This document shows, piece after piece, positions 1 to 64,000 of a stretch of DNA of 64,000 nucleotides. Every line of letters begins with the position of its first letter. Position 1 is the stretch's first letter. A program made the translations under genes and the position numbers. Source of the stretch: an uncultured Pseudanabaenaceae cyanobacterium (GTDB lineage Bacteria; Cyanobacteriota; Cyanobacteriia; Pseudanabaenales; Pseudanabaenaceae); assembly GCA_937927915.1 (NCBI GenBank), contig CALGKB010000005.1, positions 1-64,000 of the forward strand. The letters are read 5' to 3'. A model generated the notes under the pieces. The model was given only the letters and a program-made list of their open reading frames with translations, did no database searches and was not told the DNA's origin.

Positions 1-394
1 ACTCCCCCTTGGGGTCAAATAACCAATACTCCTTCACCCCCAACCTCTCATACAACTCCTTCTTGTACCCCTGGTCATTCTCTCTTGTACTGGCAGAGGT
101 GACCTCAAAAATAACAGCAGGGACTTGCCCGTATTCCCATACCTTGTAGTTGTCGTAGAACTGCTGCGGGATGCCAAACACAAGCATCACATCAGGGGCA
201 ACTCTGGCGCTGGGGTCACCCTCACGATAGTACAAAAACTGGTCAACGAACAAAACAACGGGCTTGCCCTGCAAAAACAAGGACAGGACATTGAAGATGG
301 TCAAGATGGCTAGGGCGTGGAGCTGTGTTTCTGCCAAGGGTTCGTCGTCCTCACTGGGATAAAAGATGTCGGGGTTAGTAGCGGTCTCCAGCAT
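1..394 (-). CDS. Uma2-family endonuclease, copy 1 (3' part outside window)
   Basis: This is a PD-(D/E)XK-fold protein of the Uma2 (DUF820) family, which is greatly expanded in cyanobacteria; its cellular role is not established. The window holds about the first 131 codons, and the C-terminus lies beyond base 1. The predicted active-site region is visible: an APDVMLVF strand followed by the IFEVTSAS strand. The ATG at 392-394 is preceded by a strong AGGAGG-type ribosome site. It begins 26 bases after the stop of a second copy and matches that copy nearly base for base (positions 1-384 against 669-1052), but the first eight or so residues differ (MLETATNP here). It is therefore one half of a recent tandem duplication. 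Confidence 0.88.
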   Translation of the reverse strand, partial: MLETATNPDIFYPSEDDEPLAETQLHALAILTIFNVLSLFLQGKPVVLFVDQFLYYREGDPSARVAPDVMLVFGIPQQFYDNYKVWEYGQVPAVIFEVTSASTRENDQGYKKELYERLGVKEYWLFDPKGE

Positions 395-420
395 AAACAA
401 TTCCTCCTCCTCTTACAACT

Positions 421-1062
421 CTACTCTGGGGAAATCCCCAACTCCCTCAACTTCTGTGCTAACCGATCGGCTCTCTCTTTCTCTGCCTGCAAGGTGACAA
501 ATAGTTCTTGGGGAGTCAGGAGCTTCTCGTTGTTGTCCAGACGATAGAAGTTAAGCACATAATCACAGGGCTGCAATCTCAACTGTAACACCTCACTGCA
601 TCTGTCTTCTATAATTTCATACCTACCGTCTTTCCCTAACCGATAGCCCCTCAATTGCTCTCCTATCCACTCCCCCTTGGGGTCAAATAACCAATACTCC
701 TTCACCCCCAACCTCTCATACAACTCCTTCTTGTACCCCTGGTCATTCTCTCTTGTACTGGCAGAGGTGACCTCAAAAATAACAGCAGGAATTTGCCCGT
801 ATTCCCATACCTTGTAGTTGTCGTAGAACTGCTGCGGGATGTCAAACACAAGCATCACATCGGGAGCAACTCTGGCGCTGGGGTCACCCTCACGATAGTA
901 CAAAAACTGGTCAACAAACAAAACAACGGGCTTGCCCTGCAAAAACAAGGACAGGACATTGAAGATGGTCAAGATGGCTAGGGCGTGGAGCTGTGTTTCT
1001 GCCAAGGGTTCGTCATCCTCACTGGGATAAAAGATGTCAGTGGCTGTGGTTGTGGTGATCAT
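421..1062 (-). CDS. Uma2-family endonuclease, copy 2
   Basis: Complete 213-residue Uma2 (DUF820) protein, a normal length for the family. Conserved PD-(D/E)XK elements are visible: DPSARVAPDVMLVF, PAVIFEVTSAS and GVKEYWLFDP. The C-terminal 25 residues are charged and probably helical (LQAEKERADRLAQKLREL), a common Uma2 tail. The start codon lies inside the end of murQ (26-base overlap), so the N-terminal MITTTTAT residues are encoded by the DNA that also encodes the MurQ tail. It is followed by copy 1 and probably shares a transcript with murQ. The family is predicted to be nucleolytic by fold; its substrate is unknown. Confidence 0.9.
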   Translation of the reverse strand: MITTTTATDIFYPSEDDEPLAETQLHALAILTIFNVLSLFLQGKPVVLFVDQFLYYREGDPSARVAPDVMLVFDIPQQFYDNYKVWEYGQIPAVIFEVTSASTRENDQGYKKELYERLGVKEYWLFDPKGEWIGEQLRGYRLGKDGRYEIIEDRCSEVLQLRLQPCDYVLNFYRLDNNEKLLTPQELFVTLQAEKERADRLAQKLRELGISPE

Positions 1063-1969
1063 GGCTCCCTCCTGTCTCTGCCTCGATCGCTCGTCGCAAA
1101 TGACCTTGGCACTCGTCTAAAATTGCCAGCGCTGTCTGCCGATCGGTTTGCCTGCTGTACATAACTATAGCAGTTTTTACTTGCCTACCCGATCGTTCTA
1201 ACAAATCCGCCGCTGTTGCCCGATCAATGCCCAAAATATCTATGAGGATACGCAGGGCACGATCGGTGAGTTTGCTGTTAGTGACTGCCACATCCACCAT
1301 GCGGTTTTTATAGACCTTGCCCAGTTGAATCATGACGCCTGTGGAGATCATATTGAGGACAAGTTTGGTGGCGGTGCCCGCTTTTAGGCGCGTAGAACCG
1401 GTGAGGATTTCTGGACCAACGATCGGTCTGATGTCGAGGTCGTAATGGCTGGGGACTTGGCTAGGGGGAACACAGGCAAAAAAGATGGTCTTGGCACCCA
1501 AGCGCTGTGCTTCTCTCAGGGCACCATGGACATAGGGGGTAGTACCACCAGCGGTAATTCCCATCACCACATCCCCATCGTTAACCTGCCTTTCTTGGAT
1601 GGCTTGTGCCCCCGCCTGGGCATCATCTTCCAAACCTTCTGAACTCCTCACCATTGCTGCTATACCCCCGGCAATAATGCCCTGAATTAACTCTGGTGGT
1701 GTGCAAAAGGTGGGCGGACATTCCGCTGCATCTAACACCCCCAATCTGCCACTGGTGCCTGCCCCCACGTAAAACAATCTCCCCCCCGTTTCTATAGCTT
1801 TGGTAATCAAACGAATGGCTTGGGCAATCTGGGGTTTCTGTTCCCCTACAGCAGCTATCACTTTGTAGTCTTCCTGTTGGCATAAATCCAAAAATGCCTC
1901 TACCGAGAGCAAATCCAGGTCATGGCTCTCAGGATGGGGTTGTTCCGTCGTCAGATGTCCCCGCTCCAT
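1037..1969 (-). CDS. murQ: N-acetylmuramic acid 6-phosphate etherase
   Basis: MurQ cleaves the D-lactyl ether of MurNAc-6-phosphate to give GlcNAc-6-phosphate and lactate, a cytoplasmic step of peptidoglycan recycling. The 310-residue length fits the family. The SIS-domain sugar-phosphate loop reads VGAGTSGRLGVLDAAECPPTF, and the second conserved acidic segment is SSEGLEDD. The ATG at 1969 lies two bases after the stop of the YkvA-like gene, so the two are probably co-transcribed. The C-terminus ends in a short His-rich tail (HDHHNHSH) not typical of the family. That tail lies in the 26-base overlap with the Uma2 gene. I see no anmK or sugar-PTS gene nearby. Confidence 0.95.
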   Translation of the reverse strand: MERGHLTTEQPHPESHDLDLLSVEAFLDLCQQEDYKVIAAVGEQKPQIAQAIRLITKAIETGGRLFYVGAGTSGRLGVLDAAECPPTFCTPPELIQGIIAGGIAAMVRSSEGLEDDAQAGAQAIQERQVNDGDVVMGITAGGTTPYVHGALREAQRLGAKTIFFACVPPSQVPSHYDLDIRPIVGPEILTGSTRLKAGTATKLVLNMISTGVMIQLGKVYKNRMVDVAVTNSKLTDRALRILIDILGIDRATAADLLERSGRQVKTAIVMYSRQTDRQTALAILDECQGHLRRAIEAETGGSHDHHNHSH

Positions 1970-1971
1970 TG

Positions 1972-2220
1972 TCAGTTGATGGTGGTGGCATCCACATCGA
2001 TCGTTTTTATCTCTTCTTCTTTCTCTTTGCTCTGGGCTTGTAAGAGAACTGGGAAGAGATTTTGCACTAGGTTAGTAATCAGAAATGCCAGTAGGAGAAA
2101 GTCATCTACCTGACCCAAAAGGGGGAAAATATCCGGCAGGACATCGAAGGGGCTAATGAGGTAAATTAAACTTGCTAGCAAAATCAGCCAGTTGTAACGG
2201 GAATTGCGTAGTAAAAACAT
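1972..2220 (-). CDS. YkvA-like small membrane protein (DUF1232)
   Basis: An 82-residue protein with the DUF1232/YkvA signature: one long hydrophobic segment at about residues 10-55 containing the characteristic YLISPFDVLPDIFPLLGQVDDFLLL stretch (written here in part: SPFDVLPDIFPLLG). The C-terminus is charged (QSKEKEEEIKTID). The function of the family is not established; it is predicted to sit in the membrane. It is the first gene of the minus-strand run leading into murQ, separated from it by two bases, and starts 42 bases after the CHAT gene stop. Confidence 0.8.
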   Translation of the reverse strand: MFLLRNSRYNWLILLASLIYLISPFDVLPDIFPLLGQVDDFLLLAFLITNLVQNLFPVLLQAQSKEKEEEIKTIDVDATTIN

Positions 2221-2262
2221 AGGAAAACTACTATCAATCTCCCCTTATTGTAGCAATAGAGA

Positions 2263-5211
2263 TTAGAGTCCATTGCCAATCACTAAAAACGGTGCCCAAT
2301 AGTAGGGATGGCTGAGATTTTCCAGGGTGGAGGCAGGCAGGTGGGAGCGCAAACGCTGCCACAAAACTGGAGCTTTTTCTCCCAGGGGACGGAAATCTCC
2401 CGTAATCAAAATCTCCTGCGTCAAACGCACTGCTTCGGCAACACTCAGGCGCTGCTGGGTCAACAGGGTGTAAAAAATTTCCATCCAGGCTTGCGTCCCC
2501 CCATCGGAAATTGACCACAGGGAAGCGATCGTTGTCCGTGCCCCCCGTTCCTGCATTAGATAGCCAAACCCCAAAATCTCTTCCCCATTGCCGAGGACTG
2601 CCCCCGCTGCCGTTTCACAGGCACTGAGGACAACTAAGTCTACATTCTCCAAATTCCACTGCCGTAAATCCCTAAAGGTCTGCCGTTCCCCGTTGCCAAA
2701 GACAATGAAAGAATCGGTGGGTGTGCCGGGCAAAAATACCGCATGGGTGGCAAAATGCAGCCAGTTAAACGATCGTGCCTGTTGCTGTACCTGGGGGGGG
2801 GAAAAATCTTGGTCAAAGAGCTTACTACTATCTGGGACAAGACTGGTGAGGTAATTCACTTCTCCTCTGGCAGAGGGCAAGCCCGCAAACTGCAAAGTCC
2901 GTCCACCCAGGTTGATCGTCTGTCTTTGGGTGAGGGCACCAGCTAATAGGCGGGGTAGGGGGGAAAGGCGAGATGTAAAGTTCTGTAGACTGGCGCTGGT
3001 AATAGTATTGATACGGAAGCGCTGCCCTAGCCATTGGTTGCCGTCGTGGAGAGCGGCTAAGGGGATGTAGCGCAGTTGGGCGGTGGGGACATAGAAGAGG
3101 GTGCGGATTTGACGGGCTTCCAGGATGTCCTCCAAGGGTTGAATGAGATAACGGTAGAGGACTTGCCCCTCCCCCTGGGGATTGGCTTCCACATCATAGA
3201 TTGCCTCCAGACTATAGCGAAATTTTTGCACTAACTGCAGGAATTGGGCACGGGGAACATAGCTAGTACGGCGTAGGGGGGCAATGCCAGGGGCAATTAA
3301 AATCATCTCCAGGCGGTCTTGCCGCACAACGGGGTAGAGAATGGCGGACTGGGGGTCCAATTGGGCTAGCTCCCTTTGCAGTTGTTGCAGATTGATCTCC
3401 CTAACTTGTTGCGCCAGTTGCTGGACGGCGGGTTTTGCCAAAAATTGTGCCAGTTCCTGCTCATTCCCCTGCAGTGCCTGGTATTGCTGATAGAGTTCCT
3501 GCTGCGCTGGGCTGAGTTGGGCTAACACCTGACTGTTGACCCTAGGGCTAATGTTGCCTAGATAGCGATCGAGTTCCCCCAGGATTGCCAAATCTAGGGT
3601 TTGCTGTGCTTCTAGGATTTTCCCCCGTTCTAGGAGGAGGTCTAGGGCAAGGGGGAGGGGGGTAGTGGGGGAGAGATGGAGACTGCTTAAACTCGCCTGC
3701 ACTGCTAGAGTGGTCAGACTATCGGTGGGGGTGGGGGTAGGGGGGGGAGGAGGAGGGGTTAGGGGTACGGGGTCAGTGGTATTGCGGGCAAGACGATCGA
3801 GATTGCGATGGGCTAAAATATTCTCCGTCAGACTGCGCCGCTGCTGCTCGAGGGGTAAAAAGCGCACATTCCCCTGTACTTCTTCAAATTCCACCGCACT
3901 AAACAGACTCGTGACATTGTTAGTGACCGTGCGCGCCCCGATCGTGCCCTGGGCAGTAAAGAAGCCATCCGCCAGAATTTTGCCATCACTGCGAAAAGTA
4001 ATGTTACCGCCGCTGCTCATGGGACTGCTGGGATGATTCAGTGCCAAAATGTCAATTTCCCGATCGCCCCTGAAGGTGAGGTTACTGCCTGCCCCAATCA
4101 CCGCTGGGGTTTCCAGGGTATCCCGCAACAGCAGACGATTTTGCCCCTGCAGGAGTACCGTCCCCCGTCCCTGGATATTGGGCACAAAGAGGGCCACATT
4201 GTTACTGGCAATAGCTTGGATGTCCGCCGCTGCCATGGAACCCAACACCACATCCCCTGGTTGAATGACCAACTCCCCGATCGGTTCTAATTTGCCATTC
4301 CCCAACAGCAGGGTGCCCAAACCGGGGGAACGTCCTTGGGGTAGTAATTCCAGGGAGCCATCGGGATTGACTGCCAGTTCCTGTGCCTCTGGGCGGCTGG
4401 GTGTACCTGTCAACAGTTGTGCCAGGTGGGGTAGTTCTGTGATTTTGCCCGACCACTGGGGGGCTAGGCTGCCGGAGCGCACTTCCAACCCCAAAATGGA
4501 GCCTGGTGCCCGCAGAGTGACCGTAGAATTGCCCGCGACCGCTACGACATCCACCTTACCAGCCGGTGCCACCAAGGTTCTGGGACTGACCACTGTCCCC
4601 CCCGCCAGAATAATGTCCTGCCCTGTTTTTACTTCCAGCTGCCCCTGGTTGATGATTGCCCCTGGTTGCATCACAGAAAACTGCAGGGAGAGGGGAGAGC
4701 CGGCAAAGAAATTACTGTTACCCCGATCGGTGGTAAAAATGCCCCCCCCACTAAAACCAATCGCTGTGGCGGTAGTGGCGACGAATGACCCCCCTATATC
4801 CAGGCGGCTGTTATTGCCAAAGACAATGCCATTGGGGTTGAGGAGATAGAAATTGGCAATGGGGAGATCCCTGGCGGTGTTAATTGTCCCCAAAATGCTA
4901 GAAGGCTCGCTGCCTGTCACGCGATTGAAAATATTGGTAATGCGTCCGCCGTTGATACCCGTGCTACCGACGCTAAAGGTGACCCCTTCTGGTGGGACAT
5001 GGAAACGATCGAAACTGTGGAATAAGTTAGTGCCCCGAATAGAGTTGAGGTTGGTAGGGACAATCACATTGCCCCCTTCCACAGCTGTACTGGTACTGCC
5101 ATCAGGCACGATCGGTTGACTGCGCGCCCAACCACAGAAGAGCGTCAGGATTATACCACTCCCCAGCAGCCCCCAGCGTTGCATAGCCACAGGATTAGTC
5201 ATTACAGTCAT
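2263..5211 (-). CDS. Filamentous-haemagglutinin-type secretion domain fused to CHAT protease
   Basis: Large protein with three parts. Residues 1-32 form a signal peptide (hydrophobic LLGSGIILTLFCGWARSQ). About 35-300 is a TpsA/filamentous-haemagglutinin N-terminal domain (FHSFDRFHVPPEGVTFSVGS; NPNGIVFG), which in known systems is recognised by a TpsB outer-membrane transporter. After a proline linker near residue 490 comes a helical stretch, and the C-terminal 300 residues are a caspase-like CHAT domain. Its His lies in LHFATHA (H823) and its Cys in LSACETA (C865), both intact. Family knowledge suggests an exported cysteine protease; substrate and partner are unknown, and no TpsB gene is in the window. 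The open frame extends to a TTG at 5232; ATGs at 5211, 5202 and 5184 are more likely starts. Confidence 0.87.
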   Translation of the reverse strand: MTVMTNPVAMQRWGLLGSGIILTLFCGWARSQPIVPDGSTSTAVEGGNVIVPTNLNSIRGTNLFHSFDRFHVPPEGVTFSVGSTGINGGRITNIFNRVTGSEPSSILGTINTARDLPIANFYLLNPNGIVFGNNSRLDIGGSFVATTATAIGFSGGGIFTTDRGNSNFFAGSPLSLQFSVMQPGAIINQGQLEVKTGQDIILAGGTVVSPRTLVAPAGKVDVVAVAGNSTVTLRAPGSILGLEVRSGSLAPQWSGKITELPHLAQLLTGTPSRPEAQELAVNPDGSLELLPQGRSPGLGTLLLGNGKLEPIGELVIQPGDVVLGSMAAADIQAIASNNVALFVPNIQGRGTVLLQGQNRLLLRDTLETPAVIGAGSNLTFRGDREIDILALNHPSSPMSSGGNITFRSDGKILADGFFTAQGTIGARTVTNNVTSLFSAVEFEEVQGNVRFLPLEQQRRSLTENILAHRNLDRLARNTTDPVPLTPPPPPPTPTPTDSLTTLAVQASLSSLHLSPTTPLPLALDLLLERGKILEAQQTLDLAILGELDRYLGNISPRVNSQVLAQLSPAQQELYQQYQALQGNEQELAQFLAKPAVQQLAQQVREINLQQLQRELAQLDPQSAILYPVVRQDRLEMILIAPGIAPLRRTSYVPRAQFLQLVQKFRYSLEAIYDVEANPQGEGQVLYRYLIQPLEDILEARQIRTLFYVPTAQLRYIPLAALHDGNQWLGQRFRINTITSASLQNFTSRLSPLPRLLAGALTQRQTINLGGRTLQFAGLPSARGEVNYLTSLVPDSSKLFDQDFSPPQVQQQARSFNWLHFATHAVFLPGTPTDSFIVFGNGERQTFRDLRQWNLENVDLVVLSACETAAGAVLGNGEEILGFGYLMQERGARTTIASLWSISDGGTQAWMEIFYTLLTQQRLSVAEAVRLTQEILITGDFRPLGEKAPVLWQRLRSHLPASTLENLSHPYYWAPFLVIGNGL

Positions 5212-5540
5212 GTTAGCTAACAGTCTTAGCAAATCGCAAGGGGAAAATCAACAATGACTATAAAGTAGAGACACCAATCCACCAATGCTTAGAGTTACTG
5301 CTCTTTCTAAAACCATTAAGAGCAAGCCTCCTATATACCAAAATAAAATAGAACTGCAGGGGCAGAAAACTTACTACCGAAAACATCTAAGGCATGATAA
5401 TAAATGCTATTTACAACCGTGATAGGGTGTAATAATTCCATAACCACTAGCAGATAAGTAGCTTGTTTATAGTTTTCACACCGTTAATAGTAATTGCCAG
5501 TGTGTGATATACTATAAATATATAGACATTCCTAAATCCT
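5212..5540. promoter_or_regulatory. AT-rich divergent intergenic region
   Basis: About 330 bases without a gene between the divergent CHAT gene and the unknown membrane protein. It is clearly more AT-rich than the surrounding coding DNA and probably holds both promoters. On the plus strand TATACT and TATAAA hexamers lie at about 5509-5518, some 25 bases upstream of the ATG at 5541. On the minus strand TATAGT lies near 5255-5260. No riboswitch fold, tRNA or small gene was recognised. Confidence 0.45.
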
Positions 5541-6818
5541 ATGCTCCCTAATCCCAAGGTCATTGCAGCGGTAGAGAAACTCAATTATGAAGTCACGATC
5601 GCTGATGTAGCAGCACAAACCGGTTTAGCCCTAGGGATTGTCAATCGGGAAGTTGCTAATTTAGCAGCTTTGACAGCAGGGAATTTATTGGTATCAGAGA
5701 CAGGGGACATCTGTTACAAGTTTAGTCCTAACTTACGCAATATTTTGTTACAACGATCGTTGCGTGCCCGTTTGCAAGAATTCCTCAAAGGGGTGTGGGG
5801 AGTTGTCTTTTATCTCCTTCGTATTTCCTTTGGCATTGTTTTGATTGTCTCTATTGTTATAGTAGTCTTAGCAATTTTTGCCGCCGTCATAGTAATTAGC
5901 AGCAGTTCTGCCAGGGAGGAGGAGAGGGATGATAACAGAGGAACGAGGGGAGGTAGCATTAGCTTTTTCCCCCTATATTGGCTAGACTTTGGTTCCCTGT
6001 TTGTCCGTGATCCCTACAGCAGCCCTGCTCCTAGACCGCAAAGACAAGAGGAAATAAAAGACAGGGGATTTTTGGAGAATGTGTTTGCTTTTTTGTTTGG
6101 GGAAGGTGACCCCAATTTTGACTTAGAAGAAAGACGGTATCGTTTGATTGCCAATGTCATTCGCAACCATGAGGGGGTGATCGTGGCAGAGCAGGTTTTG
6201 CCCTATTTGGATGAGATACCTGCTTCCGTACAAGAGAGGGAGGATTACATCTTGCCAGTCCTAGCTAAGTTCAATGGCTATCCAGAAGTGACAGACACAG
6301 GCGCGATCGTCTATCGTTTTCCTGACCTCCAGAAGGTGGCTGCCCGCCGCCCCAAACAAGCTGTCCCCCCCTACTTGGAAGAAAAACTCTGGCGCTTTAA
6401 CTATGCCGGCGATGGCGCTAATATGCTGTCCGCAGGGCTGGGGATTTTCTACTTGGTAGCTTCTCTTATATTGGGGGGATTGCTCCAAGACCCGATCGTG
6501 CAGCGGAATTTGACAGGTTTTCTAGGCTTTGTCAACAGTATCTTTGTCTTTTTGTTGGGCTATGCGATTTTGTTTATCACCATACCAACAGTGCGCTTTT
6601 TGTGGTTGCAGTGGCTCAACCAAGGAATTAAATACCGCAATGAATTGCGCTGCCGTAGAACACAGTTGCTATCACAACCAGAGGTGAAAGAGAAGCTGCA
6701 ATTTGCCCAACAGCTAGCCATTGCCCCCAGTGCGATCGCTGAGCAACCCCTTGCCTATTCTACAGAGCAGGACCTCTTGACCCAAGAATTGGAACGTCTG
6801 TTGGCTGCTCCTGACTGA
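5541..6818 (+). CDS. Conserved-looking membrane protein with two winged-helix-like segments, function unknown
   Basis: I do not recognise a named family for this 425-residue protein. Residues 1-70 look like a small winged helix (AAVEKLNYEVTIADVAAQTG... followed by GDICYKF). A hydrophobic span follows at about 87-121. A second segment of similar character lies at about 200-275 (RNHEGVIVAEQVLPYLD... GAIVYRFPDLQ). Two more membrane spans lie at about 300-360, and the tail is helical. The architecture suggests a membrane-anchored protein with two soluble domains. There is no obvious Shine-Dalgarno before the ATG. It is followed 89 bases later by thrB on the same strand with no functional link evident. 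Confidence 0.7.
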   Translation: MLPNPKVIAAVEKLNYEVTIADVAAQTGLALGIVNREVANLAALTAGNLLVSETGDICYKFSPNLRNILLQRSLRARLQEFLKGVWGVVFYLLRISFGIVLIVSIVIVVLAIFAAVIVISSSSAREEERDDNRGTRGGSISFFPLYWLDFGSLFVRDPYSSPAPRPQRQEEIKDRGFLENVFAFLFGEGDPNFDLEERRYRLIANVIRNHEGVIVAEQVLPYLDEIPASVQEREDYILPVLAKFNGYPEVTDTGAIVYRFPDLQKVAARRPKQAVPPYLEEKLWRFNYAGDGANMLSAGLGIFYLVASLILGGLLQDPIVQRNLTGFLGFVNSIFVFLLGYAILFITIPTVRFLWLQWLNQGIKYRNELRCRRTQLLSQPEVKEKLQFAQQLAIAPSAIAEQPLAYSTEQDLLTQELERLLAAPD

Positions 6819-6907
6819 GTATATAGAAGTTAATTTTTGTGTGCAGGGGTGGCATTTTAGTAGTAAATTGGTCTATTTAGTTATCTGTTGTGCTAACGAG
6901 AGACCAG

Positions 6908-7819
6908 ATGAAAGGCTACAAAATCACTGTCCCCGCTACCTGTGGTAATGTTGGTCCTGGCTTTGACTGCTTTGGCTGTGCTCTCGCCCTCTACAATCAC
7001 TTTGAAGTACGTCCATCGGAGGAGCTGAAGATCACTGCCAGTGGCACTTACGCCGATCGGGTAGCGAAAAACAAGCACAATCTGGTCTATCAAAGTTTTG
7101 AACAGGTGTTTACCCATCTGGGCATGACCAAACCGATCGTGTCTATGCACATGGAGGTACATATTCCCCTCTCGCGGGGCTTGGGGAGTTCAGCGACAGC
7201 AGCGATCGGTGGTTTGATGGCGGGCAACGTGCTGGCGGGCAGTCCCCTCAGTGCCAAGGAAATTCTGCAACTGGCGACAAATATCGAAGGACACCCGGAC
7301 AATGTGGCACCGGCAATGCTGGGAGGCTGTCAACTAGTGGCAAGCGGCAAACCAGGGGAATGGCAGTTCTGTGCTGTCCCTTGGCATGAAAGCTTGGTCA
7401 CGATCGTGGCGATTCCCGATTTTGAACTCTCAACGGCAAAGGCGCGGCAGGTCTTGCCCAAGGAAGTGCCCCTGGGAGATGCTGTGTTTAACTGTGCCCA
7501 TTTAGCAGTCCTGTTGCAGGGATTAAGTCAAGGACAAGCCGATTGGATAAAGCTAGGTCTGCAGGACAGATTGCACCAACCCTACCGCCAAAGTCTAATT
7601 CCGGGGATGGAAAAAGTGCAAAACCATGCGCTGGCAGCAGGAGCCTTGGGGGTAGTCATCAGTGGTGCCGGTCCCACTCTCCTGGCAGTGGCAACAAGGG
7701 AATTTGCCCCTCAAATTGGGGAGGCTATGGTTACTGCCTGGCAACAGGAAAATATCAAATCTACCTACCTCGTCCTGGAGATAGACCGATCGGGAACTGT
7801 GGTCACAGAGCTAGATTAA
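6908..7819 (+). CDS. thrB: Homoserine kinase
   Basis: ThrB phosphorylates L-homoserine with ATP in the threonine pathway, in the cytoplasm. It is a GHMP-family kinase of about 303 residues, a normal size. The N-terminal substrate segment is VPATCGNVGPGFDCFG, the GHMP ATP loop is PLSRGLGSSATAAIGG, and the C-terminal glycine motif is VISGAGPTLLA. The frame can be extended to a GTG at 6890, but the ATG at 6908 gives the usual start (MKGYKITVPAT). The stop overlaps the convergent DUF1614 gene by 4 bases. Confidence 0.95.
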   Translation: MKGYKITVPATCGNVGPGFDCFGCALALYNHFEVRPSEELKITASGTYADRVAKNKHNLVYQSFEQVFTHLGMTKPIVSMHMEVHIPLSRGLGSSATAAIGGLMAGNVLAGSPLSAKEILQLATNIEGHPDNVAPAMLGGCQLVASGKPGEWQFCAVPWHESLVTIVAIPDFELSTAKARQVLPKEVPLGDAVFNCAHLAVLLQGLSQGQADWIKLGLQDRLHQPYRQSLIPGMEKVQNHALAAGALGVVISGAGPTLLAVATREFAPQIGEAMVTAWQQENIKSTYLVLEIDRSGTVVTELD

Positions 7820-8490
7820 GTCAGTAACACGGCAAACACACCGCAGAGGGCAATACCATCAAAGACCCCCGCTCCCCCAATACTTAAAATGCCCGGCGTC
7901 ATGCGCTCAATCTGGGGTAAATGCAGGAGGTCAGCCCCAATCAAAGTACCTAAAACGCCCCCTGCAAAGGCAATGGGAGCAGCATCTACTCCCCCTGTCA
8001 CTAAAATTGCCGCCATCGCCGCCGTCAAAGGGGCAACCAAAGCATTCATCTGAATCCCAATCCCTGGCACAATCTGGGCAGAGTAATAACAAACGATCGT
8101 TACGATGGCAGTCACCACCACAATTTGGAAGGGATTAGCACGGCTAAATTGGTAGAGAGCTAAGACAGTGGGAATAAGACCACCCCCCACATTCACCGCC
8201 ACGATCGTTTTTTGTTCAATCCGCCGCAGGGGAATGCCCCAAAAGAAGCGCATACTCCACAGTTCCAGCCAGTCGGGGACAATCTCTAACCGTGACACCC
8301 GTTCATAGAGAGGGATATTGATCGTACTGCCCACAATCACCCCCAGGAGAATCAGGAGAGAAGCATTAGGGGTAAAACCCAACTTCGCCACTGCCAAACA
8401 CACAGCCTCTAAGGTGATGACCAACCAGAGAAAGGGAAACGTCAGCAGTAAGACCAAAAATAGCAGCAGTGTGACAGGTAAATAGATCAT
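7816..8490 (-). CDS. DUF1614 integral membrane protein
   Basis: A 224-residue protein dominated by hydrophobic helices (about six). It has the DUF1614 pattern, including the conserved central VNVGGGLIPTVLALY segment and a glycine-rich C-terminus (LSIGGAGVFDGIALCGVFA). The role of DUF1614 is unknown. Its ATG overlaps the stop of the upstream gene by four bases (ATGA), so translation is probably coupled to the stress-type protein before it. Confidence 0.82.
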   Translation of the reverse strand: MIYLPVTLLLFLVLLLTFPFLWLVITLEAVCLAVAKLGFTPNASLLILLGVIVGSTINIPLYERVSRLEIVPDWLELWSMRFFWGIPLRRIEQKTIVAVNVGGGLIPTVLALYQFSRANPFQIVVVTAIVTIVCYYSAQIVPGIGIQMNALVAPLTAAMAAILVTGGVDAAPIAFAGGVLGTLIGADLLHLPQIERMTPGILSIGGAGVFDGIALCGVFAVLLT

Positions 8491-9227
8491 TTACGTTGCG
8501 AAAAAATACCCCGATCGTCGCGGTTAAACAATTGTTTAATTTTCTCCCAAGCTTTTAGCAAAGCATTAGTAGGTTCAGGAGATTCCTGCAGAGCTTCATT
8601 GTAACTTTGGACAAATTCCTTTTGTGCCTCTTCTGAGAGATCAGCTTTCATTTCAGGGGATAGACAATCCTCTGTTATGCAGGGAATCTGCATATCTGTT
8701 GTAGCCAGTTCTTCTGCTCCCAAACCCTGCAGCAGGAGGAAAATCTGCCCTGCTTTGTCTTCTTCCACTTCCACCACTAGGAGAAACTCCCCCGCCTGTA
8801 CCCGCGTTTGATAGATAGCCGCCTTATCCTGGGGCATTCCAAAGGACATCAGCACAGAACCCAAACCAGCCCCCAGAGAACCATAGAGAGCGCCACTGGT
8901 TGCCCCCAACAGAGCTGCTGCCAAAGGACCTGCCGCCACTACCGTCCCGATAAAGGGAATGAACAACACCCCCACTCCCGTTAACAAACTCAGTACAGAA
9001 CCAAACAATGCCCCGTAGAGAGCACCTGTTGTCAACCCATCCAAAATCACATCTTTCTTAGTGAGAAAACCCGTAATTCTGGCTTCCGTTTGGAAGTTGC
9101 GCCCGATGATGGAAATTTTGTCCTTGGGGATACCCCGATCGAGTAGTCTTTGCACAGCTTCCTGCAATTTTTCCTGATTCTTAAAGGTGGCTGAGACACA
9201 CTTCATGGCAGGGAGGGTAGATGTCAT
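8487..9227 (-). CDS. General-stress-type glycine-zipper protein with ChaB-like tail
   Basis: A 246-residue protein. Residues 8-50 resemble the general stress protein 17M/YflT-type domain (VQRLLDRGIPKDKISIIGR). Residues 70-140 are a glycine/alanine-rich hydrophobic region (GALYGALFGSVLSLL; GATSGALYGSLGAGLG), a membrane-inserting glycine zipper. A short beta segment follows, and the tail (LSEEAQKEFVQSYNEAL ... KAWEKIKQLF) looks like a ChaB domain. A good AGGGG ribosome site precedes the ATG at 9227. The family assignment is from pattern only; a stress or membrane-integrity role is inference. It is translationally coupled to the DUF1614 gene. Confidence 0.68.
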   Translation of the reverse strand: MTSTLPAMKCVSATFKNQEKLQEAVQRLLDRGIPKDKISIIGRNFQTEARITGFLTKKDVILDGLTTGALYGALFGSVLSLLTGVGVLFIPFIGTVVAAGPLAAALLGATSGALYGSLGAGLGSVLMSFGMPQDKAAIYQTRVQAGEFLLVVEVEEDKAGQIFLLLQGLGAEELATTDMQIPCITEDCLSPEMKADLSEEAQKEFVQSYNEALQESPEPTNALLKAWEKIKQLFNRDDRGIFSQRK

Positions 9228-9309
9228 TGTTTTTAGCCCCTTGTCATTGCAGCTTTAGCTTAGCATGATTAGCAACAATAGTACTGAAAATCGATATAAA
9301 ATTTTACAT

Positions 9310-9621
9310 TTAAGTACAGACCAATCTAGCCATAGCCCAAGAAGCAAAAGTACAAGACTTGCTCATCCCTGCCCTAACAAACTTCAATTTGTCTATCAGT
9401 TTATCTCCCCACTTACTATCTCCTGGCATCAACTGTAAGAGCAAATAAACTATTAGAACAACATATATTTGTATTCTGATACCATTTATATTTTTGGTAA
9501 TCAACTTATCCAACTTCAATTCCTGTTTCAAAAATCGCCATAGTATCTCTATTTCCCATTGCCTACGATCACTCGCTAGAATTGCTCCACAGTACTCTAA
9601 CACTACATTTTTGGGATGCAT
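9310..9621 (-). pseudogene. IS4-type transposase C-terminal remnant
   Basis: Only the C-terminal part of a DDE transposase remains: the catalytic glutamate region RRQWEIEILWRFLKQELKL, then the helical LITKNINGIRIQIYVVLIVY segment found in IS4-type transposases. No N-terminal or central catalytic parts precede it, because the next gene (the DegT aminotransferase) ends at 9640. No terminal inverted repeats were found around it. The same C-terminal pattern occurs in the element at 48.4 kb, but the residues differ enough that they come from different elements. Confidence 0.75.
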
Positions 9622-9639
9622 CAGCTATTCAACTATCAC

Positions 9640-10782
9640 TTAGTCTGCCCAATTTTTGATAACATAGGCAATCTCCCTAATAGTCTCTACAGACAGTTCA
9701 GGATAAATCGGTAAACTAAGGACTTCCTGCGCCAATTGTTCAGCTACAGGAAAAGGGGGATACTGACCACAATAGACAGGTAACAGATGTAAAGGCACAG
9801 GGTAGTAGATCATAGTGCCAATTCCTTCTTTGTGTAAACGATCGATCAAAGCCTGTCGCTTACCATGTAAAACGCGAATTGTGTATTGATGAAATACATG
9901 ACCATCGCTGATAGAGGGGGTAATAATGTCTGGAATGCCCTGCAAAATTTGATTGTAAGTATGGGCAATCTCTCTTCTTTTCAGATTCCATGTGGCAACA
10001 TGGGGTAATTTCACCCGCAGAATTGCTGCCTGTAATGTATCTAAACGAGAGTTATACCCTAACATTTCATTCTGATATTTGCTAATGGAGCCATGTACCC
10101 GCAGTTTTCTCGCTGTCTCAGCTACTTGGGCATCATTTGTCACCACTAATCCCCCATCGCCGTAGGCACCTAAATTCTTAGTAGGAAAGAAAGAAAAAGC
10201 ACCGCAGTCACCGATCGTGCCTGTGTATTTTCCCTGTATTTGACTCCGCAGAGTAGGCTCACAAGAGCAATTCCCACAGCCTAAATATTTCGCACCAAAG
10301 GATTGGGCACAGTCTTCAATTACTTTGAGGTTATATTCCTGGGCGATCATCATAATTTCTGTGAGATTAGCAGGGCGACCAAAGAGATGAACGGGTAAAA
10401 TAGCACGGGTTTTGCTGCTAATTGCTGCCCTAATCTGCCGCGGATCAATGTTAAAAGTAAGGGGGTCAACATCGACAAAGACGGGCACTGCCCCAATATT
10501 ACTAATTGCCTCGGCTGTAGCAAAAAAACTAAAGGGTGTAGTAATCACTTCATCCCCTGGGACAATACCCACCGATCGTAAACCAATCATCAAGGCGTCT
10601 GTGCCAGAGTTAGTAGTAATCGCGTATTTTACCCCCAGATACTCACTGATTTCCTGTTCTAAAAGTTGGACATCAGCCCCTAAAATAAACTGCCCAGTCT
10701 GTAGCACATTAGCAATCGCCCGATCGATTTCTGTGGCTAATTGACGGTACTGCTCTTTAAGGTCAAAAATAGGAATGCGCAT
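9640..10782 (-). CDS. DegT/DnrJ/EryC1/StrS-family PLP aminotransferase
   Basis: A 380-residue PLP-dependent sugar aminotransferase family protein; these transaminate nucleotide-linked keto-sugars for surface polysaccharides. Visible features are the N-terminal DLKEQYRQL, the cofactor segment TNSGTDALMIGLR, the EDCAQSFGAKY strand and the Schiff-base lysine K202 in SFFPTKNLGAYGDGG. Between AKY and the GTIGDCGAFSF strand there is a cysteine-containing insertion (GCGNCSCEPTLRSQIQ) absent from most relatives I recall. It starts two bases after glgX ends, although no sugar-nucleotide pathway gene is adjacent; rfbA lies 21 kb away. Confidence 0.92.
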   Translation of the reverse strand: MRIPIFDLKEQYRQLATEIDRAIANVLQTGQFILGADVQLLEQEISEYLGVKYAITTNSGTDALMIGLRSVGIVPGDEVITTPFSFFATAEAISNIGAVPVFVDVDPLTFNIDPRQIRAAISSKTRAILPVHLFGRPANLTEIMMIAQEYNLKVIEDCAQSFGAKYLGCGNCSCEPTLRSQIQGKYTGTIGDCGAFSFFPTKNLGAYGDGGLVVTNDAQVAETARKLRVHGSISKYQNEMLGYNSRLDTLQAAILRVKLPHVATWNLKRREIAHTYNQILQGIPDIITPSISDGHVFHQYTIRVLHGKRQALIDRLHKEGIGTMIYYPVPLHLLPVYCGQYPPFPVAEQLAQEVLSLPIYPELSVETIREIAYVIKNWAD

Positions 10783-10784
10783 GA

Positions 10785-12851
10785 CTATTCTCGCTTGAGA
10801 GCCATCAACACGATCGTACTTCTGGGCATAGCGCGATAGCGATCGGAGGCAATATAAGCCGCAGTTTCAGGGGGAGAGAAATCATCAGGACTAGGCAAAT
10901 AGGTATCCACAATTCTATGCCAATGCCAGTTGTTAGGTAAAGGTGGTAGGGCAAAATCCAGGGGTTCCCAATAGGCATTACAGATGACGTGAAGGTATTC
11001 TTCCTGGGGTTTGGGGTGATAGAGGGTAAAGGCTAAACTATGGGAAAAATAACCCCAATCCGGCTCCTCCAGTTCTACACCATGCCAAACAATGGAGGGC
11101 TGATACTCATCAAAACCAATATGCAGAAATTGCTCCACTTCAAAGATAGCGCGCTCCTGTACAAATTGAATCAAACTCCGCACAAAACGCAATAAATCTG
11201 CCTCTTTTTCTACGCTATCCCAATTGAACCAACTGATTTCATTATTTTGACAGTAGGCATTGTTATTCCCTTTTTGTGTCCGTCGCACTTCATCCCCCAT
11301 TAATAGCATTGGCGTCCCTTGGGAGATAAATAAAATTGTCAAGAAGTTCTTGATCTGGCGCAGGCGCAGCTGATTGATCTCTGGATCATCCGTCTCTCCC
11401 TCCACGCCACAATTCCAACTAAAGTTATCATTGGTACCATCTTGGTTGTCTTCTAAATTGTTCCAGTTGTGTTTTTCGTTGTAAGAAACTAAATCATTCA
11501 AAGTAAAGCCGTCATGGCAGGTAATAAAGTGAATACTGCGATTGGGTTCCCGATCGGGCTGGCGATAAATATCGGGACTGGCAATAATACGGGAGGCAAA
11601 CTGTTCAATTACCCCGTCATCCCCCTTGACAAAACGGCGCACATCGTCACGGTAGGGACCATTCCACTCCGTAAACCGTTCCCCCACAAATGACCCCACC
11701 TGGTATAGTCCCCCGGCATCCCAGGCTTCGGCAATTAACTTCACCCCCGCCAACACAGGTTCAAACTCGATCGCCCACAGGATGGGTGGATTTTTGAGAA
11801 TTTGTCCCGCTTCTCCTCTAGAAAAGACAGAAGCTAAATCAAAGCGAAAGCCGTCTACGTGCATTTCTGCCACCCAGTAGCGCAGGCAGTCCAGAATCAA
11901 CCGTTGCACAATGCCGTGATTGGTTTTGAGGGTGTTGCCGCAGCCGCTGTAGTTTTTGTAACCCATGCCCTGGGGGTCGAGAATATAGTAAACGCTGTTT
12001 TCCAAACCCTTAAAGGAAAAAATGGGACCGTGCTGATCCCCCTCCGCCGTGTGGTTGAATACTACGTCTAAAATGACCTCAATGCCTGCCCGATGCAGTG
12101 CCTTCACCATGTCTTTGAATTCATTGATCACGCCGATAGGGTCAGAGACAGAACTATAACCGCTATAGGGGGCAAAGAAGGCGAGGGGACTATAACCCCA
12201 GTAATTGGTCAAACCGGGGCGGGCATCCTGGGGGTCAAAATATTGCACAGGCAGCAACTCCACCGCCGTAATGCCCAGGGATTTGAGATAGGGAATTTTT
12301 GCAATGACACCCCGATAGGTGCCCCGCAGATGGTCAGGTAGGCCAGAATTGGGATGCTTGGTAAAGCCCCCCACATGCATTTCATAGATCACAGTTTTGG
12401 CAAGGGGACGGTGAATAGGGCTGTCTTCCTCCCAATCGTACCCTCCTCCCCCCACCACCACGCTTTTGAGACATTGGGCAGCGTTATCCCCAGGGCGCAT
12501 CGCCGCTAACCGACTGTAGTGTTTCCCCATTGCCACTGCTTTAGTGTAGGGGTCTAGCAACACCTTGTTGCCATCAAACCGATGTCCCAAATAGGGAGCG
12601 TAGGGACCAAATACCCGATAGCCGTAGAGTTGCCCTTCCTGCAGGTGTTTGACAAATACATGCCAGTAGTGGAAGGTGCGGTTTTTTTGGGGGTCTAGGT
12701 CAATTACCCGACTGGGGCGGGGGTCATCAACGTCATCAAAGAGCAGTAACTCCACCGCATAGGCGTTGCGAGAAAAGAGGCAAAAATTAACACCATCCTC
12801 GCGCAGGGTTGCTCCCAAGGGATAACTGGTTCCCGGTAATACGTCCGTCAT
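10785..12851 (-). CDS. glgX: Glycogen debranching enzyme / isoamylase
   Basis: GH13-family alpha-1,6-glucosidase that removes branches during glycogen breakdown. An N-terminal CBM48 domain (GTSYPLGATLREDGVNFCLFS) precedes the catalytic barrel. The nucleophile Asp is in DGFRFDLASV, the acid Glu in LIAEAWDAGG and the transition-state Asp in ITCHDGFTLNDL. At about 688 residues it is a normal GlgX. The ATG at 12851 gives the usual start (MTDVLPGTSYPLGATL); an in-frame ATG at 12875 would add eight residues. It is followed two bases later by the DegT aminotransferase. The glycogen synthase gene glgA is elsewhere in the window, at 43.8 kb. Confidence 0.95.
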   Translation of the reverse strand: MTDVLPGTSYPLGATLREDGVNFCLFSRNAYAVELLLFDDVDDPRPSRVIDLDPQKNRTFHYWHVFVKHLQEGQLYGYRVFGPYAPYLGHRFDGNKVLLDPYTKAVAMGKHYSRLAAMRPGDNAAQCLKSVVVGGGGYDWEEDSPIHRPLAKTVIYEMHVGGFTKHPNSGLPDHLRGTYRGVIAKIPYLKSLGITAVELLPVQYFDPQDARPGLTNYWGYSPLAFFAPYSGYSSVSDPIGVINEFKDMVKALHRAGIEVILDVVFNHTAEGDQHGPIFSFKGLENSVYYILDPQGMGYKNYSGCGNTLKTNHGIVQRLILDCLRYWVAEMHVDGFRFDLASVFSRGEAGQILKNPPILWAIEFEPVLAGVKLIAEAWDAGGLYQVGSFVGERFTEWNGPYRDDVRRFVKGDDGVIEQFASRIIASPDIYRQPDREPNRSIHFITCHDGFTLNDLVSYNEKHNWNNLEDNQDGTNDNFSWNCGVEGETDDPEINQLRLRQIKNFLTILFISQGTPMLLMGDEVRRTQKGNNNAYCQNNEISWFNWDSVEKEADLLRFVRSLIQFVQERAIFEVEQFLHIGFDEYQPSIVWHGVELEEPDWGYFSHSLAFTLYHPKPQEEYLHVICNAYWEPLDFALPPLPNNWHWHRIVDTYLPSPDDFSPPETAAYIASDRYRAMPRSTIVLMALKRE

Positions 12852-12946
12852 AGGTATTGCCCCATCACTCCCCATCAGGTTACCACAGTAGCATTTCTAG
12901 GGTATGTTTATAGTGATTGCATCGCAGAATTTATCGGGGAGTCGGT

Positions 12947-13153
12947 ATGGATTTTGGCTTTTTTTCTGACCTGTGGGCTAACCTGGATGTCCATAGCTTT
13001 GTTAATTCCATTCTATTTGCCCAACAATTCCAGCAGGATGTGCTCGGGGACATCAAGAAGGGGTGGGACAATTTCGTCGCCACGCGCCAGTATGTCTCTC
13101 TGATCATTGGTTTTACCCTGGGTTACCTCCTGCGCAGTGTCACCAACGGTTAG
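12947..13153 (+). CDS. Small protein with C-terminal hydrophobic segment, unknown
   Basis: A 68-residue protein, start chosen at the ATG at 12947 because GGGGAG lies five bases upstream; the open frame continues upstream to a TTG at 12917. The N-terminus is acidic/aromatic (MDFGFFSDLWANLD), the middle is an amphipathic helix (AQQFQQDVLGDIKKGW) and the C-terminus a short hydrophobic stretch (YVSLIIGFTLGYLLRS). I do not recognise the family. It runs convergently into the FIST-domain gene with a 4-base overlap. Confidence 0.6.
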   Translation: MDFGFFSDLWANLDVHSFVNSILFAQQFQQDVLGDIKKGWDNFVATRQYVSLIIGFTLGYLLRSVTNG

Positions 13154-14319
13154 GGTTCCCGCAAAATGCCAAAGACAGAGGTGTAGCCGTGCAGAAAGGT
13201 GGTGCCCCCCACCGGTCCAATTTCCCCCCCACAGAAAAAGCCGGCAAAATCAATGGCGCCAAACCGCTGCTGAAATAGCTCGCTGTCAAAGTTGGGCTTT
13301 TGGTATAGTCCCTCGCCTCTGCCGGTGCAGCTAAACATGAGGGCGCCCCTGGGGTTGAGGTTGGGGTACTGCCGGAGGGCGTTTTGTAGGTCTTCTGCGG
13401 AGGTGTCGGCATCCCGTAAATGTAACTGGAGTCTCTGCCCTGGGCGCATCCGATCGCCAATGGCTATTGCCCCGGAACTGGGGTCGACGCCAATAATATT
13501 GCGAATGAGAAAATCCCCCTGCTTGACTTCTGTCTGAAACTCGTTCATCACAATCCCCACAAACAGCGATCGTTGGGCAAGGCGGCGGTCTCTATCACTG
13601 AGGCGGCTGATAATGTCTTGCAGCACTGCCAGGGCGGGACGATCGTTTAACTTGGTGATAATATTGCGTTCACAGGCGGTTACCTGCAGCAGATCGCCGA
13701 TGGGACGACAACCCTGGGCGACGATGGCATCAAGGCGGATATTGCCCCAAAAAGCTGCTCCCACTGCCCCCCGATTATAAAGGTAGCGACCACAGAAGAG
13801 GGCATTGCTGCCCTGCCCTCCGCCACTGGCTAAGCCCCCCACTTTCACCGATTGGGGATAGGCAAAATCTAAACCCTGCAAAAAGTCTGTAATGGGGAAG
13901 GAGAAGCCATCTACTAGCAACACAAACCCCGGCTGTTCTGTGCCCCCGATGCCAATCAATTCCTGCCAGGCTTGGGGTGGGCTGTCGAGGTCTGGTAACC
14001 GATCGGGATTGAGGTGGAAGGTACGGATAGCAACTCCTGGCAGATGTCCCACCAACAGGGTGATCCCTGGCTCCAATTCTAGTTCCTGCCCATTGCCGAT
14101 CACCCCACTCCCCCCACAACCGATGAGATTGGGCAAGGGGAATTTTTCCTGTAATAGGGGTAACACTCTGGCAAACTCACTGGCAAAGGCATGGGAGACA
14201 AATAAAAAGCCCAAATCCGCTGCTAAATTGCCTAAACCTGTTTTTACTTGCTCTACTACTTCCCCGATCGCTGCCTCCAGGGAAACCTTGCGGGAAATTC
14301 CAGTTACCCATTTCATCAT
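13150..14319 (-). CDS. FIST N/FIST C sensory-domain protein
   Basis: A protein of about 389 residues with the FIST N and FIST C pair, a sensory module thought to bind small ligands such as amino acids. Glycine-rich signatures are GCGGSGVIGNGQELE (N domain) and the C-terminal MFSCTGRGEGLY with FAGFFCGGEIGPVGG. There is no membrane segment or attached output domain, so it probably acts in the cytoplasm through a partner. The frame opens with a GTG at 14331, but ATG 14319 follows a GGTGGGG ribosome site. It is divergent from apcF. Confidence 0.85.
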   Translation of the reverse strand: MMKWVTGISRKVSLEAAIGEVVEQVKTGLGNLAADLGFLFVSHAFASEFARVLPLLQEKFPLPNLIGCGGSGVIGNGQELELEPGITLLVGHLPGVAIRTFHLNPDRLPDLDSPPQAWQELIGIGGTEQPGFVLLVDGFSFPITDFLQGLDFAYPQSVKVGGLASGGGQGSNALFCGRYLYNRGAVGAAFWGNIRLDAIVAQGCRPIGDLLQVTACERNIITKLNDRPALAVLQDIISRLSDRDRRLAQRSLFVGIVMNEFQTEVKQGDFLIRNIIGVDPSSGAIAIGDRMRPGQRLQLHLRDADTSAEDLQNALRQYPNLNPRGALMFSCTGRGEGLYQKPNFDSELFQQRFGAIDFAGFFCGGEIGPVGGTTFLHGYTSVFGILREP

Positions 14320-14422
14320 GCTATCCCCCACCTTTTGCGGTATAAGATTTAGAGAGGTCGCTGTGTCTCAGCCTCCCATTTATTAAGACATATTAAACAT
14401 AACCTGTTTGGAGCATTTTTTC

Positions 14423-14920
14423 ATGCAAGACACGATAACAAGATTGATCAACAATTATGACGCCGCCGGGCGCTACTTCGATCGCAATGCCATCGACGAT
14501 TTGAAGGCTTATTTTGCCACAGGGGCGGCGCGGTTGCGGGCAGCTAGTTTGATTACTGCCAATGCGGCGGGTTTGGTGCGCCAGGCTGGTTCGCGCCTGT
14601 TTGACGAAGTGCCTGACCTTATCCGTCCAGGGGGCAATGCCTATACTACGCGCCGTTATGCTGCCTGCCTGCGGGATATGGACTACTACCTGCGCTATGC
14701 TACCTATGCTCTAGTGGCAGGGGATAACTATGTCCTGGATGAACGGGTGTTGCAGGGTCTGCGGGAAACCTATAACTCCCTGGGGGTACCGATCGGGCCT
14801 ACGGTGCGGGGTATCCAAATCCTCAAGGAACTGTGTATGGAGTTGGTAGGGGAAAGAGCGGAGTGGCTGCAGTCCCCCTTTGACCATATGAGTCGCGGCC
14901 TCAGTGAAATTAATATCTAA
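14423..14920 (+). CDS. apcF: Allophycocyanin beta-18 subunit (phycobilisome core)
   Basis: ApcF replaces one ApcB subunit in the trimer next to the core-membrane linker, where it helps pass energy to photosystem II. The 165-residue sequence has the phycocyanobilin-binding Cys82 in RRYAACLRDMDYYLRYATYA. It matches the ApcF type rather than ApcB in its N-terminal NNYDAAGRYFDRNAIDDLK and QAGSRLF segments. The ATG at 14423 is used; an in-frame TTG at 14408 lies upstream. It stands alone, as apcF commonly does, between the divergent FIST gene and thpR, about 50 bases downstream. Confidence 0.96.
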   Translation: MQDTITRLINNYDAAGRYFDRNAIDDLKAYFATGAARLRAASLITANAAGLVRQAGSRLFDEVPDLIRPGGNAYTTRRYAACLRDMDYYLRYATYALVAGDNYVLDERVLQGLRETYNSLGVPIGPTVRGIQILKELCMELVGERAEWLQSPFDHMSRGLSEINI

Positions 14921-14973
14921 ATGCTAGCTGTCGATCGGGTTGAGGTCACTCGATCGGCAATTAGGGACTCAAA

Positions 14974-15537
14974 ATGACTGCCCAAACTATCAGAGCTTTT
15001 TTAGCCATCCCCCCCGATCGGTCTGCCCACGCTCTCCTGCGGGAGTATCAGCAGTGCCTCATAGCCACAGAGGGGAGTCAGGGCATACGGTGGGTAAAAC
15101 CAGAGCAATTCCATCTCACAGTGCGGTTTTTGGGCAATCTGTCCCCAGGACAAATACAAGCATTAGTGGCTTTGCTCAATCACAGTCTCAGGCGCAACGG
15201 TCATCTCTCTCTCACGTTGGGGGCACCAGTTTTCTTCCCTGCCCACAGACCCCATACGATCGTTTGTCCTGTGCCTACAACCCCAGCATTACAGCAACTG
15301 GTAGACCTAGGAGAAAAATGTGCCCAGGCGGTGGGAGTAGAGGCAGAGAGGAGGCAATTTCAAGGTCACATCACCCTTGGTCGTTGTAAAGATATGCCTA
15401 TGCAACGAAATAGACCAGTGCTTGCCTATGACCCCCCTCAACTACCTTGGATAGCCACTGCCTTGGTTTTGTATCAAAGTAGCCTCACCCCCCAGGGAGC
15501 AATTTATACCCAACTGGCAGCTTGGGACCTTGAGTGA
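14974..15537 (+). CDS. thpR: RNA 2',3'-cyclic phosphodiesterase (2H family, LigT-like)
   Basis: A 187-residue 2H phosphoesterase that hydrolyses 2',3'-cyclic phosphate RNA ends in vitro. Both catalytic HxTx motifs are present: HLTVRFLGNL near residue 48 and HITLGRCK near residue 130. The start at 14974 (MTAQTIRAFLAIPP) follows a GGGA ribosome site and shows the typical RxFLAIPP opening. It lies downstream of apcF on the same strand without known functional link. Confidence 0.9.
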   Translation: MTAQTIRAFLAIPPDRSAHALLREYQQCLIATEGSQGIRWVKPEQFHLTVRFLGNLSPGQIQALVALLNHSLRRNGHLSLTLGAPVFFPAHRPHTIVCPVPTTPALQQLVDLGEKCAQAVGVEAERRQFQGHITLGRCKDMPMQRNRPVLAYDPPQLPWIATALVLYQSSLTPQGAIYTQLAAWDLE

Positions 15538-15615
15538 CATTAACCCCTAGCCTTTTCCAACAAGTTGTGCTATCTTCTGGCGCAATGGTGGTTTAGTGTG
15601 AAGGGAGTTGTAGCG

Positions 15616-16512
15616 ATGGACGCAAATAGTATCCTTGGATACCGCGATCTGTACGAAGAGCACTGTGAAGAAATCATGGATGAACTGTTTACGGATGTAG
15701 AACACTCCCTGCGCCTCCATCGGGAACGCTATCGCCCTGAACCCCAGCCCGCGACGGAAGAACCCTTGGTAGTCAGTTTGGTCAAGGTGGATGTGGAAAA
15801 TGCCCAAATCCCGATCGCGGCAGAAGTAGTCCCCCAGTGGGCTGACCCCCATCCCCCCATCATCATTCCCCCTGTAGCCCCTTCTCCCCCCAGCGGTGGT
15901 ACTGATAAGTTTTTGTTGGGTACGGCTTTTGCCTCTATGTTGATTGGGGCGGCGGTAGTGTTGGGGCATTATTTCCTGGTGCAACGATCGCTGGTGCAAG
16001 AGTTGACACCGACGCCTGTGGCTACAACAAACAAGGCACTCGATCGGAAAACAGTGGAGTTTTCTAGTGAAATCAAAACTGCTTTTCAAACTGCCAGTCC
16101 TGCTACTAATAGTCCGTCCCCTGCTGTACCCACTCCACCCCCTCCAGAAGCTCCCCCCCCACCCCAAACCGTTGTCCAGTATGTGCCTGTCTATTCCCCT
16201 CCCCCCGTAGAACCCCCTGCCTATCACCAACCTGCCCCTGCACCTGTTTATACTGAACCTGTGGCTAAAGCAAAGGCGCCTGAACCAGAACCCATGCCCC
16301 CAGGCTCTAGTACCACCCTGTCGGGAATTTTTATGCTGGAACCCAACGATCGTTCCTACGCCCTCATTGAAACTAACGGCGCAGTGCAGTCTGTCCCTGT
16401 GGGGGGGATGATCGGCTCTACGGGCTGGCGCTTAAAGACTGTCGATAACAACACTGCCATTTTGGAAAAGGACGGGCAAAGCCGATCGGTAACTGTAGGG
16501 CAAAAATTCTAG
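15616..16512 (+). CDS. Single-span, proline-rich protein with PilP/GspC-like C-terminal domain
   Basis: A 298-residue protein. It has a cytoplasmic N-terminus of about 85 residues, one membrane helix (FLLGTAFASMLIGAAVVLGHY) and a long Pro/Thr/Ala-rich linker with runs such as PTPPPPEAPPPP. The last 60 residues form a small beta domain (SGIFMLEPNDRSYALIE ... VGGMIGSTGWRLKTV). That domain resembles the inner-membrane PilP/GspC homology region that contacts a secretin in type IV pili and type II secretion. The assignment is by pattern; no pil or gsp gene is in the window. The ATG at 15616 is preferred to the upstream non-ATG frame opening at 15565. Confidence 0.68.
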   Translation: MDANSILGYRDLYEEHCEEIMDELFTDVEHSLRLHRERYRPEPQPATEEPLVVSLVKVDVENAQIPIAAEVVPQWADPHPPIIIPPVAPSPPSGGTDKFLLGTAFASMLIGAAVVLGHYFLVQRSLVQELTPTPVATTNKALDRKTVEFSSEIKTAFQTASPATNSPSPAVPTPPPPEAPPPPQTVVQYVPVYSPPPVEPPAYHQPAPAPVYTEPVAKAKAPEPEPMPPGSSTTLSGIFMLEPNDRSYALIETNGAVQSVPVGGMIGSTGWRLKTVDNNTAILEKDGQSRSVTVGQKF

Positions 16513-17384
16513 GGTTTGATGCGGGCACCCCGCCACAGGAGTTTGTCCTGGAGAGAACGGAAATAGGAGTAGTCCTCCGAGAGAATAATAAACTGGGTAA
16601 GGGCATCGGCACGGCTGATCTCCACCTGCTGACCCAAACCGATGGGGGCTGCTAACACGCCATCTGCCCACAGTTTCAAATCTGTGTCGGGCTTGGTGGG
16701 GGAAATATGCACAATCAGGCGGGGGGGCAGGACAATGGAGCGGCTGGATAAACTCATGGGGCAAATAGGTGTAATAATAATTGCCTCCATGCCAGGGTGG
16801 AGAATGGGACCGCTTGCCGCTACTGTGTAGGAAGTGGAGCCGGTGGGAGTAGCCACAATTAACCCGTCGCCGTGGTGCTGGTCTACCAGTTCTCCATCGA
16901 TGAATACATCCAAAAAAGCTGTCACCATGCGATCGGGAGCTGCTGGTTTGATACACATCTCATTCAGGCAGTAGAAAATTTTATCGTTGCCCGTTACCCT
17001 CGCCTGCAACATCATGCGTCGATCGATGGCAAACCGATCCCCCAATAACCTGTCCCACACCGCCTGGGAGTCCTGCAGTTGCTCTGCCCCATGAGTGAGG
17101 AAGCCCAAATGCCCACCGATATTTACCGCCAAAATGGGTACCCCCAGGGGGGCAAGGTGTCGTGCTGCTCCCAAGGCTGACCCATCTCCCCCTAACACGA
17201 TCGCTAAGTCAATTTCATCGTGGAAAGAGGCGATAAACACAGGGTAGGGATTGTCATTGCCACCACTGGGACCCATGAGGACATGGCAGCCCCGTGCCGA
17301 TAGCTCTCTGTTACAGCGTTCTGCGTACTCTAACGCTAGGGAATGACCCGATCGGTAGGCAATAATCACATTTTTGAGTTTCAC
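16509..17384 (-). CDS. nadK: NAD(+) kinase
   Basis: Phosphorylates NAD to NADP in the cytoplasm. The 291-residue protein has the GGDGSALGAARHLAPLGVPI motif, the second signature ATPTGSTSYTVAASGPI and the segment ITPICPMSLSSRSIVLP. The start is a GTG at 17384, reading MKLKNVIIAYR, with GAGG just upstream. It begins four bases after the prmA stop and is probably expressed with it. The stop overlaps the convergent PilP-like gene by four bases. Cyanobacteria usually carry two NAD kinases; I cannot say which this is. Confidence 0.94.
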   Translation of the reverse strand: MKLKNVIIAYRSGHSLALEYAERCNRELSARGCHVLMGPSGGNDNPYPVFIASFHDEIDLAIVLGGDGSALGAARHLAPLGVPILAVNIGGHLGFLTHGAEQLQDSQAVWDRLLGDRFAIDRRMMLQARVTGNDKIFYCLNEMCIKPAAPDRMVTAFLDVFIDGELVDQHHGDGLIVATPTGSTSYTVAASGPILHPGMEAIIITPICPMSLSSRSIVLPPRLIVHISPTKPDTDLKLWADGVLAAPIGLGQQVEISRADALTQFIILSEDYSYFRSLQDKLLWRGARIKP

Positions 17385-17388
17385 AACC

Positions 17389-18237
17389 TCACCGCTCTGC
17401 CAGCAAACAAGCCCATTTTTCCTCTACCTTGGTCTGTGTGACCGACCACCCCGCCAATGCCAACTCCCTTGCCAGTGTCTCCCCCTGGTCCCGCAAAATG
17501 CCGCTATAGACTGCCCACTTCCCCACTTTAGTTAACTGGGGCAACAATTGCCGTATCGGTTCTAACAGGATGTTACACACTATGCCCACCACTGGCTGGA
17601 ACAGCAACTCTCCCACCTCTGCCGCCACCACTAACCGATCCTCAGGCAACTGATTTAACTGCCAATTATGGCGGGTCGCCTGCAGCGCCAGGGGATCAAT
17701 ATCAATGCTATAAACCCGTTCCGCCCCCAGTAAATAAGCGGCAATACTTAAAATCCCTGAGCCACAGCCCACGTCCCCGATCGCTCCTGTCCCTGGGGTC
17801 ACCAATTCTTCTAGGGCTTCCAGGCACATTCTGGTGGTAGGATGTTCGCCAGAGCCAAAGGCACTGCCAGGGTCAAGACGCAAAACTAAGCGATCGCTCT
17901 TCTCTGGTACAGGCAGCCAAGCAGGATAGATGAGCAAAGAACGCCCTACCGCCTGCGGTTGCCAATGTTGTTTCCAAGCATTACCCCAATCCTCCTCGGG
18001 GATCAACTGCCAGCTCACCTGACAATTGGCGTGCTCCTCACACACTGCCAAGGCAAAATTCTGTAAATCTGGCTCCCCCAGTCTGCCAGCAGGTAGATAA
18101 CCCACCACCTTGACCCGATCGCCTTCCCTGGTTGTCGCTGCCCCTTGACAGCCCAATTCCTGTAGCTGCCAGACCGCTAAGTCCTCTGCCTCAGCCGTAG
18201 TGGCGATGGCAATTTGCCACCAATCAATCCTGGACAT
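17389..18237 (-). CDS. prmA: Ribosomal protein L11 methyltransferase
   Basis: SAM-dependent enzyme that trimethylates ribosomal protein L11. The SAM-binding motif is GDVGCGSGILSIAAYLLGAERV, followed by the acidic YSIDIDPLALQATRHN; an upstream conserved segment is DPGSAFGSGEHPTTRMCLEAL. The ATG at 18237 gives 282 residues (MSRIDWWQIAIAT) and overlaps the end of the DUF4346 gene by 14 bases. A longer frame opening at 18297 is mostly inside that gene and was rejected. Order on the minus strand is DUF4346, prmA, nadK. Confidence 0.92.
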   Translation of the reverse strand: MSRIDWWQIAIATTAEAEDLAVWQLQELGCQGAATTREGDRVKVVGYLPAGRLGEPDLQNFALAVCEEHANCQVSWQLIPEEDWGNAWKQHWQPQAVGRSLLIYPAWLPVPEKSDRLVLRLDPGSAFGSGEHPTTRMCLEALEELVTPGTGAIGDVGCGSGILSIAAYLLGAERVYSIDIDPLALQATRHNWQLNQLPEDRLVVAAEVGELLFQPVVGIVCNILLEPIRQLLPQLTKVGKWAVYSGILRDQGETLARELALAGWSVTQTKVEEKWACLLAER

Positions 18238-18595
18238 ACTCGCCGTTGTGGTAGAGTGCCCATTCCGCCTTTTGTAACTCCCTGCCCAGGTAAGCACTAT
18301 GGCTCAGTTGACTGACAGGCACAGGCTCCGTTCTCTCCAGAATTTCGACACAGAGTTGTTTAGCGGTTTTGCCCTTGAATACCCTAGTCGGGGTGCGTCC
18401 TGTCTTACCCTTGGCAGGAATCACCTCTCCTGTTTCTGGATCAACTGCTAAACCCTGCTCGTTAATAATATTGCTGTAATGCTCAGCTACTAGGAGTTGA
18501 TTTTCCCGATCGATATAAATGATGAAATAGCCCGCTGGGTCTAACTGCAAATCCCTTTTAGATAGCTCCGCATCAATTGCCTTGTAATCCGTCAT
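18224..18595 (-). CDS. DUF4346 domain protein
   Basis: A 123-residue protein with the DUF4346 pattern: LDPAGYFIIYIDRENQLLVAEHYSN, then the conserved TGRTPTRVFKGKTAKQLCVEIL and SHSAYLGRELQKAEWAL segments. In other proteins this domain is found next to pterin-binding modules, but here it is free-standing. Function unknown. It overlaps the start of prmA. Confidence 0.75.
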   Translation of the reverse strand: MTDYKAIDAELSKRDLQLDPAGYFIIYIDRENQLLVAEHYSNIINEQGLAVDPETGEVIPAKGKTGRTPTRVFKGKTAKQLCVEILERTEPVPVSQLSHSAYLGRELQKAEWALYHNGEYVQD

Positions 18596-18619
18596 AGGTC
18601 AGCTCAAATACAGTGACTT

Positions 18620-21600
18620 CTATTTTAGGGGAGCTTTACTCAAGGCTTGCCGCAGAGACTCCATTGTGATGGGTTTACTTAAATAGTCATCCATCCCTGC
18701 CGCCAGACAAGCCTCCCTGTCCCCCCGCATAGCGTTAGCCGTCATGGCAATAATGTAGGGTTGGTGCTGGCATTCCTGGCGAATCCGCCGTGTCGCTGTC
18801 AGACCATCCATCTGGGGCATTTGTACATCCATGAGGACCACATCATAGTCCTGTTCCTGCAGACATTGCAGTGCCTCGATGCCGTTGGCAGCCATAGCAG
18901 GGTTATAGCCCATGCGCTGGAGCATTTTCTGCGCCACCTTTTGATTGACGGGATTGTCCTCCACCACCAAAACCCGCAGGGGCAGGAGCGGTGTGGCAAC
19001 ACCAGAACTACGAGAAGCAGGGGGGGCGGTGACAGGCATAAACAGTTTCTCCAGCAGCGATCGACAGACAGAGGGTTTGAGGGGCTTGCGCAAAATATAT
19101 CCCTGCTCACCAGGAGGGGTCTGGTCAGCAAAGTTCACGAGTTGCGGTTGCAAAAACACGATAGGGATGTCCCCCTTTTCATTAAACCCCAAAATTTCCC
19201 CCTGCCACAGTTGGGCATCGACAAATAGCACATCTAAATTCTGGTATGATGGTGCCTCAGTGTCATCTACAGTTAACCCCCAAGTAGTCAGCCATTTGGT
19301 CAACACTGCCCCCAGGTCAGAATTGGCAACCAACACTGCCGCCCGTTTTTCGATTAGTGGAGGCATAGACAAAGGAGAGGGAGGGGGACTAGGTATCGCC
19401 ACGTAAAAACTACAGCCCTCCTGCCATTTATGGCGATACTGCCAATCAGGGGGAGGATTGCCGCCGCTGCTCGCCTGGCTTTCCGCCCAGATGTAGCCCT
19501 CCATCAACTCTACCAACAACTTGCTGATCGCCAAACCTAAACCTGTCCCACCGTAATCCCTCGTCCTAGAGACATCCAGCTGACTGAAGGGTTGAAATAG
19601 TTCATGCCACCGATCGGGGTCAATGCCAATACCTGTATCTGCTACCGTCAGCAGCCAAAACTCCCGCCACCGCTCTAAAGTGACCATGATCTGACCCGCC
19701 CTGCAAAACTTGATGGCATTGCTGACCAAATTCAATACCACCTGCCGCAGCCGTGTTCCATCCCCTACGATCGTCGTATCCACATCCAGGGGTGGGTCAT
19801 AGATTATTTCTATCCCCTTTTCATAGGCAAGGGCAGCCATGAGGGTTACTACTGCCTCAACTGTTTCTGCCAAGTCAAAGGGCTGTTTTTCTAGGGTTAG
19901 TTGTCCCGCCTCAATCTTAGAAAAATCCAAAATGTCGTTGAGAATAGTCAGGAGAGTCTTGCTACTTTGCAAAATGACATTAGTTAACTCCGCCTGTTGG
20001 GCATTCAACTCCGTCTCCCCCAGCACCTCTGCCATGCCAATCACGCCGTTGAGGGGGGTACGAATTTCATGGCTCATCATGGCTAAGAAAGCACTCTTGC
20101 TACGATTGGCAACCTGGGCTAACTCACTCTGTAACTGCGCTTCCCGCAATAATTCCGCCTGGGCAATGGCAATCCCCACCTGCTGCGCCACTGTCTCTAA
20201 CAATTCAATGTCATCTTTGTACCAGAAATAACTCTTCTCAAAGGAACAGAGCATAATTAAACCATTACATTCCTGCTGGTAGGAGGTCCGCACTACAGCC
20301 ATTTCCGACGGACAATCCAAATGCAAAATAGCAGGGCTAATGAGATTGACTTTATCTGTCACTAATAAACTAGGGGGCAACAGGGATATATCTAAATCTG
20401 CTAACCGATCGTCACAGGTGTAAATCGTCAAAGGCAACTGCACAATGGCACAACTCTGCTGAAAGACCTTGCCTAGTTCCTGCACTGTGCGCTGCAACAC
20501 AGTTTGAATGTCCAGACTACTACGAATTTGCTTATTGATTTCTTCTAGTATCAAAGCCCGCTGGTACTGCCGTCGTAAAGACTCTTCCATGCGTTTACGG
20601 CGACTAATATCGGAGTGGGCACCCACCATCCGCACGGGATTCCCTTCCCGGTCTCTCTCTACTACTTTCCCCTTGGCAAATACCCACTGGTACTGCCCAT
20701 CACCGCGCAACATTCGGAATTCCGCCTCATACTGGGGTGTTTTGCCCCCTAGGTGTTCCTCTAATGCCTGCAGCGCCGCTGCCCGATCGTCGGGGTGGAG
20801 AATTTGCCGCCAAGTGTCAATGTGGGGTACAAACTCACCACGGCTATAGCCCATCATCTGCAGCCACCGATCGCTACAGTAGACCTCCCCACTGGGAATA
20901 TGCCAATCCCACAGACCGTCCGTCGTTGCCTCTAGTGCCAAGCGCAACCCCTCCTTGGAACGCAACAATTCTGCCTCTGTCTCCTTGCTTTCTGTGATGT
21001 CCCGCGAGACCGTGATGACCTCCGTGGGGACCCCTGTATCGGGATAGCGCTTTACCTTTGCCGTTGTCTCCACCCACACATAGGAGCCGTCCCGCCGCCA
21101 GAAGCGATAGACAAACCGCTGGCTCTCCAATTCCCCCAGAAACACCTGGTAGGCAAGGTTGACCCTCGCCACATCCTCAGGATGCACATAGTCAAACCAT
21201 ACCCGCTGGTACAACTCCTCTGGGGCATAACCCCAAACCTCCTGACAGGCAGGGGAAACATACTCAAACCTTCCCTCCACAGTACAGCGAGCAATCACAT
21301 CCTTCGCATACTCCGCCAACAAGCGATAGCGCTCCTCACTGGCGCGCAGGGCAGCCGCCGCCTGATAGCGATCGGTAATATCCCGACAGATGCAGATAAT
21401 ATCCTCCTCCCCCATCGACAAAGAGACTTCAATATAGCGATCGTTGTACAAAAACTCCCCTTGCCACTGCCCTGTCTGTTTTAATTGCACTTCTACAGGG
21501 GCACGGCGGTAATGACCGTAGAGCGTCCACCAATCCGTTTCTATCAGTTGTTGTTCCTTTTTCTGGAGGAGCTGACAAAAGCTGCGATTGACATAGATAA

Positions 21601-22405
21601 ACTGCCCCCGTTCATTCAAAATGGCAATGCCTTCAGTGGCAACCTCTAAAGCGGTTAGTTTGCGTTTGTCTTTCCTTTCTTTTGTTACCCTCTCGGTAAT
21701 ATCACTGATCCTGCCTAGGGTGCCAATATTTTTGCCTTCTTCATCAAACAAGGGCGTGGTGACAACAATTGCCCATACGTCTGTACCATCTTTCGCTAAA
21801 AACCGGAAGTACCGTTCACACTCCTCTTGCTGGTCATTACTTTCTGAAACCACCAAAAACTCATTGAGATTGCGCCCCTCCATCGTGCCTGGGGAATAAC
21901 CCAAAAGCTGGGACAGCTTAGAATTGACAAACAGTAAAGTTAAATCCAGGTCAACAAGGAAAACTCCCTCCGCCGAGGTGTCAGTGATATATTCATACCA
22001 CCCCGTAGATAGCTGGGGACGAGCTACTCCCGCCAAAAACTTGAGTACCTGTTCCAACATCACTACCCCCCGTAACTCAGTTGTGTCCTCCGCCACCACT
22101 GCTAGACAATCTACCCGATAACAGCGCATTAACCGTAATACTTCCCAAATATTAACAAAATCCTTTACTTTTAGGGGTGGAATGGTCACTAAAATATCCC
22201 GTAATAGTAAATGTCCCCTGCCTTCCTGCTGTAACAATTCCAGTGTCTTGGCACTGATGGCAAACCACTCCCCCTCCCAGTTCAACATCACCGTTGCCGC
22301 ACCCGCTCCCCGCACTTGGGTCAAAGCCGCTGCGATAGAAGTATAGGCATCAGTGATAATGCCAGAGGTATCCAACAACCGATCGAGGGGAACTGTCTGC
22401 AACAT
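18620..22405 (-). CDS. Hybrid sensor histidine kinase (CBS-PAS4-GAF-HisKA-HATPase-REC)
   Basis: A 1261-residue signalling protein without membrane spans. Order: a CBS-domain pair (about 1-130), four PAS/PAC repeats (about 135-615; for example ILNERGQFIYVNRSF and TDGLWDWHIPSGEVYCSD), GAF (about 630-775) and HisKA with the phospho-accepting His in AMMSHEIRTPLNGVIG. Next come HATPase ([29 protein letters not shown]), a degenerate receiver (about 1040-1120) and a C-terminal receiver with Asp in VVLMDVQMPQMDG. The CBS pair suggests sensing of an adenine nucleotide, which is inference. The gene is three bases downstream of corA and probably on its transcript. No cognate regulator is adjacent. Confidence 0.9.
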   Translation of the reverse strand: MLQTVPLDRLLDTSGIITDAYTSIAAALTQVRGAGAATVMLNWEGEWFAISAKTLELLQQEGRGHLLLRDILVTIPPLKVKDFVNIWEVLRLMRCYRVDCLAVVAEDTTELRGVVMLEQVLKFLAGVARPQLSTGWYEYITDTSAEGVFLVDLDLTLLFVNSKLSQLLGYSPGTMEGRNLNEFLVVSESNDQQEECERYFRFLAKDGTDVWAIVVTTPLFDEEGKNIGTLGRISDITERVTKERKDKRKLTALEVATEGIAILNERGQFIYVNRSFCQLLQKKEQQLIETDWWTLYGHYRRAPVEVQLKQTGQWQGEFLYNDRYIEVSLSMGEEDIICICRDITDRYQAAAALRASEERYRLLAEYAKDVIARCTVEGRFEYVSPACQEVWGYAPEELYQRVWFDYVHPEDVARVNLAYQVFLGELESQRFVYRFWRRDGSYVWVETTAKVKRYPDTGVPTEVITVSRDITESKETEAELLRSKEGLRLALEATTDGLWDWHIPSGEVYCSDRWLQMMGYSRGEFVPHIDTWRQILHPDDRAAALQALEEHLGGKTPQYEAEFRMLRGDGQYQWVFAKGKVVERDREGNPVRMVGAHSDISRRKRMEESLRRQYQRALILEEINKQIRSSLDIQTVLQRTVQELGKVFQQSCAIVQLPLTIYTCDDRLADLDISLLPPSLLVTDKVNLISPAILHLDCPSEMAVVRTSYQQECNGLIMLCSFEKSYFWYKDDIELLETVAQQVGIAIAQAELLREAQLQSELAQVANRSKSAFLAMMSHEIRTPLNGVIGMAEVLGETELNAQQAELTNVILQSSKTLLTILNDILDFSKIEAGQLTLEKQPFDLAETVEAVVTLMAALAYEKGIEIIYDPPLDVDTTIVGDGTRLRQVVLNLVSNAIKFCRAGQIMVTLERWREFWLLTVADTGIGIDPDRWHELFQPFSQLDVSRTRDYGGTGLGLAISKLLVELMEGYIWAESQASSGGNPPPDWQYRHKWQEGCSFYVAIPSPPPSPLSMPPLIEKRAAVLVANSDLGAVLTKWLTTWGLTVDDTEAPSYQNLDVLFVDAQLWQGEILGFNEKGDIPIVFLQPQLVNFADQTPPGEQGYILRKPLKPSVCRSLLEKLFMPVTAPPASRSSGVATPLLPLRVLVVEDNPVNQKVAQKMLQRMGYNPAMAANGIEALQCLQEQDYDVVLMDVQMPQMDGLTATRRIRQECQHQPYIIAMTANAMRGDREACLAAGMDDYLSKPITMESLRQALSKAPLK

Positions 22406-22407
22406 AG

Positions 22408-23550
22408 TCAGTTAGTCCCTGCGAGCCAACCCCGCCGCCAAAAGAAAAAGACTAGTCCACTGGCGATGGTGAGCATAATTCCCCAGCAGAGGAAATAGCC
22501 AAACCGCCACTTTAATTCTGGCATATATTCAAAGTTCATGCCGTATATTCCCACAATAAAGGTGAGGGGGATAAAGATCGTGGAGATTACCGTCAGAACT
22601 CGCATAATCTCATTGGTGCGATTTCCCAGAGATGATAGATAAATATCCATCAAATTAGCTGCTAACTCTCTATAGGTCTCCAGCATATCCAGGAGTTGCA
22701 CTGCACTGTCATAACAGCTCTGCAGATATACCCTAGTGGATTTGCTAATTAAAGGATGTTTGACACGGGCAAGGGTATTGAGGGCTTCCCGCTGGGGCCA
22801 CAGCGATCGTCTTAAATGCAACAATTCCCGTTTGATTTTATGAATGCGCTGCAGGTGATAGCGATCGGGATTAGCTAGGATTTCGCTTTGCAGCTCTTCC
22901 ATTTGTTCGCCGTATTCTTCTAGGATGGGGAAATAGCCCTCTAAAATAGAATCCACCAGGGCATAGAAGAGATAGTCTGCCCCCTGTTGACGAATTTTGC
23001 CTTTGTTATACTGAATGCGCTGGCGGATGGGGGTAAAAGTATCAAATTCTGGTTCTTCTTGGAAGGTGAGGAGATAATTTTTGCCTAAAACGAAACTGAC
23101 CTGTTCAGTTATAAACCCCTTGCCATCTTTGCTAGGATAGACCATGTGGGTAATGAAAAGCAGTTGATTTTCTTCGTATTCCTCCAGTTTGGGGCGTTGG
23201 GGGACATTGACTACGGATTCTAGCAACAGGGGATGTAATTGGAATGTCTCAGCGATGCGGCGCAAAATACCTTCCGAACCCAGCCCTGTCACATCAAACC
23301 AGGTCACAAAGGTACTGTTTAACAGATAATTAGTGGCTTCCTCAGGGGTGGTTAATTTTTTTGTCTGCCAATAGGCAGGGCTATATTCTGTCGCCCAAAT
23401 AGTCGGTATGGCTGCATCTGCAGAAATAACTAGGGTACCTGGTAAGTCCCCTGGCTCGTGGTAGGCATAGGGTTCCAGATAGTTTTCTTCACAATATACA
23501 GATTGCTCCCCCCCCAAGTCCCGCTCCTGTCTTTCCATCGCCATCATCAT
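22408..23550 (-). CDS. corA: CorA-type magnesium/cobalt transporter
   Basis: A 380-residue inner-membrane divalent-cation channel of the CorA family. A large cytoplasmic N-terminal domain precedes two C-terminal membrane helices, with the selectivity motif YGMNFEYMPELKW between them; the C-terminus is short and basic. Four ATG codons crowd the start (MMMAMERQ). The first overlaps the gatC stop (TAATG), implying translational coupling. No Mg-riboswitch was recognised, as expected for an internal operon gene. Confidence 0.93.
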   Translation of the reverse strand: MMMAMERQERDLGGEQSVYCEENYLEPYAYHEPGDLPGTLVISADAAIPTIWATEYSPAYWQTKKLTTPEEATNYLLNSTFVTWFDVTGLGSEGILRRIAETFQLHPLLLESVVNVPQRPKLEEYEENQLLFITHMVYPSKDGKGFITEQVSFVLGKNYLLTFQEEPEFDTFTPIRQRIQYNKGKIRQQGADYLFYALVDSILEGYFPILEEYGEQMEELQSEILANPDRYHLQRIHKIKRELLHLRRSLWPQREALNTLARVKHPLISKSTRVYLQSCYDSAVQLLDMLETYRELAANLMDIYLSSLGNRTNEIMRVLTVISTIFIPLTFIVGIYGMNFEYMPELKWRFGYFLCWGIMLTIASGLVFFFWRRGWLAGTN

Positions 23551-23840
23551 TACCCCAGGATTTGTGGCACACGGAAGAAAGTATCTTCTCTAGCGGCGGC
23601 GCAGTTGAGCAGAGCTTCTGGATCTACCATCTGTCTGATTGCATCGGGTCTGGTAGGGATTGTCCCCTCGATCGCTCTGGTGGTGGGTTCTACCCCCTCT
23701 AGTTGGGGGTCAAGCTGGTTGAGTTGTTCTACATACTGCAGAATATCGTTGAGTTGTTTGGCGAAAATCTCTACTTCTGCTTCCGCCAATTGTAGGCGTG
23801 CTAAATTTGCCACGTGTGCCACCTGTGCCCGATCGATCAT
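23550..23840 (-). CDS. gatC: Glu-tRNA(Gln)/Asp-tRNA(Asn) amidotransferase subunit C
   Basis: GatC stabilises the GatCAB complex that makes Gln-tRNA(Gln) by transamidation. The 96-residue protein has the family pattern: VAHVANLARLQLAEAEVEIFAKQLNDIL, then YVEQLNQLDPQLEGVEPT and the C-terminal FFRVPQILG. A near-perfect GGAGGTGA ribosome site precedes ATG 23840. It heads the minus-strand run gatC-corA-hybrid kinase; gatA and gatB are not in the window. Confidence 0.95.
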   Translation of the reverse strand: MIDRAQVAHVANLARLQLAEAEVEIFAKQLNDILQYVEQLNQLDPQLEGVEPTTRAIEGTIPTRPDAIRQMVDPEALLNCAAAREDTFFRVPQILG

Positions 23841-23888
23841 ACCTTCACCTCCTGCTTGACTACGGTCTTGATCATACCCGAGAACAGA

Positions 23889-25397
23889 CTAATAGAGTAA
23901 GGTGTATTGTAAATTCGTGCCCTGCAGAAGATCAAGCAACTGTTGGGAAGGACGAAAGACAAAGAGATTACTTGCTTTATCGGACATAGTTAACAGCGGA
24001 GTGACAGAGGGATTGTTCTCGGCGACTAAAAACAAAACAACTTCTGGTTGTAAACTCACACTCATAGCCAGTAAATCCCCCGTGTTGGTAAAGTCATTAC
24101 CTAAATCACTGATTACGATCGTTTTTTTCCCTTGATTAAGAGTTTTAATGATACGGGCATTGTTGTAGCTCAAATCCTTATGCCACCAGGTTTCAGCATT
24201 GGCACTGACCATAATAGAAGCAAGACTAGCCCCCAGTAAGACTGTATAGACCATAATACCTATTGTCTTTCTCTTTTGCAGCCAAAAGCCTAGCAGAGAG
24301 GCAACCAATATTTGGACAAAAGGAAAACAACCAAGGAGATAGCGAGTAACTGTCGATCTTTTTCCCCCCAGAGTTAAATCAGCAATAGCTAACAACAAAA
24401 AAGGAACAAAAGCAGTAAGGATGAGAAAAACAGCCATGGGACGAGGTGCACGCTGGCATACGAAAATGACAGCTAACAAAATAATGAAGAGAAAAGGCAG
24501 GCGCAGAAGATAGGTGAGGGGATGATCAAACCCAGCATCCAGGTCGAAAAACATACAGGTAAAACTTAAAAGCCATAGCTGCAGGCGGTAGAGGGGACTG
24601 ACAGCCATAGTTGCCCAGTTGGTAATCGCAAAAACCCTTGCCAAATTAGACCCCATTACTATTATCCAGGGCGTATAAATTGACAACCCCAGGATACAGG
24701 CGAGTACAAAAGAGGCTAGTTTTCTAATCTGGGTTAGTAAGATGAACAGACCAAAAGCAATGACACTGAGGGCAAAAAAGGGGTGGATATAAAACCCAAA
24801 AGCCACAGATAAAGCAAACAACAACCAATAAGCCCTCCTGTCAGTCTGCCATGCTTTAGTTAACAAAAAAGCGCTGAGGATAGTAGCCAGAGTCAGGGCA
24901 CTGTATTGTCTAACAGTTTGGGCAAAGAGAATATCGACAGGGGAGAGGGCTAAAAGACTGGCAGCCATAAGACTGACCAAAGAATTACCCTGGGTGAGAG
25001 CAAAAGCTAAATAGTAAATGGCTGGCAAAGAAAGGATACTGATGAGTGCAGGTAAAAGACGGAGAAAAAAGACAGAATTACCGAACCACTGCATCCAATA
25101 ACGGGTCAAGAGAAAATACAAGGGGGGGTGTTGGGGGTCTTCCCTAGCCAGGGATTGTATAGTATCAAAACTTGTACTGCCTGGTTTGGGCTGCAGAAAT
25201 TGCTGTAACTCTATCACACTGACAAATCTGTTGCTAAATAGTTGCCCATCTATTTCTTCCCTTGTAAACCCCCCTGCCCTAAATATGGTGTAAACTTCGT
25301 CGTGCCAGTAAATTTTACTATCGAGGTGATAGAGACGCAAAATGATACCCAAAACGATCGTGGCAATTAAAAGAATTCTGACAACCATCTTAAACAT
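23889..25397 (-). CDS. GT39/ArnT-like membrane glycosyltransferase
   Basis: A 502-residue protein with about ten membrane helices. The first periplasmic loop contains the GT-C acidic motif (YWHDEVYTIFRAGG), and HPPLYFLLTRYWMQWFG follows. Family knowledge suggests it transfers a sugar from a polyprenyl-phosphate donor to a lipid, protein or polymer acceptor on the periplasmic side; the acceptor is unknown. The ATG at 25397 overlaps the end of the upstream histidine kinase by eight bases; a second ATG at 25388 is possible. It is the last gene of the NfeD-slipin-kinase-GT39 run. Confidence 0.85.
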   Translation of the reverse strand: MFKMVVRILLIATIVLGIILRLYHLDSKIYWHDEVYTIFRAGGFTREEIDGQLFSNRFVSVIELQQFLQPKPGSTSFDTIQSLAREDPQHPPLYFLLTRYWMQWFGNSVFFLRLLPALISILSLPAIYYLAFALTQGNSLVSLMAASLLALSPVDILFAQTVRQYSALTLATILSAFLLTKAWQTDRRAYWLLFALSVAFGFYIHPFFALSVIAFGLFILLTQIRKLASFVLACILGLSIYTPWIIVMGSNLARVFAITNWATMAVSPLYRLQLWLLSFTCMFFDLDAGFDHPLTYLLRLPFLFIILLAVIFVCQRAPRPMAVFLILTAFVPFLLLAIADLTLGGKRSTVTRYLLGCFPFVQILVASLLGFWLQKRKTIGIMVYTVLLGASLASIMVSANAETWWHKDLSYNNARIIKTLNQGKKTIVISDLGNDFTNTGDLLAMSVSLQPEVVLFLVAENNPSVTPLLTMSDKASNLFVFRPSQQLLDLLQGTNLQYTLLY

Positions 25398-26592
25398 GGT
25401 AAGGTAGTGTCACGATAAATTTTGTCCCTTCTCCCAGTTTACTATCTACCTTGATTTTGCCCCGATGACATTCCACAATTGCCTGCACGATCGCTAAACC
25501 TAGCCCCCAACCCTCGCTCTCCTCCCCTCGATAAAAACGCTGGAAGATGTAGCGGGTATCACCTATACCTTTGCCACTGTCTTTGACCACAATTTGCACG
25601 TGATGGGACTGGGGAAGGAGGGATATTTCGACTTTGCCCCCTGGCGGTGTAAACTTAATAGCATTGCCAATCAAATTAGTTAGCAGCCGACAGAGCTGCT
25701 CCGGATAACCACGCATTTCTACTGCAGTAGTTGGCACTTCTATCATCAAATTGATTCCTTTGTTTGTCGCCACTAGTTGTTGTTCCTCCAGCACCGTCTG
25801 CAGAATTGCTGTCAGATTACAAACTGTCGGTTGCTCCAGAAAATGCTTCCCATCAGTACGGGCTAGAAACAACAAATCCTCCAACAGTTTTCCCATGCGT
25901 TTTGTTAGGCGTTCAATTACCTCCAAATAGGGCTGGGGATTCTCCTGCAAAAGTGCCACCTGGGTATTAGTTTGAATCACCGCTAAGGGATTGCGTAACT
26001 CATGGGAGACATCGGCAGTAAATTGCTTTAATTGCTGATAGGAATCCTGGATCGGTCGCATAGCAATTCCCGATAACCACCAACCACAAATGCCCACTAC
26101 TATTACTGTCACTAACACCCCCAAACATAACTCTAACGATAATTCCTGAATTGGCTGACTGACTTCAAACCAGGGATGACTAATGCGTAAATAGCCCTGT
26201 AGTTCTTGATGCAAAACGATCGGTTTTGTTAACTGTCGCAGGGGTTCCCCCGCTGGCGGATAGCTAGTGACAAAACGCTCCACTTCTCCCAAGGGAATGG
26301 CAGGGGCTTGCCCAAAGGTACTCCACTCTAAATTGCCCTCCCTGTCAAACCACTCCAAATCAATGTGGTCTGCCTCTAAGTTAGGGACAGCCTTAAATAG
26401 CAATTGCATCTCTGTAAAATTGCCCTGCATCGATCGTTCTAAAACTTCCGCCACATGGGTAATTGTGTCATCCACCCTCTCAATCAAAGTCTGGCGTACA
26501 TAGCTAAAAAATAGCAGGGCAAAGCACAACAAAAGCACCCCCGTAACTAAGCTGTACCAGAGTGCCAAACGCCAACGAATTGTCTGAAACAT
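25390..26592 (-). CDS. Membrane sensor histidine kinase
   Basis: A 400-residue two-span kinase. The first helix is at about 10-30, a periplasmic domain of about 130 residues follows, and the second helix is near 160-180 (LCLGVLVTVIVVGICGWWL). HisKA carries the phospho-accepting His in ADVSHELRNPLAVIQTN, and HATPase shows NLIGNAIKFTPPGGKVEI, VKDSGKGIG and a GLGLAIVQAIVECH segment. The layout fits the OmpR-partner type, yet no response regulator gene is adjacent. Its stop region is shared with the GT39 gene, and it starts directly after the slipin gene. Confidence 0.9.
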   Translation of the reverse strand: MFQTIRWRLALWYSLVTGVLLLCFALLFFSYVRQTLIERVDDTITHVAEVLERSMQGNFTEMQLLFKAVPNLEADHIDLEWFDREGNLEWSTFGQAPAIPLGEVERFVTSYPPAGEPLRQLTKPIVLHQELQGYLRISHPWFEVSQPIQELSLELCLGVLVTVIVVGICGWWLSGIAMRPIQDSYQQLKQFTADVSHELRNPLAVIQTNTQVALLQENPQPYLEVIERLTKRMGKLLEDLLFLARTDGKHFLEQPTVCNLTAILQTVLEEQQLVATNKGINLMIEVPTTAVEMRGYPEQLCRLLTNLIGNAIKFTPPGGKVEISLLPQSHHVQIVVKDSGKGIGDTRYIFQRFYRGEESEGWGLGLAIVQAIVECHRGKIKVDSKLGEGTKFIVTLPYHV

Positions 26593-27546
26593 TTACAATT
26601 CCATGTTAGTTTCCGGTGTGAGAATGGATTTGATCCCCTCCAACGCCGCAGGAATTGCTTTGGGGTCGAGAAAGATCACCTTGCTACTACTGCTAGAACC
26701 GATCGTTGTAGCCATCTGCATATAGTTCAATGCCAGGATGTACTGCAGGGCTGACTCCGCTGAGATGGTATTGTTAGAAGCCTCTTGGAGAATTCTAATC
26801 GCTTCCGCCGTCCCCTTCGATTGTAAAATGCGTTCCTGTCTTTCCGCCTCTGCCCGTAAAATACGGGACTGTTGTTGCGCCTCCGCCGCTAAAATTGTTG
26901 CTTTTTTGTTTGCCTCCGCTTCTAGTAACTGGGCATCTGCTTTACCCCTGGCAATATTGATGGCAGACTCTCTTTCCCCCTCGGAAGTGAGAATCGCTGC
27001 CCGTTTTTTCCGTTCCGCTGTCATCTGTAATTCCATGGAATCCTGCACCGCCCTGGTAGGCAAAATATCCCGCAATTCTACCCTTGTGACTTTCACCCCC
27101 CAGGGGTCTGTGGCTTCATCTAAATCCCGCAATAATACCTCATTCACCTTTGCCCGCGCCGTAAAGGTCTGGTCTAACTCCAAATTGCCAATCTCATTTC
27201 TAATCTGCGTCCGTACCAGGTTAGTCATTGCCTCCACCAAATTTTCCACCTTGTAGTGGGCTTTCACCATGTCCACAATCCGCCAGTACACAACCGCATC
27301 CACTGTCACCAGCACGTTGTCCCTGGTAATACATTCCTGGGGAGGAATATCCAACACTTGCTCTTTAATGGAACGGCGACAAACGATCGAGTCTACCACT
27401 GGTGTAATAAAATTTAGCCCTGGCTGTAATTTCCGTTTGTAGCGACCAAAGGTAGCAACTAAAGCCTCCTCCCCCTGTTGAATAATTTTGACAGAACTGA
27501 GTAAAGTAAACGCGCCCACCACGGTAACAATCATGAGGGGATTCAT
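26593..27546 (-). CDS. SPFH/band 7 family protein (paraslipin, QmcA-like)
   Basis: A 317-residue membrane-anchored SPFH protein. One N-terminal hydrophobic helix ([15 protein letters not shown]) is followed by the band-7 domain with [20 protein letters not shown] and the conserved [16 protein letters not shown] long coiled coil follows ([40 protein letters not shown]). These proteins form large oligomeric scaffolds in membranes. Its ATG overlaps the stop of the NfeD gene by four bases, the usual slipin/NfeD partnership. Confidence 0.92.
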
Positions 27547-28019
27547 AACTCCTCCTGGGTATCTGAACTTTCTAATAATTCTAATCTTTGGAGGTAATCT
27601 TCTGGTAATACAATTAGCTTTGTCCCTTGCCGCTTAATTACCTGTACTTGCACATTTTCGCCAATAGAAAGAGTGGGGTCAGCACATACCGCTCGCCAGG
27701 ACACCCCTTCATACTTCACTCTGCCCTCTCCCCCCGCCGGAATTTCTGTAGTTGTCACTCCCAGGGAACTGTCCTGCAAAATGGGGGAATTCTTGGGTAA
27801 CCAACGGCGAGAATACCAGATAAAAGCAGAAGAGAAAACTAACCACAGGGTTCCCTGCCACGCCAAAGGCAACGGGAGAAACCACACAATTAAACCAATA
27901 ATAATTGCTCCTACCCCCAAGGCTTCGGCGACAAACAGCGTAGGAATTGGGATGAAAAACTCCACTGCCACAAGGCAAGCGCCTACCATCAACCACACCT
28001 GCGCTGGGGTAAGTGCCAT
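27543..28019 (-). CDS. NfeD-family membrane protein
   Basis: A protein of about 158 residues with three to four membrane helices and a C-terminal OB-fold NfeD domain ([30 protein letters not shown]). NfeD proteins partner with slipin/SPFH scaffolds. The frame begins with GTG 28031 and ATG 28028, but ATG 28019 is best placed behind GAGGTGA, giving [11 protein letters not shown]. It is translationally coupled to the following slipin gene and divergent from psaL. Confidence 0.87.
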
Positions 28020-28173
28020 TGCTCCCATCACCTCTGGTGCCTATCACTTTCTATTCTAGCTACCCTGCCTAGAATTTGTGAACTTTCTTAACAAATCGCA
28101 GAGAAACTGATCGGAATTGTTCACTGTAAATTTACAATGACTCCTAGTCCTTTAGGAACAGTCGCATATAGAT
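28020..28173. promoter_or_regulatory. Divergent promoter region nfeD / psaL
   Basis: About 140 bases separate the nfeD-like gene from psaL. It is AT-rich near psaL, with a TACAAT hexamer at 28133-28138 that could serve as a -10 element. A short inverted repeat (TCCTA...TAGGA) follows at about 28142-28157, in what would be the psaL leader. Photosystem I promoters are light-controlled in cyanobacteria; the exact elements here are inference. Confidence 0.35.
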
Positions 28174-28647
28174 ATGACCGTTGATTTTGTCAAGCCCTAT
28201 AATAACGACCCCCAATTGGGGCATCTGTCTACGCCCATCAGTGATTCTCCCCTGGTGCGGGCTTACATTGGCAATCTCCCTGCCTATCGTCCTGGTCTGT
28301 CTCCCCTCCTACGGGGTTTAGAAATTGGCATGGCCCATGGCTACTTCCTCGTTGGTCCCGAAGTGGTAGTGGGTCCCCTGCGGGACTATGCCCCTGCGGC
28401 TAACTTGGGCGGTCTGGTAACAGCGATCGTGCTGATTTTGCTGGGTACAGCTTGTCTGGCTGCCTATGGCATTGTCAGTTTCCAAAACGGCAAACGGGAT
28501 GAAAATGCTGTCCTCAAGTCCTCGGAAGATTGGACCCAGTTTGCGGGTGGTTTCTTCCTGGGCGGCTCGGGGAGCGCTTTTGTCGCTTACTTCCTCCTGG
28601 AGAATTTCGCCGGTGTAGATGCCATCCTGCGTGGTCTCGTTAACTAA
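28174..28647 (+). CDS. psaL: Photosystem I subunit XI
   Basis: PsaL is a thylakoid membrane protein at the centre of PSI trimers and tetramers. The 157-residue sequence has the typical opening VDFVKPYNNDPQLGHLSTPI, the conserved SPLVRAYIGNLPAYRPGLSPLLRGLEIG (given here in part as AYIGNLPAYRPGLSP) and HGYFLVGPEV. It has two clear hydrophobic spans (LGGLVTAIVLILLGTACLA; GGFFLGGSGSAFVAYFLL). It is followed 40 bases later by psaI, the common cyanobacterial pair. Confidence 0.97.
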   Translation: MTVDFVKPYNNDPQLGHLSTPISDSPLVRAYIGNLPAYRPGLSPLLRGLEIGMAHGYFLVGPEVVVGPLRDYAPAANLGGLVTAIVLILLGTACLAAYGIVSFQNGKRDENAVLKSSEDWTQFAGGFFLGGSGSAFVAYFLLENFAGVDAILRGLVN

Positions 28648-28687
28648 ATTTTTACTGTCAACTTACTAGAAAAAGGATTGGAAACAA

Positions 28688-28804
28688 ATGACTGGAACTT
28701 ACGCTGCTTCTTTTCTGCCCTGGATTTTGATTCCTGTGGTCACCTGGTTACTGCCTGTAGTGACAATGGCAATTATGTTCCTCTACATTGAACAAGAGGC
28801 TTAA
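28688..28804 (+). CDS. psaI: Photosystem I subunit VIII
   Basis: A 38-residue single-span protein, the normal size of PsaI, a thylakoid protein that contacts PsaL and stabilises PSI oligomers. The sequence opens [18 protein letters not shown] and ends MFLYIEQEA, both typical. AAGGA lies upstream of the ATG. It directly follows psaL and overlaps the convergent downstream gene by four bases. Confidence 0.95.
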
Positions 28805-29601
28805 TCCTGGCGGGGGGAATTGAGTTTGATTTCCCCCTCCTCATTTATCTCTATGGATACTCCTAGCTCTTGCAACTTAGCAACAACTTTCTTGCGCGTT
28901 CTAACATCAGGGGTGCTCTCTAGCACTAGGAACCAGCCCATTCTCTGGACAGTAATTGGGTCATATTTCTGTTTCAAGAATTCAATTCTGTCCAGGTAAA
29001 GGCGGCGTATCAAGTCCCGTCTTTGCTGCAGTTCAGCTGGCAAGTTAGCCCGATCGAGTGCCTCGATAGCTTGGCGGTAGGATTGCTGAGCTTTCTCACT
29101 ATCTCCCAGGAAGAGAAATTCCTCTAAACCCTTTTGACTCCAGACTAAATAAGTGAAGTAGAACTGCTCTGGCTGTATTTGCTTTAGGGCTGCCTCCAGA
29201 AGTTGCACGGTAATTTCCGGTTCCCCCGCGTGGATACTTATACTAGATGTCAGGTAAGAGTAACTGGCAAACATATAAGGCTTGCGAGCAGTGATGATGC
29301 GGAAATATTCCTTGCTCAAGCCGTAACCTGTTTTATGGTCATCCCGTGCCACATAGTCACCATAGTATTGCAAAAAGGAGAGAAAGTGCCAGTTAGCAAT
29401 AACATTGTTAAAGCCAAAGCCCCTGGGGGGAAGTTTTTGCATTGCTTTAAGGGTGCGATATTCCCGCTCTACCCAAGCCCGATCGGATTCTGGGGTTTGC
29501 CCTAAGGTGATGCGCCCCAAGTTCTGCTGCTGCAGAGCGATCGCTACTGTCCCCCCGATCAGTGCCACTACTAAAGGAATTAACCAATCTGGTCTCTTCA
29601 T
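28801..29601 (-). CDS. Membrane-anchored or secreted helical-repeat protein, unknown
   Basis: A 266-residue protein. It has an N-terminal hydrophobic helix ([18 protein letters not shown]) followed by helix-rich sequence that looks like weak TPR repeats (for example [20 protein letters not shown]). The C-terminus is a short charged domain ([20 protein letters not shown]). I do not recognise a characterised family. The ATG at 29601 lies just upstream of the tRNA-Thr gene, and the stop overlaps psaI on the other strand. Confidence 0.65.
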
Positions 29602-29623
29602 GTGCTATATTTTTACTCTACTT

Positions 29624-29695
29624 GCCGGTGTAGCACAGCGGTAGTGCAGCCGATTCGTAATCGGCAGGTCATGGGTTCGAATCCCATCATCGGCT
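29624..29695 (+). tRNA. tRNA-Thr (anticodon CGT)
   Basis: The 72-base cloverleaf is complete. The acceptor arm GCCGGTG pairs with CATCGGC (one G-U pair). The anticodon stem CCGAT/ATCGG encloses loop TCGTA with anticodon CGT, and the T arm contains GGTTCGAATCC. The CCA end is not encoded. It lies between the divergent unknown gene and the 3' end of murA, reading toward murA. Confidence 0.95.
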
Positions 29696-29704
29696 TCTTC
29701 TATT

Positions 29705-30982
29705 CTAAACACGGTACAGGGTTGCCCCCAAGCCTCGCAGCTTTTCTTCGATGCGATCATAGCCCCGATCGAGGTGGTGGAGTCCCCGCAGTTGGGTTTC
29801 CCCTTCCGCCGCTAAACCCGCTAACACTAGGGCTGCCGATGCCCGCAAATCCGTTGCCATGACCGGTGCCCCCGATAGACTCTCTACCCCTGTAATAATG
29901 GCGACATTGCCCTTGGTGCGGATGTTTGCCCCCATGCGACAGAGTTCCGCTACGTGCTGCAAGCGGTTTTCAAATACCGTTTCTGTAATCACACTGTTCC
30001 CTTCGCTAATGGTTAGGAGTGCCATCAACTGAGCCTGCATATCCGTGGGAAAGCCAGGAAAAGGAGAGGTCTCCACCTCCACACCGCGATATTTCCCCTC
30101 CCTCCCCTGCACGTGTATTACTGTAGGGGTCTCGATCGTTACCTGCACGCCAATTTCCCGTAACTTGGCAATCAATGCCCCTAAATGCTCCGGAATGACA
30201 GGACCAAGGGTGATGTCCGAGCAGGTAATCGCCCCCGCAATCATGTAGGTACCAGCTTCAATGCGATCGGGAATGACCCTGTAGGTACCGCCGTGCAGTT
30301 GGGGAACTCCCACAATCACAATGGTCTTGGAACCAGCGCCATAGATTTTTGCCCCCAAGGTGCGACAGAAATTGGCTAAATCCACCACCTCTGGCTCCTG
30401 GGCAGCATTTTGAATCACCGTTTCCCCCTCGGCAAGGGTAGCTGCCATCATAATCGTTTCCGTTGCTCCCACACTGGGGTAATCCAGGTAGACCTTAGCT
30501 CCCTGCAAGCGCCCACCGGGACAGGAGGCATGGACAATACCGTGACTGATTTCTACCTCTGCCCCCATTGCCTGCAGACCCTTGACGTGTAAATCCACAG
30601 GACGGGCACCAATGGCACAGCCCCCCGGCAGAGGAATCTGGGCAATCCCTAACCGCGACAACAGGGGACCGATGATGAAGAAACTAGCGCGCATTTGGCT
30701 AACCAGTTCGTAGGGGGCTTGCGCACTACTTAGACAGGTGGTATCCAGGTGAATGCGTCCTGCCTCCCGCTGCACTTTGACGCCCAAGGAAACCAAAATT
30801 TCCTCCATGCGCTGCACATCCATTAGACAGGGTAGATTCTCGATCGTGCAACCCTCACTGGACAATAGAGCACCTGCCATCAATGCCAACGCCGAATTCT
30901 TTGCCCCACTGATGGGGACATGACCCTGCAGCCTTGCCTTGCCGACAATGTGCAAAACCGCCTCTTGCTTTTCTGCTACCAT
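29705..30982 (-). CDS. murA: UDP-N-acetylglucosamine 1-carboxyvinyltransferase
   Basis: MurA transfers enolpyruvate from PEP to UDP-GlcNAc, the first committed step of peptidoglycan synthesis. The duplicated EPSP-synthase-type fold covers the protein. The opening is [20 protein letters not shown] and the reactive Cys (C122) lies in [15 protein letters not shown], so the enzyme should be fosfomycin-sensitive. The frame extends to TTG 31033, but ATG 30982 gives the usual short N-terminus ([14 protein letters not shown]) and about 425 residues. It is divergent from the GUN4-domain gene. Confidence 0.95.
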
Positions 30983-31053
30983 GGGGTGAGAGGGGGGGGA
31001 CAGAGTAACGATAGGACTTTCCTCCGCACACAAGATGAACTAAATTTTAACGG

Positions 31054-31800
31054 ATGACCACTTCTAACCAACCACAAAAATCTGACGCTGTCCTAGGGGG
31101 AAACAGTCCTACCCAAGCTGTAGTCATGGGGGGAATCCGCGGCATAGAGTACGCCCTTGCCCACACCCACACCCGCCCGCAACAACAGGAAATCCTCCAA
31201 GCCGCCCTGCAGTATGGTCGAGAAGGTATCGCTATTATTATGCAATATTTGTGTCATTCTGACAAAGATTTACGAAATTTTGCCTATAGTCTTTTACAGG
31301 AGCGCCAGGAGGCTTATATTAAGAAGGCTTTAGCCCTATTTACGCCCAGCGGCACCTATTACCTAGAACTGCAGCAGCTCCTACGCAGACGACAGTGGGA
31401 GACCGCCAACCACTGGACGCAGGCAACGGTGAGAGAACTCTGTCATGCCCCCCAGCAGGTGACGAAGAGCCACATTCTCAACTTACCCTGCCCTGATTTG
31501 CTCGTCATGGACCGCCTGTGGCGGGAAGCTAGCCACGATCGCTTTGGCTTTACGGTGCAATCCCAGATATGGCAGCAGTGCAGGCAGCTATTGTGGGATG
31601 AAAATCGCGCCCTGTCACTATTTGGCGATCGGGTAGGTTGGCGGGTGCATAACTTTTTCTTTAACACCTACCATTGGCGGCGCTGTGGGGAATTGCATTT
31701 TAGTTTACGGGCACCGCGAGGGCATCTGCCTTGGATTAACGGCATTTTTTTGGTAAAAGCAATTAACGATCGGTTATCAACTTGTCAGCAGGAAAAATGA
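31054..31800 (+). CDS. GUN4-domain protein
   Basis: A 248-residue protein. The N-terminal 100 residues are helical. The C-terminal part, about 105-240, is a GUN4 domain: [52 protein letters not shown] and the LPWINGIFL strand. GUN4 domains bind porphyrins. True Gun4 stimulates Mg-chelatase, but cyanobacteria carry several GUN4-domain paralogues, and here FPC is replaced by LPC; I cannot say that this is the Gun4 orthologue. The stop overlaps the rfbA start by four bases (ATGA). Confidence 0.85.
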
Positions 31801-32684
31801 AAGGAATTATCTTAGCGGGGGGGTCAGGCACCCGTCTCTATCCCATTACCCAGGTGATCAGCAAGCAATTAATGCCTGTCTACGACAAACCCATGATTTA
31901 CTACCCCCTCTCAGTTTTGATGCTAGCAGGAATCAGGGAAATTTTAGTCATTTCTACCCCTAAAGATTTGCCTTTGTTTCGGGAACTGTTGGGGGATGGA
32001 AGGCAGTGGGGATTGCAGTTTAGCTATGTAGAACAGCCTCGACCTGAGGGTTTAGCCCAGGCATTTATTTTAGGGGAGGAATTTATCAATGGGGAGCCAG
32101 TCTGTCTCATCCTGGGAGATAATATTTTTTATGGGCATGGTCTAACAGAGATTTTGCGTTCTGCTGCTAAGTTGGAATCGGGGGGATTGGTATTTGGCTA
32201 TCAGGTCAACGACCCCCAACGCTACGGTGTGATTGAATTTGACAGTCAGGGGAGAGTGATCAGCTTAGAAGAGAAACCTAGCCAGCCCAAATCCCGCTAT
32301 GCCGTGCCTGGAATTTATTTTTACGACCGTCATGTGGTGGAATACGCCAAACAATTAAAGCCATCTGCTCGGAACGAGTTGGAAATTACTGACCTCAACT
32401 TAATCTATCTGCGCCAGGGCAAATTGCGGGTGGAAATTTTAGGGCGGGGCTATGCCTGGTTAGATACAGGCACCCATGCCTCCCTCCATCAAGCGGCAAA
32501 CTTTGTGCAGACCTTAGAAGAAAGGCAGGGACTAAAATTAGCTTGCATCGAGGAAATTGCCTATCGCTTGGGCTATATTACTGCCGACCAACTCAAGGAA
32601 TTAGCCCTCCCCCTTGCCAAAAGTTCCTACGGGCAATATCTGTTACAAATCTTACAGGATAAGCATTTTGATTTTTATCTCTAA
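31797..32684 (+). CDS. rfbA: Glucose-1-phosphate thymidylyltransferase
   Basis: RfbA makes dTDP-glucose from dTTP and glucose-1-phosphate, the entry to dTDP-rhamnose synthesis. The 295-residue protein has the nucleotidyltransferase loop [17 protein letters not shown], then [18 protein letters not shown] and the metal site [10 protein letters not shown]. The ATG at 31797 overlaps the GUN4 stop and has AGGA upstream, so translation is probably coupled; the frame's earlier opening at 31782 was rejected. No rfbB, C or D is adjacent. Confidence 0.94.
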
Positions 32685-32748
32685 TCGCAACAATTATCAA
32701 CATACTTTCTGCTCCCTGCCGCCTAAAATAAAAGTAGGGAGGTGCAGT

Positions 32749-33156
32749 ATGGCTACAGCAAGGGAAGTCAAGGAATATCTCGCCTACTGGATGCAACTGG
32801 GGCGGAAACTGGTGATTGGCGATCGGGTCGTGCAACTCGATCGGGTGATTGCCGGCGACCACTACACTACCAGGTTTGAGGAACTTTGGCAGGAAGGACA
32901 GGCACACCCCACAACCACTTGTTTAGAGGGATCGAACGTTACTTTGCAGCAACTCCTAGCCCCCAATTACGAGCTGTTAGAATGCCCCCGCTGTGATTTA
33001 CCCGTGCCCAGTGCTAGTTTAGGTCCCCGATCGGTACAGCCCTGTCCCTGCGATGACTTGAATATATGGCCCAACTTTGACACTGTGCCTCCCCACCCCC
33101 CCATCAACACCGCTAGTCAACTGCGATCGTTGCAGGAGCGATTAGGCAAATCTTGA
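32749..33156 (+). CDS. Small protein with zinc-ribbon-like cysteines, unknown
   Basis: A 135-residue protein starting at ATG 32749 behind an AGGGAGGTG ribosome site. The N-terminal half is basic and hydrophobic mixed (EYLAYWMQLGRKLVIGDRVV). The middle contains a CxxC pair and a CxC pair (LECPRCDLPVP and QPCPCDDLN) that could bind zinc. The C-terminus is a short helix (ASQLRSLQERLG). I do not recognise the family. It lies between rfbA and the FHA gene with its own strong ribosome site. Confidence 0.65.
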   Translation: MATAREVKEYLAYWMQLGRKLVIGDRVVQLDRVIAGDHYTTRFEELWQEGQAHPTTTCLEGSNVTLQQLLAPNYELLECPRCDLPVPSASLGPRSVQPCPCDDLNIWPNFDTVPPHPPINTASQLRSLQERLGKS

Positions 33157-33158
33157 CC

Positions 33159-33186
33159 TGACTTTTAGGACTATTCCCGCTATGAT
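33159..33186 (+). promoter_or_regulatory. Candidate promoter for the FHA-domain gene
   Basis: TGACTT at 33159-33164 and TATGAT at 33181-33186 are separated by 16 bases, a plausible -35/-10 pair about 30 bases before the ATG at 33217. It is based on pattern only. Confidence 0.35.
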
Positions 33187-33216
33187 TAAGATGGTGTGCA
33201 GTCGGAAAGTTTGGTG

Positions 33217-33654
33217 ATGGAAAACATAAATCAAGAAGAGTTTGCCCTAGAGGAGCACTTCGAAGAAGAGGAGCTGGAGATGGAGGAACTTGTGGAGGAG
33301 GCGGAAGAGAAGCCCGCTCCCCGCAAAGGTACCCCCTACCTGATCCACCTGCAGACTAACTCTAGAATTGACATACCGACAGATATGCCGGTGATACATA
33401 TTGGCAAACCCAACAGTCTGATTCCTCCTGATATTGATGTCTCAGGCTTTCCTGACTCTGACATTGTGTCTCGGGTACACGCCGACCTCCGCATCGAAGG
33501 GGATGCCTTCTTTTTTGAAGACACGGGCAGTTCCAATGGCACCTACATCAACAATGTGCCTCTACCACCGGGCAATCGCCATCGTTTGCGGGATGGGGAT
33601 AGAATTTCTCTAGGTAAGGGAGACAAGGTTACCTTCCAGTTTTACAGCAGTTAA
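33217..33654 (+). CDS. FHA-domain protein
   Basis: A 145-residue protein. The first 40 residues are extremely acidic (EEHFEEEELEMEELVEEAEE). An FHA domain follows, with the phosphothreonine-binding signatures MPVIHIGKPNSLIPPDI, SRVHADLRIEGD and DTGSSNGTYINNVPL. It probably docks on Thr-phosphorylated proteins; the partner kinase is not in the window. The ATG at 33217 is preferred to the GTG at 33196. The response-regulator gene begins 15 bases downstream, suggesting a shared transcript. Confidence 0.9.
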   Translation: MENINQEEFALEEHFEEEELEMEELVEEAEEKPAPRKGTPYLIHLQTNSRIDIPTDMPVIHIGKPNSLIPPDIDVSGFPDSDIVSRVHADLRIEGDAFFFEDTGSSNGTYINNVPLPPGNRHRLRDGDRISLGKGDKVTFQFYSS

Positions 33655-33669
33655 AAGTAGGGCGGGACA

Positions 33670-34332
33670 ATGGAGCTAAAAAAAGTACTCGTTATTGATG
33701 ACAGCATCATGATCCGCAAGATGGTCAAGAGTATCTTGGCTGACCAGTTTGAGGTGATTGAAGCCAGCGATGGCAAATCGGGCATTGAAACTGCCCGCAG
33801 TGTCCAGCCTGATATAATTTTGCTGGATTTCGTCATGCCCAAGTACAATGGCTACCAAACTCTGCAGGCAATGCGGCGGATTGATTCCCTCAAGGATACG
33901 CCTGTCATCATGATCTCCGGTCTGCGGGAACAGGTGGCGGAACACGTGCCAGAACCCTTTGAGGGGTTTGAATTTTTGGAAAAGCCCTTTGAAGCGGAAG
34001 TGCTCATCGATCGGATTAAAAAGCTCCTCCATGTCTCCTCTTCTCCCGCCCCTGCTCCTGCTCCTGCCCCGCCGGAGACAACCCTGCAGCAGTCTCAAGC
34101 CCTCATGGAAAAACTGGCGGCAACGGAAAACCTGCTGATCCAGGGCATAGAGAGTTTAATCCAGCGGGAAGTGGCAGCACGTCTGGCAGCAATTACCAAC
34201 AAAATGCAAAAGCAAGAGGCATCCCTTGCCAACTTAGAAAAGAAAATTGAGGCTATCCTGCAACAGGTGGATAACCAAAACAAGGGACTAATGGTAATTC
34301 TACGGGAAGTAAAGGCAATTCGAGGGAACTAA
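33670..34332 (+). CDS. Response regulator with C-terminal coiled coil
   Basis: A 220-residue protein. The CheY-like receiver (1-120) has the acidic pair at 10-11, phospho-acceptor D53 (ILLDFVMPKYNG), a conserved Ser (VIMISG) and Lys (EKPFEAE). A Pro/Ala linker (SSPAPAPAPAPPE) leads to a coiled coil of about 80 residues (EKLAATENLLIQGIESL; EASLANLEKKIEAILQQV). There is no DNA-binding output, so it probably acts by protein contact. It sits between the FHA gene and ccs1, one base before the latter's presumed start. Confidence 0.9.
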   Translation: MELKKVLVIDDSIMIRKMVKSILADQFEVIEASDGKSGIETARSVQPDIILLDFVMPKYNGYQTLQAMRRIDSLKDTPVIMISGLREQVAEHVPEPFEGFEFLEKPFEAEVLIDRIKKLLHVSSSPAPAPAPAPPETTLQQSQALMEKLAATENLLIQGIESLIQREVAARLAAITNKMQKQEASLANLEKKIEAILQQVDNQNKGLMVILREVKAIRGN

Positions 34333-34333
34333 A

Positions 34334-35644
34334 TTGCGTGCTTGGCAGCGGGAGGTAGTCTCCTTACTAGCTAATCTCAAGTTTGCAATTGCCTTGCTCC
34401 TGTTAATTGCTATCTTTAGTATCCTCGGTACAGTAATTGAGCAGGGGCAGACAGTGGAGTTTTACAAGGCAAATTATCCGCTGCAGCCGGCTCTATTTGG
34501 CTTTTTGACCTACGAGCGCATTCTTGCCTGGGGACTCGATCGGGTTTACAGCACCTGGTGGTTTCTCACTTTACTGCTGTTGTTTGGGGCAAGTCTGATT
34601 AGTTGCACCATTTATCGCCAAATTCCCCTCCTGAAGGTAGCAAGGCGTTGGTTTTTTGTGCAGAAGCCCCAGACAATTCTCAAATTGCCCTATGCGGTGA
34701 CTGTGCCTGCCTCTAGGTGGTCAGAGGTGATGGGGGCACTGGAGAAACGGGGTTACCGCCTGTGGCAGACAGACAACCAATTCTACGCCAGCAAGGGTTT
34801 AGTGGGAAGGTTAGGACCGATCGTTGTCCACGCCAGTATAGTGCTGATTTTAATAGGAGCAATTGGGGGGGCTTTGGGGGGGGTTACTGCCCAGGCGATG
34901 ATTCCCAGTGGAGAAACAGCAGCAGTGACCAACATTACCCAAGCGGGGATGTTCAGTAAAAGGTGGCTGCCCCAGGACTGGCGCATTAGGGTAAATCGCT
35001 TTTGGATTGCCTACTCGGAGAAGGGGAAAATTGAGCAATTTTATTCTGACCTCTCCATCCTAGATAGGGAGGGTAAAGAACTCGATCGCCAAACGATCTC
35101 CGTCAATCATCCCCTGCGGTTTAGGGGGGTGACTTTCTACCAAGCCAGCTGGGACATCAGTAAACTTCGCTTTCAGTTCAATCGTAGTCCTATTTTGGAG
35201 TTGCCTCTCTCCCCCCTAGAGGCGGCATCCGGGGGGCAGAAGGTGTGGGGGACATGGCTACCTACTAAACCTGACCTCAGCGAGGGGATTTCCGTGATTG
35301 TGCCTGACCTCCAGGGCACGGTGTTGATTTTTGCCCCCCAGGGTGAACTCCTCCACACAACTAGGGTGGGGGAAACAGTAGAGGTGAATGGGATCAAATT
35401 AAAACTGGTGGAAGTGGTGGGGGCAACGGGACTACAAATCAAGGCTGACCCGGGGGTACCGATCGTGTATACGGGCTTTGCCCTGTTGATGGTGGGGGTG
35501 GTGATGAGCTATATCAGTTACAGTCAGGTGTGGGGCTTATGTCAGGGGGATATTCTCTATGTAGGGGGGAAAACCAATCGGGCCCACGTGGCATTCCATC
35601 AAGAACTAAACAGCATTCTGGCTGTCCCTAGCAACATAGAATAA
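34334..35644 (+). CDS. ccs1: Cytochrome c biogenesis protein Ccs1 (ResB family)
   Basis: Ccs1/CcsB works with CcsA to deliver haem and attach it to c-type cytochromes on the lumenal side (system II). The 436-residue protein has an N-terminal ResB helix (LLANLKFAIALLLLIAIFSILGTVIEQG, in part), two further helices, a large lumenal domain and a last helix (GFALLMVGVVMSYISYSQVWG). No in-frame ATG fits the family's N-terminus, so I infer a TTG start at 34334, one base after the response-regulator stop. The 3' end overlaps xth on the other strand by 17 bases. Confidence 0.92.
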   Translation: MRAWQREVVSLLANLKFAIALLLLIAIFSILGTVIEQGQTVEFYKANYPLQPALFGFLTYERILAWGLDRVYSTWWFLTLLLLFGASLISCTIYRQIPLLKVARRWFFVQKPQTILKLPYAVTVPASRWSEVMGALEKRGYRLWQTDNQFYASKGLVGRLGPIVVHASIVLILIGAIGGALGGVTAQAMIPSGETAAVTNITQAGMFSKRWLPQDWRIRVNRFWIAYSEKGKIEQFYSDLSILDREGKELDRQTISVNHPLRFRGVTFYQASWDISKLRFQFNRSPILELPLSPLEAASGGQKVWGTWLPTKPDLSEGISVIVPDLQGTVLIFAPQGELLHTTRVGETVEVNGIKLKLVEVVGATGLQIKADPGVPIVYTGFALLMVGVVMSYISYSQVWGLCQGDILYVGGKTNRAHVAFHQELNSILAVPSNIE

Positions 35645-36410
35645 CAGGTGTGTGGTCACTGGGCTGGGGAAGACGGCGGGGGGCAGGGTCAATCCAGACA
35701 TCCTGTACTCTGGGGACAAGGGGGAGGGAGACAAAGTGATAATCAATCCGCCAGCCCCAGTTACGACGGAAGGCACCACTGCGATAGTCCCACCAAGTGT
35801 ATTGCCCTGGTTCGGGGTGAAATTGACGCAAAATATCCACAAAGCCCAGATCGAGGATGGACTGCAAAACCGATCGTTCGGCATCGGAGGCCATAATTTT
35901 GCTTTCCCTGCCAGTGGGGTCATGGATGTCCAAATCTGTCAACGCCACGTTGAAATCACCACAGAGAATGATGCGCTCCTGTTCTTTCTGGAGTTCCTGT
36001 AGATATTCCCTGAGCACCTGGAACCACTGCAGTTTGTAGGTATATTTGTCACTACCGATGGCGCTGCCGTTAGGACAGTAGAGATTGACAATAAGAATGT
36101 CATCAAGAAACCCAGCGATTACCCGTTTCTGCTCATCCCAGTGGGGAGGACAGGGCAAGATACTGGTAAACCCCCGTTTTACCGCCGTCAGTTCTCGTTT
36201 GCTGATGAAAGCCACGCCATTGTAACTTTTTTGTCCCCAAGAGTAGACATGGTAGCCCAAAGCTTGCAAAGGTTGGGTAGGAAAATCTGCGTCAGTTACC
36301 TTTGTCTCCTGCACTGCCAACAATTCCACCTGGGGATGGGCTAACAGCCAGTCCTTGACCTGGTCGAGGCGCGTGCGGATAGAGTTGACGTTCCAAGTGG
36401 CAATTTGCAT
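35628..36410 (-). CDS. xth: Exodeoxyribonuclease III (AP endonuclease)
   Basis: ExoIII-family enzyme of base-excision repair, 260 residues. The metal and catalytic motifs are intact: IATWNVNSIRTRL, AVQETKVTDADFP, ILCGDFNVALTDLDI and the C-terminal PSDHTPVILCC. The ATG overlaps the stop of the upstream dehydrogenase gene by one base (TGATG), implying translational coupling. Confidence 0.95.
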   Translation of the reverse strand: MQIATWNVNSIRTRLDQVKDWLLAHPQVELLAVQETKVTDADFPTQPLQALGYHVYSWGQKSYNGVAFISKRELTAVKRGFTSILPCPPHWDEQKRVIAGFLDDILIVNLYCPNGSAIGSDKYTYKLQWFQVLREYLQELQKEQERIILCGDFNVALTDLDIHDPTGRESKIMASDAERSVLQSILDLGFVDILRQFHPEPGQYTWWDYRSGAFRRNWGWRIDYHFVSLPLVPRVQDVWIDPAPRRLPQPSDHTPVILCC

Positions 36411-37474
36411 CAGATACGGACGAGGGGGGCAGTAGTAGAAACCATCGCTGCCTGTACCTGCTCCACAGAGACACTAAAGGGTAAACGGTGGATGTCCGAT
36501 CGGGGCTGACAGGCAATTTCCGCCACCTTTTGTAATTCCGTCAAACTGATGTTGCCTAGACCCAAATCCGCCAAGGTACAGGGGAGACCAATCTGGCGAT
36601 AGAACTGCAATAGTTGTTGACGGGCAGTAGCTGCCAATTGATTGCCCTGCAACTCCTCTAGGCGTAACTGCACCAAAATCCCGTAGGCAACCTTTTCTCC
36701 ATGTAACTTGTGGTGACTCTGGGGTAGATGGGTCAGAGCATTGTGAATAGCGTGGGCTGCCACTGTGCGACATTGGGCACCGCCTATACCCCCGATCAGT
36801 CCTGCCATGATGATAGTGCCATCCATGACTTCCCGCCACACCTCACTGCCTGGCTCCTCCACTGCCTGCTGCCCCTTCTGCAACAAAATATCCCGCAGGA
36901 CTCGCGCTGCCTGTACTGCACTGATGACTAGGGTGGCTGCACTACTGCCACTGCTGACCGAGGCTTCATACCATTTGGCAAGAGCGTCCCCAATTCCTGC
37001 CACGATCGTTTGGGTGGGAGCAGTCACTAAAATTTCATAGTCTATCACCACTACATCGGGACACTTGTTCAGAGATACATCGTAGAGGAAAGCTCCCTCC
37101 TCGGAGTAAACATTGGTCAGCGCTGTCCACGCCGCACAGGTAGCACCGCTGGTAGGGATGGTAGCAATAGGCAAGCCACACCGATCGGCAATAAATTTAG
37201 CCGTATCCATTACCTTGCCGCCGCCAATTCCCAATAAAAAGGTAGGTTTGAGTTCCTGCACCTGTTGTTGCAATTTTTCGAGGACAGACTCACAACATTC
37301 CACGATCGGTTCACTCACCATTACCTCTGGCAGGTAGGGCGCAACCACCCCATAGGCACGCTTGCCCGCCAGTGCCAAAAGCCGTTCCCCTTTGACCGTC
37401 TCTAAAAAGGCAGGAAGAACCCCTTGACCTTTGAGAACCCGGCTAGGAGCGATCGCTAGGGATGTTGTCTGCAT
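36410..37474 (-). CDS. Iron-containing alcohol dehydrogenase, glycerol-dehydrogenase-like
   Basis: A 354-residue NAD-dependent polyol dehydrogenase of the GldA group. The nucleotide-binding loop is GIGGGKVMDTAKFIA, with IPTSGATCAAWTALTNVY. The metal ligands are Asp in VAGIGDALAKWYEA and two His in VAAHAIHNALTHLP and KLHGEKVAYGIL. The substrate cannot be read from sequence. The ATG at 37474 heads a two-gene unit with xth and diverges from rpe. Confidence 0.88.
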   Translation of the reverse strand: MQTTSLAIAPSRVLKGQGVLPAFLETVKGERLLALAGKRAYGVVAPYLPEVMVSEPIVECCESVLEKLQQQVQELKPTFLLGIGGGKVMDTAKFIADRCGLPIATIPTSGATCAAWTALTNVYSEEGAFLYDVSLNKCPDVVVIDYEILVTAPTQTIVAGIGDALAKWYEASVSSGSSAATLVISAVQAARVLRDILLQKGQQAVEEPGSEVWREVMDGTIIMAGLIGGIGGAQCRTVAAHAIHNALTHLPQSHHKLHGEKVAYGILVQLRLEELQGNQLAATARQQLLQFYRQIGLPCTLADLGLGNISLTELQKVAEIACQPRSDIHRLPFSVSVEQVQAAMVSTTAPLVRI

Positions 37475-37581
37475 AAGCTTATCTGATAGATGTAGAGGAA
37501 AACTATTTTAGCATTTTGCCACCATTTGGGGGAAAGGGCAGGCGTAGGCTATCATAAAGGAAATCTTAAGCGGTCTTGGTC

Positions 37582-38271
37582 ATGGCTCAGAAACAAGTAG
37601 TAATTGCCCCCTCCATTCTCTCTGCTGATTTTAGCCGTCTGGGAGAGGAAATTAGAAACGTGGATGCCGCTGGTGCGGATTGGATTCACGTGGATGTGAT
37701 GGATGGACGGTTTGTCCCCAATATCACCATCGGTCCTTTGGTGGTGGAAGCAATTCGTCCTGTCACCCAAAAACCCCTGGATGTCCACCTGATGATTGTG
37801 GAGCCGGAGAAGTACGTACCGGAGTTTGCCAAAGCGGGGGCGGATATTATCACTGTCCATGCGGAACACAACGCCTGTCCCCATCTCCATCGTAACCTGG
37901 CGCAAATCAAGGAACTAGGGAAGATGGCGGGTGTATCTTTGAATCCTTCTACCCCCCTCAGTTTGATTGAGTACGTCCTCGATCTGTGCGACCTGGTGTT
38001 AATTATGAGTGTCAATCCTGGCTTTGGCGGGCAGAGTTTCATTCCCCAAGTTGTGCCCAAAATTGCCAAACTGCGGCAAATGTGCGATGAGCGCGGTCTC
38101 GATCCCTGGATTGAGGTGGATGGGGGTCTCAAGGCAAACAATACCTGGCAGGTGTTGGAAGTGGGAGCAAATGCCATTGTGGCAGGTTCGGCGGTCTTCA
38201 AAGCCCCTGACTATGCCCAAGCGATCGCCCAGATTCGCCACAGTAAGCGTCCTGATTTGGTAATGGCATAA
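37582..38271 (+). CDS. rpe: Ribulose-phosphate 3-epimerase
   Basis: Interconverts ribulose-5-phosphate and xylulose-5-phosphate in the Calvin and pentose-phosphate cycles. The TIM-barrel protein of about 229 residues shows [15 protein letters not shown], the metal/catalytic [31 protein letters not shown] and [10 protein letters not shown]. The ATG at 37582 is preferred over a TTG at 37576. The stop shares a base with the next gene's ATG (TAATG). Confidence 0.96.
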
Positions 38272-38582
38272 TGCATAAAAAGATCAGAGCTTATCTTTGC
38301 CTGGTGCCTGTATTTGGGGTGATCCCCTCCGTCATTGCTCTCTTAAAAGACCAAGAGGGACAGGTGAAAGAAACAGCAAAGGTATCTCTGGTCTTGTTTT
38401 TTGTTTGGTTGAGTAGTTATCTGGCTTTGGGGGGAAGCAGTAATCCCGAAACTTTTAGTCAAATCCCTGGCGTGTTGATGAAGGCAACGATCGGGTCTTT
38501 CTATTTTGCTAGCTCGGTGTGGCTGATGTATCGCGTCTGGCGCAACAAGCCCATTCAACTACCCAAGCCTGAGGACGAATGA
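38271..38582 (+). CDS. Small membrane protein, unknown
   Basis: A 103-residue protein with two to three hydrophobic stretches (YLCLVPVFGVIPSVIALL; KVSLVLFFVWLSSYLAL; ATIGSFYFASSVWLMYRVW) and a charged C-terminus. I recognise no characterised family. Its ATG overlaps the rpe stop (TAATG), so it is probably co-translated with rpe. No transcription terminator was seen between it and the convergent ATPase gene. Confidence 0.65.
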   Translation: MHKKIRAYLCLVPVFGVIPSVIALLKDQEGQVKETAKVSLVLFFVWLSSYLALGGSSNPETFSQIPGVLMKATIGSFYFASSVWLMYRVWRNKPIQLPKPEDE

Positions 38583-38701
38583 TATGCCTATCAACCAGTT
38601 CTGCCAGGGTTGTTAACAGTGGCGAGGCTTTCTGGTTTTGGGTCTACAACACCTATGCCAGAAGCGATCGTTATTATCTTTTGCCCGCTTTTTTCGCCGA
38701 G

Positions 38702-40723
38702 CTAATCGTCGTAGGGGTCATCCTCAAAAGCGATCGGTTTTACTTCTATCTTCTGGGACTGACTTTTAACTTGGCGCACGGGCACAGTTTTGAGGGAATT
38801 GCGCAGGGCGGACAAAACATCGGAGGATTGTTTTATTTCGATGGCATTCACCTGTTTGAGGACTAATTCGGGGTCAATGCCGGCAATAATGTCTTTAATT
38901 GCTTGGGGGGGAAGAGCACGATCGAGGCGTTGCAGACGGCGGACAATTGCTTCCTCAAAGGGCAGTTCTGCTTGGGGGGGATACAGTGCTCTACCATCGT
39001 TGCCAGTCATGACAGGGGGGCGGGGAAACTTCACAAACACTGGTTGCGTGAAATGGGGGTGGCGAATCATCAATTCCCCCTTGGGCAGGGTAGCCAATTT
39101 ATTTTTCACCGCCGCTGACAAATTGCTGTAGCCAGGCGTAGAAATCTCTTCCATATCCATCCGCCCGTAGAGGGAAGTACCACAGTTTCCCACAATTCTT
39201 TTATGCACCTGGGAGCGAAATTGTTGCGCCGAAAATAGCACCTCCCCCAGATAACGCCCTCGCTCGGAAATATCCAACAAAGTCCGCCTTAAATAGGTAT
39301 CCCCCGTATCTGTACCCGCATATTTGTTCAACTCGTCCACAAAAATTATGACCCGCTCCACCCCCAGGGCATTTAACTCTAATAACTCCCGAATTTTGCT
39401 TACCACCCTGGTAAAAATCAAGTCCTGAGCAGCTGCTTCCAGGTTAGCCACATCAATCACATAAATCGTATTCTTTTGGAACTTACCCCAGGGTAAATCC
39501 CTAACTTGTGCATCATTGCCCACCAAGCCCTTACACCTATTAGTGATATTCAGCAGGCGGTTGCGCACCTTGTAAATAGTCGCCAAATGATGGCTATGCC
39601 ACTCCTTTCTATTCTCTGCCTGTAGGGACTCAATCACCCTTTGAAACCACTCTTCCAACGTCACAAAATCCGTAACTTTCACCCCCTCTGTATAGCGTAT
39701 ATCAGGATGATTGATCACCTTTTCTTCGATCAAAGACAACAGGGCATCCGCCTTGGCATCAACGTCATCTTTATTTAGTAAAACCTCCGCGTATTCAAAA
39801 ATCTCCTTTAGTCCCCACCGCAGGGGGAACACTTTGTCGATGAGATCGGGATGGGTGCGCAAAGTATTGAGGTTGATGCCATCAGGTTTATAGGGGGCAT
39901 AGTAACAGACATTCTCAAAGGGCGTAGGAGGAATCCCTAATTTTTTGTAAATCTCCAGCTCTTCTTCCGACAGACTCTCCTTGGGGGGCAAATCCAAGTA
40001 CAGTAAATCCGGTCCCTTAACATTGAAAAAGACAGCCGCAACGCCTTTGTCATCGCGATCGGGATAGTAATGGGTAAAAATACTTTTAAGCAGAAATTCC
40101 ACCAGGGAAGTTTTGGTTGCCAAGCCCGATATCCCTGTGATATTGAGGTGGGCAGCTTCGGGTCCCAGCAGAAAATCCGCATCCAAATAGACAGGGGATT
40201 GCCTCCCCCCTTTGACATAGACCCCTACCGGAATTCCCCTCCCCTTATCCACATACTCCTTCATCCCCAGGGAAATCAGGACATCCTCATCCGCCGCCAG
40301 ATAGACAGGACCAATGGGGACAGGCTGCATAGGCTCCTCTGGCTCCATGCGCAGGACAGCCGCCTTAAAAGTGCGAATCTCAGGACGTTTGGTGGGAGCG
40401 CTATCTGCCAGGTGGGGATTTTGATCGGAGCCAATGTAGTCATAGAGGGCTGAGACAAGGTCAGTATAGCTCTTCGCCTCCGTAACGATGCCGTAGATAT
40501 GCCAGTAGTCCGCCTGCTTGTAGAACTGCCGCTGGGAAGGTTGGGGTACTGTTACCCGCACGATCGTGCCAATGCCCACAGGGGAATCCCACTCCGTCCA
40601 GAAGTAGAAGGTGTCAGGGGTACTGGGGTACTGTTCCGTGGCAAAAACCCGCCCCACTAGCCTGGCTTGCTCCGCCTGGACAGACCGATCGGTTAACTCC
40701 TCTGGGGAAGGACTACTGGGCAT
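38702..40723 (-). CDS. HerA/DUF87-type ATPase
   Basis: A 673-residue cytoplasmic ATPase of the HerA-FtsK group. The N-terminal HAS-barrel-like domain (about 20-130: LVGRVFATEQYPS, GTIVRVTVPQP) is typical of HerA. The P-loop at 197-206 reads GISGLATKTS, lacking the usual glycine before lysine; I have an impression that this variant recurs in relatives. Walker B is VIIFVDELNKYAG, and an arginine-rich segment follows (TLLDISERGRYLGEVLFSAQ). HerA proteins form hexameric DNA translocases, often with the nuclease NurA, or in bacteria with defence nucleases. No partner gene is adjacent here. Confidence 0.82.
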   Translation of the reverse strand: MPSSPSPEELTDRSVQAEQARLVGRVFATEQYPSTPDTFYFWTEWDSPVGIGTIVRVTVPQPSQRQFYKQADYWHIYGIVTEAKSYTDLVSALYDYIGSDQNPHLADSAPTKRPEIRTFKAAVLRMEPEEPMQPVPIGPVYLAADEDVLISLGMKEYVDKGRGIPVGVYVKGGRQSPVYLDADFLLGPEAAHLNITGISGLATKTSLVEFLLKSIFTHYYPDRDDKGVAAVFFNVKGPDLLYLDLPPKESLSEEELEIYKKLGIPPTPFENVCYYAPYKPDGINLNTLRTHPDLIDKVFPLRWGLKEIFEYAEVLLNKDDVDAKADALLSLIEEKVINHPDIRYTEGVKVTDFVTLEEWFQRVIESLQAENRKEWHSHHLATIYKVRNRLLNITNRCKGLVGNDAQVRDLPWGKFQKNTIYVIDVANLEAAAQDLIFTRVVSKIRELLELNALGVERVIIFVDELNKYAGTDTGDTYLRRTLLDISERGRYLGEVLFSAQQFRSQVHKRIVGNCGTSLYGRMDMEEISTPGYSNLSAAVKNKLATLPKGELMIRHPHFTQPVFVKFPRPPVMTGNDGRALYPPQAELPFEEAIVRRLQRLDRALPPQAIKDIIAGIDPELVLKQVNAIEIKQSSDVLSALRNSLKTVPVRQVKSQSQKIEVKPIAFEDDPYDD

Positions 40724-40729
40724 TATTGA

Positions 40730-40855
40730 CTAACCCTGTCTTGCCTTGTACTTGGGATTAGTTTTACAGATAACATAAACTTTACCCCGCCGCCGCACCA
40801 CTTTACAGTCAGGGTGACGCTTCTTAACAGATTTGAGGGAGCTGACAACTTTCAT
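40730..40855 (-). CDS. rpmJ: 50S ribosomal protein L36, type B
   Basis: A 41-residue protein too short for routine gene finding. It reads [17 protein letters not shown]... and ends [11 protein letters not shown], matching the alternative YkgO-like (type B) L36. It has only two Cys and lacks the four-ligand zinc site of the standard form. The organism's main L36 would normally lie in the ribosomal-protein/secY cluster, not in this window. In other bacteria type-B L36 replaces the zinc form under zinc limitation; that role here is inference. It lies just upstream of the HerA-like gene on the same strand. Confidence 0.88.
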
Positions 40856-40961
40856 GGGTACTTACTGCTAAAACACAATTAACCATATTACCACTAGGAG
40901 GGATATTTTAAGAAAGCCCCCTTTGCGTTTATCATGGGTGTACTCATAGCTATAGCCCGTT

Positions 40962-41288
40962 ATGAATTCCGACATCAAAATTGTTGAACCCACTGGCAGG
41001 TTGGATATTACCAATGTTGCTAAGTTTCGCCTAGAAATATCGGGCGTAGTCGCCCTTAAACCCAAGGTCATCATTATTGACCTCAAGGACGTGACATTTA
41101 TGGACAGTTCCGGTCTGGGAGCGCTGGTCTCTGCCCTCAAAACCGCCCGCTCGTCCCAATGTGAACTCTACCTCTGCTCCCTCAATGAACAGGTGCAAAT
41201 GCTGTTTAACCTAACCAGTATGAGCAAAATTTTCAAGATTTATCCCGATCGGGAAAGCTGCCTGAAAGAGCTAGGGGTGGCTAAGTAG
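40962..41288 (+). CDS. STAS-domain anti-sigma-factor antagonist (SpoIIAA/RsbV-like)
   Basis: A 108-residue STAS protein. The opening IVEPTGRLDITNVAKFRLEI and the phosphorylation-site loop FMDSSGLGALVSAL (DSSGLG at 48-53) match the anti-anti-sigma family. In partner-switching systems a kinase phosphorylates the Ser and a RsbU-type phosphatase removes it. It is convergent with a RsbU-like gene 36 bases away, a likely functional partner. No RsbW-type kinase gene lies in the window. Confidence 0.92.
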   Translation: MNSDIKIVEPTGRLDITNVAKFRLEISGVVALKPKVIIIDLKDVTFMDSSGLGALVSALKTARSSQCELYLCSLNEQVQMLFNLTSMSKIFKIYPDRESCLKELGVAK

Positions 41289-41324
41289 GTTGTGCTGCGA
41301 CAGGCTCAGCAGGCGGGGTAGGAA

Positions 41325-42428
41325 CTAGGTAAAGTAGAGTTCCACAATGGCGAGGTCATCTTCTAGTTTCATGTCCTTGACCTGCTGCAGCATAGCCCCC
41401 AGTCCGTGAGAATTGCTACTAAGGGTTTTAGTCAGTTCCTCTATACCCCATATCCCCCCCTCTGGTTGCGGAATTTCATAAGCTCCGTCGCTAAATATAT
41501 ACAGCCGACTGGGGATGGGCACTGCCACTGCTGCCGAGGTATACTCAGCTACGGGCACAAGACCAATAGGCAAACTAGGCATTCCCAAATGTTGCGTACC
41601 TTGGGCATTAACTAAAATAGCAGCCGGATGCCCCGCACTGGCGTAACTTAACTGCCTCTGCCTGCGGTCATAGACTCCATACCAGATAGTAAAATACATA
41701 TCCTGGTGATTTTCCATGGGGAAAGCCTCATTGAGTTTAGTCAGGACTGCCTGGGGTTGGGTTAAGTCAATGGCAATAGCATCCGATCGGGCACTGCGCA
41801 ATAGGTTCTGTACCGACACCGACAACAAAGCCGCTCCCACCCCATGCCCCGACACATCCAGGACATAGACAACCAGATGTTCCGTATCCAACCAGAAGTA
41901 GTCAAAACAGTCCCCCCCCAATTGAATAGAGGGCAGAAAATAGGACCGGGTTTTTACTTCTCCCTCCAGTTCGGCAGGCAATAACGATCGGACATAGCGG
42001 GCAGCCTGTGCCAGTTCCTCCTCCAAAATGCGTTTTTGCCGTTGCAGTTCGCGGTTTGCCTTGTTGAGACGGATACCCGCTCGTACTCTCGCCCGCAGTT
42101 CACTGGGATTAGCGGGCTTAGAGAGAAAGTCATCCGCCCCATTCTCCAAACCCTTTACCAAGTCACTAACTTCATCCCTAGCGGTAAGCAGAATAAAGTG
42201 GGTATGCATCAATTCAGGGTCAGATTTCACCTGGCGGCAGACCTCCAGCCCGTTCATCTTGGGCATATTCCAGTCACAGATAATGAGAGCAGGGATAACC
42301 TGTCGTGCTAGCGCCAGTCCCTGTTTACCGTTTTCCGCCTGCATAACCTCATACCCCTCCCTGGCTAAGGAACGGGAAATGATCAAACGGGCAGAAGGGT
42401 CATCATCAATGATGAGAATACGAGTCAT
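41325..42428 (-). CDS. Receiver domain-PP2C phosphatase (RsbU/SpoIIE type)
   Basis: A 367-residue protein. The receiver (1-120) has phospho-acceptor Asp in IICDWNMPKMNG and Lys in DDFLSKPANP. A short coiled linker leads to a SpoIIE-type PP2C domain: LGGDCFDYFWLD, LDVSGHGVGAALLS, YASAGHPAAIL and LEDDLAIVELYF supply the metal-binding acids. It should dephosphorylate a STAS antagonist on receipt of a phosphorelay signal. The adjacent STAS gene is the obvious candidate. Its ATG directly abuts the stop of the PsbP-like gene. Confidence 0.93.
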   Translation of the reverse strand: MTRILIIDDDPSARLIISRSLAREGYEVMQAENGKQGLALARQVIPALIICDWNMPKMNGLEVCRQVKSDPELMHTHFILLTARDEVSDLVKGLENGADDFLSKPANPSELRARVRAGIRLNKANRELQRQKRILEEELAQAARYVRSLLPAELEGEVKTRSYFLPSIQLGGDCFDYFWLDTEHLVVYVLDVSGHGVGAALLSVSVQNLLRSARSDAIAIDLTQPQAVLTKLNEAFPMENHQDMYFTIWYGVYDRRQRQLSYASAGHPAAILVNAQGTQHLGMPSLPIGLVPVAEYTSAAVAVPIPSRLYIFSDGAYEIPQPEGGIWGIEELTKTLSSNSHGLGAMLQQVKDMKLEDDLAIVELYFT

Positions 42429-42974
42429 TTACTCTACTTGGAAGGACTTGACGACCTGTTCAAACATATCTTTCACTTTTCCCCAGCGGTTTTCGGGGGC
42501 AGAAATATCCAAGGTGTAGAGGCGGCGGTTGTTGGCAGTTACCGATACGAGGTCGTGGCGCTGTCTGCCGTTGCCTAAATCGATCGCGTACTCTAGGAGA
42601 TAATATTCCCTGCCATTGAATACCTGACTGGTGGCACTGACCAACTCTGCTTTGCGATTGGACTCAGGGGGAGCAATAATTCTGTCCCGCACCCGTTCCC
42701 CTACCGCCTGGGGTGAGCCTAGATCCGCCAGCTTCTGGACACTTTTTAGTTCGCCAATCACAACGGATACATTCTCAAGGGGTTGAATTATATCATGGAA
42801 CAGGACATCGGCACCACCCTGCACAGATTTTTGTACCCAGCCGTTGGGATAAAGGAAGCGATAGCCATCCTTAACATCACTGTAGGGCAACAAGCCACTA
42901 GTGGGGGAAACGCAACCCCCCAACCAGAAGGCAAGAACAACTGCCGTCAATGCCCCTATCCACTTTTTAATCAT
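42429..42974 (-). CDS. PsbP-family photosystem II lipoprotein (CyanoP)
   Basis: A 181-residue protein with a lipoprotein signal peptide ending in the lipobox LGGC (Cys21), then a PsbP domain: YSDVKDGYRFLYPNGWVQKS, the central DRIIAPPESNRKAEL and the C-terminal LYTLDISAPENRWGKVKDMF. CyanoP is a lumenal lipoprotein associated with photosystem II assembly. It is divergent from nth with only 36 bases between the starts, and probably co-transcribed with the RsbU-like gene. Confidence 0.9.
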   Translation of the reverse strand: MIKKWIGALTAVVLAFWLGGCVSPTSGLLPYSDVKDGYRFLYPNGWVQKSVQGGADVLFHDIIQPLENVSVVIGELKSVQKLADLGSPQAVGERVRDRIIAPPESNRKAELVSATSQVFNGREYYLLEYAIDLGNGRQRHDLVSVTANNRRLYTLDISAPENRWGKVKDMFEQVVKSFQVE

Positions 42975-43010
42975 ACCCTTGTGCTCCAGTCGACTAAACT
43001 AGCATATCCT

Positions 43011-43745
43011 ATGACAACAAGAAATTCCCAGTCATCCCTGCAGGAGGCTCAGAGGTCACGGGCTTTAGCAATTCTCACCCGCCTCAAGCAAATCTACCCC
43101 ACTGCCTCCTGTACCCTTAACTACGCGACACCAGTGCAACTGTTGGTGGCAGTGATTCTTTCTGCCCAGTGTACGGACGAACGGGTGAATATGGTTACTC
43201 CCGCTCTGTTTGCCCGCTTCCCCGATGCCTATGCCCTCGCCCAGGCTGACCCCGCAGAGGTGATGCAGCTGATTCGATCGACGGGGTTCTATCGCAACAA
43301 GGCTAAGCACATTCAAGCCACCTGTCGGATTTTGGTGGAAAAATACCAGGGACAAGTGCCCCCCAGCATGGAACAGCTGTTGGAATTGCCGGGAGTGGCG
43401 CGCAAGACTGCCAATGTGGTGCTCGCCCATGCCTTTGGCATCAACGCTGGGGTGACGGTGGATACCCATGTGAAACGGTTGTCCCAGCGCTTAGGTTTTA
43501 CTACCAGTGATGACCCCCTCAAAATTGAACAGGACTTGATGGCACTGTTGCCCCAGGCAGACTGGGAGAATTGGTCGATGCGGCTCATTTATCACGGGCG
43601 GGCGGTCTGTAATGCCAGAAAACCGCAGTGCGATCGGTGTGCCTTGGCTGATCTCTGTCCCAGTGCAACGACAGCTGATTCTAGGGTCATAGGGAGTAGA
43701 GCCTACCGAAGCTCAGGTTTGCACAAGCAACATAACCCAGGGTAG
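43011..43745 (+). CDS. nth: Endonuclease III
   Basis: DNA glycosylase/AP lyase for oxidised pyrimidines, about 244 residues. The helix-hairpin-helix reads LLELPGVARKTANVVLAHA with the catalytic Lys, the catalytic Asp is in VTVDTHVKRLSQRLG, and the [4Fe-4S] cluster cysteines are spaced C-x6-C-x2-C-x5-C (CNARKPQCDRCALADLC). The ATG at 43011 is chosen because the frame upstream to 42783 runs antisense through the PsbP-like gene. Confidence 0.95.
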   Translation: MTTRNSQSSLQEAQRSRALAILTRLKQIYPTASCTLNYATPVQLLVAVILSAQCTDERVNMVTPALFARFPDAYALAQADPAEVMQLIRSTGFYRNKAKHIQATCRILVEKYQGQVPPSMEQLLELPGVARKTANVVLAHAFGINAGVTVDTHVKRLSQRLGFTTSDDPLKIEQDLMALLPQADWENWSMRLIYHGRAVCNARKPQCDRCALADLCPSATTADSRVIGSRAYRSSGLHKQHNPG

Positions 43746-43800
43746 AAGGGGAATAAAGACAGAATCTTGCTATGATTGCTACAGTTGTCACTAGGTATGT

Positions 43801-45279
43801 ATGTACATTGTCCAAGTTGCCACGGAGTGTGCCCCAGTAATTAAGGCGGGGGGTCTAGGAGATGTGGTCTATGGGCTGAGCCGGGAGGTGGAACGGCGCG
43901 GTCACTGTGTTGAGGTGATTCTCCCCAAGTATGACTGTATGCGCTATGACCATATCTGGGGTCTGCACGTCGCCTATCAGGATATGTGGGTGCCCTGGTA
44001 TGGGGGGGCAATTCACTGTACGGTGTTCTGTGGCTGGGTGCATGGTCAGCTGTGTTTCTTCATTGAACCCCACTCTGGCGACAACTTTTTTAATCGCGGG
44101 CATTATTACGGTGCTCTCGATGACCATATGCGCTTTGCTTTCTTTAGTAAGGCGGCGCTGGAATTTCTCTTAGTGACGAACAAACGCCCTGATGTCATTC
44201 ACTGCCACGATTGGCAAACGGGGCTGCTGCCGGTCATGCTCTACGAGATTTACAAGTATCACGGAATGTGGAATCAGCGGGTGTGTTACACTATCCACAA
44301 TTTCCGTCACCAGGGGGTATGCGGTCCTGAGCCTCTGTGGGGTACGGGTCTCAACCGTGAGGATTACTATTTCCACTGGGATCGTTTGCAGGATAATCGC
44401 CATCCCACTGCTATCAACTTTATGAAGGGGGGGATTGTCTATTCCAACTACATCAACACGGTGTCCCCCCACCATGCCTGGGAAGCCCGCTTTAGTGATA
44501 TTGGCTGTGGTTTGCAACCCACTTTGGAAGTACACCATGTCAAGTTCGGCGGTATCCTCAATGGGGTGGACTACAGTGTGTGGAATCCGGAAATCGATCG
44601 TTATATCCCCCACCACTACAATATTGACACGATCGAGGAAAAAGAAAAGAACAAGAAGGCGCTGCGGGAAAGACTGCTGCTCAAAGACGACCCCGATAAA
44701 CCGATCGTATGCTACATCGGCAGACTGGATGAGCAAAAGGGTGTCCATCTGGTGCACCATGCTATTTACTATGCCCTGGGCAAGGGGGCGCAGTTTGTTT
44801 TACTGGGGTCAGCAACGGAACACCACATTGGCACTTGGTTCTGGCATGAAAAACAATATCTCAACAATAACCCTGACTGCCATTTGGAGATTGGCTTCAA
44901 TGAGGAGCTATCCCATTTGATCTATGCCGGGGCAGATATTATCATCGTGCCTAGTAATTATGAACCCTGTGGCTTGACCCAGATGATCGGGCTGAAATAC
45001 GGCACTGTGCCTGTAGTGCGGGGTGTAGGGGGTCTGGTGAACACGGTCTTTGATTGGGACTATGACACCTATCATCCCCCCGAAGAGCGCAATGGCTTTG
45101 TCTTTTTCCAAACGGACTGGCAAGCCCTGGAATCTGCCCTCGGTCGCGCAATTGCTCTGTGGAAAAACGATCGGGATACCTTCCGTCAGTTGCAAATCCA
45201 AGGTATGAAGTACGACTATTCCTGGCGCATTCCGGGCGAAAAATATCTGGGGGTGTATGACTATATTCGGGTGCATTGA
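43801..45279 (+). CDS. glgA: Glycogen synthase (ADP-glucose type)
   Basis: GT5 starch/glycogen synthase, 492 residues. The ADP-glucose loop is KAGGLGDVVYGLSREVE near residue 18, and the C-terminal catalytic segment is PSNYEPCGLTQMIGLKYGTVP followed by VRGVGGLVNTV. Insertions such as FNRGHYYGALDDHMRF put it in the long cyanobacterial type; many cyanobacteria carry two GlgA forms, and I judge this the GlgA2-like one with low certainty. The stop shares a base with the next start (TGATG). Confidence 0.93.
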   Translation: MYIVQVATECAPVIKAGGLGDVVYGLSREVERRGHCVEVILPKYDCMRYDHIWGLHVAYQDMWVPWYGGAIHCTVFCGWVHGQLCFFIEPHSGDNFFNRGHYYGALDDHMRFAFFSKAALEFLLVTNKRPDVIHCHDWQTGLLPVMLYEIYKYHGMWNQRVCYTIHNFRHQGVCGPEPLWGTGLNREDYYFHWDRLQDNRHPTAINFMKGGIVYSNYINTVSPHHAWEARFSDIGCGLQPTLEVHHVKFGGILNGVDYSVWNPEIDRYIPHHYNIDTIEEKEKNKKALRERLLLKDDPDKPIVCYIGRLDEQKGVHLVHHAIYYALGKGAQFVLLGSATEHHIGTWFWHEKQYLNNNPDCHLEIGFNEELSHLIYAGADIIIVPSNYEPCGLTQMIGLKYGTVPVVRGVGGLVNTVFDWDYDTYHPPEERNGFVFFQTDWQALESALGRAIALWKNDRDTFRQLQIQGMKYDYSWRIPGEKYLGVYDYIRVH

Positions 45280-47276
45280 TGCAACAACTGCTCTATCGCG
45301 AAGTACCAACCCCTGATACGCAAGCTGTGCTGGAGTGGCTCTGGCATAGCTATACTCCCCCTGTGGGCAAAAAAATTAGAACAACTAGTGGTTGTCTGCT
45401 GGAAGATGGCAATGCCCAGCTCTCTGTCTTTCTCTGGTCTGTGCAACGATCGACTTATTTGAAGGTGTTTCGCTGGAGTCAGACGCAATACAGAGAAGAG
45501 AAAAGGGTTGTACAAGCACTAGATAGGCAAATTAGAGAAGCCTTTCCCTTTCGCTTTCCTCAGCTGCCTATGCGATCGGGGAGGTCTATCTTTGCCGATT
45601 TGGAGGCCTCCTATCCCCGCACAGTGGCCTATTTTCAAAAATTCCCCCAAGGAGAGTTTGACTTGGAAAGGGTCTACTGGTGGGAAAAACGCTGGCGGCA
45701 AATTTGTGCTTCGACAAACTCAGCATGGGGCAAGCTCACTCGCTCCCCAGGCAGGGAAGGTGAAGTCCTTGTTAGAACAGATGACACTGTAGAACCTGAA
45801 TACGACTTGATTTGTGTGGGGGGCGCTCTAGGGGCAATTCACAGCGCTATGATGGCAAAATTGGGCTATCGGGTCTGTGTGATCGAGCGTCTGCCCTTTG
45901 CCCGTATGAATCGAGAATGGAATATCTCCCGATCGGAATTGCAGCGTTTAGTTGACATTGGTCTGTTTACAGAGGCGGAGTTGGAAGCTGTTATCGCGAG
46001 GGAATATAAAGACGGTTTTCACAAGTTTTTTGATGGCAATAATCCCCCCCATTTGCGCTCCCCTGTTTTACACACTCCCACTGTTTTGAATATCGCCATT
46101 GATGCCCAAAAACTCCTGGCACTCTGCGGTGACAAGTTGCAACAACACGGGGCGGTAATCCTCGATCGCACAGAATTTCAGCGGGCGGTAGTGGGTGAGG
46201 GGGGGGTAGTAGTCTATGGTCGCCAGGGGGAGACAGAGCTAAAAGTTACAGGTCGGCTGTTGATTGATGCCATGGGTTCCGCTTCCCCGATCGTAGCGCA
46301 GATCAATGCGGGGCGACCTTTTGACAGTGTGTGTCCGACGGTGGGGGCAGTGTTGCGCGGTCTTGACCCTGTAGTATGGGATTGTGACTACGGCGATGTC
46401 CTCAACAGTCACGGCGACATTTCTAGGGGGAGGCAGTTGATTTGGGAGTTATTCCCCGGCAGAGATGATGAAATCACAATCTATCTTTTTCACTATCATC
46501 ACATTCACCCCGCTAATCCTGGCTCTCTGTTGGAGATGTACGAAGACTTTTTCACCATCCTGCCCGAATATCGCCGCTGTGACCCCGATCGGTTGACCTG
46601 GATCAAACCCACTTTTGGTTATATTCCTGGCTATTACAGTTTGAGTAGAGAATCCCGCGTAGTATCCCATGACCGTGTGTTGGCAATTGGGGATGCCGCT
46701 GCTTTGCAGTCACCTTTAGTATTTACGGGCTTTGGTTCTCTGGTACGCAACTTACCACGACTGACAGAGCTACTCGATCGTGCTCTCAGGGAGGATTTGC
46801 TCGGTGCAGAATTCCTGCAGGAGATCAACGCTTTTCAAAGCAATGTGGCAGTCACCTGGTTGTTTTCTCGCGGTATGATGGTGCCGACAGAGAGTTTGCT
46901 GAGGGAACCACTCCCCCCCCAACGCATTAATACCATCCTCAACACCTTTTTTGCCGTCATGGCAGAAAGTAAGCCAGAGGTGAGCGATCGGTTTATCAAA
47001 GACCGTGTTGATTGGCTGACATTTAACAGTTTGGCCTTGAAAGCAGCTTATAAGAACCCGCTACTAGTCCTATGGATTTGGCAGATGGTGGGCACAAAAG
47101 ACATTCTGCGGTGGTTGCGTAGTTATTGGGAGTTCACCTGGTCAGCACTCCTAAACTGGCTCTGTCGTCCTTGGTTACCCGCTTTAGTACAGAATCTACC
47201 TGATTGGTTGAGAAAGAGATTTATCCGATCGTGGTGGCGACTTCTGTGCTGGAGTTATGAACTAACTCGATTGTAG
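45279..47276 (+). CDS. cruA: CruA-type lycopene cyclase
   Basis: A 665-residue FAD-dependent enzyme of the CruA/CruP lycopene-cyclase family, which cyclises lycopene ends to make carotenes. The dinucleotide-binding segment is YDLICVGGALGAIHSAMMAKLG near residue 178 (shown in part), with YRVCVIER after it and a C-terminal LAIGDAAALQSPLVFTGFGS. The N-terminal 170 residues and the C-terminal helices (NPLLVLWIWQMVGTKDILR) are specific to this family. The length favours CruA over the shorter CruP. The start overlaps the glgA stop, so the two are translationally coupled. Confidence 0.88.
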   Translation: MQQLLYREVPTPDTQAVLEWLWHSYTPPVGKKIRTTSGCLLEDGNAQLSVFLWSVQRSTYLKVFRWSQTQYREEKRVVQALDRQIREAFPFRFPQLPMRSGRSIFADLEASYPRTVAYFQKFPQGEFDLERVYWWEKRWRQICASTNSAWGKLTRSPGREGEVLVRTDDTVEPEYDLICVGGALGAIHSAMMAKLGYRVCVIERLPFARMNREWNISRSELQRLVDIGLFTEAELEAVIAREYKDGFHKFFDGNNPPHLRSPVLHTPTVLNIAIDAQKLLALCGDKLQQHGAVILDRTEFQRAVVGEGGVVVYGRQGETELKVTGRLLIDAMGSASPIVAQINAGRPFDSVCPTVGAVLRGLDPVVWDCDYGDVLNSHGDISRGRQLIWELFPGRDDEITIYLFHYHHIHPANPGSLLEMYEDFFTILPEYRRCDPDRLTWIKPTFGYIPGYYSLSRESRVVSHDRVLAIGDAAALQSPLVFTGFGSLVRNLPRLTELLDRALREDLLGAEFLQEINAFQSNVAVTWLFSRGMMVPTESLLREPLPPQRINTILNTFFAVMAESKPEVSDRFIKDRVDWLTFNSLALKAAYKNPLLVLWIWQMVGTKDILRWLRSYWEFTWSALLNWLCRPWLPALVQNLPDWLRKRFIRSWWRLLCWSYELTRL

Positions 47277-47345
47277 GTTGGGATTCCTGGCTTACAGTCA
47301 TGCGAGCCAATATACGGCAGCTCCGCTGAATGGGTGGAATAATTC

Positions 47346-48203
47346 ATGTACGACAACATCTGCAAGTACCTGGCAGAGACCTATCCAGAGGACATAGCGA
47401 AGTGGCTGCTCGGTCAACCCATTCCCCTGGTGCATCTGCCAACCCGCGAGCTAGCCCTAGAACCAATCCATGCCGACTCCCTCATCCTGCTAAAATCCGC
47501 TACCCCTTCAGAAAACTTGATACTACACCTGGAATTTCAAACCAAACCTGACCCTGCCATTCCCTTCCGAATGCTTGATTACTGGACAAGGGCAAAGCGG
47601 AAATTCCCCCATCACTACCTCAAGCAGATAGTCATCTATTTAACTCCCAGGGATACTGCTGTGGTGTATCAAAACTACTACCAAGAAGAGAGGACGAGGC
47701 ACGAGTTCGACATAGTGCGTTTATGGGAGAGGGAGGCATCAGCTTTGTTGGACAATCCAGGCACACTGCCCTTTGCTGTGTTGGGGCGCAGTGGCAACAG
47801 GGAGGAAACTCTGCAGGCGGTAGTCAACAGGATAGAGAAGTTGGATAACCAAAGGGCGAGGAGAGAGCTGGCAGCAGCTAGTTATGTTTTGGCAGGTTTA
47901 GTTTTGAGGGATAATGTCATCAGGCGGATTTTAAGGAGTGAAATGATGCGGGAGTCAGTGACTTTTCAGGCAATCTTGGAAGAAGGCAGGCAGGAAGGAT
48001 TACAAAGAGGAGAGTTTCGAGGCAAACAGGAGTTGCTCAAGCGTCTTATCAGGCGCAAATTTGGGGCACTGCCCCCTACTGTAGTGACGCAGTTGGAGAA
48101 TTTATCTTCTGCCCAGTTGGACGAGTTGGGAGAGGCAATCTTGGATATGCAATCTACTTCCGATTTGGAAGGCTGGCTAGGTCAAAAGGTTAACTCCCGC
48201 TAA
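47346..48203 (+). CDS. Rpn-family nuclease with DUF4351 tail
   Basis: A 285-residue protein. The N-terminal two-thirds is a PD-(D/E)XK nuclease-like domain of the Rpn/PDDEXK transposase-derived group: YDNICKYLAETYPEDIAKWL, ADSLILLKS, LHLEFQTKPD and IVIYLTPRDT. The C-terminal 55 residues are a DUF4351 domain (LKRLIRRKFGALPPTVVTQL). Relatives are numerous in cyanobacteria and some promote recombination in E. coli. The first 119 bases are repeated at 48217, 14 bases after this gene ends. Confidence 0.88.
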   Translation: MYDNICKYLAETYPEDIAKWLLGQPIPLVHLPTRELALEPIHADSLILLKSATPSENLILHLEFQTKPDPAIPFRMLDYWTRAKRKFPHHYLKQIVIYLTPRDTAVVYQNYYQEERTRHEFDIVRLWEREASALLDNPGTLPFAVLGRSGNREETLQAVVNRIEKLDNQRARRELAAASYVLAGLVLRDNVIRRILRSEMMRESVTFQAILEEGRQEGLQRGEFRGKQELLKRLIRRKFGALPPTVVTQLENLSSAQLDELGEAILDMQSTSDLEGWLGQKVNSR

Positions 48204-48216
48204 GTAGCCCCTGTGA

Positions 48217-48338
48217 ATGTACGACAACATCTGCAAGTACCTGGCAGAGACCTATCCAGAGGACATAGCGAAGTGGCTGCTCGGTCAACCCATTCCCCTG
48301 GTGCATCTGCCAACCCGTGAGCTAGCCCTAGAACCCAA
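48217..48338 (+). pseudogene. Truncated second copy of the Rpn-family gene
   Basis: The sequence from the ATG at 48217 to 48335 repeats 47346-47464 with one mismatch (CGC to CGT), giving 40 residues identical to the neighbour's N-terminus (through RELALEP). Homology begins exactly at the ATG and stops where the left end of the IS element begins at 48339. The rest of the gene is not found on the other side of the element, so the copy is dead. Confidence 0.85.
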
Positions 48339-49374
48339 AAGTGTTGAATCTTCGCAACAGAAATTAACATTAGACGTCGGATTTACCCTACTAGAGACTC
48401 AACCCCTAAGATTTGCATTACAATACTTTCCTATTTCTATCTGTAAATATCGTAATTTGTCCATGAGTTCATAGGTTTTACTTTGACCTATATTTAACAA
48501 CTTAAGCAGTAAATAACTAATCAGTACAACATAGATTTGTAGTCGCACTCCATTCTTATTCTTTGTGATTATGCTCTCCAATTTCAAGTGCATCTTCAAT
48601 TTGCCAGCGTAGACGATAGGCTTTCTTGATTTCCTCGTCACTCATATTTTGCACATTAGTAGCTAGTCTATACTCAATGTTATCTTCTTCATTAAACAAT
48701 TGAACCCCCGTACATTAGGATTGTCTGGATTGAGTTTCATATTATTTCTAATCCTTACAATAAACAATGTATGTCTCTGGCACATTTCATCCACTAATTT
48801 CCAAGAACCAAAACCTCTATCCATGATGCCAAAGGCATCCTCTGGTATCGTTCCGATGACAAGATTGCCAATTTTTTGGTCATTAGTTTGCCCAAAAGTA
48901 ATTATTTCATTACCAATGTTACCTGGGTTTATATCAAAGCAAAGAGATAGTTTACTTGTTAAAGTTATGATGGTAGAATCCAGAGGAAATAAATACTTAA
49001 ATTCTCCGTAGTTTTGTCTTTTAAGGCGCTGTTGCAACTCTCTTAAAATGCGTTGAAATGGTTCAGTACTACGATGCTTACAGACTTTACAAAAGGTAGA
49101 TTAGATATATCCACCCTAAAGCCGAGATGATCTAAGAGAAAGAATAAGCCCCTCATTGTGAAGATTCTTGCATCCAAAGTAAAGTCTATCCAGATAAGGA
49201 CAAAGAGTTGAGAATCCAGAACAGGATAATCATTTTGGGGCATAAGTCTTAGCAAGGGCTTGATAAGTTGCCAAAGTTGTTTTAAGATAAGCTCAAATTT
49301 GTTTGCTATTTCTCAGAGCTAGGAGACCATTTCTGGCTCCTTTTTTTCTACCTCTTTCCTGACATTCAACACTT
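48339..49374 (-). mobile_element. Decayed IS4-type insertion sequence with 11-bp terminal repeats
   Basis: The left end AAGTGTTGAAT at 48339-48349 and the right end ATTCAACACTT at 49364-49374 are perfect inverted repeats. They bracket about 1.04 kb that contains a broken DDE transposase on the minus strand. The size fits a short IS4-type element. No target-site duplication is visible: the left flank is a truncated Rpn copy and the right flank an unrelated pseudogene. This suggests deletion or recombination after insertion. Confidence 0.8.
48399..49306 (-). pseudogene. IS4-family transposase, frameshifted
   Basis: Pieces in different frames read together as one DDE transposase. The N-terminal part contains FELILKQLWQLIKPLLRL and NDYPVLDSQLFVLI. 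After a frame change near 49050 comes RILRELQQRLKRQNYGEFKY with the first catalytic Asp in LDSTIITLTS and the second in GIMDRGFGSWKLVDEM. A second frame change near 48680 leads to MSDEEIKKAYRLRWQIE with the catalytic Glu. A third change, with a small deletion near 48590, leads to LKMHLKLESIITKNKNG and the C-terminal helices. All three catalytic residues survive, but the reading frame does not. Confidence 0.85.
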
Positions 49375-49952
49375 CTAATCAAGTGGGGATACCAAAGCAT
49401 AAAAAACCTGCTGCCGAACTTTCATGCAAAGCATCTCTAGTCAGATCACCAGTTCTAGTATCAGACTGCCAAGTTAGAGGTGTGTCGATATTGTTCTTTA
49501 AGTATTGTTCTATCTGATCTGCAGCTAGATTTGGCATTCTACATTCTTGGGAGACTTCCTCATTTTGCAGTAAAGATATGTCATCTCTGTCGACTAGGTC
49601 AACTCCACAGATATATCCATACTCTGTTTCTCCTAATATCACCTGGACTGCTCCTTTTATAGGTTTAGAGAACGCTGTGTACTTTTGATTGTGTATATCT
49701 GTCAGTTCTAGTTTGCAGTTAACAAGCTTTGGCTCTAGCCTTTGACAGACAAGCTCCTGTTAGTAAACCTGATTAGATTTTTCTCTAGTATTAAAGTAAG
49801 GGATTACTATCAAAGGTAAACCTGGCATTGCCATTAGGTAGCAGTGTAAGCAAGAAGCCTGTAGCCCTGCTTTTGATAACAAGACCCAGGGGCTTAGAAG
49901 GAAATTTAATCTGATCTGAACTAGGTAAATCAACTTTGACTACTTCTATCAT
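49375..49952 (-). pseudogene. Broken gene of unknown family
   Basis: On the minus strand an ATG near 49952 opens MIEVVKVDLPSSDQIKFPSK and runs 53 codons to a TAA. In the next frame, after one TAG-like break (a TAA in VY*QELV), an open stretch continues: LVCQRLEPKLVNCKLELTDI, IKGAVQVILGETEYGYICGV, DLVDRDDISLLQNEEVSQ and then LTRDALHESSAAGF, ending at the IS border. The pieces read like one protein of about 190 residues or more that lost its C-terminus to the element. I do not recognise the family. Confidence 0.55.
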
Positions 49953-49971
49953 AGTTTACCATTGCCTCTCC

Positions 49972-51987
49972 CTAACTAGTAGCTGTAAAGACTACTAAAC
50001 CCAGGACACCAATGAAAACGACCAAAGCATAGAACTGCGCCCGACCGCTCTCAAAGTATTTCAAGCCCTCCCCTGTAATGAGAGTAATTAAACCTGTGAG
50101 GTTGACTACCCCATCCACAATGCGGGCATCCACTTCCAATACCTGCCGCGATAACCGCCGTGACCCCTGCACAAACAGGAAGTCATAAATTTCATCAAAG
50201 TACCACTTGTTTTTGGAAAGTTGATACAACGGCTCGATCGTTTTCGCCACTTTGTCAGGGTCAATTTTCTTGAGGGCAAAGGTCAAGATAGCGATCGTGA
50301 TTCCCACCAGAGCAATCCCCACCGAACTACCTGCCATCACTGCAAATTCCTGTAACTCTTTTGGCGGCAGCATCTTAAATCCTGTTACTGCCTCTACTGC
50401 TTCCCCAGGAGCATGGATGAAAGCTTCAAAGTAATTACCAAAGGGTGTGCCCACGAGACCGATAAAGATAGAAGGAATAGCCAAAGTTACTAAAGGCAGG
50501 GTCATAGTCCAGGGGGATTCATGGGGCTTATGGCTGTGGTGCCCGTGTCCTTCCTTCTTGCTGCTACCGTTTTCCCGCTTCACCATCTCTACAAGATGAT
50601 GGTCCGTACCCCTGAACTCCCCTTCAAAGGTCATAAAATACATCCGAAACATATAGAAAGCAGTAATCCCCGCCGTCAGCCAGCCCACCAACCACAGGGC
50701 AGGATTAGCCTGAAAAGCGGCATCCAAAATTTCGTCCTTGGACCAGAAGCCTGCCAAGGGGGGAATCCCACAGATTGCCAATGTCCCGATCAGAAAGGTG
50801 GCTGCAGTAATGGGCATATATTTGCGCAAGCCCCCCATCACCCGCATATCCTGTGCCACCGCTGGGTCATGCCCTACCACTTCTTCCATGCCGTGAATAA
50901 CGGAACCCGAATTCAAAAACAGCATTGCCTTGAAGTATGCGTGGGTCATCAAGTGGAATAAACCTGCCCCGTAGGCTCCTACTCCCATTCCCATCATCAT
51001 GTAGCCCAGCTGGGACACCGTTGAGTAAGCCAAGCCCTTTTTGATGTCGTTCTGGGTAATCGCAATACTTGCCCCCAGAAAAGCGGTGAAAGCTCCCGTC
51101 CAAGCGATCGTGTTCATTGCCCCGGGCAGGTGCTCAAAGACAGGGAACATCCGCGCCACCAGGAAAACTCCCGCTGCCACCATCGTTGCCGCATGGATGA
51201 GAGCTGAAATAGGGGTAGGACCTTCCATCGCATCGGGCAGCCAGACGTGGAGGGGAAACTGTGCCGACTTTGCCGCCGGTCCCATAAAGACCAAAATGCC
51301 AAACAAGGTAGCCAGTCCCACACCGATTGTGCCGTTTTCCAGCGCCTGTTGCAGTCCTTCCCCAATGGCTTCGAACTCAAAACTACCCGTGAGCCAGTAC
51401 AAGCCCAGCATCCCTAGGAGCAAGCCGAAGTCCCCCACCCGGTTAGTGACAAAAGCCTTTTGGCAGGCATGGGCAGCGGCAGGACGATCGTACCAGAAGC
51501 CAATGAGGAGGTAGGAACACATCCCCACCAGTTCCCAGAAGATGTAAATCTGGACGATATTGGGGCTGATGACTAACCCCAGCATGGAGGAGCTAAACAG
51601 ACTGAGGTAGGCAAAAAAGCGGACGTAGCCAGGGTCATGGGCCATGTAGCCATCGCTGTAAATCTGGACGAGGAAAGCAATAGTCGTCACCACCACCAGC
51701 ATCATGGCGGTCAAATGGTCGATCACAATGCCCATAGTGAGGTGGAAATCCCCTGCCCTTGCCCATTCAAACGTCCAGAGGTAGGGTTCATGTCCTTGGA
51801 GTTGACTTACCAGCAACGCCACTGATAGTACAATCCCCGCCCCCGTAGCTGTCAGAGTTAGGAGGGCAGCTAGTTTTTTCTGCTGACTGGTAAATTTGCC
51901 GAAACTAATCAAGCCCAATCCTAGAATCAGAGCCGCTACCAGCGGTAAGACAGGGATGAGCCAGGCGTAGGTGTAAGCCAATTCCAT
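49972..51987 (-). CDS. ndhF: NAD(P)H-quinone oxidoreductase subunit 5
   Basis: Proton-pumping antiporter-like subunit of the thylakoid NDH-1 complex (cyclic electron flow and respiration), about 671 residues with some 15 helices. Conserved segments include YLLIGFWYDRPAAAHACQKAF, AKSAQFPLHVWLPDAMEGPT, TQNDIKKGLAYSTVSQLGYM and the C-terminal horizontal-helix region. Close agreement with the respiratory NdhF1 type is my judgement. The ATG at 51987 is used; the frame extends to a TTG at 52002. ndhD is not adjacent on the right. Confidence 0.95.
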   Translation of the reverse strand: MELAYTYAWLIPVLPLVAALILGLGLISFGKFTSQQKKLAALLTLTATGAGIVLSVALLVSQLQGHEPYLWTFEWARAGDFHLTMGIVIDHLTAMMLVVVTTIAFLVQIYSDGYMAHDPGYVRFFAYLSLFSSSMLGLVISPNIVQIYIFWELVGMCSYLLIGFWYDRPAAAHACQKAFVTNRVGDFGLLLGMLGLYWLTGSFEFEAIGEGLQQALENGTIGVGLATLFGILVFMGPAAKSAQFPLHVWLPDAMEGPTPISALIHAATMVAAGVFLVARMFPVFEHLPGAMNTIAWTGAFTAFLGASIAITQNDIKKGLAYSTVSQLGYMMMGMGVGAYGAGLFHLMTHAYFKAMLFLNSGSVIHGMEEVVGHDPAVAQDMRVMGGLRKYMPITAATFLIGTLAICGIPPLAGFWSKDEILDAAFQANPALWLVGWLTAGITAFYMFRMYFMTFEGEFRGTDHHLVEMVKRENGSSKKEGHGHHSHKPHESPWTMTLPLVTLAIPSIFIGLVGTPFGNYFEAFIHAPGEAVEAVTGFKMLPPKELQEFAVMAGSSVGIALVGITIAILTFALKKIDPDKVAKTIEPLYQLSKNKWYFDEIYDFLFVQGSRRLSRQVLEVDARIVDGVVNLTGLITLITGEGLKYFESGRAQFYALVVFIGVLGLVVFTATS

Positions 51988-52431
51988 CGTTAACTCATGC
52001 AATCCACTGTTGTCCAGTGTACACCACCAGCTAGGTACAGTTACTTTTTTTCACATTTCCCTCAAAATTACCCCGCCAGGCTTAAACAATTGTTTAATTT
52101 TTGCTAGGGAGAGTTCTAATTGGGAAACTGGCACGAGCTGCCTTCAATGTTGGGTCACCTTTTTCCTAGCCACTGTGGACACCACGATCGGTATCATCCA
52201 TCTCCCTGGGGAGGGGTATAGGCTATCTCTTTTTCCTTAGCTCTGCTTTTACTCTGGCAAAAACTATGGGGGACAACCAGGAGGCAGGTCGTCTCTCTGC
52301 CCGTATCGATGAGGCAATGGTGGCAAAAATCCTGGCAGAAAAGCACCCCCTATGGAACTAGGAGGTGGAATACGCCACTGTGCCCAGTGGGACAGTTTGT
52401 TTAGTTCGAGTTTGAGCCTATTGGAGTCTGC
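51988..52431. other. 444-base stretch without a confident gene
   Basis: This lies between ndhF (start) and ppa (end), both minus strand, and must include the ndhF promoter. On the plus strand a 31-codon reading frame opens at ATG 52266 (MGDNQEAGRLSARIDEAM...) and stops at TAG 52359, then continues in frame for 17 codons (EVEYATVPSGTVCLVRV) to TGA 52413. This could be a decayed small gene or chance. No tRNA, terminator or riboswitch was recognised. Confidence 0.4.
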
Positions 52432-52947
52432 CTACCTACTTTTAGCCTTCTCGATCGCGTTGGCAATGAGGGTGTTGACAGCATCTATTCCTTCCCAGCC
52501 GTGAATTTCTGTCACCTTCTTTTCCAGGTTCTTGTAGGTACGGAAGAACTCGGCAATCTCTTCTAGGCGGTGGGGGGCAATGTCGTTGAGGCTCTTGACG
52601 TGGTTGTAGCGGGGGTCTTTGAGGGGCACGCAGAGGAGCTTCTCATCCCGATCGCCGCTGTCAATCATGATCAGCATTCCCAGGGGGCGGGCAGGCACGA
52701 TGCAGCCAGGAAAAGTGGGTTGGTCCATCAATACCAAGCCATCGATGGGGTCACCGTCATCCCCTAGGGTGTTAGGCACAAAGCCATAGTCGTAGGGATA
52801 GCTGACAGCAGAGTATAAAACCCGATCGAGGGTAAAGGCATTTAGTTCCTTGTCAAATTCATATTTGTTTTTGCTGCCGGCGGGAATTTCAATTACCAAA
52901 TTCACTACACCGGGTTTCGGTTGGGGCGGGATCAGCTTTAAGTCCAT
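52432..52947 (-). CDS. ppa: Inorganic pyrophosphatase
   Basis: Family I soluble pyrophosphatase that hydrolyses PPi to drive biosynthesis. The 171-residue protein has [40 protein letters not shown] (shown in part; active-site [11 protein letters not shown]) and the [18 protein letters not shown] segment. The ATG at 52947 follows GGAG and gives the usual opening [13 protein letters not shown]; an upstream extension of the frame to 53034 lacks family similarity. Confidence 0.96.
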
Positions 52948-53072
52948 AGCTACTCCATGTGAGACACCTAAAGTATAGTGCCACAGATTGACTGCTATAG
53001 CCGCATGGGCGATTTCTTTGCTATTTTGGAGCAAGGGATGGGGTATGATTTCTGCAGTACAAATTCGCCACG

Positions 53073-55940
53073 ATGGATGCCCAGTACAAGCCCAAGGTTC
53101 TGGTAGTTGACGATGAGGCTCTCAATCTCCAGCTAATTGAGCGGATACTCCACCTCCGCTACCAGGTTTTTACTGCCGACAGCGCCATCACTGCCCAGGC
53201 TATTTTAGAGCAAGAAGCAGAAATGGCTGTTGTCATCTCTGACCAGAATATGCCTCAGATGACAGGGACGGAATTTTTGACCCAGGTGGCGGAGTCAAAG
53301 CCCGATACTATCAGAATTTTGATGACAGCCCGTACTGATACGAAAGACCTCATCGAGGCAATCAACAACAGTCAGATTTTTAAGTTTATTCCCAAACCCT
53401 TTAAGCGGGAACATCTCCTCAACATTGTCGACCAGGCTGTGGAAACCCACCGTCTGCTGCGCGACCGTACCCGCAGTCTTAGGACTACCCTCGACCAAGT
53501 TGAAGCTCGCTACCAACGCCTGTTTGAAAATGCCCTGGAGGGGATATTTTTTGCCGATGCCCAAGGGGTGTTCCAGTTGATAAATCCCGTCATGGCGCAG
53601 ACCCTAGGCTACAGTAATCCTGCGGCTCTCCTAGAAAATTCTGCCTCTCTAGCACAGTTTTTCCTCTCCCCAGAGACATACCAAGCATTTCTCGTCCATC
53701 TCCAACAGGGGCAGGGGGTGTCTGATTTTGAAACGGAGTTCCGCCGCCGCGATGGGCAAAAGATTTGGGTATCTCTCACAGTCCGATCGGTCTGTAATGA
53801 GCAAGGGGAGCTGGAAAGTATAGAGGGCTTTGTGCAGGATATTACGCAGCGCAAGCGGGCAGAGGCGGGTATCCAGATGTTGCAGACAGTAGTCCTAGAG
53901 GCAGGCAGTGCTCCTGACCTCAATACTGCCCTTCGTGTGGTGTTACAGCATGTCTGCGAATACACGGGCTGGTGGATCGGGGAGGCGTGGCTACCCAGTC
54001 TCGATCGGCAAACCCTGCAATTTTCCACCGCTTGGTATACCCCCCACAGAAACCTGGAGGAGTTCCGCAAACTCAGCTATGACCTCATTTTTGCCGGCAG
54101 CGACAATCTCATCGCCCAGGTATGGCGCCAGGGGGCGCCGCAGTGGCTTTGGCAACTAGACAAGGTTTCGGTGCAAGTGTTACCCCGCCGCGATGCCGCT
54201 GTGCAACAGGGTATCAGGGGCTGTCTGGCACTGCCCATCCGATCGAAGCAAAATGTGGTGGCGGTTTTAGCCTTCTTTATGCCCCAGGTCATTGACCAGG
54301 ACAGTCGCCTAGTGGGGTTGATCAACACGATCGCGACACAGTTGGGGGCGATTTTTCAGCGCAAACGGGACGAGGCGGAGATTCTGCGCATGAACCAGGA
54401 GCTTGCCTTAGCACGGGACCAAGCCTTGGAAGCCAGCCGTGCCAAGAGTGCTTTTATGGCAACTATGAGCCATGAACTGCGTACGCCCCTAAATGCCATC
54501 ATTGGCTATAGTGAGATGCTGCAGGAGGATGCCCGCGATGACGGCAGGGAAGATATGGTGGCAGACCTACAGAAAATCCACAGTGCGGGTAAACAGCTCC
54601 TGGAACTGATCAATGATATTCTGGACATCTCCAAGATTGAAGCGGGCAAAATGGAGGTCTTCCCGGAGGAGTTTGCCATCCCTGACCTGATTCGCGAAGT
54701 TGTGGATGTTGTCCTGCCGGCGGTGCAAAAAAACCACAACGAGTTGCGGGTTGCCTGCGATGAAAGTATTGGCACTATGTACTCCGATATGGCAAAGGTG
54801 CGGCAGTGCCTGGTCAATCTCCTCAGTAACGCTGCCAAGTTCACCCACAATGGCATCATCTCCCTGGCAGTCGAGCGGCGGGAAGCCACCAATGGGGCAT
54901 GGGTGAGTTTCATTGTGCAGGACACGGGGATCGGGATGTCAGAGGAAACTATGAGCAAACTGTTTCGCCCCTTTACCCAAGCAGATAATTCCACAACTCG
55001 CAGGTACGGAGGGACGGGGCTAGGGCTAGCCATTACCAAGCGCTTTGCCCAGATGATGGGGGGGGACATCACAGTGGAAAGTGAACTCAATGTTGGCTCT
55101 ACCTTCCGTCTTTACCTACCCGCCTCTCTACAGAAAAAGGAGAAAAGAGTAGAAACACCCCCCCCTGTCAAGCTGGAAGACGACCAGCCCCAACCCCACC
55201 AACCAGTGGTACTGGTAATTGACGATGACCCCTACGTCCATGACCTCCTGAAGCGATTTCTCAATAAGCATGGCTTTGCCGTCAAAATGGCCTTTAACGG
55301 TCTGGATGGCATTCGCCTGGCGCGGGAGGTTATGCCCTCTGCCATTACCTTGGATGTGGTGATGCCGGGGATGGACGGCTGGAATGTGCTCGGTATCCTA
55401 AAAGCTGACCCCAAAACCTGCCATATCCCAGTGATTATGCTCACGATCGATGGGGCAAAGGAGAAGGGCTATGCCCTGGGGGTAAATGACTTTTTAACCA
55501 AACCCATCAATCGCAACCGCCTGTTGAGTGCCTTGCAGAAGAGCTGCGGCAGTGAAAGCCTGCAGAACCGACGGATTTTACTAGTAGAAGATGAACCTGA
55601 TGCCCGTCATGTCCTGCGGTGGATGCTGGAAAAGGAGAACTGTGTTGTCTGGGAGGCAGATAACGGTAAAACCGCCCTTGATAAAATTGCCCAAGCCACA
55701 CCTGATTTGATTTTGCTGGACTTGATGCTGCCGGAGATGGACGGGTTTGAATTTGTAGGAGCATTGCGCCAACGCTACCCCCAATGGCAGGTGCCGATTT
55801 TGGTGATTACAGCCATGACCCTCTCAACCAGCGATCGGGAAAGACTGAACGGGTCAGTGGAGAAAATCCTGCAGAAAGGGGCTTATAGTTTGGGAGAACT
55901 CCTGGAGGAGATTCACACCCTTTTGCCCCGTCATACCTAG
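53073..55940 (+). CDS. Hybrid histidine kinase with three receivers (REC-PAS-GAF-HisKA-HATPase-REC-REC)
   Basis: A 955-residue cytoplasmic signalling protein. An N-terminal receiver (about 5-125, Asp in [13 protein letters not shown]) is followed by PAS/PAC (about 140-265) and GAF (about 270-435). HisKA has the phospho-accepting His in [20 protein letters not shown] (455-520), and HATPase has [17 protein letters not shown] and [11 protein letters not shown]. Two C-terminal receivers carry Asp in [11 protein letters not shown] and [13 protein letters not shown]. The N-terminal receiver suggests it is itself controlled by a phosphorelay. It stands alone on the plus strand, divergent from ppa. 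Confidence 0.93.
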
Positions 55941-56173
55941 AAGACCTGTTCCACTTCCCCAATGTCGGGGATTTCTTCCCGCAGTTTGCGCTCAATGCCC
56001 ATACGCAGGGTCATAGTAGAACTAGGACAGGAACCACAGGCTCCCTGCAACCGCAAGCGCACTACAGGTCCATCAATTTCCACTAGTTCCACATTGCCGC
56101 CGTCCGCCAGGAGATAGGGGCGCATTGTATCTAAAACCTGCTCTACATTTTCTCGCGTCAATGCCAGTGCCAT
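55937..56173 (-). CDS. NifU C-terminal-domain iron-sulfur scaffold (Nfu)
   Basis: A 78-residue Nfu protein that carries or delivers [4Fe-4S] clusters, important for photosystem I in cyanobacteria. The domain reads [26 protein letters not shown] (in part) with the cluster-binding CxxC in [18 protein letters not shown] (C46 and C49). It is a free-standing Nfu of usual length, convergent with the hybrid kinase by a 4-base overlap. Confidence 0.95.
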
Positions 56174-56237
56174 AGACTACTACTCACAACTACTGTTAGG
56201 TATTCTAGCTCACACACCAAAGGACTTTAACACCGCC

Positions 56238-56891
56238 CTAGCCAATTCCTCTGCTTACCCCCGCCTGTCCCTGCCCGTAGAGGGAAGTCATAATAGCAGC
56301 AAAGATCAGGGCCTGGTCGTGGAGGGTAGTGATTGCTGCTGCCGAAAGGTGCTGTAGCATCTGGCTATCCAGCACAAATTTATGGACATCGTTAAGAAGT
56401 TGATTACTCTGAGCTTCCGAGAGTTCTGTCTTATTGACAGTCATCACCGCTGACCCAATGAGGAGGGACAGGGCATAGGTTAAATTGTTGGGGCGAAAAT
56501 TTTTGTCCTTGTAAATTTCCTGCAATACCTCCTGCCCATACCTTTGCCAAGCAGTGCGTTCCGCCGGGGTCTGTCCCAGTTGGGCAAATTGCTGGGGTAG
56601 GGGAGTGCTGCGCACAGGGCGAAAATCCGTTTGGGAGAAGGGGGCAACAGTGGTGCGTTTTTTGGGGGCAGCATGCCGTTGCCAGCCCTCTAGGGGGACA
56701 TTTAAGCCTAGGAGGTGATTTTGTTGCGCCTGGGAGAGGATAAAGCTAGCGTTTGCCAGCCACATCGTACTGTATTCCATGCTAGGAGAGAGGTAGTTGC
56801 TGTATTGGGCAAGGACAGAGGGAACACCGCTGAGCCAGCCCCCCATTGCCAGGAGTAGACCCCAGAACCAACTGCCACATTTGAGCAACAT
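56238..56891 (-). CDS. Secreted protein, DUF6683-like
   Basis: A 217-residue protein with a clear signal peptide (WFWGLLLAMGGWLSGVPSVLAQ). The mature part has a Pro/Lys-rich section and a helical C-terminal region (NNLTYALSLLIGSAVMTVN, LSEAQSNQLLNDVHKFVLD) that resembles DUF6683. That identification is tentative, and the function is unknown. It lies 17 bases downstream of gap2 on the same strand, so it may be read from the same transcript. Confidence 0.62.
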   Translation of the reverse strand: MLLKCGSWFWGLLLAMGGWLSGVPSVLAQYSNYLSPSMEYSTMWLANASFILSQAQQNHLLGLNVPLEGWQRHAAPKKRTTVAPFSQTDFRPVRSTPLPQQFAQLGQTPAERTAWQRYGQEVLQEIYKDKNFRPNNLTYALSLLIGSAVMTVNKTELSEAQSNQLLNDVHKFVLDSQMLQHLSAAAITTLHDQALIFAAIMTSLYGQGQAGVSRGIG

Positions 56892-56908
56892 ACCTCTTCC
56901 CTCCTAAT

Positions 56909-57940
<1,032 letters not shown>

Positions 57941-57998
57941 CTAAAATTGTTAAATTGATCTTAAGCTTATGATACAGAAAAAAAGTACTAATACTGCA

Positions 57999-60275
57999 TC
58001 ACTTTTCCCGCGCTACCAGGGGGTACTTGGAGTCGGGGATGGCAGAGCCAGTGGGGTCAATTTTCTTCGCCAGTTCGGGGTATTTGATCCGCCCGTGATT
58101 GCGCTGCTGCCACACAGTGATAAATACGGGGGCAAGGGTCTCTAGGTCCTGCCAGGTCAAACCGGAATGCTCTAGCTGTCCGTCATCCCAGCGGGCTTGA
58201 AAGATGCGCATTACCATCTCCTGCGCCTTTTCCAGGGTTGTGTCTGTGCCCAGGGACCGCAGGGCAGCTTCACAGGCATCCGCCAACATGACAATCCCCG
58301 TCTCCCGACTCTGGGGCGTAGGTCCGTCGTAGCGAAAATCCGCTTCCTGTACTTCGGGATCGATCGCCTTTGCTTTGTGATAAAAGTAGGAGATAACGAT
58401 CGTGCCCTGGTGTTCGGGAATAAATGCCTGCAGAATTTCGGGTAGACGGTACTTCTGTGCCAGTTTTAGCCCCCCGGTGACGTGTTCCTTGATGATGGCA
58501 GCGCTACGCCAGGGGTCATTGAGGCGATCGTGGGGATTGCTACCGCCCATCTGGTTTTCGATGAAAAATTCTGGGTGCAGGGTTTTGCCAATGTCGTGGT
58601 AGAGGGTGCCTGTGCGCACCAAATTGGTATCAGCTCCCAATGCCCTTGCCCCTGCTTCCGCTAGATTCGTCACAAACAAGGTATGTTGGAAGGTGCCAGG
58701 AGCCTCGTTCACCAGGCGACGCAGGAGAGGACGATCGAGGTTAGCCAACTCTGCCAAACGAATGGGAGTGAGGGTATAGGCAATCTGTTCTAGGTAGGGA
58801 ATCGCCCCCAGGGCAATAATAGAACTGACGACCCCACCGCCGGCAAATTGCAAGGCTGTGATGAGCAGGGAAACAGACACTGCCCCACCCCCTCCCATCG
58901 CCAACAGAAAATAAATTCCTCCCTGCACTGCCCCCACCACCAAACCCATAAGTGCCAAATGGGAACGGGTTTGCGGACGATCGGTAATCATGCCTGCCAC
59001 CAGACCCCCCACCACTAGGGGCAGATAGCTGACCCAATTGCCCGTCAAACTGGCTAGTACCGGTAGGCAAACTAGCAGGGTGGTTCCCGTTGCCAAGCGG
59101 GCGCCGTAGAAGCTACCGAGGATGAAACCCAGACCCGCCAGGGGCACAAACATAAAGTAGGCACTGGGAATCAACACCGTAGAGACTGTCACCCCCAGGG
59201 TAGTGAGGGCAATGACTGCCAAATCTCGATTCTTGCTAGTACGAGGCTTGTAAAACAGCCAGGTAAAAACCACCAACCCCATCCCCACCAACACACTCAC
59301 AGTCAGAATGCGCCCCCAGTTGGGACGGCGACGGGTCAAGCCCAGTTGGTCTAAAAGGATGAAGTCCCGGCTGGTAATTGTCTGCCCCGCCAAGATGAGA
59401 AGCTGCCCCTTCTTCAAGGTAACTAGTTGGGGAGGCACCGCTTCGGCAGCTTTAATCTCCTCCTCGCGCATCGCATTGTAGTCAGGCACCAAATTTGGTT
59501 TACCCACTTCCTGCAGCAGAGCCAAAATTACCCGCCGCCGATCGGGGGTACTAGGCAAGAGCTTGAGGGACTGCAAGCGTCGTTGGAACAACTCTGGGGG
59601 AATGCCAGGGGGAATACCTTCACTCAAAAGCTGTTCGAGGGATTCCCGCAGGATATATTTATCTAACTCCCATTCCACATCGGTTAGGTTCAACCAGGCA
59701 GGAGTATACCAACCCTCCTCTAGTGCCGCCACTGCCTGTTGGTAGGAGCGCCTAGCTTCCACCAGTATCTGCCATTTCTGCGGGGATCGCTGTTGCAGTT
59801 CCTGCAATTTACGGTAGAGGGGAGGATGGGGACTAGCTTTGCCCAGGAGGCTTTGCCAGGTTTCTTCACTCATCTGCCGCAATAGTTTTTGCTGTTCCAA
59901 AGACAAGTCCTCTAGGGGTAGATAGGGCATTCTCCCCGCCTTCTGTCGCAGTAAGTCCCCCTGCAGAATTAGCTGCTCTAACTTCTGCCTTGCCCGCAGA
60001 TTGGCATCTTCATCTACCTTGTAAATGGGTAAGACTTCTTGTTGTGCTTTCTGGCGTGCTGTGTGGGTGGCTTCCGGGTCCTCGATCGTTATATCCTTGG
60101 GCACACGAATACTTTCTTGGACTACCATTCCCACTTTTAGAGTCGGCTCCCAGAAGAAGCGGGCACTCAGGGTCAGACTCAGTCCCAGAAAGGTGAACCC
60201 CAACAATCCTTGGCGAAACCACACACAGGAATTAGCACATAGCCAACTTTGCAGGTGTTTGTACAATTTGCCCAT
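57999..60275 (-). CDS. 7TM-HD domain phosphohydrolase (PgpH-like)
   Basis: A 758-residue membrane protein. It has an N-terminal helix, a large extracytoplasmic 7TMR-HDED domain (about 45-300), seven membrane helices (about 315-520) and a cytoplasmic HD domain. Metal-binding residues are in GTLYHDIGKTLHPEFFIENQ, IIKEHVTGGLKLAQKY and PEHQGTIVISYFYHKA, and there is a C-terminal ADACEAALRSL. In Listeria and others PgpH degrades c-di-AMP; that role here is inference from the family. The ATG lies about 10 bases after the 3' end of rnpB on the same strand. Confidence 0.9.
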   Translation of the reverse strand: MGKLYKHLQSWLCANSCVWFRQGLLGFTFLGLSLTLSARFFWEPTLKVGMVVQESIRVPKDITIEDPEATHTARQKAQQEVLPIYKVDEDANLRARQKLEQLILQGDLLRQKAGRMPYLPLEDLSLEQQKLLRQMSEETWQSLLGKASPHPPLYRKLQELQQRSPQKWQILVEARRSYQQAVAALEEGWYTPAWLNLTDVEWELDKYILRESLEQLLSEGIPPGIPPELFQRRLQSLKLLPSTPDRRRVILALLQEVGKPNLVPDYNAMREEEIKAAEAVPPQLVTLKKGQLLILAGQTITSRDFILLDQLGLTRRRPNWGRILTVSVLVGMGLVVFTWLFYKPRTSKNRDLAVIALTTLGVTVSTVLIPSAYFMFVPLAGLGFILGSFYGARLATGTTLLVCLPVLASLTGNWVSYLPLVVGGLVAGMITDRPQTRSHLALMGLVVGAVQGGIYFLLAMGGGGAVSVSLLITALQFAGGGVVSSIIALGAIPYLEQIAYTLTPIRLAELANLDRPLLRRLVNEAPGTFQHTLFVTNLAEAGARALGADTNLVRTGTLYHDIGKTLHPEFFIENQMGGSNPHDRLNDPWRSAAIIKEHVTGGLKLAQKYRLPEILQAFIPEHQGTIVISYFYHKAKAIDPEVQEADFRYDGPTPQSRETGIVMLADACEAALRSLGTDTTLEKAQEMVMRIFQARWDDGQLEHSGLTWQDLETLAPVFITVWQQRNHGRIKYPELAKKIDPTGSAIPDSKYPLVAREK

Positions 60276-60285
60276 AGGTAAAGAT

Positions 60286-60673
60286 TAGGAGCGGGTCGTA
60301 AGCCGGGTTCTGTTACATCATAGCTGCTATGATGCGGCGATTATCTATCTGGGAGGGCTGTTACCAACCCCCTCAAGCGGCACACACCACTATTTTAGTG
60401 GTAACGGTAATTGACCCAAGCAGACCACAGTCAATCACCTCTCGCCTTGCTTCCGTCTGGGGTTTACCGAGCCAGTACCTCACGATACTGCTGGTGCGCT
60501 CTTACCGCACCTTTGCACCCTTACCAAAATAGGAATGTTCCCTATTCGGCGGTATGTTTCTGTGGCACTATCCTCACGCTCACGCGCACTGGGTGTTACC
60601 CAGCAGACTGGTCTGGTGGAAGCCCGGACTTTCCTCAGAAGTTACCTTCCGCAATCGCCTCCCCCGCTCCTAA
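60286..60673 (-). ncRNA. rnpB: RNase P RNA (type A)
   Basis: The minus strand carries the hallmark RNase P RNA sequences. Near the 5' end is GAGGAAAGTCCGGGC (complement at about 60622-60637), and near the 3' end the CAGAACCCGGCTTACGA segment (complement at about 60294-60310). The outer ends pair as the P1 helix: TTAGGAGCGGG at 60285-60295 with CCCGCTCCTAA at 60663-60673 on the plus strand. Length is about 388 nt, typical for cyanobacteria. Exact ends are inferred from P1. Confidence 0.93.
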
Positions 60674-60699
60674 TCCCTTTCTATTGTAAAAGACAGTAG

Positions 60700-62123
<1,424 letters not shown>

Positions 62124-62195
62124 TCTATAGTGGAAAGTGTTAAATTATTCTAAAATTAGGGTAGCCTACGTCCACTTTCAGTTAGGAGAAATTTT

Positions 62196-63278
62196 ATGGC
62201 TCTTGTCCCTTTACGTCTCCTGTTAGACCACGCGGCGGAGAACAACTACGGTCTTCCTGCCTTTAATGTCAACAATATGGAGCAAATTCAGGCCATCATG
62301 CAGGCAGCCCACGAGACCGATAGCCCTGTAATTCTGCAAGCTTCTCGCGGTGCCCGTAAGTACGCAGGGGAAAACTTTTTAAGACATTTGATCTTGGCAG
62401 CGGTGGAAACCTACCCCCATATTCCCATCGCTATGCACCAGGACCATGGTAACGAACCTGCCACCTGCTACTCCGCCATTAGACATGGGTTTACCAGTGT
62501 GATGATGGATGGCTCCCTGGAAGCTGATGCGAAGACTCCTGCTAGCTACGAGTACAATGTCAATGTCACCCGCACGGTAGTAGAAGTTGCCCATGCTGTG
62601 GGCGTGAGCGTGGAAGGGGAACTGGGCTGCCTTGGTTCTCTGGAAACTGGTATGGGGGACAAGGAGGACGGTCATGGTGCGGAAGGCAAACTCTCCCACG
62701 ATCAACTGCTCACTGACCCCGACCAAGCGGTAGATTTCGTGGAACAAACGGGGGTAGATGCCCTGGCAGTAGCGATCGGAACTAGTCACGGTGCCTACAA
62801 GTTCTCTCGCAAGCCCACGGGGGAAATCCTGGCGATGGATCGAATTGCGGAAATTCACCGCCGTCTGCCCAACACTCACCTGGTTATGCACGGCTCTTCC
62901 TCTGTCCCTGAAGATTTAATTGCTCTCATTAACCAGTACGGTGGTAAGATTCCTGAGACCTACGGTGTGCCCATTGAGGAAATTCAGCGTGGTATTCAGC
63001 ACGGGGTGCGCAAGGTCAATATCGATACGGATAACCGTCTGGCAATTACCGCCGCTGTACGGGAGGCTCTGGCAAAAGCACCAGAGGAGTTTGACCCCCG
63101 CCACTTCCTGAAGCCCTCTATCAAGTATATGCAAAAGGTCTGTGCTGACCGCTATGTGGCTTTTGGGGCTGCCGGCAATGCTAGCAAGATCAAGCAAATC
63201 GGTCTGGATGAGTTCGCTACTCGCTACGCCAAGGGTGTCTATCCTGCGCCCAAACCCAAGGTAGTGGTAATGGCATAG
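62196..63278 (+). CDS. fba: Fructose-bisphosphate aldolase, class II
   Basis: Zinc-dependent aldolase of the Calvin cycle and gluconeogenesis, also acting on sedoheptulose-bisphosphate in cyanobacteria; 360 residues. Opening [20 protein letters not shown] (20 residues), the metal-binding [36 protein letters not shown] and [14 protein letters not shown]. It has an excellent TTAGGAGA ribosome site. A hairpin lies just downstream at about 63290-63312. Confidence 0.96.
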
Positions 63279-63289
63279 TTGTCCACAAG

Positions 63290-63314
63290 AGAGGGACCCG
63301 ATCGGGTCCTCTTT
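63290..63314. terminator. Hairpin terminator between fba and apcD
   Basis: AGAGG-GACCCG and CGGGTC-CTCT pair around a GGACCCGATCGGGTCC palindrome (63294-63309), followed by TTT on the plus strand. The two convergent genes end on either side, so it may terminate in both directions. The loop core is the CGATCG hexamer. Confidence 0.7.
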
Positions 63315-63319
63315 CCCTC

Positions 63320-63805
63320 TTACAGCATTGCTTGAATGACGTAGTCAAAGTAGGGTTCGGCTAGGAGGGCATCCTCTGCAGGCAAAAGAACAAGGGCGGC
63401 AGCCTTTAAGCACCGTATAGCATCTGCCATTCCCACCAGGGGCACGTTGAGGTTGTTGTACATCTCCCGCACACCGATAATGCCGATGTCTTCGATGGGC
63501 TTTTTGTCCCCCGCCAGAATACCGTAGGTGATCAGACGCAGATACCAGCCAAAGTCGCGGATACACTGGGCACGCTGCCTAGCGCCAGCAGCATTTCCCC
63601 CAGGGGCAATATATTCGGGGTGAATCTTCCACAGTTCTTCCGTTGCTTTTTTGACAATCTTTTCTTCGTTTTCTGTTAATACACTGACCACCCGTACCCG
63701 CTGTGCCCCCGTCTGGAGATAGTCCTTAATCGTTTGCAGCTCGTCTAGGGTGGGATAGCGCAGCTCATCGTCTGCCTGTAATATAACTTGAGTAATAACG
63801 CTCAT
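63320..63805 (-). CDS. apcD: Allophycocyanin alpha-B subunit (terminal emitter)
   Basis: ApcD is a red-shifted terminal emitter in the basal cylinders of the phycobilisome core and favours energy transfer to photosystem I. The 161-residue protein binds phycocyanobilin at Cys81 ([20 protein letters not shown]). ApcD traits rather than ApcA are visible in its N-terminus ([20 protein letters not shown]) and its C-terminus ([14 protein letters not shown]). It is a single gene, divergent from a response regulator. Confidence 0.96.
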
Positions 63806-63936
63806 ATAATATAACGGTTAAAAACACTACCCCTCCTAGTTTACTCCCCTCCCCCCCATTTGCCAAATAATACGCTAGAGAGAAGCCAGCCCCTCCTCTG
63901 TGTGGCAAAATACATGAGATTCTTAATTATAGCCCA
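63806..63936. promoter_or_regulatory. Divergent promoter region apcD / response regulator
   Basis: The 131 bases between the divergent starts contain an inverted repeat, ATTTGCCA near 63857 with TGGCAAAAT near 63902, and AT-rich TATAT stretches next to apcD. No standard factor-binding site was recognised. Confidence 0.35.
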
Positions 63937-64000
63937 ATGGAACGCCCCGATCGCTTATTGGTAGTCGATGATGTCAGTGACAATATCCACCTAGTCCGTG
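63937..64000 (+). CDS. Response regulator, N-terminal fragment (continues past window)
   Basis: Only 21 codons are in the window: MERPDRLLVVDDVSDNIHLVR. The VVDDVSDNIHLVR segment is a receiver-domain opening (acidic pair for metal binding, then the first helix), of the kind found at the start of response regulators or hybrid kinases. The rest is outside. Confidence 0.7.
   Translation, partial: MERPDRLLVVDDVSDNIHLVR

What the first reader, a model, noticed from the sequence alone, without database searches (positions are those of the whole stretch)
2263..5211. Secretion-type CHAT protease: FHA/TpsA N-domain fused to an intact caspase-like domain
The protein joins a signal peptide and TpsA recognition domain to a CHAT domain with both catalytic residues (H823, C865). 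A caspase-like protease aimed outside the cell would differ from the cytoplasmic CHAT proteases of defence and cell-death systems. No TpsB transporter or partner gene lies within 5 kb. Whether it is exported and what it cuts are unknown to me.
Basis: partly seen in the sequence, partly recalled or inferred. Interest (0 to 1): 0.55.

Follow-up and report, generated by a model that had tools for sequence, protein, structure and literature searches.

The report
Exported caspase-like protease of cyanobacteria
A cyanobacterial gene joins the export tag used by large cell-surface proteins to a caspase/separase-type protease; relatives with the same design occur in many cyanobacteria, and I found no paper that describes them.

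Summary
On the minus strand, 2263-5211 (ATG) encodes a TPS secretion domain followed by a CHAT domain with an intact His823/Cys865 dyad. The CHAT model matches Csx29 and separase at Z about 26. An orphan TpsB lies elsewhere in the genome (C3:87172-88701) and groups with TpsBs that sit directly beside TPS-CHAT genes in the same family. The only cysteine of the mature chain is the catalytic one; 38 other TPS-CHAT ORFs are also poor in cysteine (0.155 per 100 residues; 197 control ORFs 0.947). The architecture is not unique: 32 of 40 re-fetched TPS loci carry TPS and CHAT in one ORF. Phylogeny mildly disfavours a single fusion (AU p 0.025). Elsewhere the same parts are neighbouring separate genes, also on plasmids. 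Best reading: a two-partner-secreted extracytoplasmic cysteine protease. Export, activity and substrate are untested. Ten searches of an open-access library gave no description of the architecture.

The parts
2263..5211 (-). TPS-CHAT gene, 982 aa from the ATG (a TTG start would extend it to 5232, 989 aa)
   Evidence: full length in G002, dN/dS 0.068
5119..5211 (-). signal-peptide-like N-terminus, residues 1-31 (hydrophobic core, then ...WARS before QPIVPDG)
   Evidence: own heuristic, not a trained predictor
4477..5112 (-). TPS (TpsA secretion) domain
   Evidence: Pfam PF05860; profile match to solved TPS domains
4828..4839 (-). NPNG motif of the TPS domain
   Evidence: TIGR01901 adhes_NPXG; N94, P95 and G97 invariant in 16 TPS rows
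3937..4452 (-). beta-rich region after the TPS domain (presumed short beta-helix; models too weak to prove it)
   Evidence: strands, low pLDDT; model failed
3712..3765 (-). proline-rich linker
3181..3690 (-). helical domain shared with CHAT proteins that lack TPS
2272..3171 (-). CHAT protease domain at the extreme C-terminus
   Evidence: fold matches Csx29 and separase
2743..2745 (-). catalytic His823 (ATG numbering)
2617..2619 (-). catalytic Cys865, the only cysteine of the mature chain

Best explanation
It is a two-partner-secretion exoprotein whose effector is a caspase/separase-type cysteine protease. Steps: Sec export through the signal peptide (inferred); recognition of the TPS domain by the TpsB encoded at C3:87172-88701, rather than by the TpsB that stands next to its own TpsA at C1 (inferred from phylogeny and orphan status); threading through the outer membrane of a chain kept free of disulfides (the cysteine scarcity is shown, the reason is inferred); display on a short beta-helix plus a Pro-rich linker (inferred); cleavage of surface or extracellular proteins by the C-terminal CHAT domain using His823/Cys865 (dyad and fold shown; activity and substrate unknown). 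CHAT is the last domain in each of the 38 other fused ORFs examined, so the protease looks like the cargo rather than a device that releases a further cargo.
For: TPS and CHAT profiles far above cut-off. TPS profile hits 2odl 'Adhesin' (HMW1, recalled) at 1.7e-12, EtpA 5e-12, a heme/hemopexin-binding protein (HxuA, recalled) 3e-9, filamentous hemagglutinin 1rwr 1.2e-5. CHAT fold Z 26.5 to Csx29, 25.7 to separase, 18.1 to gingipain RgpB. His and Cys intact in 40 of 40 TPS-CHAT rows, one of them a second copy of the window's own sequence, and in 53 of 53 other CHAT rows (matches under 230 residues and duplicates were dropped first). One cysteine in 951 mature residues where 9.0 are expected at the control rate; over 38 other fused ORFs 0.155 Cys per 100 aa against 0.947 in 197 control ORFs, and the catalytic one is the sole cysteine in 14 of 38. 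Orphan TpsB on one side of a branch (SH-aLRT 100, 12 of 29 rows) with the TpsBs next to TPS-CHAT genes in L070, L074, L108; TpsB present in 10 of 37 fused loci. Separate TpsA and exported-looking CHAT as neighbours. CHAT ends within 3 residues of the C-terminus in 38 of 38 fused ORFs.
Against: No secretion or activity data. The TPS/beta model failed (pLDDT 31). No TpsB beside the gene. C-terminal parts of some TpsA proteins stay in the periplasm (recalled), so CHAT may not reach the outside. A single protein with one cysteine is not rare: 7 of 38 control ORFs with 600 or more mature residues have one or none, so the cysteine argument rests on the family. Of the six genomes in which I recognised the window's type, three carry it interrupted: G006 by an insertion sequence, G001 and G009 by frameshifts that may be assembly errors; it is dispensable at least in G006. 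The signal-peptide heuristic fires in 24 of 38 TPS-CHAT and 20 of 30 TpsB, but also in 37 of 197 control ORFs.
Confidence: 0.47

Rival explanations
1. CHAT is a maturation protease for TPS exoproteins: in the fusion it cuts its own chain to release the beta part or itself, and in the separate-gene cassettes the exported CHAT cuts the neighbouring TpsA.
For: TpsA and an exported-looking CHAT are adjacent genes in the own C1 locus and on a Nostoc plasmid, and one gene apart on three Gloeothece plasmids. Caspase-like domains of polymorphic toxins are mostly read as processing peptidases (PMC3482391, passages). A Pro-rich linker offers a place to cut.
Against: CHAT is C-terminal in 38 of 38 fused ORFs, with nothing downstream to release. 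PMC3482391 places processing caspases just upstream of a C-terminal toxin domain.
Confidence: 0.23
2. The CHAT part stays in the periplasm and works as an outside-in signalling protease: the TPS part senses at the surface, CHAT cleaves a periplasmic regulator, for example a CHASE2 sensor phosphatase.
For: CHASE2-SpoIIE and DUF928 genes follow TpsA and CHAT in the own C1 locus; CHASE2 genes stand in the three Gloeothece plasmid cassettes; a DUF928 gene lies directly upstream of the interrupted window-type gene in G006 and G009; CHASE2 or DUF928 lies near fused genes in L120, L122, L130, L138. A CHAT protein solved as 'transmembrane anti-sigma factor DdvA' is a fold match (titles only).
Against: No such gene in the visible flanks of the window gene. 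CHASE2 lies in 3 and DUF928 in 3 of 37 fused loci. No cleavage site known.
Confidence: 0.16
3. A contact-dependent or polymorphic toxin whose effector is a protease.
For: A TpsA-type N-part plus a C-terminal enzyme is the layout of CdiA-like toxins (recalled); PMC3482391 accepts C-terminal caspase domains as toxins.
Against: No C-terminal hypervariability in the one pair of genomes compared: TPS 90.1%, beta region 90.5%, CHAT 88.7% identity to G002. The only small gene downstream, DUF1232, was not found in the L072, L066 or L065 loci (in L067 the contig ends inside CHAT). PMC3482391 lists HINT as the only processing protease for T5SS and reports such TpsB neighbourhoods only outside cyanobacteria.
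Confidence: 0.08
4. A decaying or unexported protein without a secretion role.
For: Interrupted copies in G006, G001, G009.
Against: dN/dS 0.03-0.09 in each region after the signal peptide, dyad intact in 40 of 40 rows, family-wide scarcity of cysteine.
Confidence: 0.06

Closest known systems
TpsA exoproteins (HMW1, EtpA, HxuA, FHA) with TpsB partners, type Vb secretion
   Same: TPS domain with NPNG motif, signal-peptide-like start, TpsB in the genome
   Different: The named ones have adhesive, haem-binding or other C-parts (recalled); this one ends in a CHAT protease and its TpsB is not adjacent
TPR-CHAT / Csx29 of Craspase
   Same: CHAT fold and dyad, helical domain before CHAT, Z 26.5 over 310 residues
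   Different: 12% identity; carries a TPS export domain instead of TPRs; Csx29 is cytoplasmic and RNA-guided (recalled). I did not search the genome for a Cas7-11 partner
Separase
   Same: CHAT-type protease fold, Z 25.7
   Different: Eukaryotic and intracellular (recalled); 15% identity
Gingipains
   Same: Caspase-fold cysteine proteases that act outside the cell (location recalled); Z 17.0-18.1
   Different: Exported by another system (type IX, recalled), other domain layout
Polymorphic toxins with caspase domains (PMC3482391)
   Same: C-terminal caspase-like domain on an exported protein
   Different: T5SS is not among the routes named there for caspase toxins; no variable tip seen, no evident immunity gene
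Cyanobacterial CHAT proteins without TPS; HetF (PMC8406250)
   Same: After its own type, CHAT proteins without TPS are the nearest relatives of the window's CHAT; some have signal-peptide-like starts
   Different: No TPS domain; HetF acts at the divisome (PMC8406250, passages)

Membership tests
CHAT protease family (PF12770, clan CD) | profile match over the curated cut-off | tested here: met
   189.7 bits against cut-off 24
CHAT protease family (PF12770, clan CD) | catalytic His and Cys | tested here: met
   H823, C865
CHAT protease family (PF12770, clan CD) | caspase/separase fold | tested here: met
   model pLDDT mostly 80-97 over about residues 610-980, Z 26.5 Csx29, 25.7 separase
CHAT protease family (PF12770, clan CD) | proteolytic activity | not testable with these tools
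   needs purified protein and Cys865Ala
TpsA exoproteins (type Vb secretion) | TPS secretion domain | tested here: met
TpsA exoproteins (type Vb secretion) | Sec signal peptide | tested here: inconclusive
   positive by an own heuristic that also fires in 37 of 197 controls; hydrophobic stretch before QPIVPDG
TpsA exoproteins (type Vb secretion) | beta-helix fold | tested here: inconclusive
   two-sequence model failed, pLDDT 31; FHA 1rwr only at E 0.1 in Foldseek
TpsA exoproteins (type Vb secretion) | cognate TpsB adjacent | tested here: not met
   none in the visible window flanks or in G002's 19 kb; contig ends 2.3 kb downstream
TpsA exoproteins (type Vb secretion) | unpaired TpsB elsewhere in the genome | tested here: met
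   C3:87172-88701, no TPS gene in its 19-kb locus; groups with TPS-CHAT-adjacent TpsBs
TpsA exoproteins (type Vb secretion) | actual export | not testable with these tools
   needs fractionation or secretome
CDI / polymorphic toxin | hypervariable C-terminal tip | tested here: not met
   even identity and low dN/dS along the chain, one pair of genomes
CDI / polymorphic toxin | cognate immunity gene downstream | tested here: inconclusive
   DUF1232 follows in window and G002 only, of the loci searched
Known CHAT defence systems (Craspase, SAVED-CHAT) | match to a defence model | tested here: inconclusive
   no PADLOC family at E 0.01; whether that library holds a CHAT model of these systems was not checked

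The most novel reading that the evidence does not exclude
Cyanobacteria run a caspase-like proteolysis system in the envelope and outside the cell: CHAT proteases delivered in cis as TPS-CHAT fusions or in trans as exported CHAT proteins beside TpsA, with trypsin-like proteases and CHASE2 sensor phosphatases as partners, forming an extracytoplasmic counterpart of the intracellular caspase networks.
Probability: 0.17. Interest if true: 0.82.

Novelty: new variant of a known kind. Interest (0 to 1): 0.56.

Why it matters
The CHAT proteases with a known role that I can name work inside cells, in CRISPR-guided immunity, chromosome segregation and development (recalled; Craspase, separase, HetF). 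A class spread over many cyanobacterial families, with an intact dyad, few other cysteines and a TpsA export domain, would place this enzyme fold outside the cytoplasm. It also gives a system with one gene and one transporter, in which export and cleavage can be tested by deleting one TpsB gene or changing one cysteine.

Tried and rejected
Polymorphic or contact-dependent toxin: looked for a variable tip and an immunity gene; identity is even along the chain in the one pair compared, and the small downstream gene is not kept with the fusion where I could look. Defence system: no PADLOC match for the protein. Separate TPS and CHAT genes in L137 and L140: rejected, L137 has a frameshift in the linker and L140 a run of N in a low-complexity stretch. 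My first test of a single origin (41 rows, p-AU 3.7e-10, five changes) had counted those two as not fused; with them counted as fused (43 rows) the result is p-AU 0.025, a difference of 50 log-likelihood units and three changes, so I now say only that one origin is disfavoured, and I lowered the main confidence from a planned 0.50 to 0.47 for that reason. My first cysteine and signal-peptide counts held truncated duplicates, above all in the TPS-only group; the cleaned counts are, where 39 ORFs that touch a locus end were left out. The apparent split in G006 is an insertion sequence with 31 full-length near-identical copies among 40 scored of 51 candidates. Weak profile hits of the mixed alignment to coronavirus main proteases cover the TPS part only and are absent with a proper TPS profile; taken as chance. 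TPS structure by AlphaFold failed with two sequences. Literature: ten searches of an open-access library; no listed title or abstract start is about TPS-CHAT, but one search listed only 10 of 35 papers and subscription papers are not held. Not tested: TPS-CHAT outside cyanobacteria.
Full report
WHAT IS THERE. The gene lies on the minus strand of the window. The frame is open from a TTG at 5232; the ATG at 5211 gives 982 residues and matches the finding's end. Pfam gives TPS PF05860 at residues 41-252 (E 2e-31) and CHAT PF12770 at 688-987 (E 9.8e-56), numbered from the TTG. The dyad is H823/C865 from the ATG, codons 2743-2745 and 2617-2619. Between the two domains are a beta-rich stretch, a Pro-rich linker and a helical region. 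The source genome has 2.40 Mb in 13 contigs, and the window starts at base 1 of contig C5, so the downstream side is visible for only 2.3 kb. The nearest named relative met is the MAG 'Cyanobacteria bacterium M5B4'.

THE TPS DOMAIN. The finding said that failure to match TpsA profiles would refute it. A profile of 16 TPS rows finds solved secretion domains in the PDB: 2odl 'Adhesin' (E 1.7e-12; HMW1 by recall), EtpA (5e-12), 4i84 'Heme/hemopexin-binding protein' (3e-9; HxuA by recall), filamentous hemagglutinin 1rwr (1.2e-5). The window sequence alone finds 4i84 at 7.4e-6. I could not model the part: with two admissible sequences the model has pLDDT 31.

THE CHAT DOMAIN. The model is good over about residues 610-980. 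The best matches are Csx29 (Z 26.5, 310 residues, 3.2 A), separase ctSPD (Z 25.7) and, lower, gingipains (Z 17.0-18.1); Foldseek also puts Csx29/TPR-CHAT first and separases after them. In 93 CHAT rows (40 TPS-CHAT, of which one is a second copy of the window, and 53 others) both catalytic residues are present in every row; CHAT matches under 230 residues and rows with an identical last 150 residues were dropped before the count.

CYSTEINES. After the signal peptide the window protein has 951 residues and one cysteine, the nucleophile. At the rate of 197 non-overlapping control ORFs from the same loci (0.947 per 100) 9.0 are expected, Poisson P of one or none 0.0012; but the Poisson figure flatters the case, since 7 of 38 control ORFs with 600 or more mature residues also have one or none. 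The family carries the argument: over 38 other full fused ORFs the rate is 0.155, and 14 of the 38 have the catalytic cysteine as their only one, among them a chain of 2512 mature residues. TpsB proteins, which are envelope proteins, have 0.117 (30 proteins), CHAT proteins without TPS 0.182 (25), TPS proteins without CHAT 0.351 (only 4). The FHA-ABC-transporter CHAT of the same genome, presumably cytoplasmic, has 19 cysteines in 1280 residues. My signal-peptide heuristic fires in 24 of 38 TPS-CHAT, 20 of 30 TpsB, 12 of 25 CHAT-only, 2 of 4 TPS-only and 37 of 197 control ORFs, and for the window protein.

THE TRANSPORTER. The genome has three TPS genes and two ShlB/FhaC-type TpsB genes. One TpsB (C1) is divergent from, and next to, a TpsA. 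The other (C3:87172-88701) has no TPS gene in its 19-kb locus. Orthologues of the second occur in G002 (83% identity) and G001 (68%); G004, G006, G007, G008, G011 and G013 have matches at 44-48%, G012 a fragment at 53%, while the best matches of G003, G009 and G010 are at 35% (13 of 13 genomes have some match). In a tree of 29 TpsB rows (one a truncated copy of the C1 TpsB) it falls on one side of a branch (SH-aLRT 100) with 11 others, among them the TpsBs lying directly beside TPS-CHAT genes in L070, L074 and L108; all ten TPS-CHAT-adjacent TpsBs and the C3 TpsB lie on one side of a further branch (22 rows, 100), the C1 TpsB on the other. Rows have short flanks, so 'no TPS in locus' says little for those. 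Pairwise, the C3 TpsB is 44-45% identical to the three and 36-41% to the other seven; the C1 TpsB is 34-38% identical to all ten. So the missing partner most likely sits in trans.

HOW COMMON. The window's TPS and beta region, searched in 386 cyanobacterial genomes, matches 49 at E 1e-30 or better, 95 places by the table's match column, two of them in the own genome; at most four candidates per genome were scored, so these are lower bounds. I re-fetched 40 of the other 93 places with flanks: the best-ranked ones and a pick of the rest. In 32 of 40 TPS and CHAT are in one ORF (33 ORFs); L145 probably too (its CHAT-bearing frame holds the TPS match, but my TPS model did not fire and the locus cuts the frame); L137 and L140 are interrupted fusions (frameshift, run of N); L109 and L114 show no CHAT; L118, L142 and L143 run off the end. 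With L066, L070, L071, L073 and L074 there are 38 fused ORFs in 37 loci besides the window. CHAT ends within 3 residues of the C-terminus in all 38; the stretch between TPS and CHAT runs from 425 to 2003 residues, median 989, and L071, the window's 88% relative, is the shortest. TpsB is present in 10 of 37 loci, CHASE2 in 3, DUF928 in 3, trypsin-like genes in 3; flanks differ in length. The trypsin-bearing three (L115, L127, L131) form one clade, so they are one event. The fused loci fall into 15 families by the tool's labels.

ORIGIN. In a CHAT tree of 92 rows the window type (window, G002, M5B4, G004, G006) is nested among CHAT proteins without TPS; 31 other TPS-CHAT rows, plus the interrupted L137 and L140, group apart from it, and 5 form a third, distant group. 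Counting all 43 as fused, the tree needs three changes, and holding them together costs 50 log-likelihood units, AU p 0.025. An earlier run that wrongly counted L137 and L140 as not fused gave p 3.7e-10 and five changes; I do not rely on it. The rows without TPS came mostly from searches with the window's own protein, so they are biased to its kin. In the TPS tree the window groups with the other TPS proteins of its own family (12 of 51 rows, SH-aLRT 96), including L070, L073, L074 and L108, which carry the other kind of CHAT. So it looks as if one TPS lineage has been joined to two CHAT lineages; the support is moderate.

SEPARATE-GENE FORM. In the same genome at C1 the order is TpsB (divergent), TpsA of 863 aa, TPR-CHAT of 811 aa with a signal-peptide-like start, DUF928, CHASE2-SpoIIE. 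Two plasmids of Gloeothece citriformis PCC 7424 and one of Gloeothece verrucosa PCC 7822 carry CHASE2, CHAT, one other gene, TpsA and TpsB in a row; a Nostoc sp. UHCC 0302 plasmid carries TpsB, CHAT and TPS in a row; three of these four plasmids are typed conjugative. A Kovacikia minuta plasmid has TPS and CHAT in two successive frames, the second without a signal-peptide-like start, which looks like an interrupted fusion. DUF928 genes lie directly upstream of the interrupted window-type genes of G006 and G009.

STABILITY. Of six genomes in which I recognised the window type, three are intact (window, G002, G004). G006 has it cut by an insertion sequence with 31 full-length near-identical copies, this one included, and 32-nt inverted ends. 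G001 and G009 have frameshifts, in assemblies of about 390 and 510 contigs where error cannot be excluded; in G009 the contig also ends inside CHAT. Other TPS genes of the family, such as those of G007 and G012, were not examined for CHAT. Between window and G002 dN/dS is 0.059 (TPS), 0.052 (beta), 0.088 (linker, 35 codons), 0.034 (helical, dS 2.1), 0.069 (CHAT) and 0.33 (signal region, 31 codons, dS 1.8).

WHAT IT PROBABLY DOES. I favour an exported protease whose targets are surface or extracellular proteins (0.47). The main rivals are self-processing or TpsA maturation (0.23) and periplasmic signalling (0.16); a toxin (0.08) fits less well because no variable tip was seen and no immunity gene was seen to travel with it. 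A Nostoc 7120 phage-resistant strain (RD5) carries a mutation in a 'filamentous hemagglutinin N-terminal domain-containing protein', which its authors class as cell surface; adsorption was not determined for that strain and the locus tag is not in the passages I read (PMC10811720, passages). It is not known whether that protein has a CHAT domain.

LITERATURE. PMC3482391 (passages) reads caspase-like domains as processing peptidases or C-terminal toxins, names T7SS, PVC, TcdB/TcaC and T2SS as their routes, gives HINT as the only protease for T5SS toxins, and reports TpsB-toxin neighbourhoods only outside cyanobacteria. PMC4104836 (passages) says that the HMW1B group of TpsBs holds a large number of cyanobacterial sequences, which agrees with the best TPS match. 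PMC8406250 (passages) concerns HetF; in PMC8195603 a search for hemagglutinin and CHAT found no relevant passage. In ten searches no listed paper was about TPS-CHAT. Public annotation of the plasmid genes uses labels such as 'CHAT domain-containing protein' and 'filamentous hemagglutinin N-terminal domain-containing protein'.

VERDICT. It is a new variant of a known kind: both domains and the export route are known, the combination is frequent among the TPS loci I examined, and I found no description of it.

Noticed in passing
L009 7811-11653 (+) (G000:C4 about 259810-263652): A 1280-aa protein joins a CHAT-like domain, two forkhead-associated domains, an ABC ATPase and an ABC-2 membrane part.
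   Followed up: no
L008 5195-8216 (-) (G000:C2): A TPS protein of 516 aa, similar to the N-terminal half of the window protein but without CHAT, stands near a trypsin-like protease gene; the latter has weak PADLOC matches to protease parts of defence models.
   Followed up: partly
window 1037-2220 (-): DUF1232 and N-acetylmuramic acid 6-phosphate etherase (murQ) follow the TPS-CHAT gene; both were found in the G002 locus but in none of the eight other loci searched.
   Followed up: partly
L065 6465-7948 (G006): An insertion sequence whose 433-aa ORF has no Pfam match at E 0.01 is present in 31 near-identical full-length copies.
   Followed up: partly
L115, L127, L131: Pairs of trypsin-like protease genes stand upstream of TPS-CHAT genes in one clade.
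   Followed up: no
fused ORFs: 19 of 38 TPS-CHAT proteins have exactly three cysteines after residue 40: the catalytic one plus two others whose position I did not examine.
   Followed up: no
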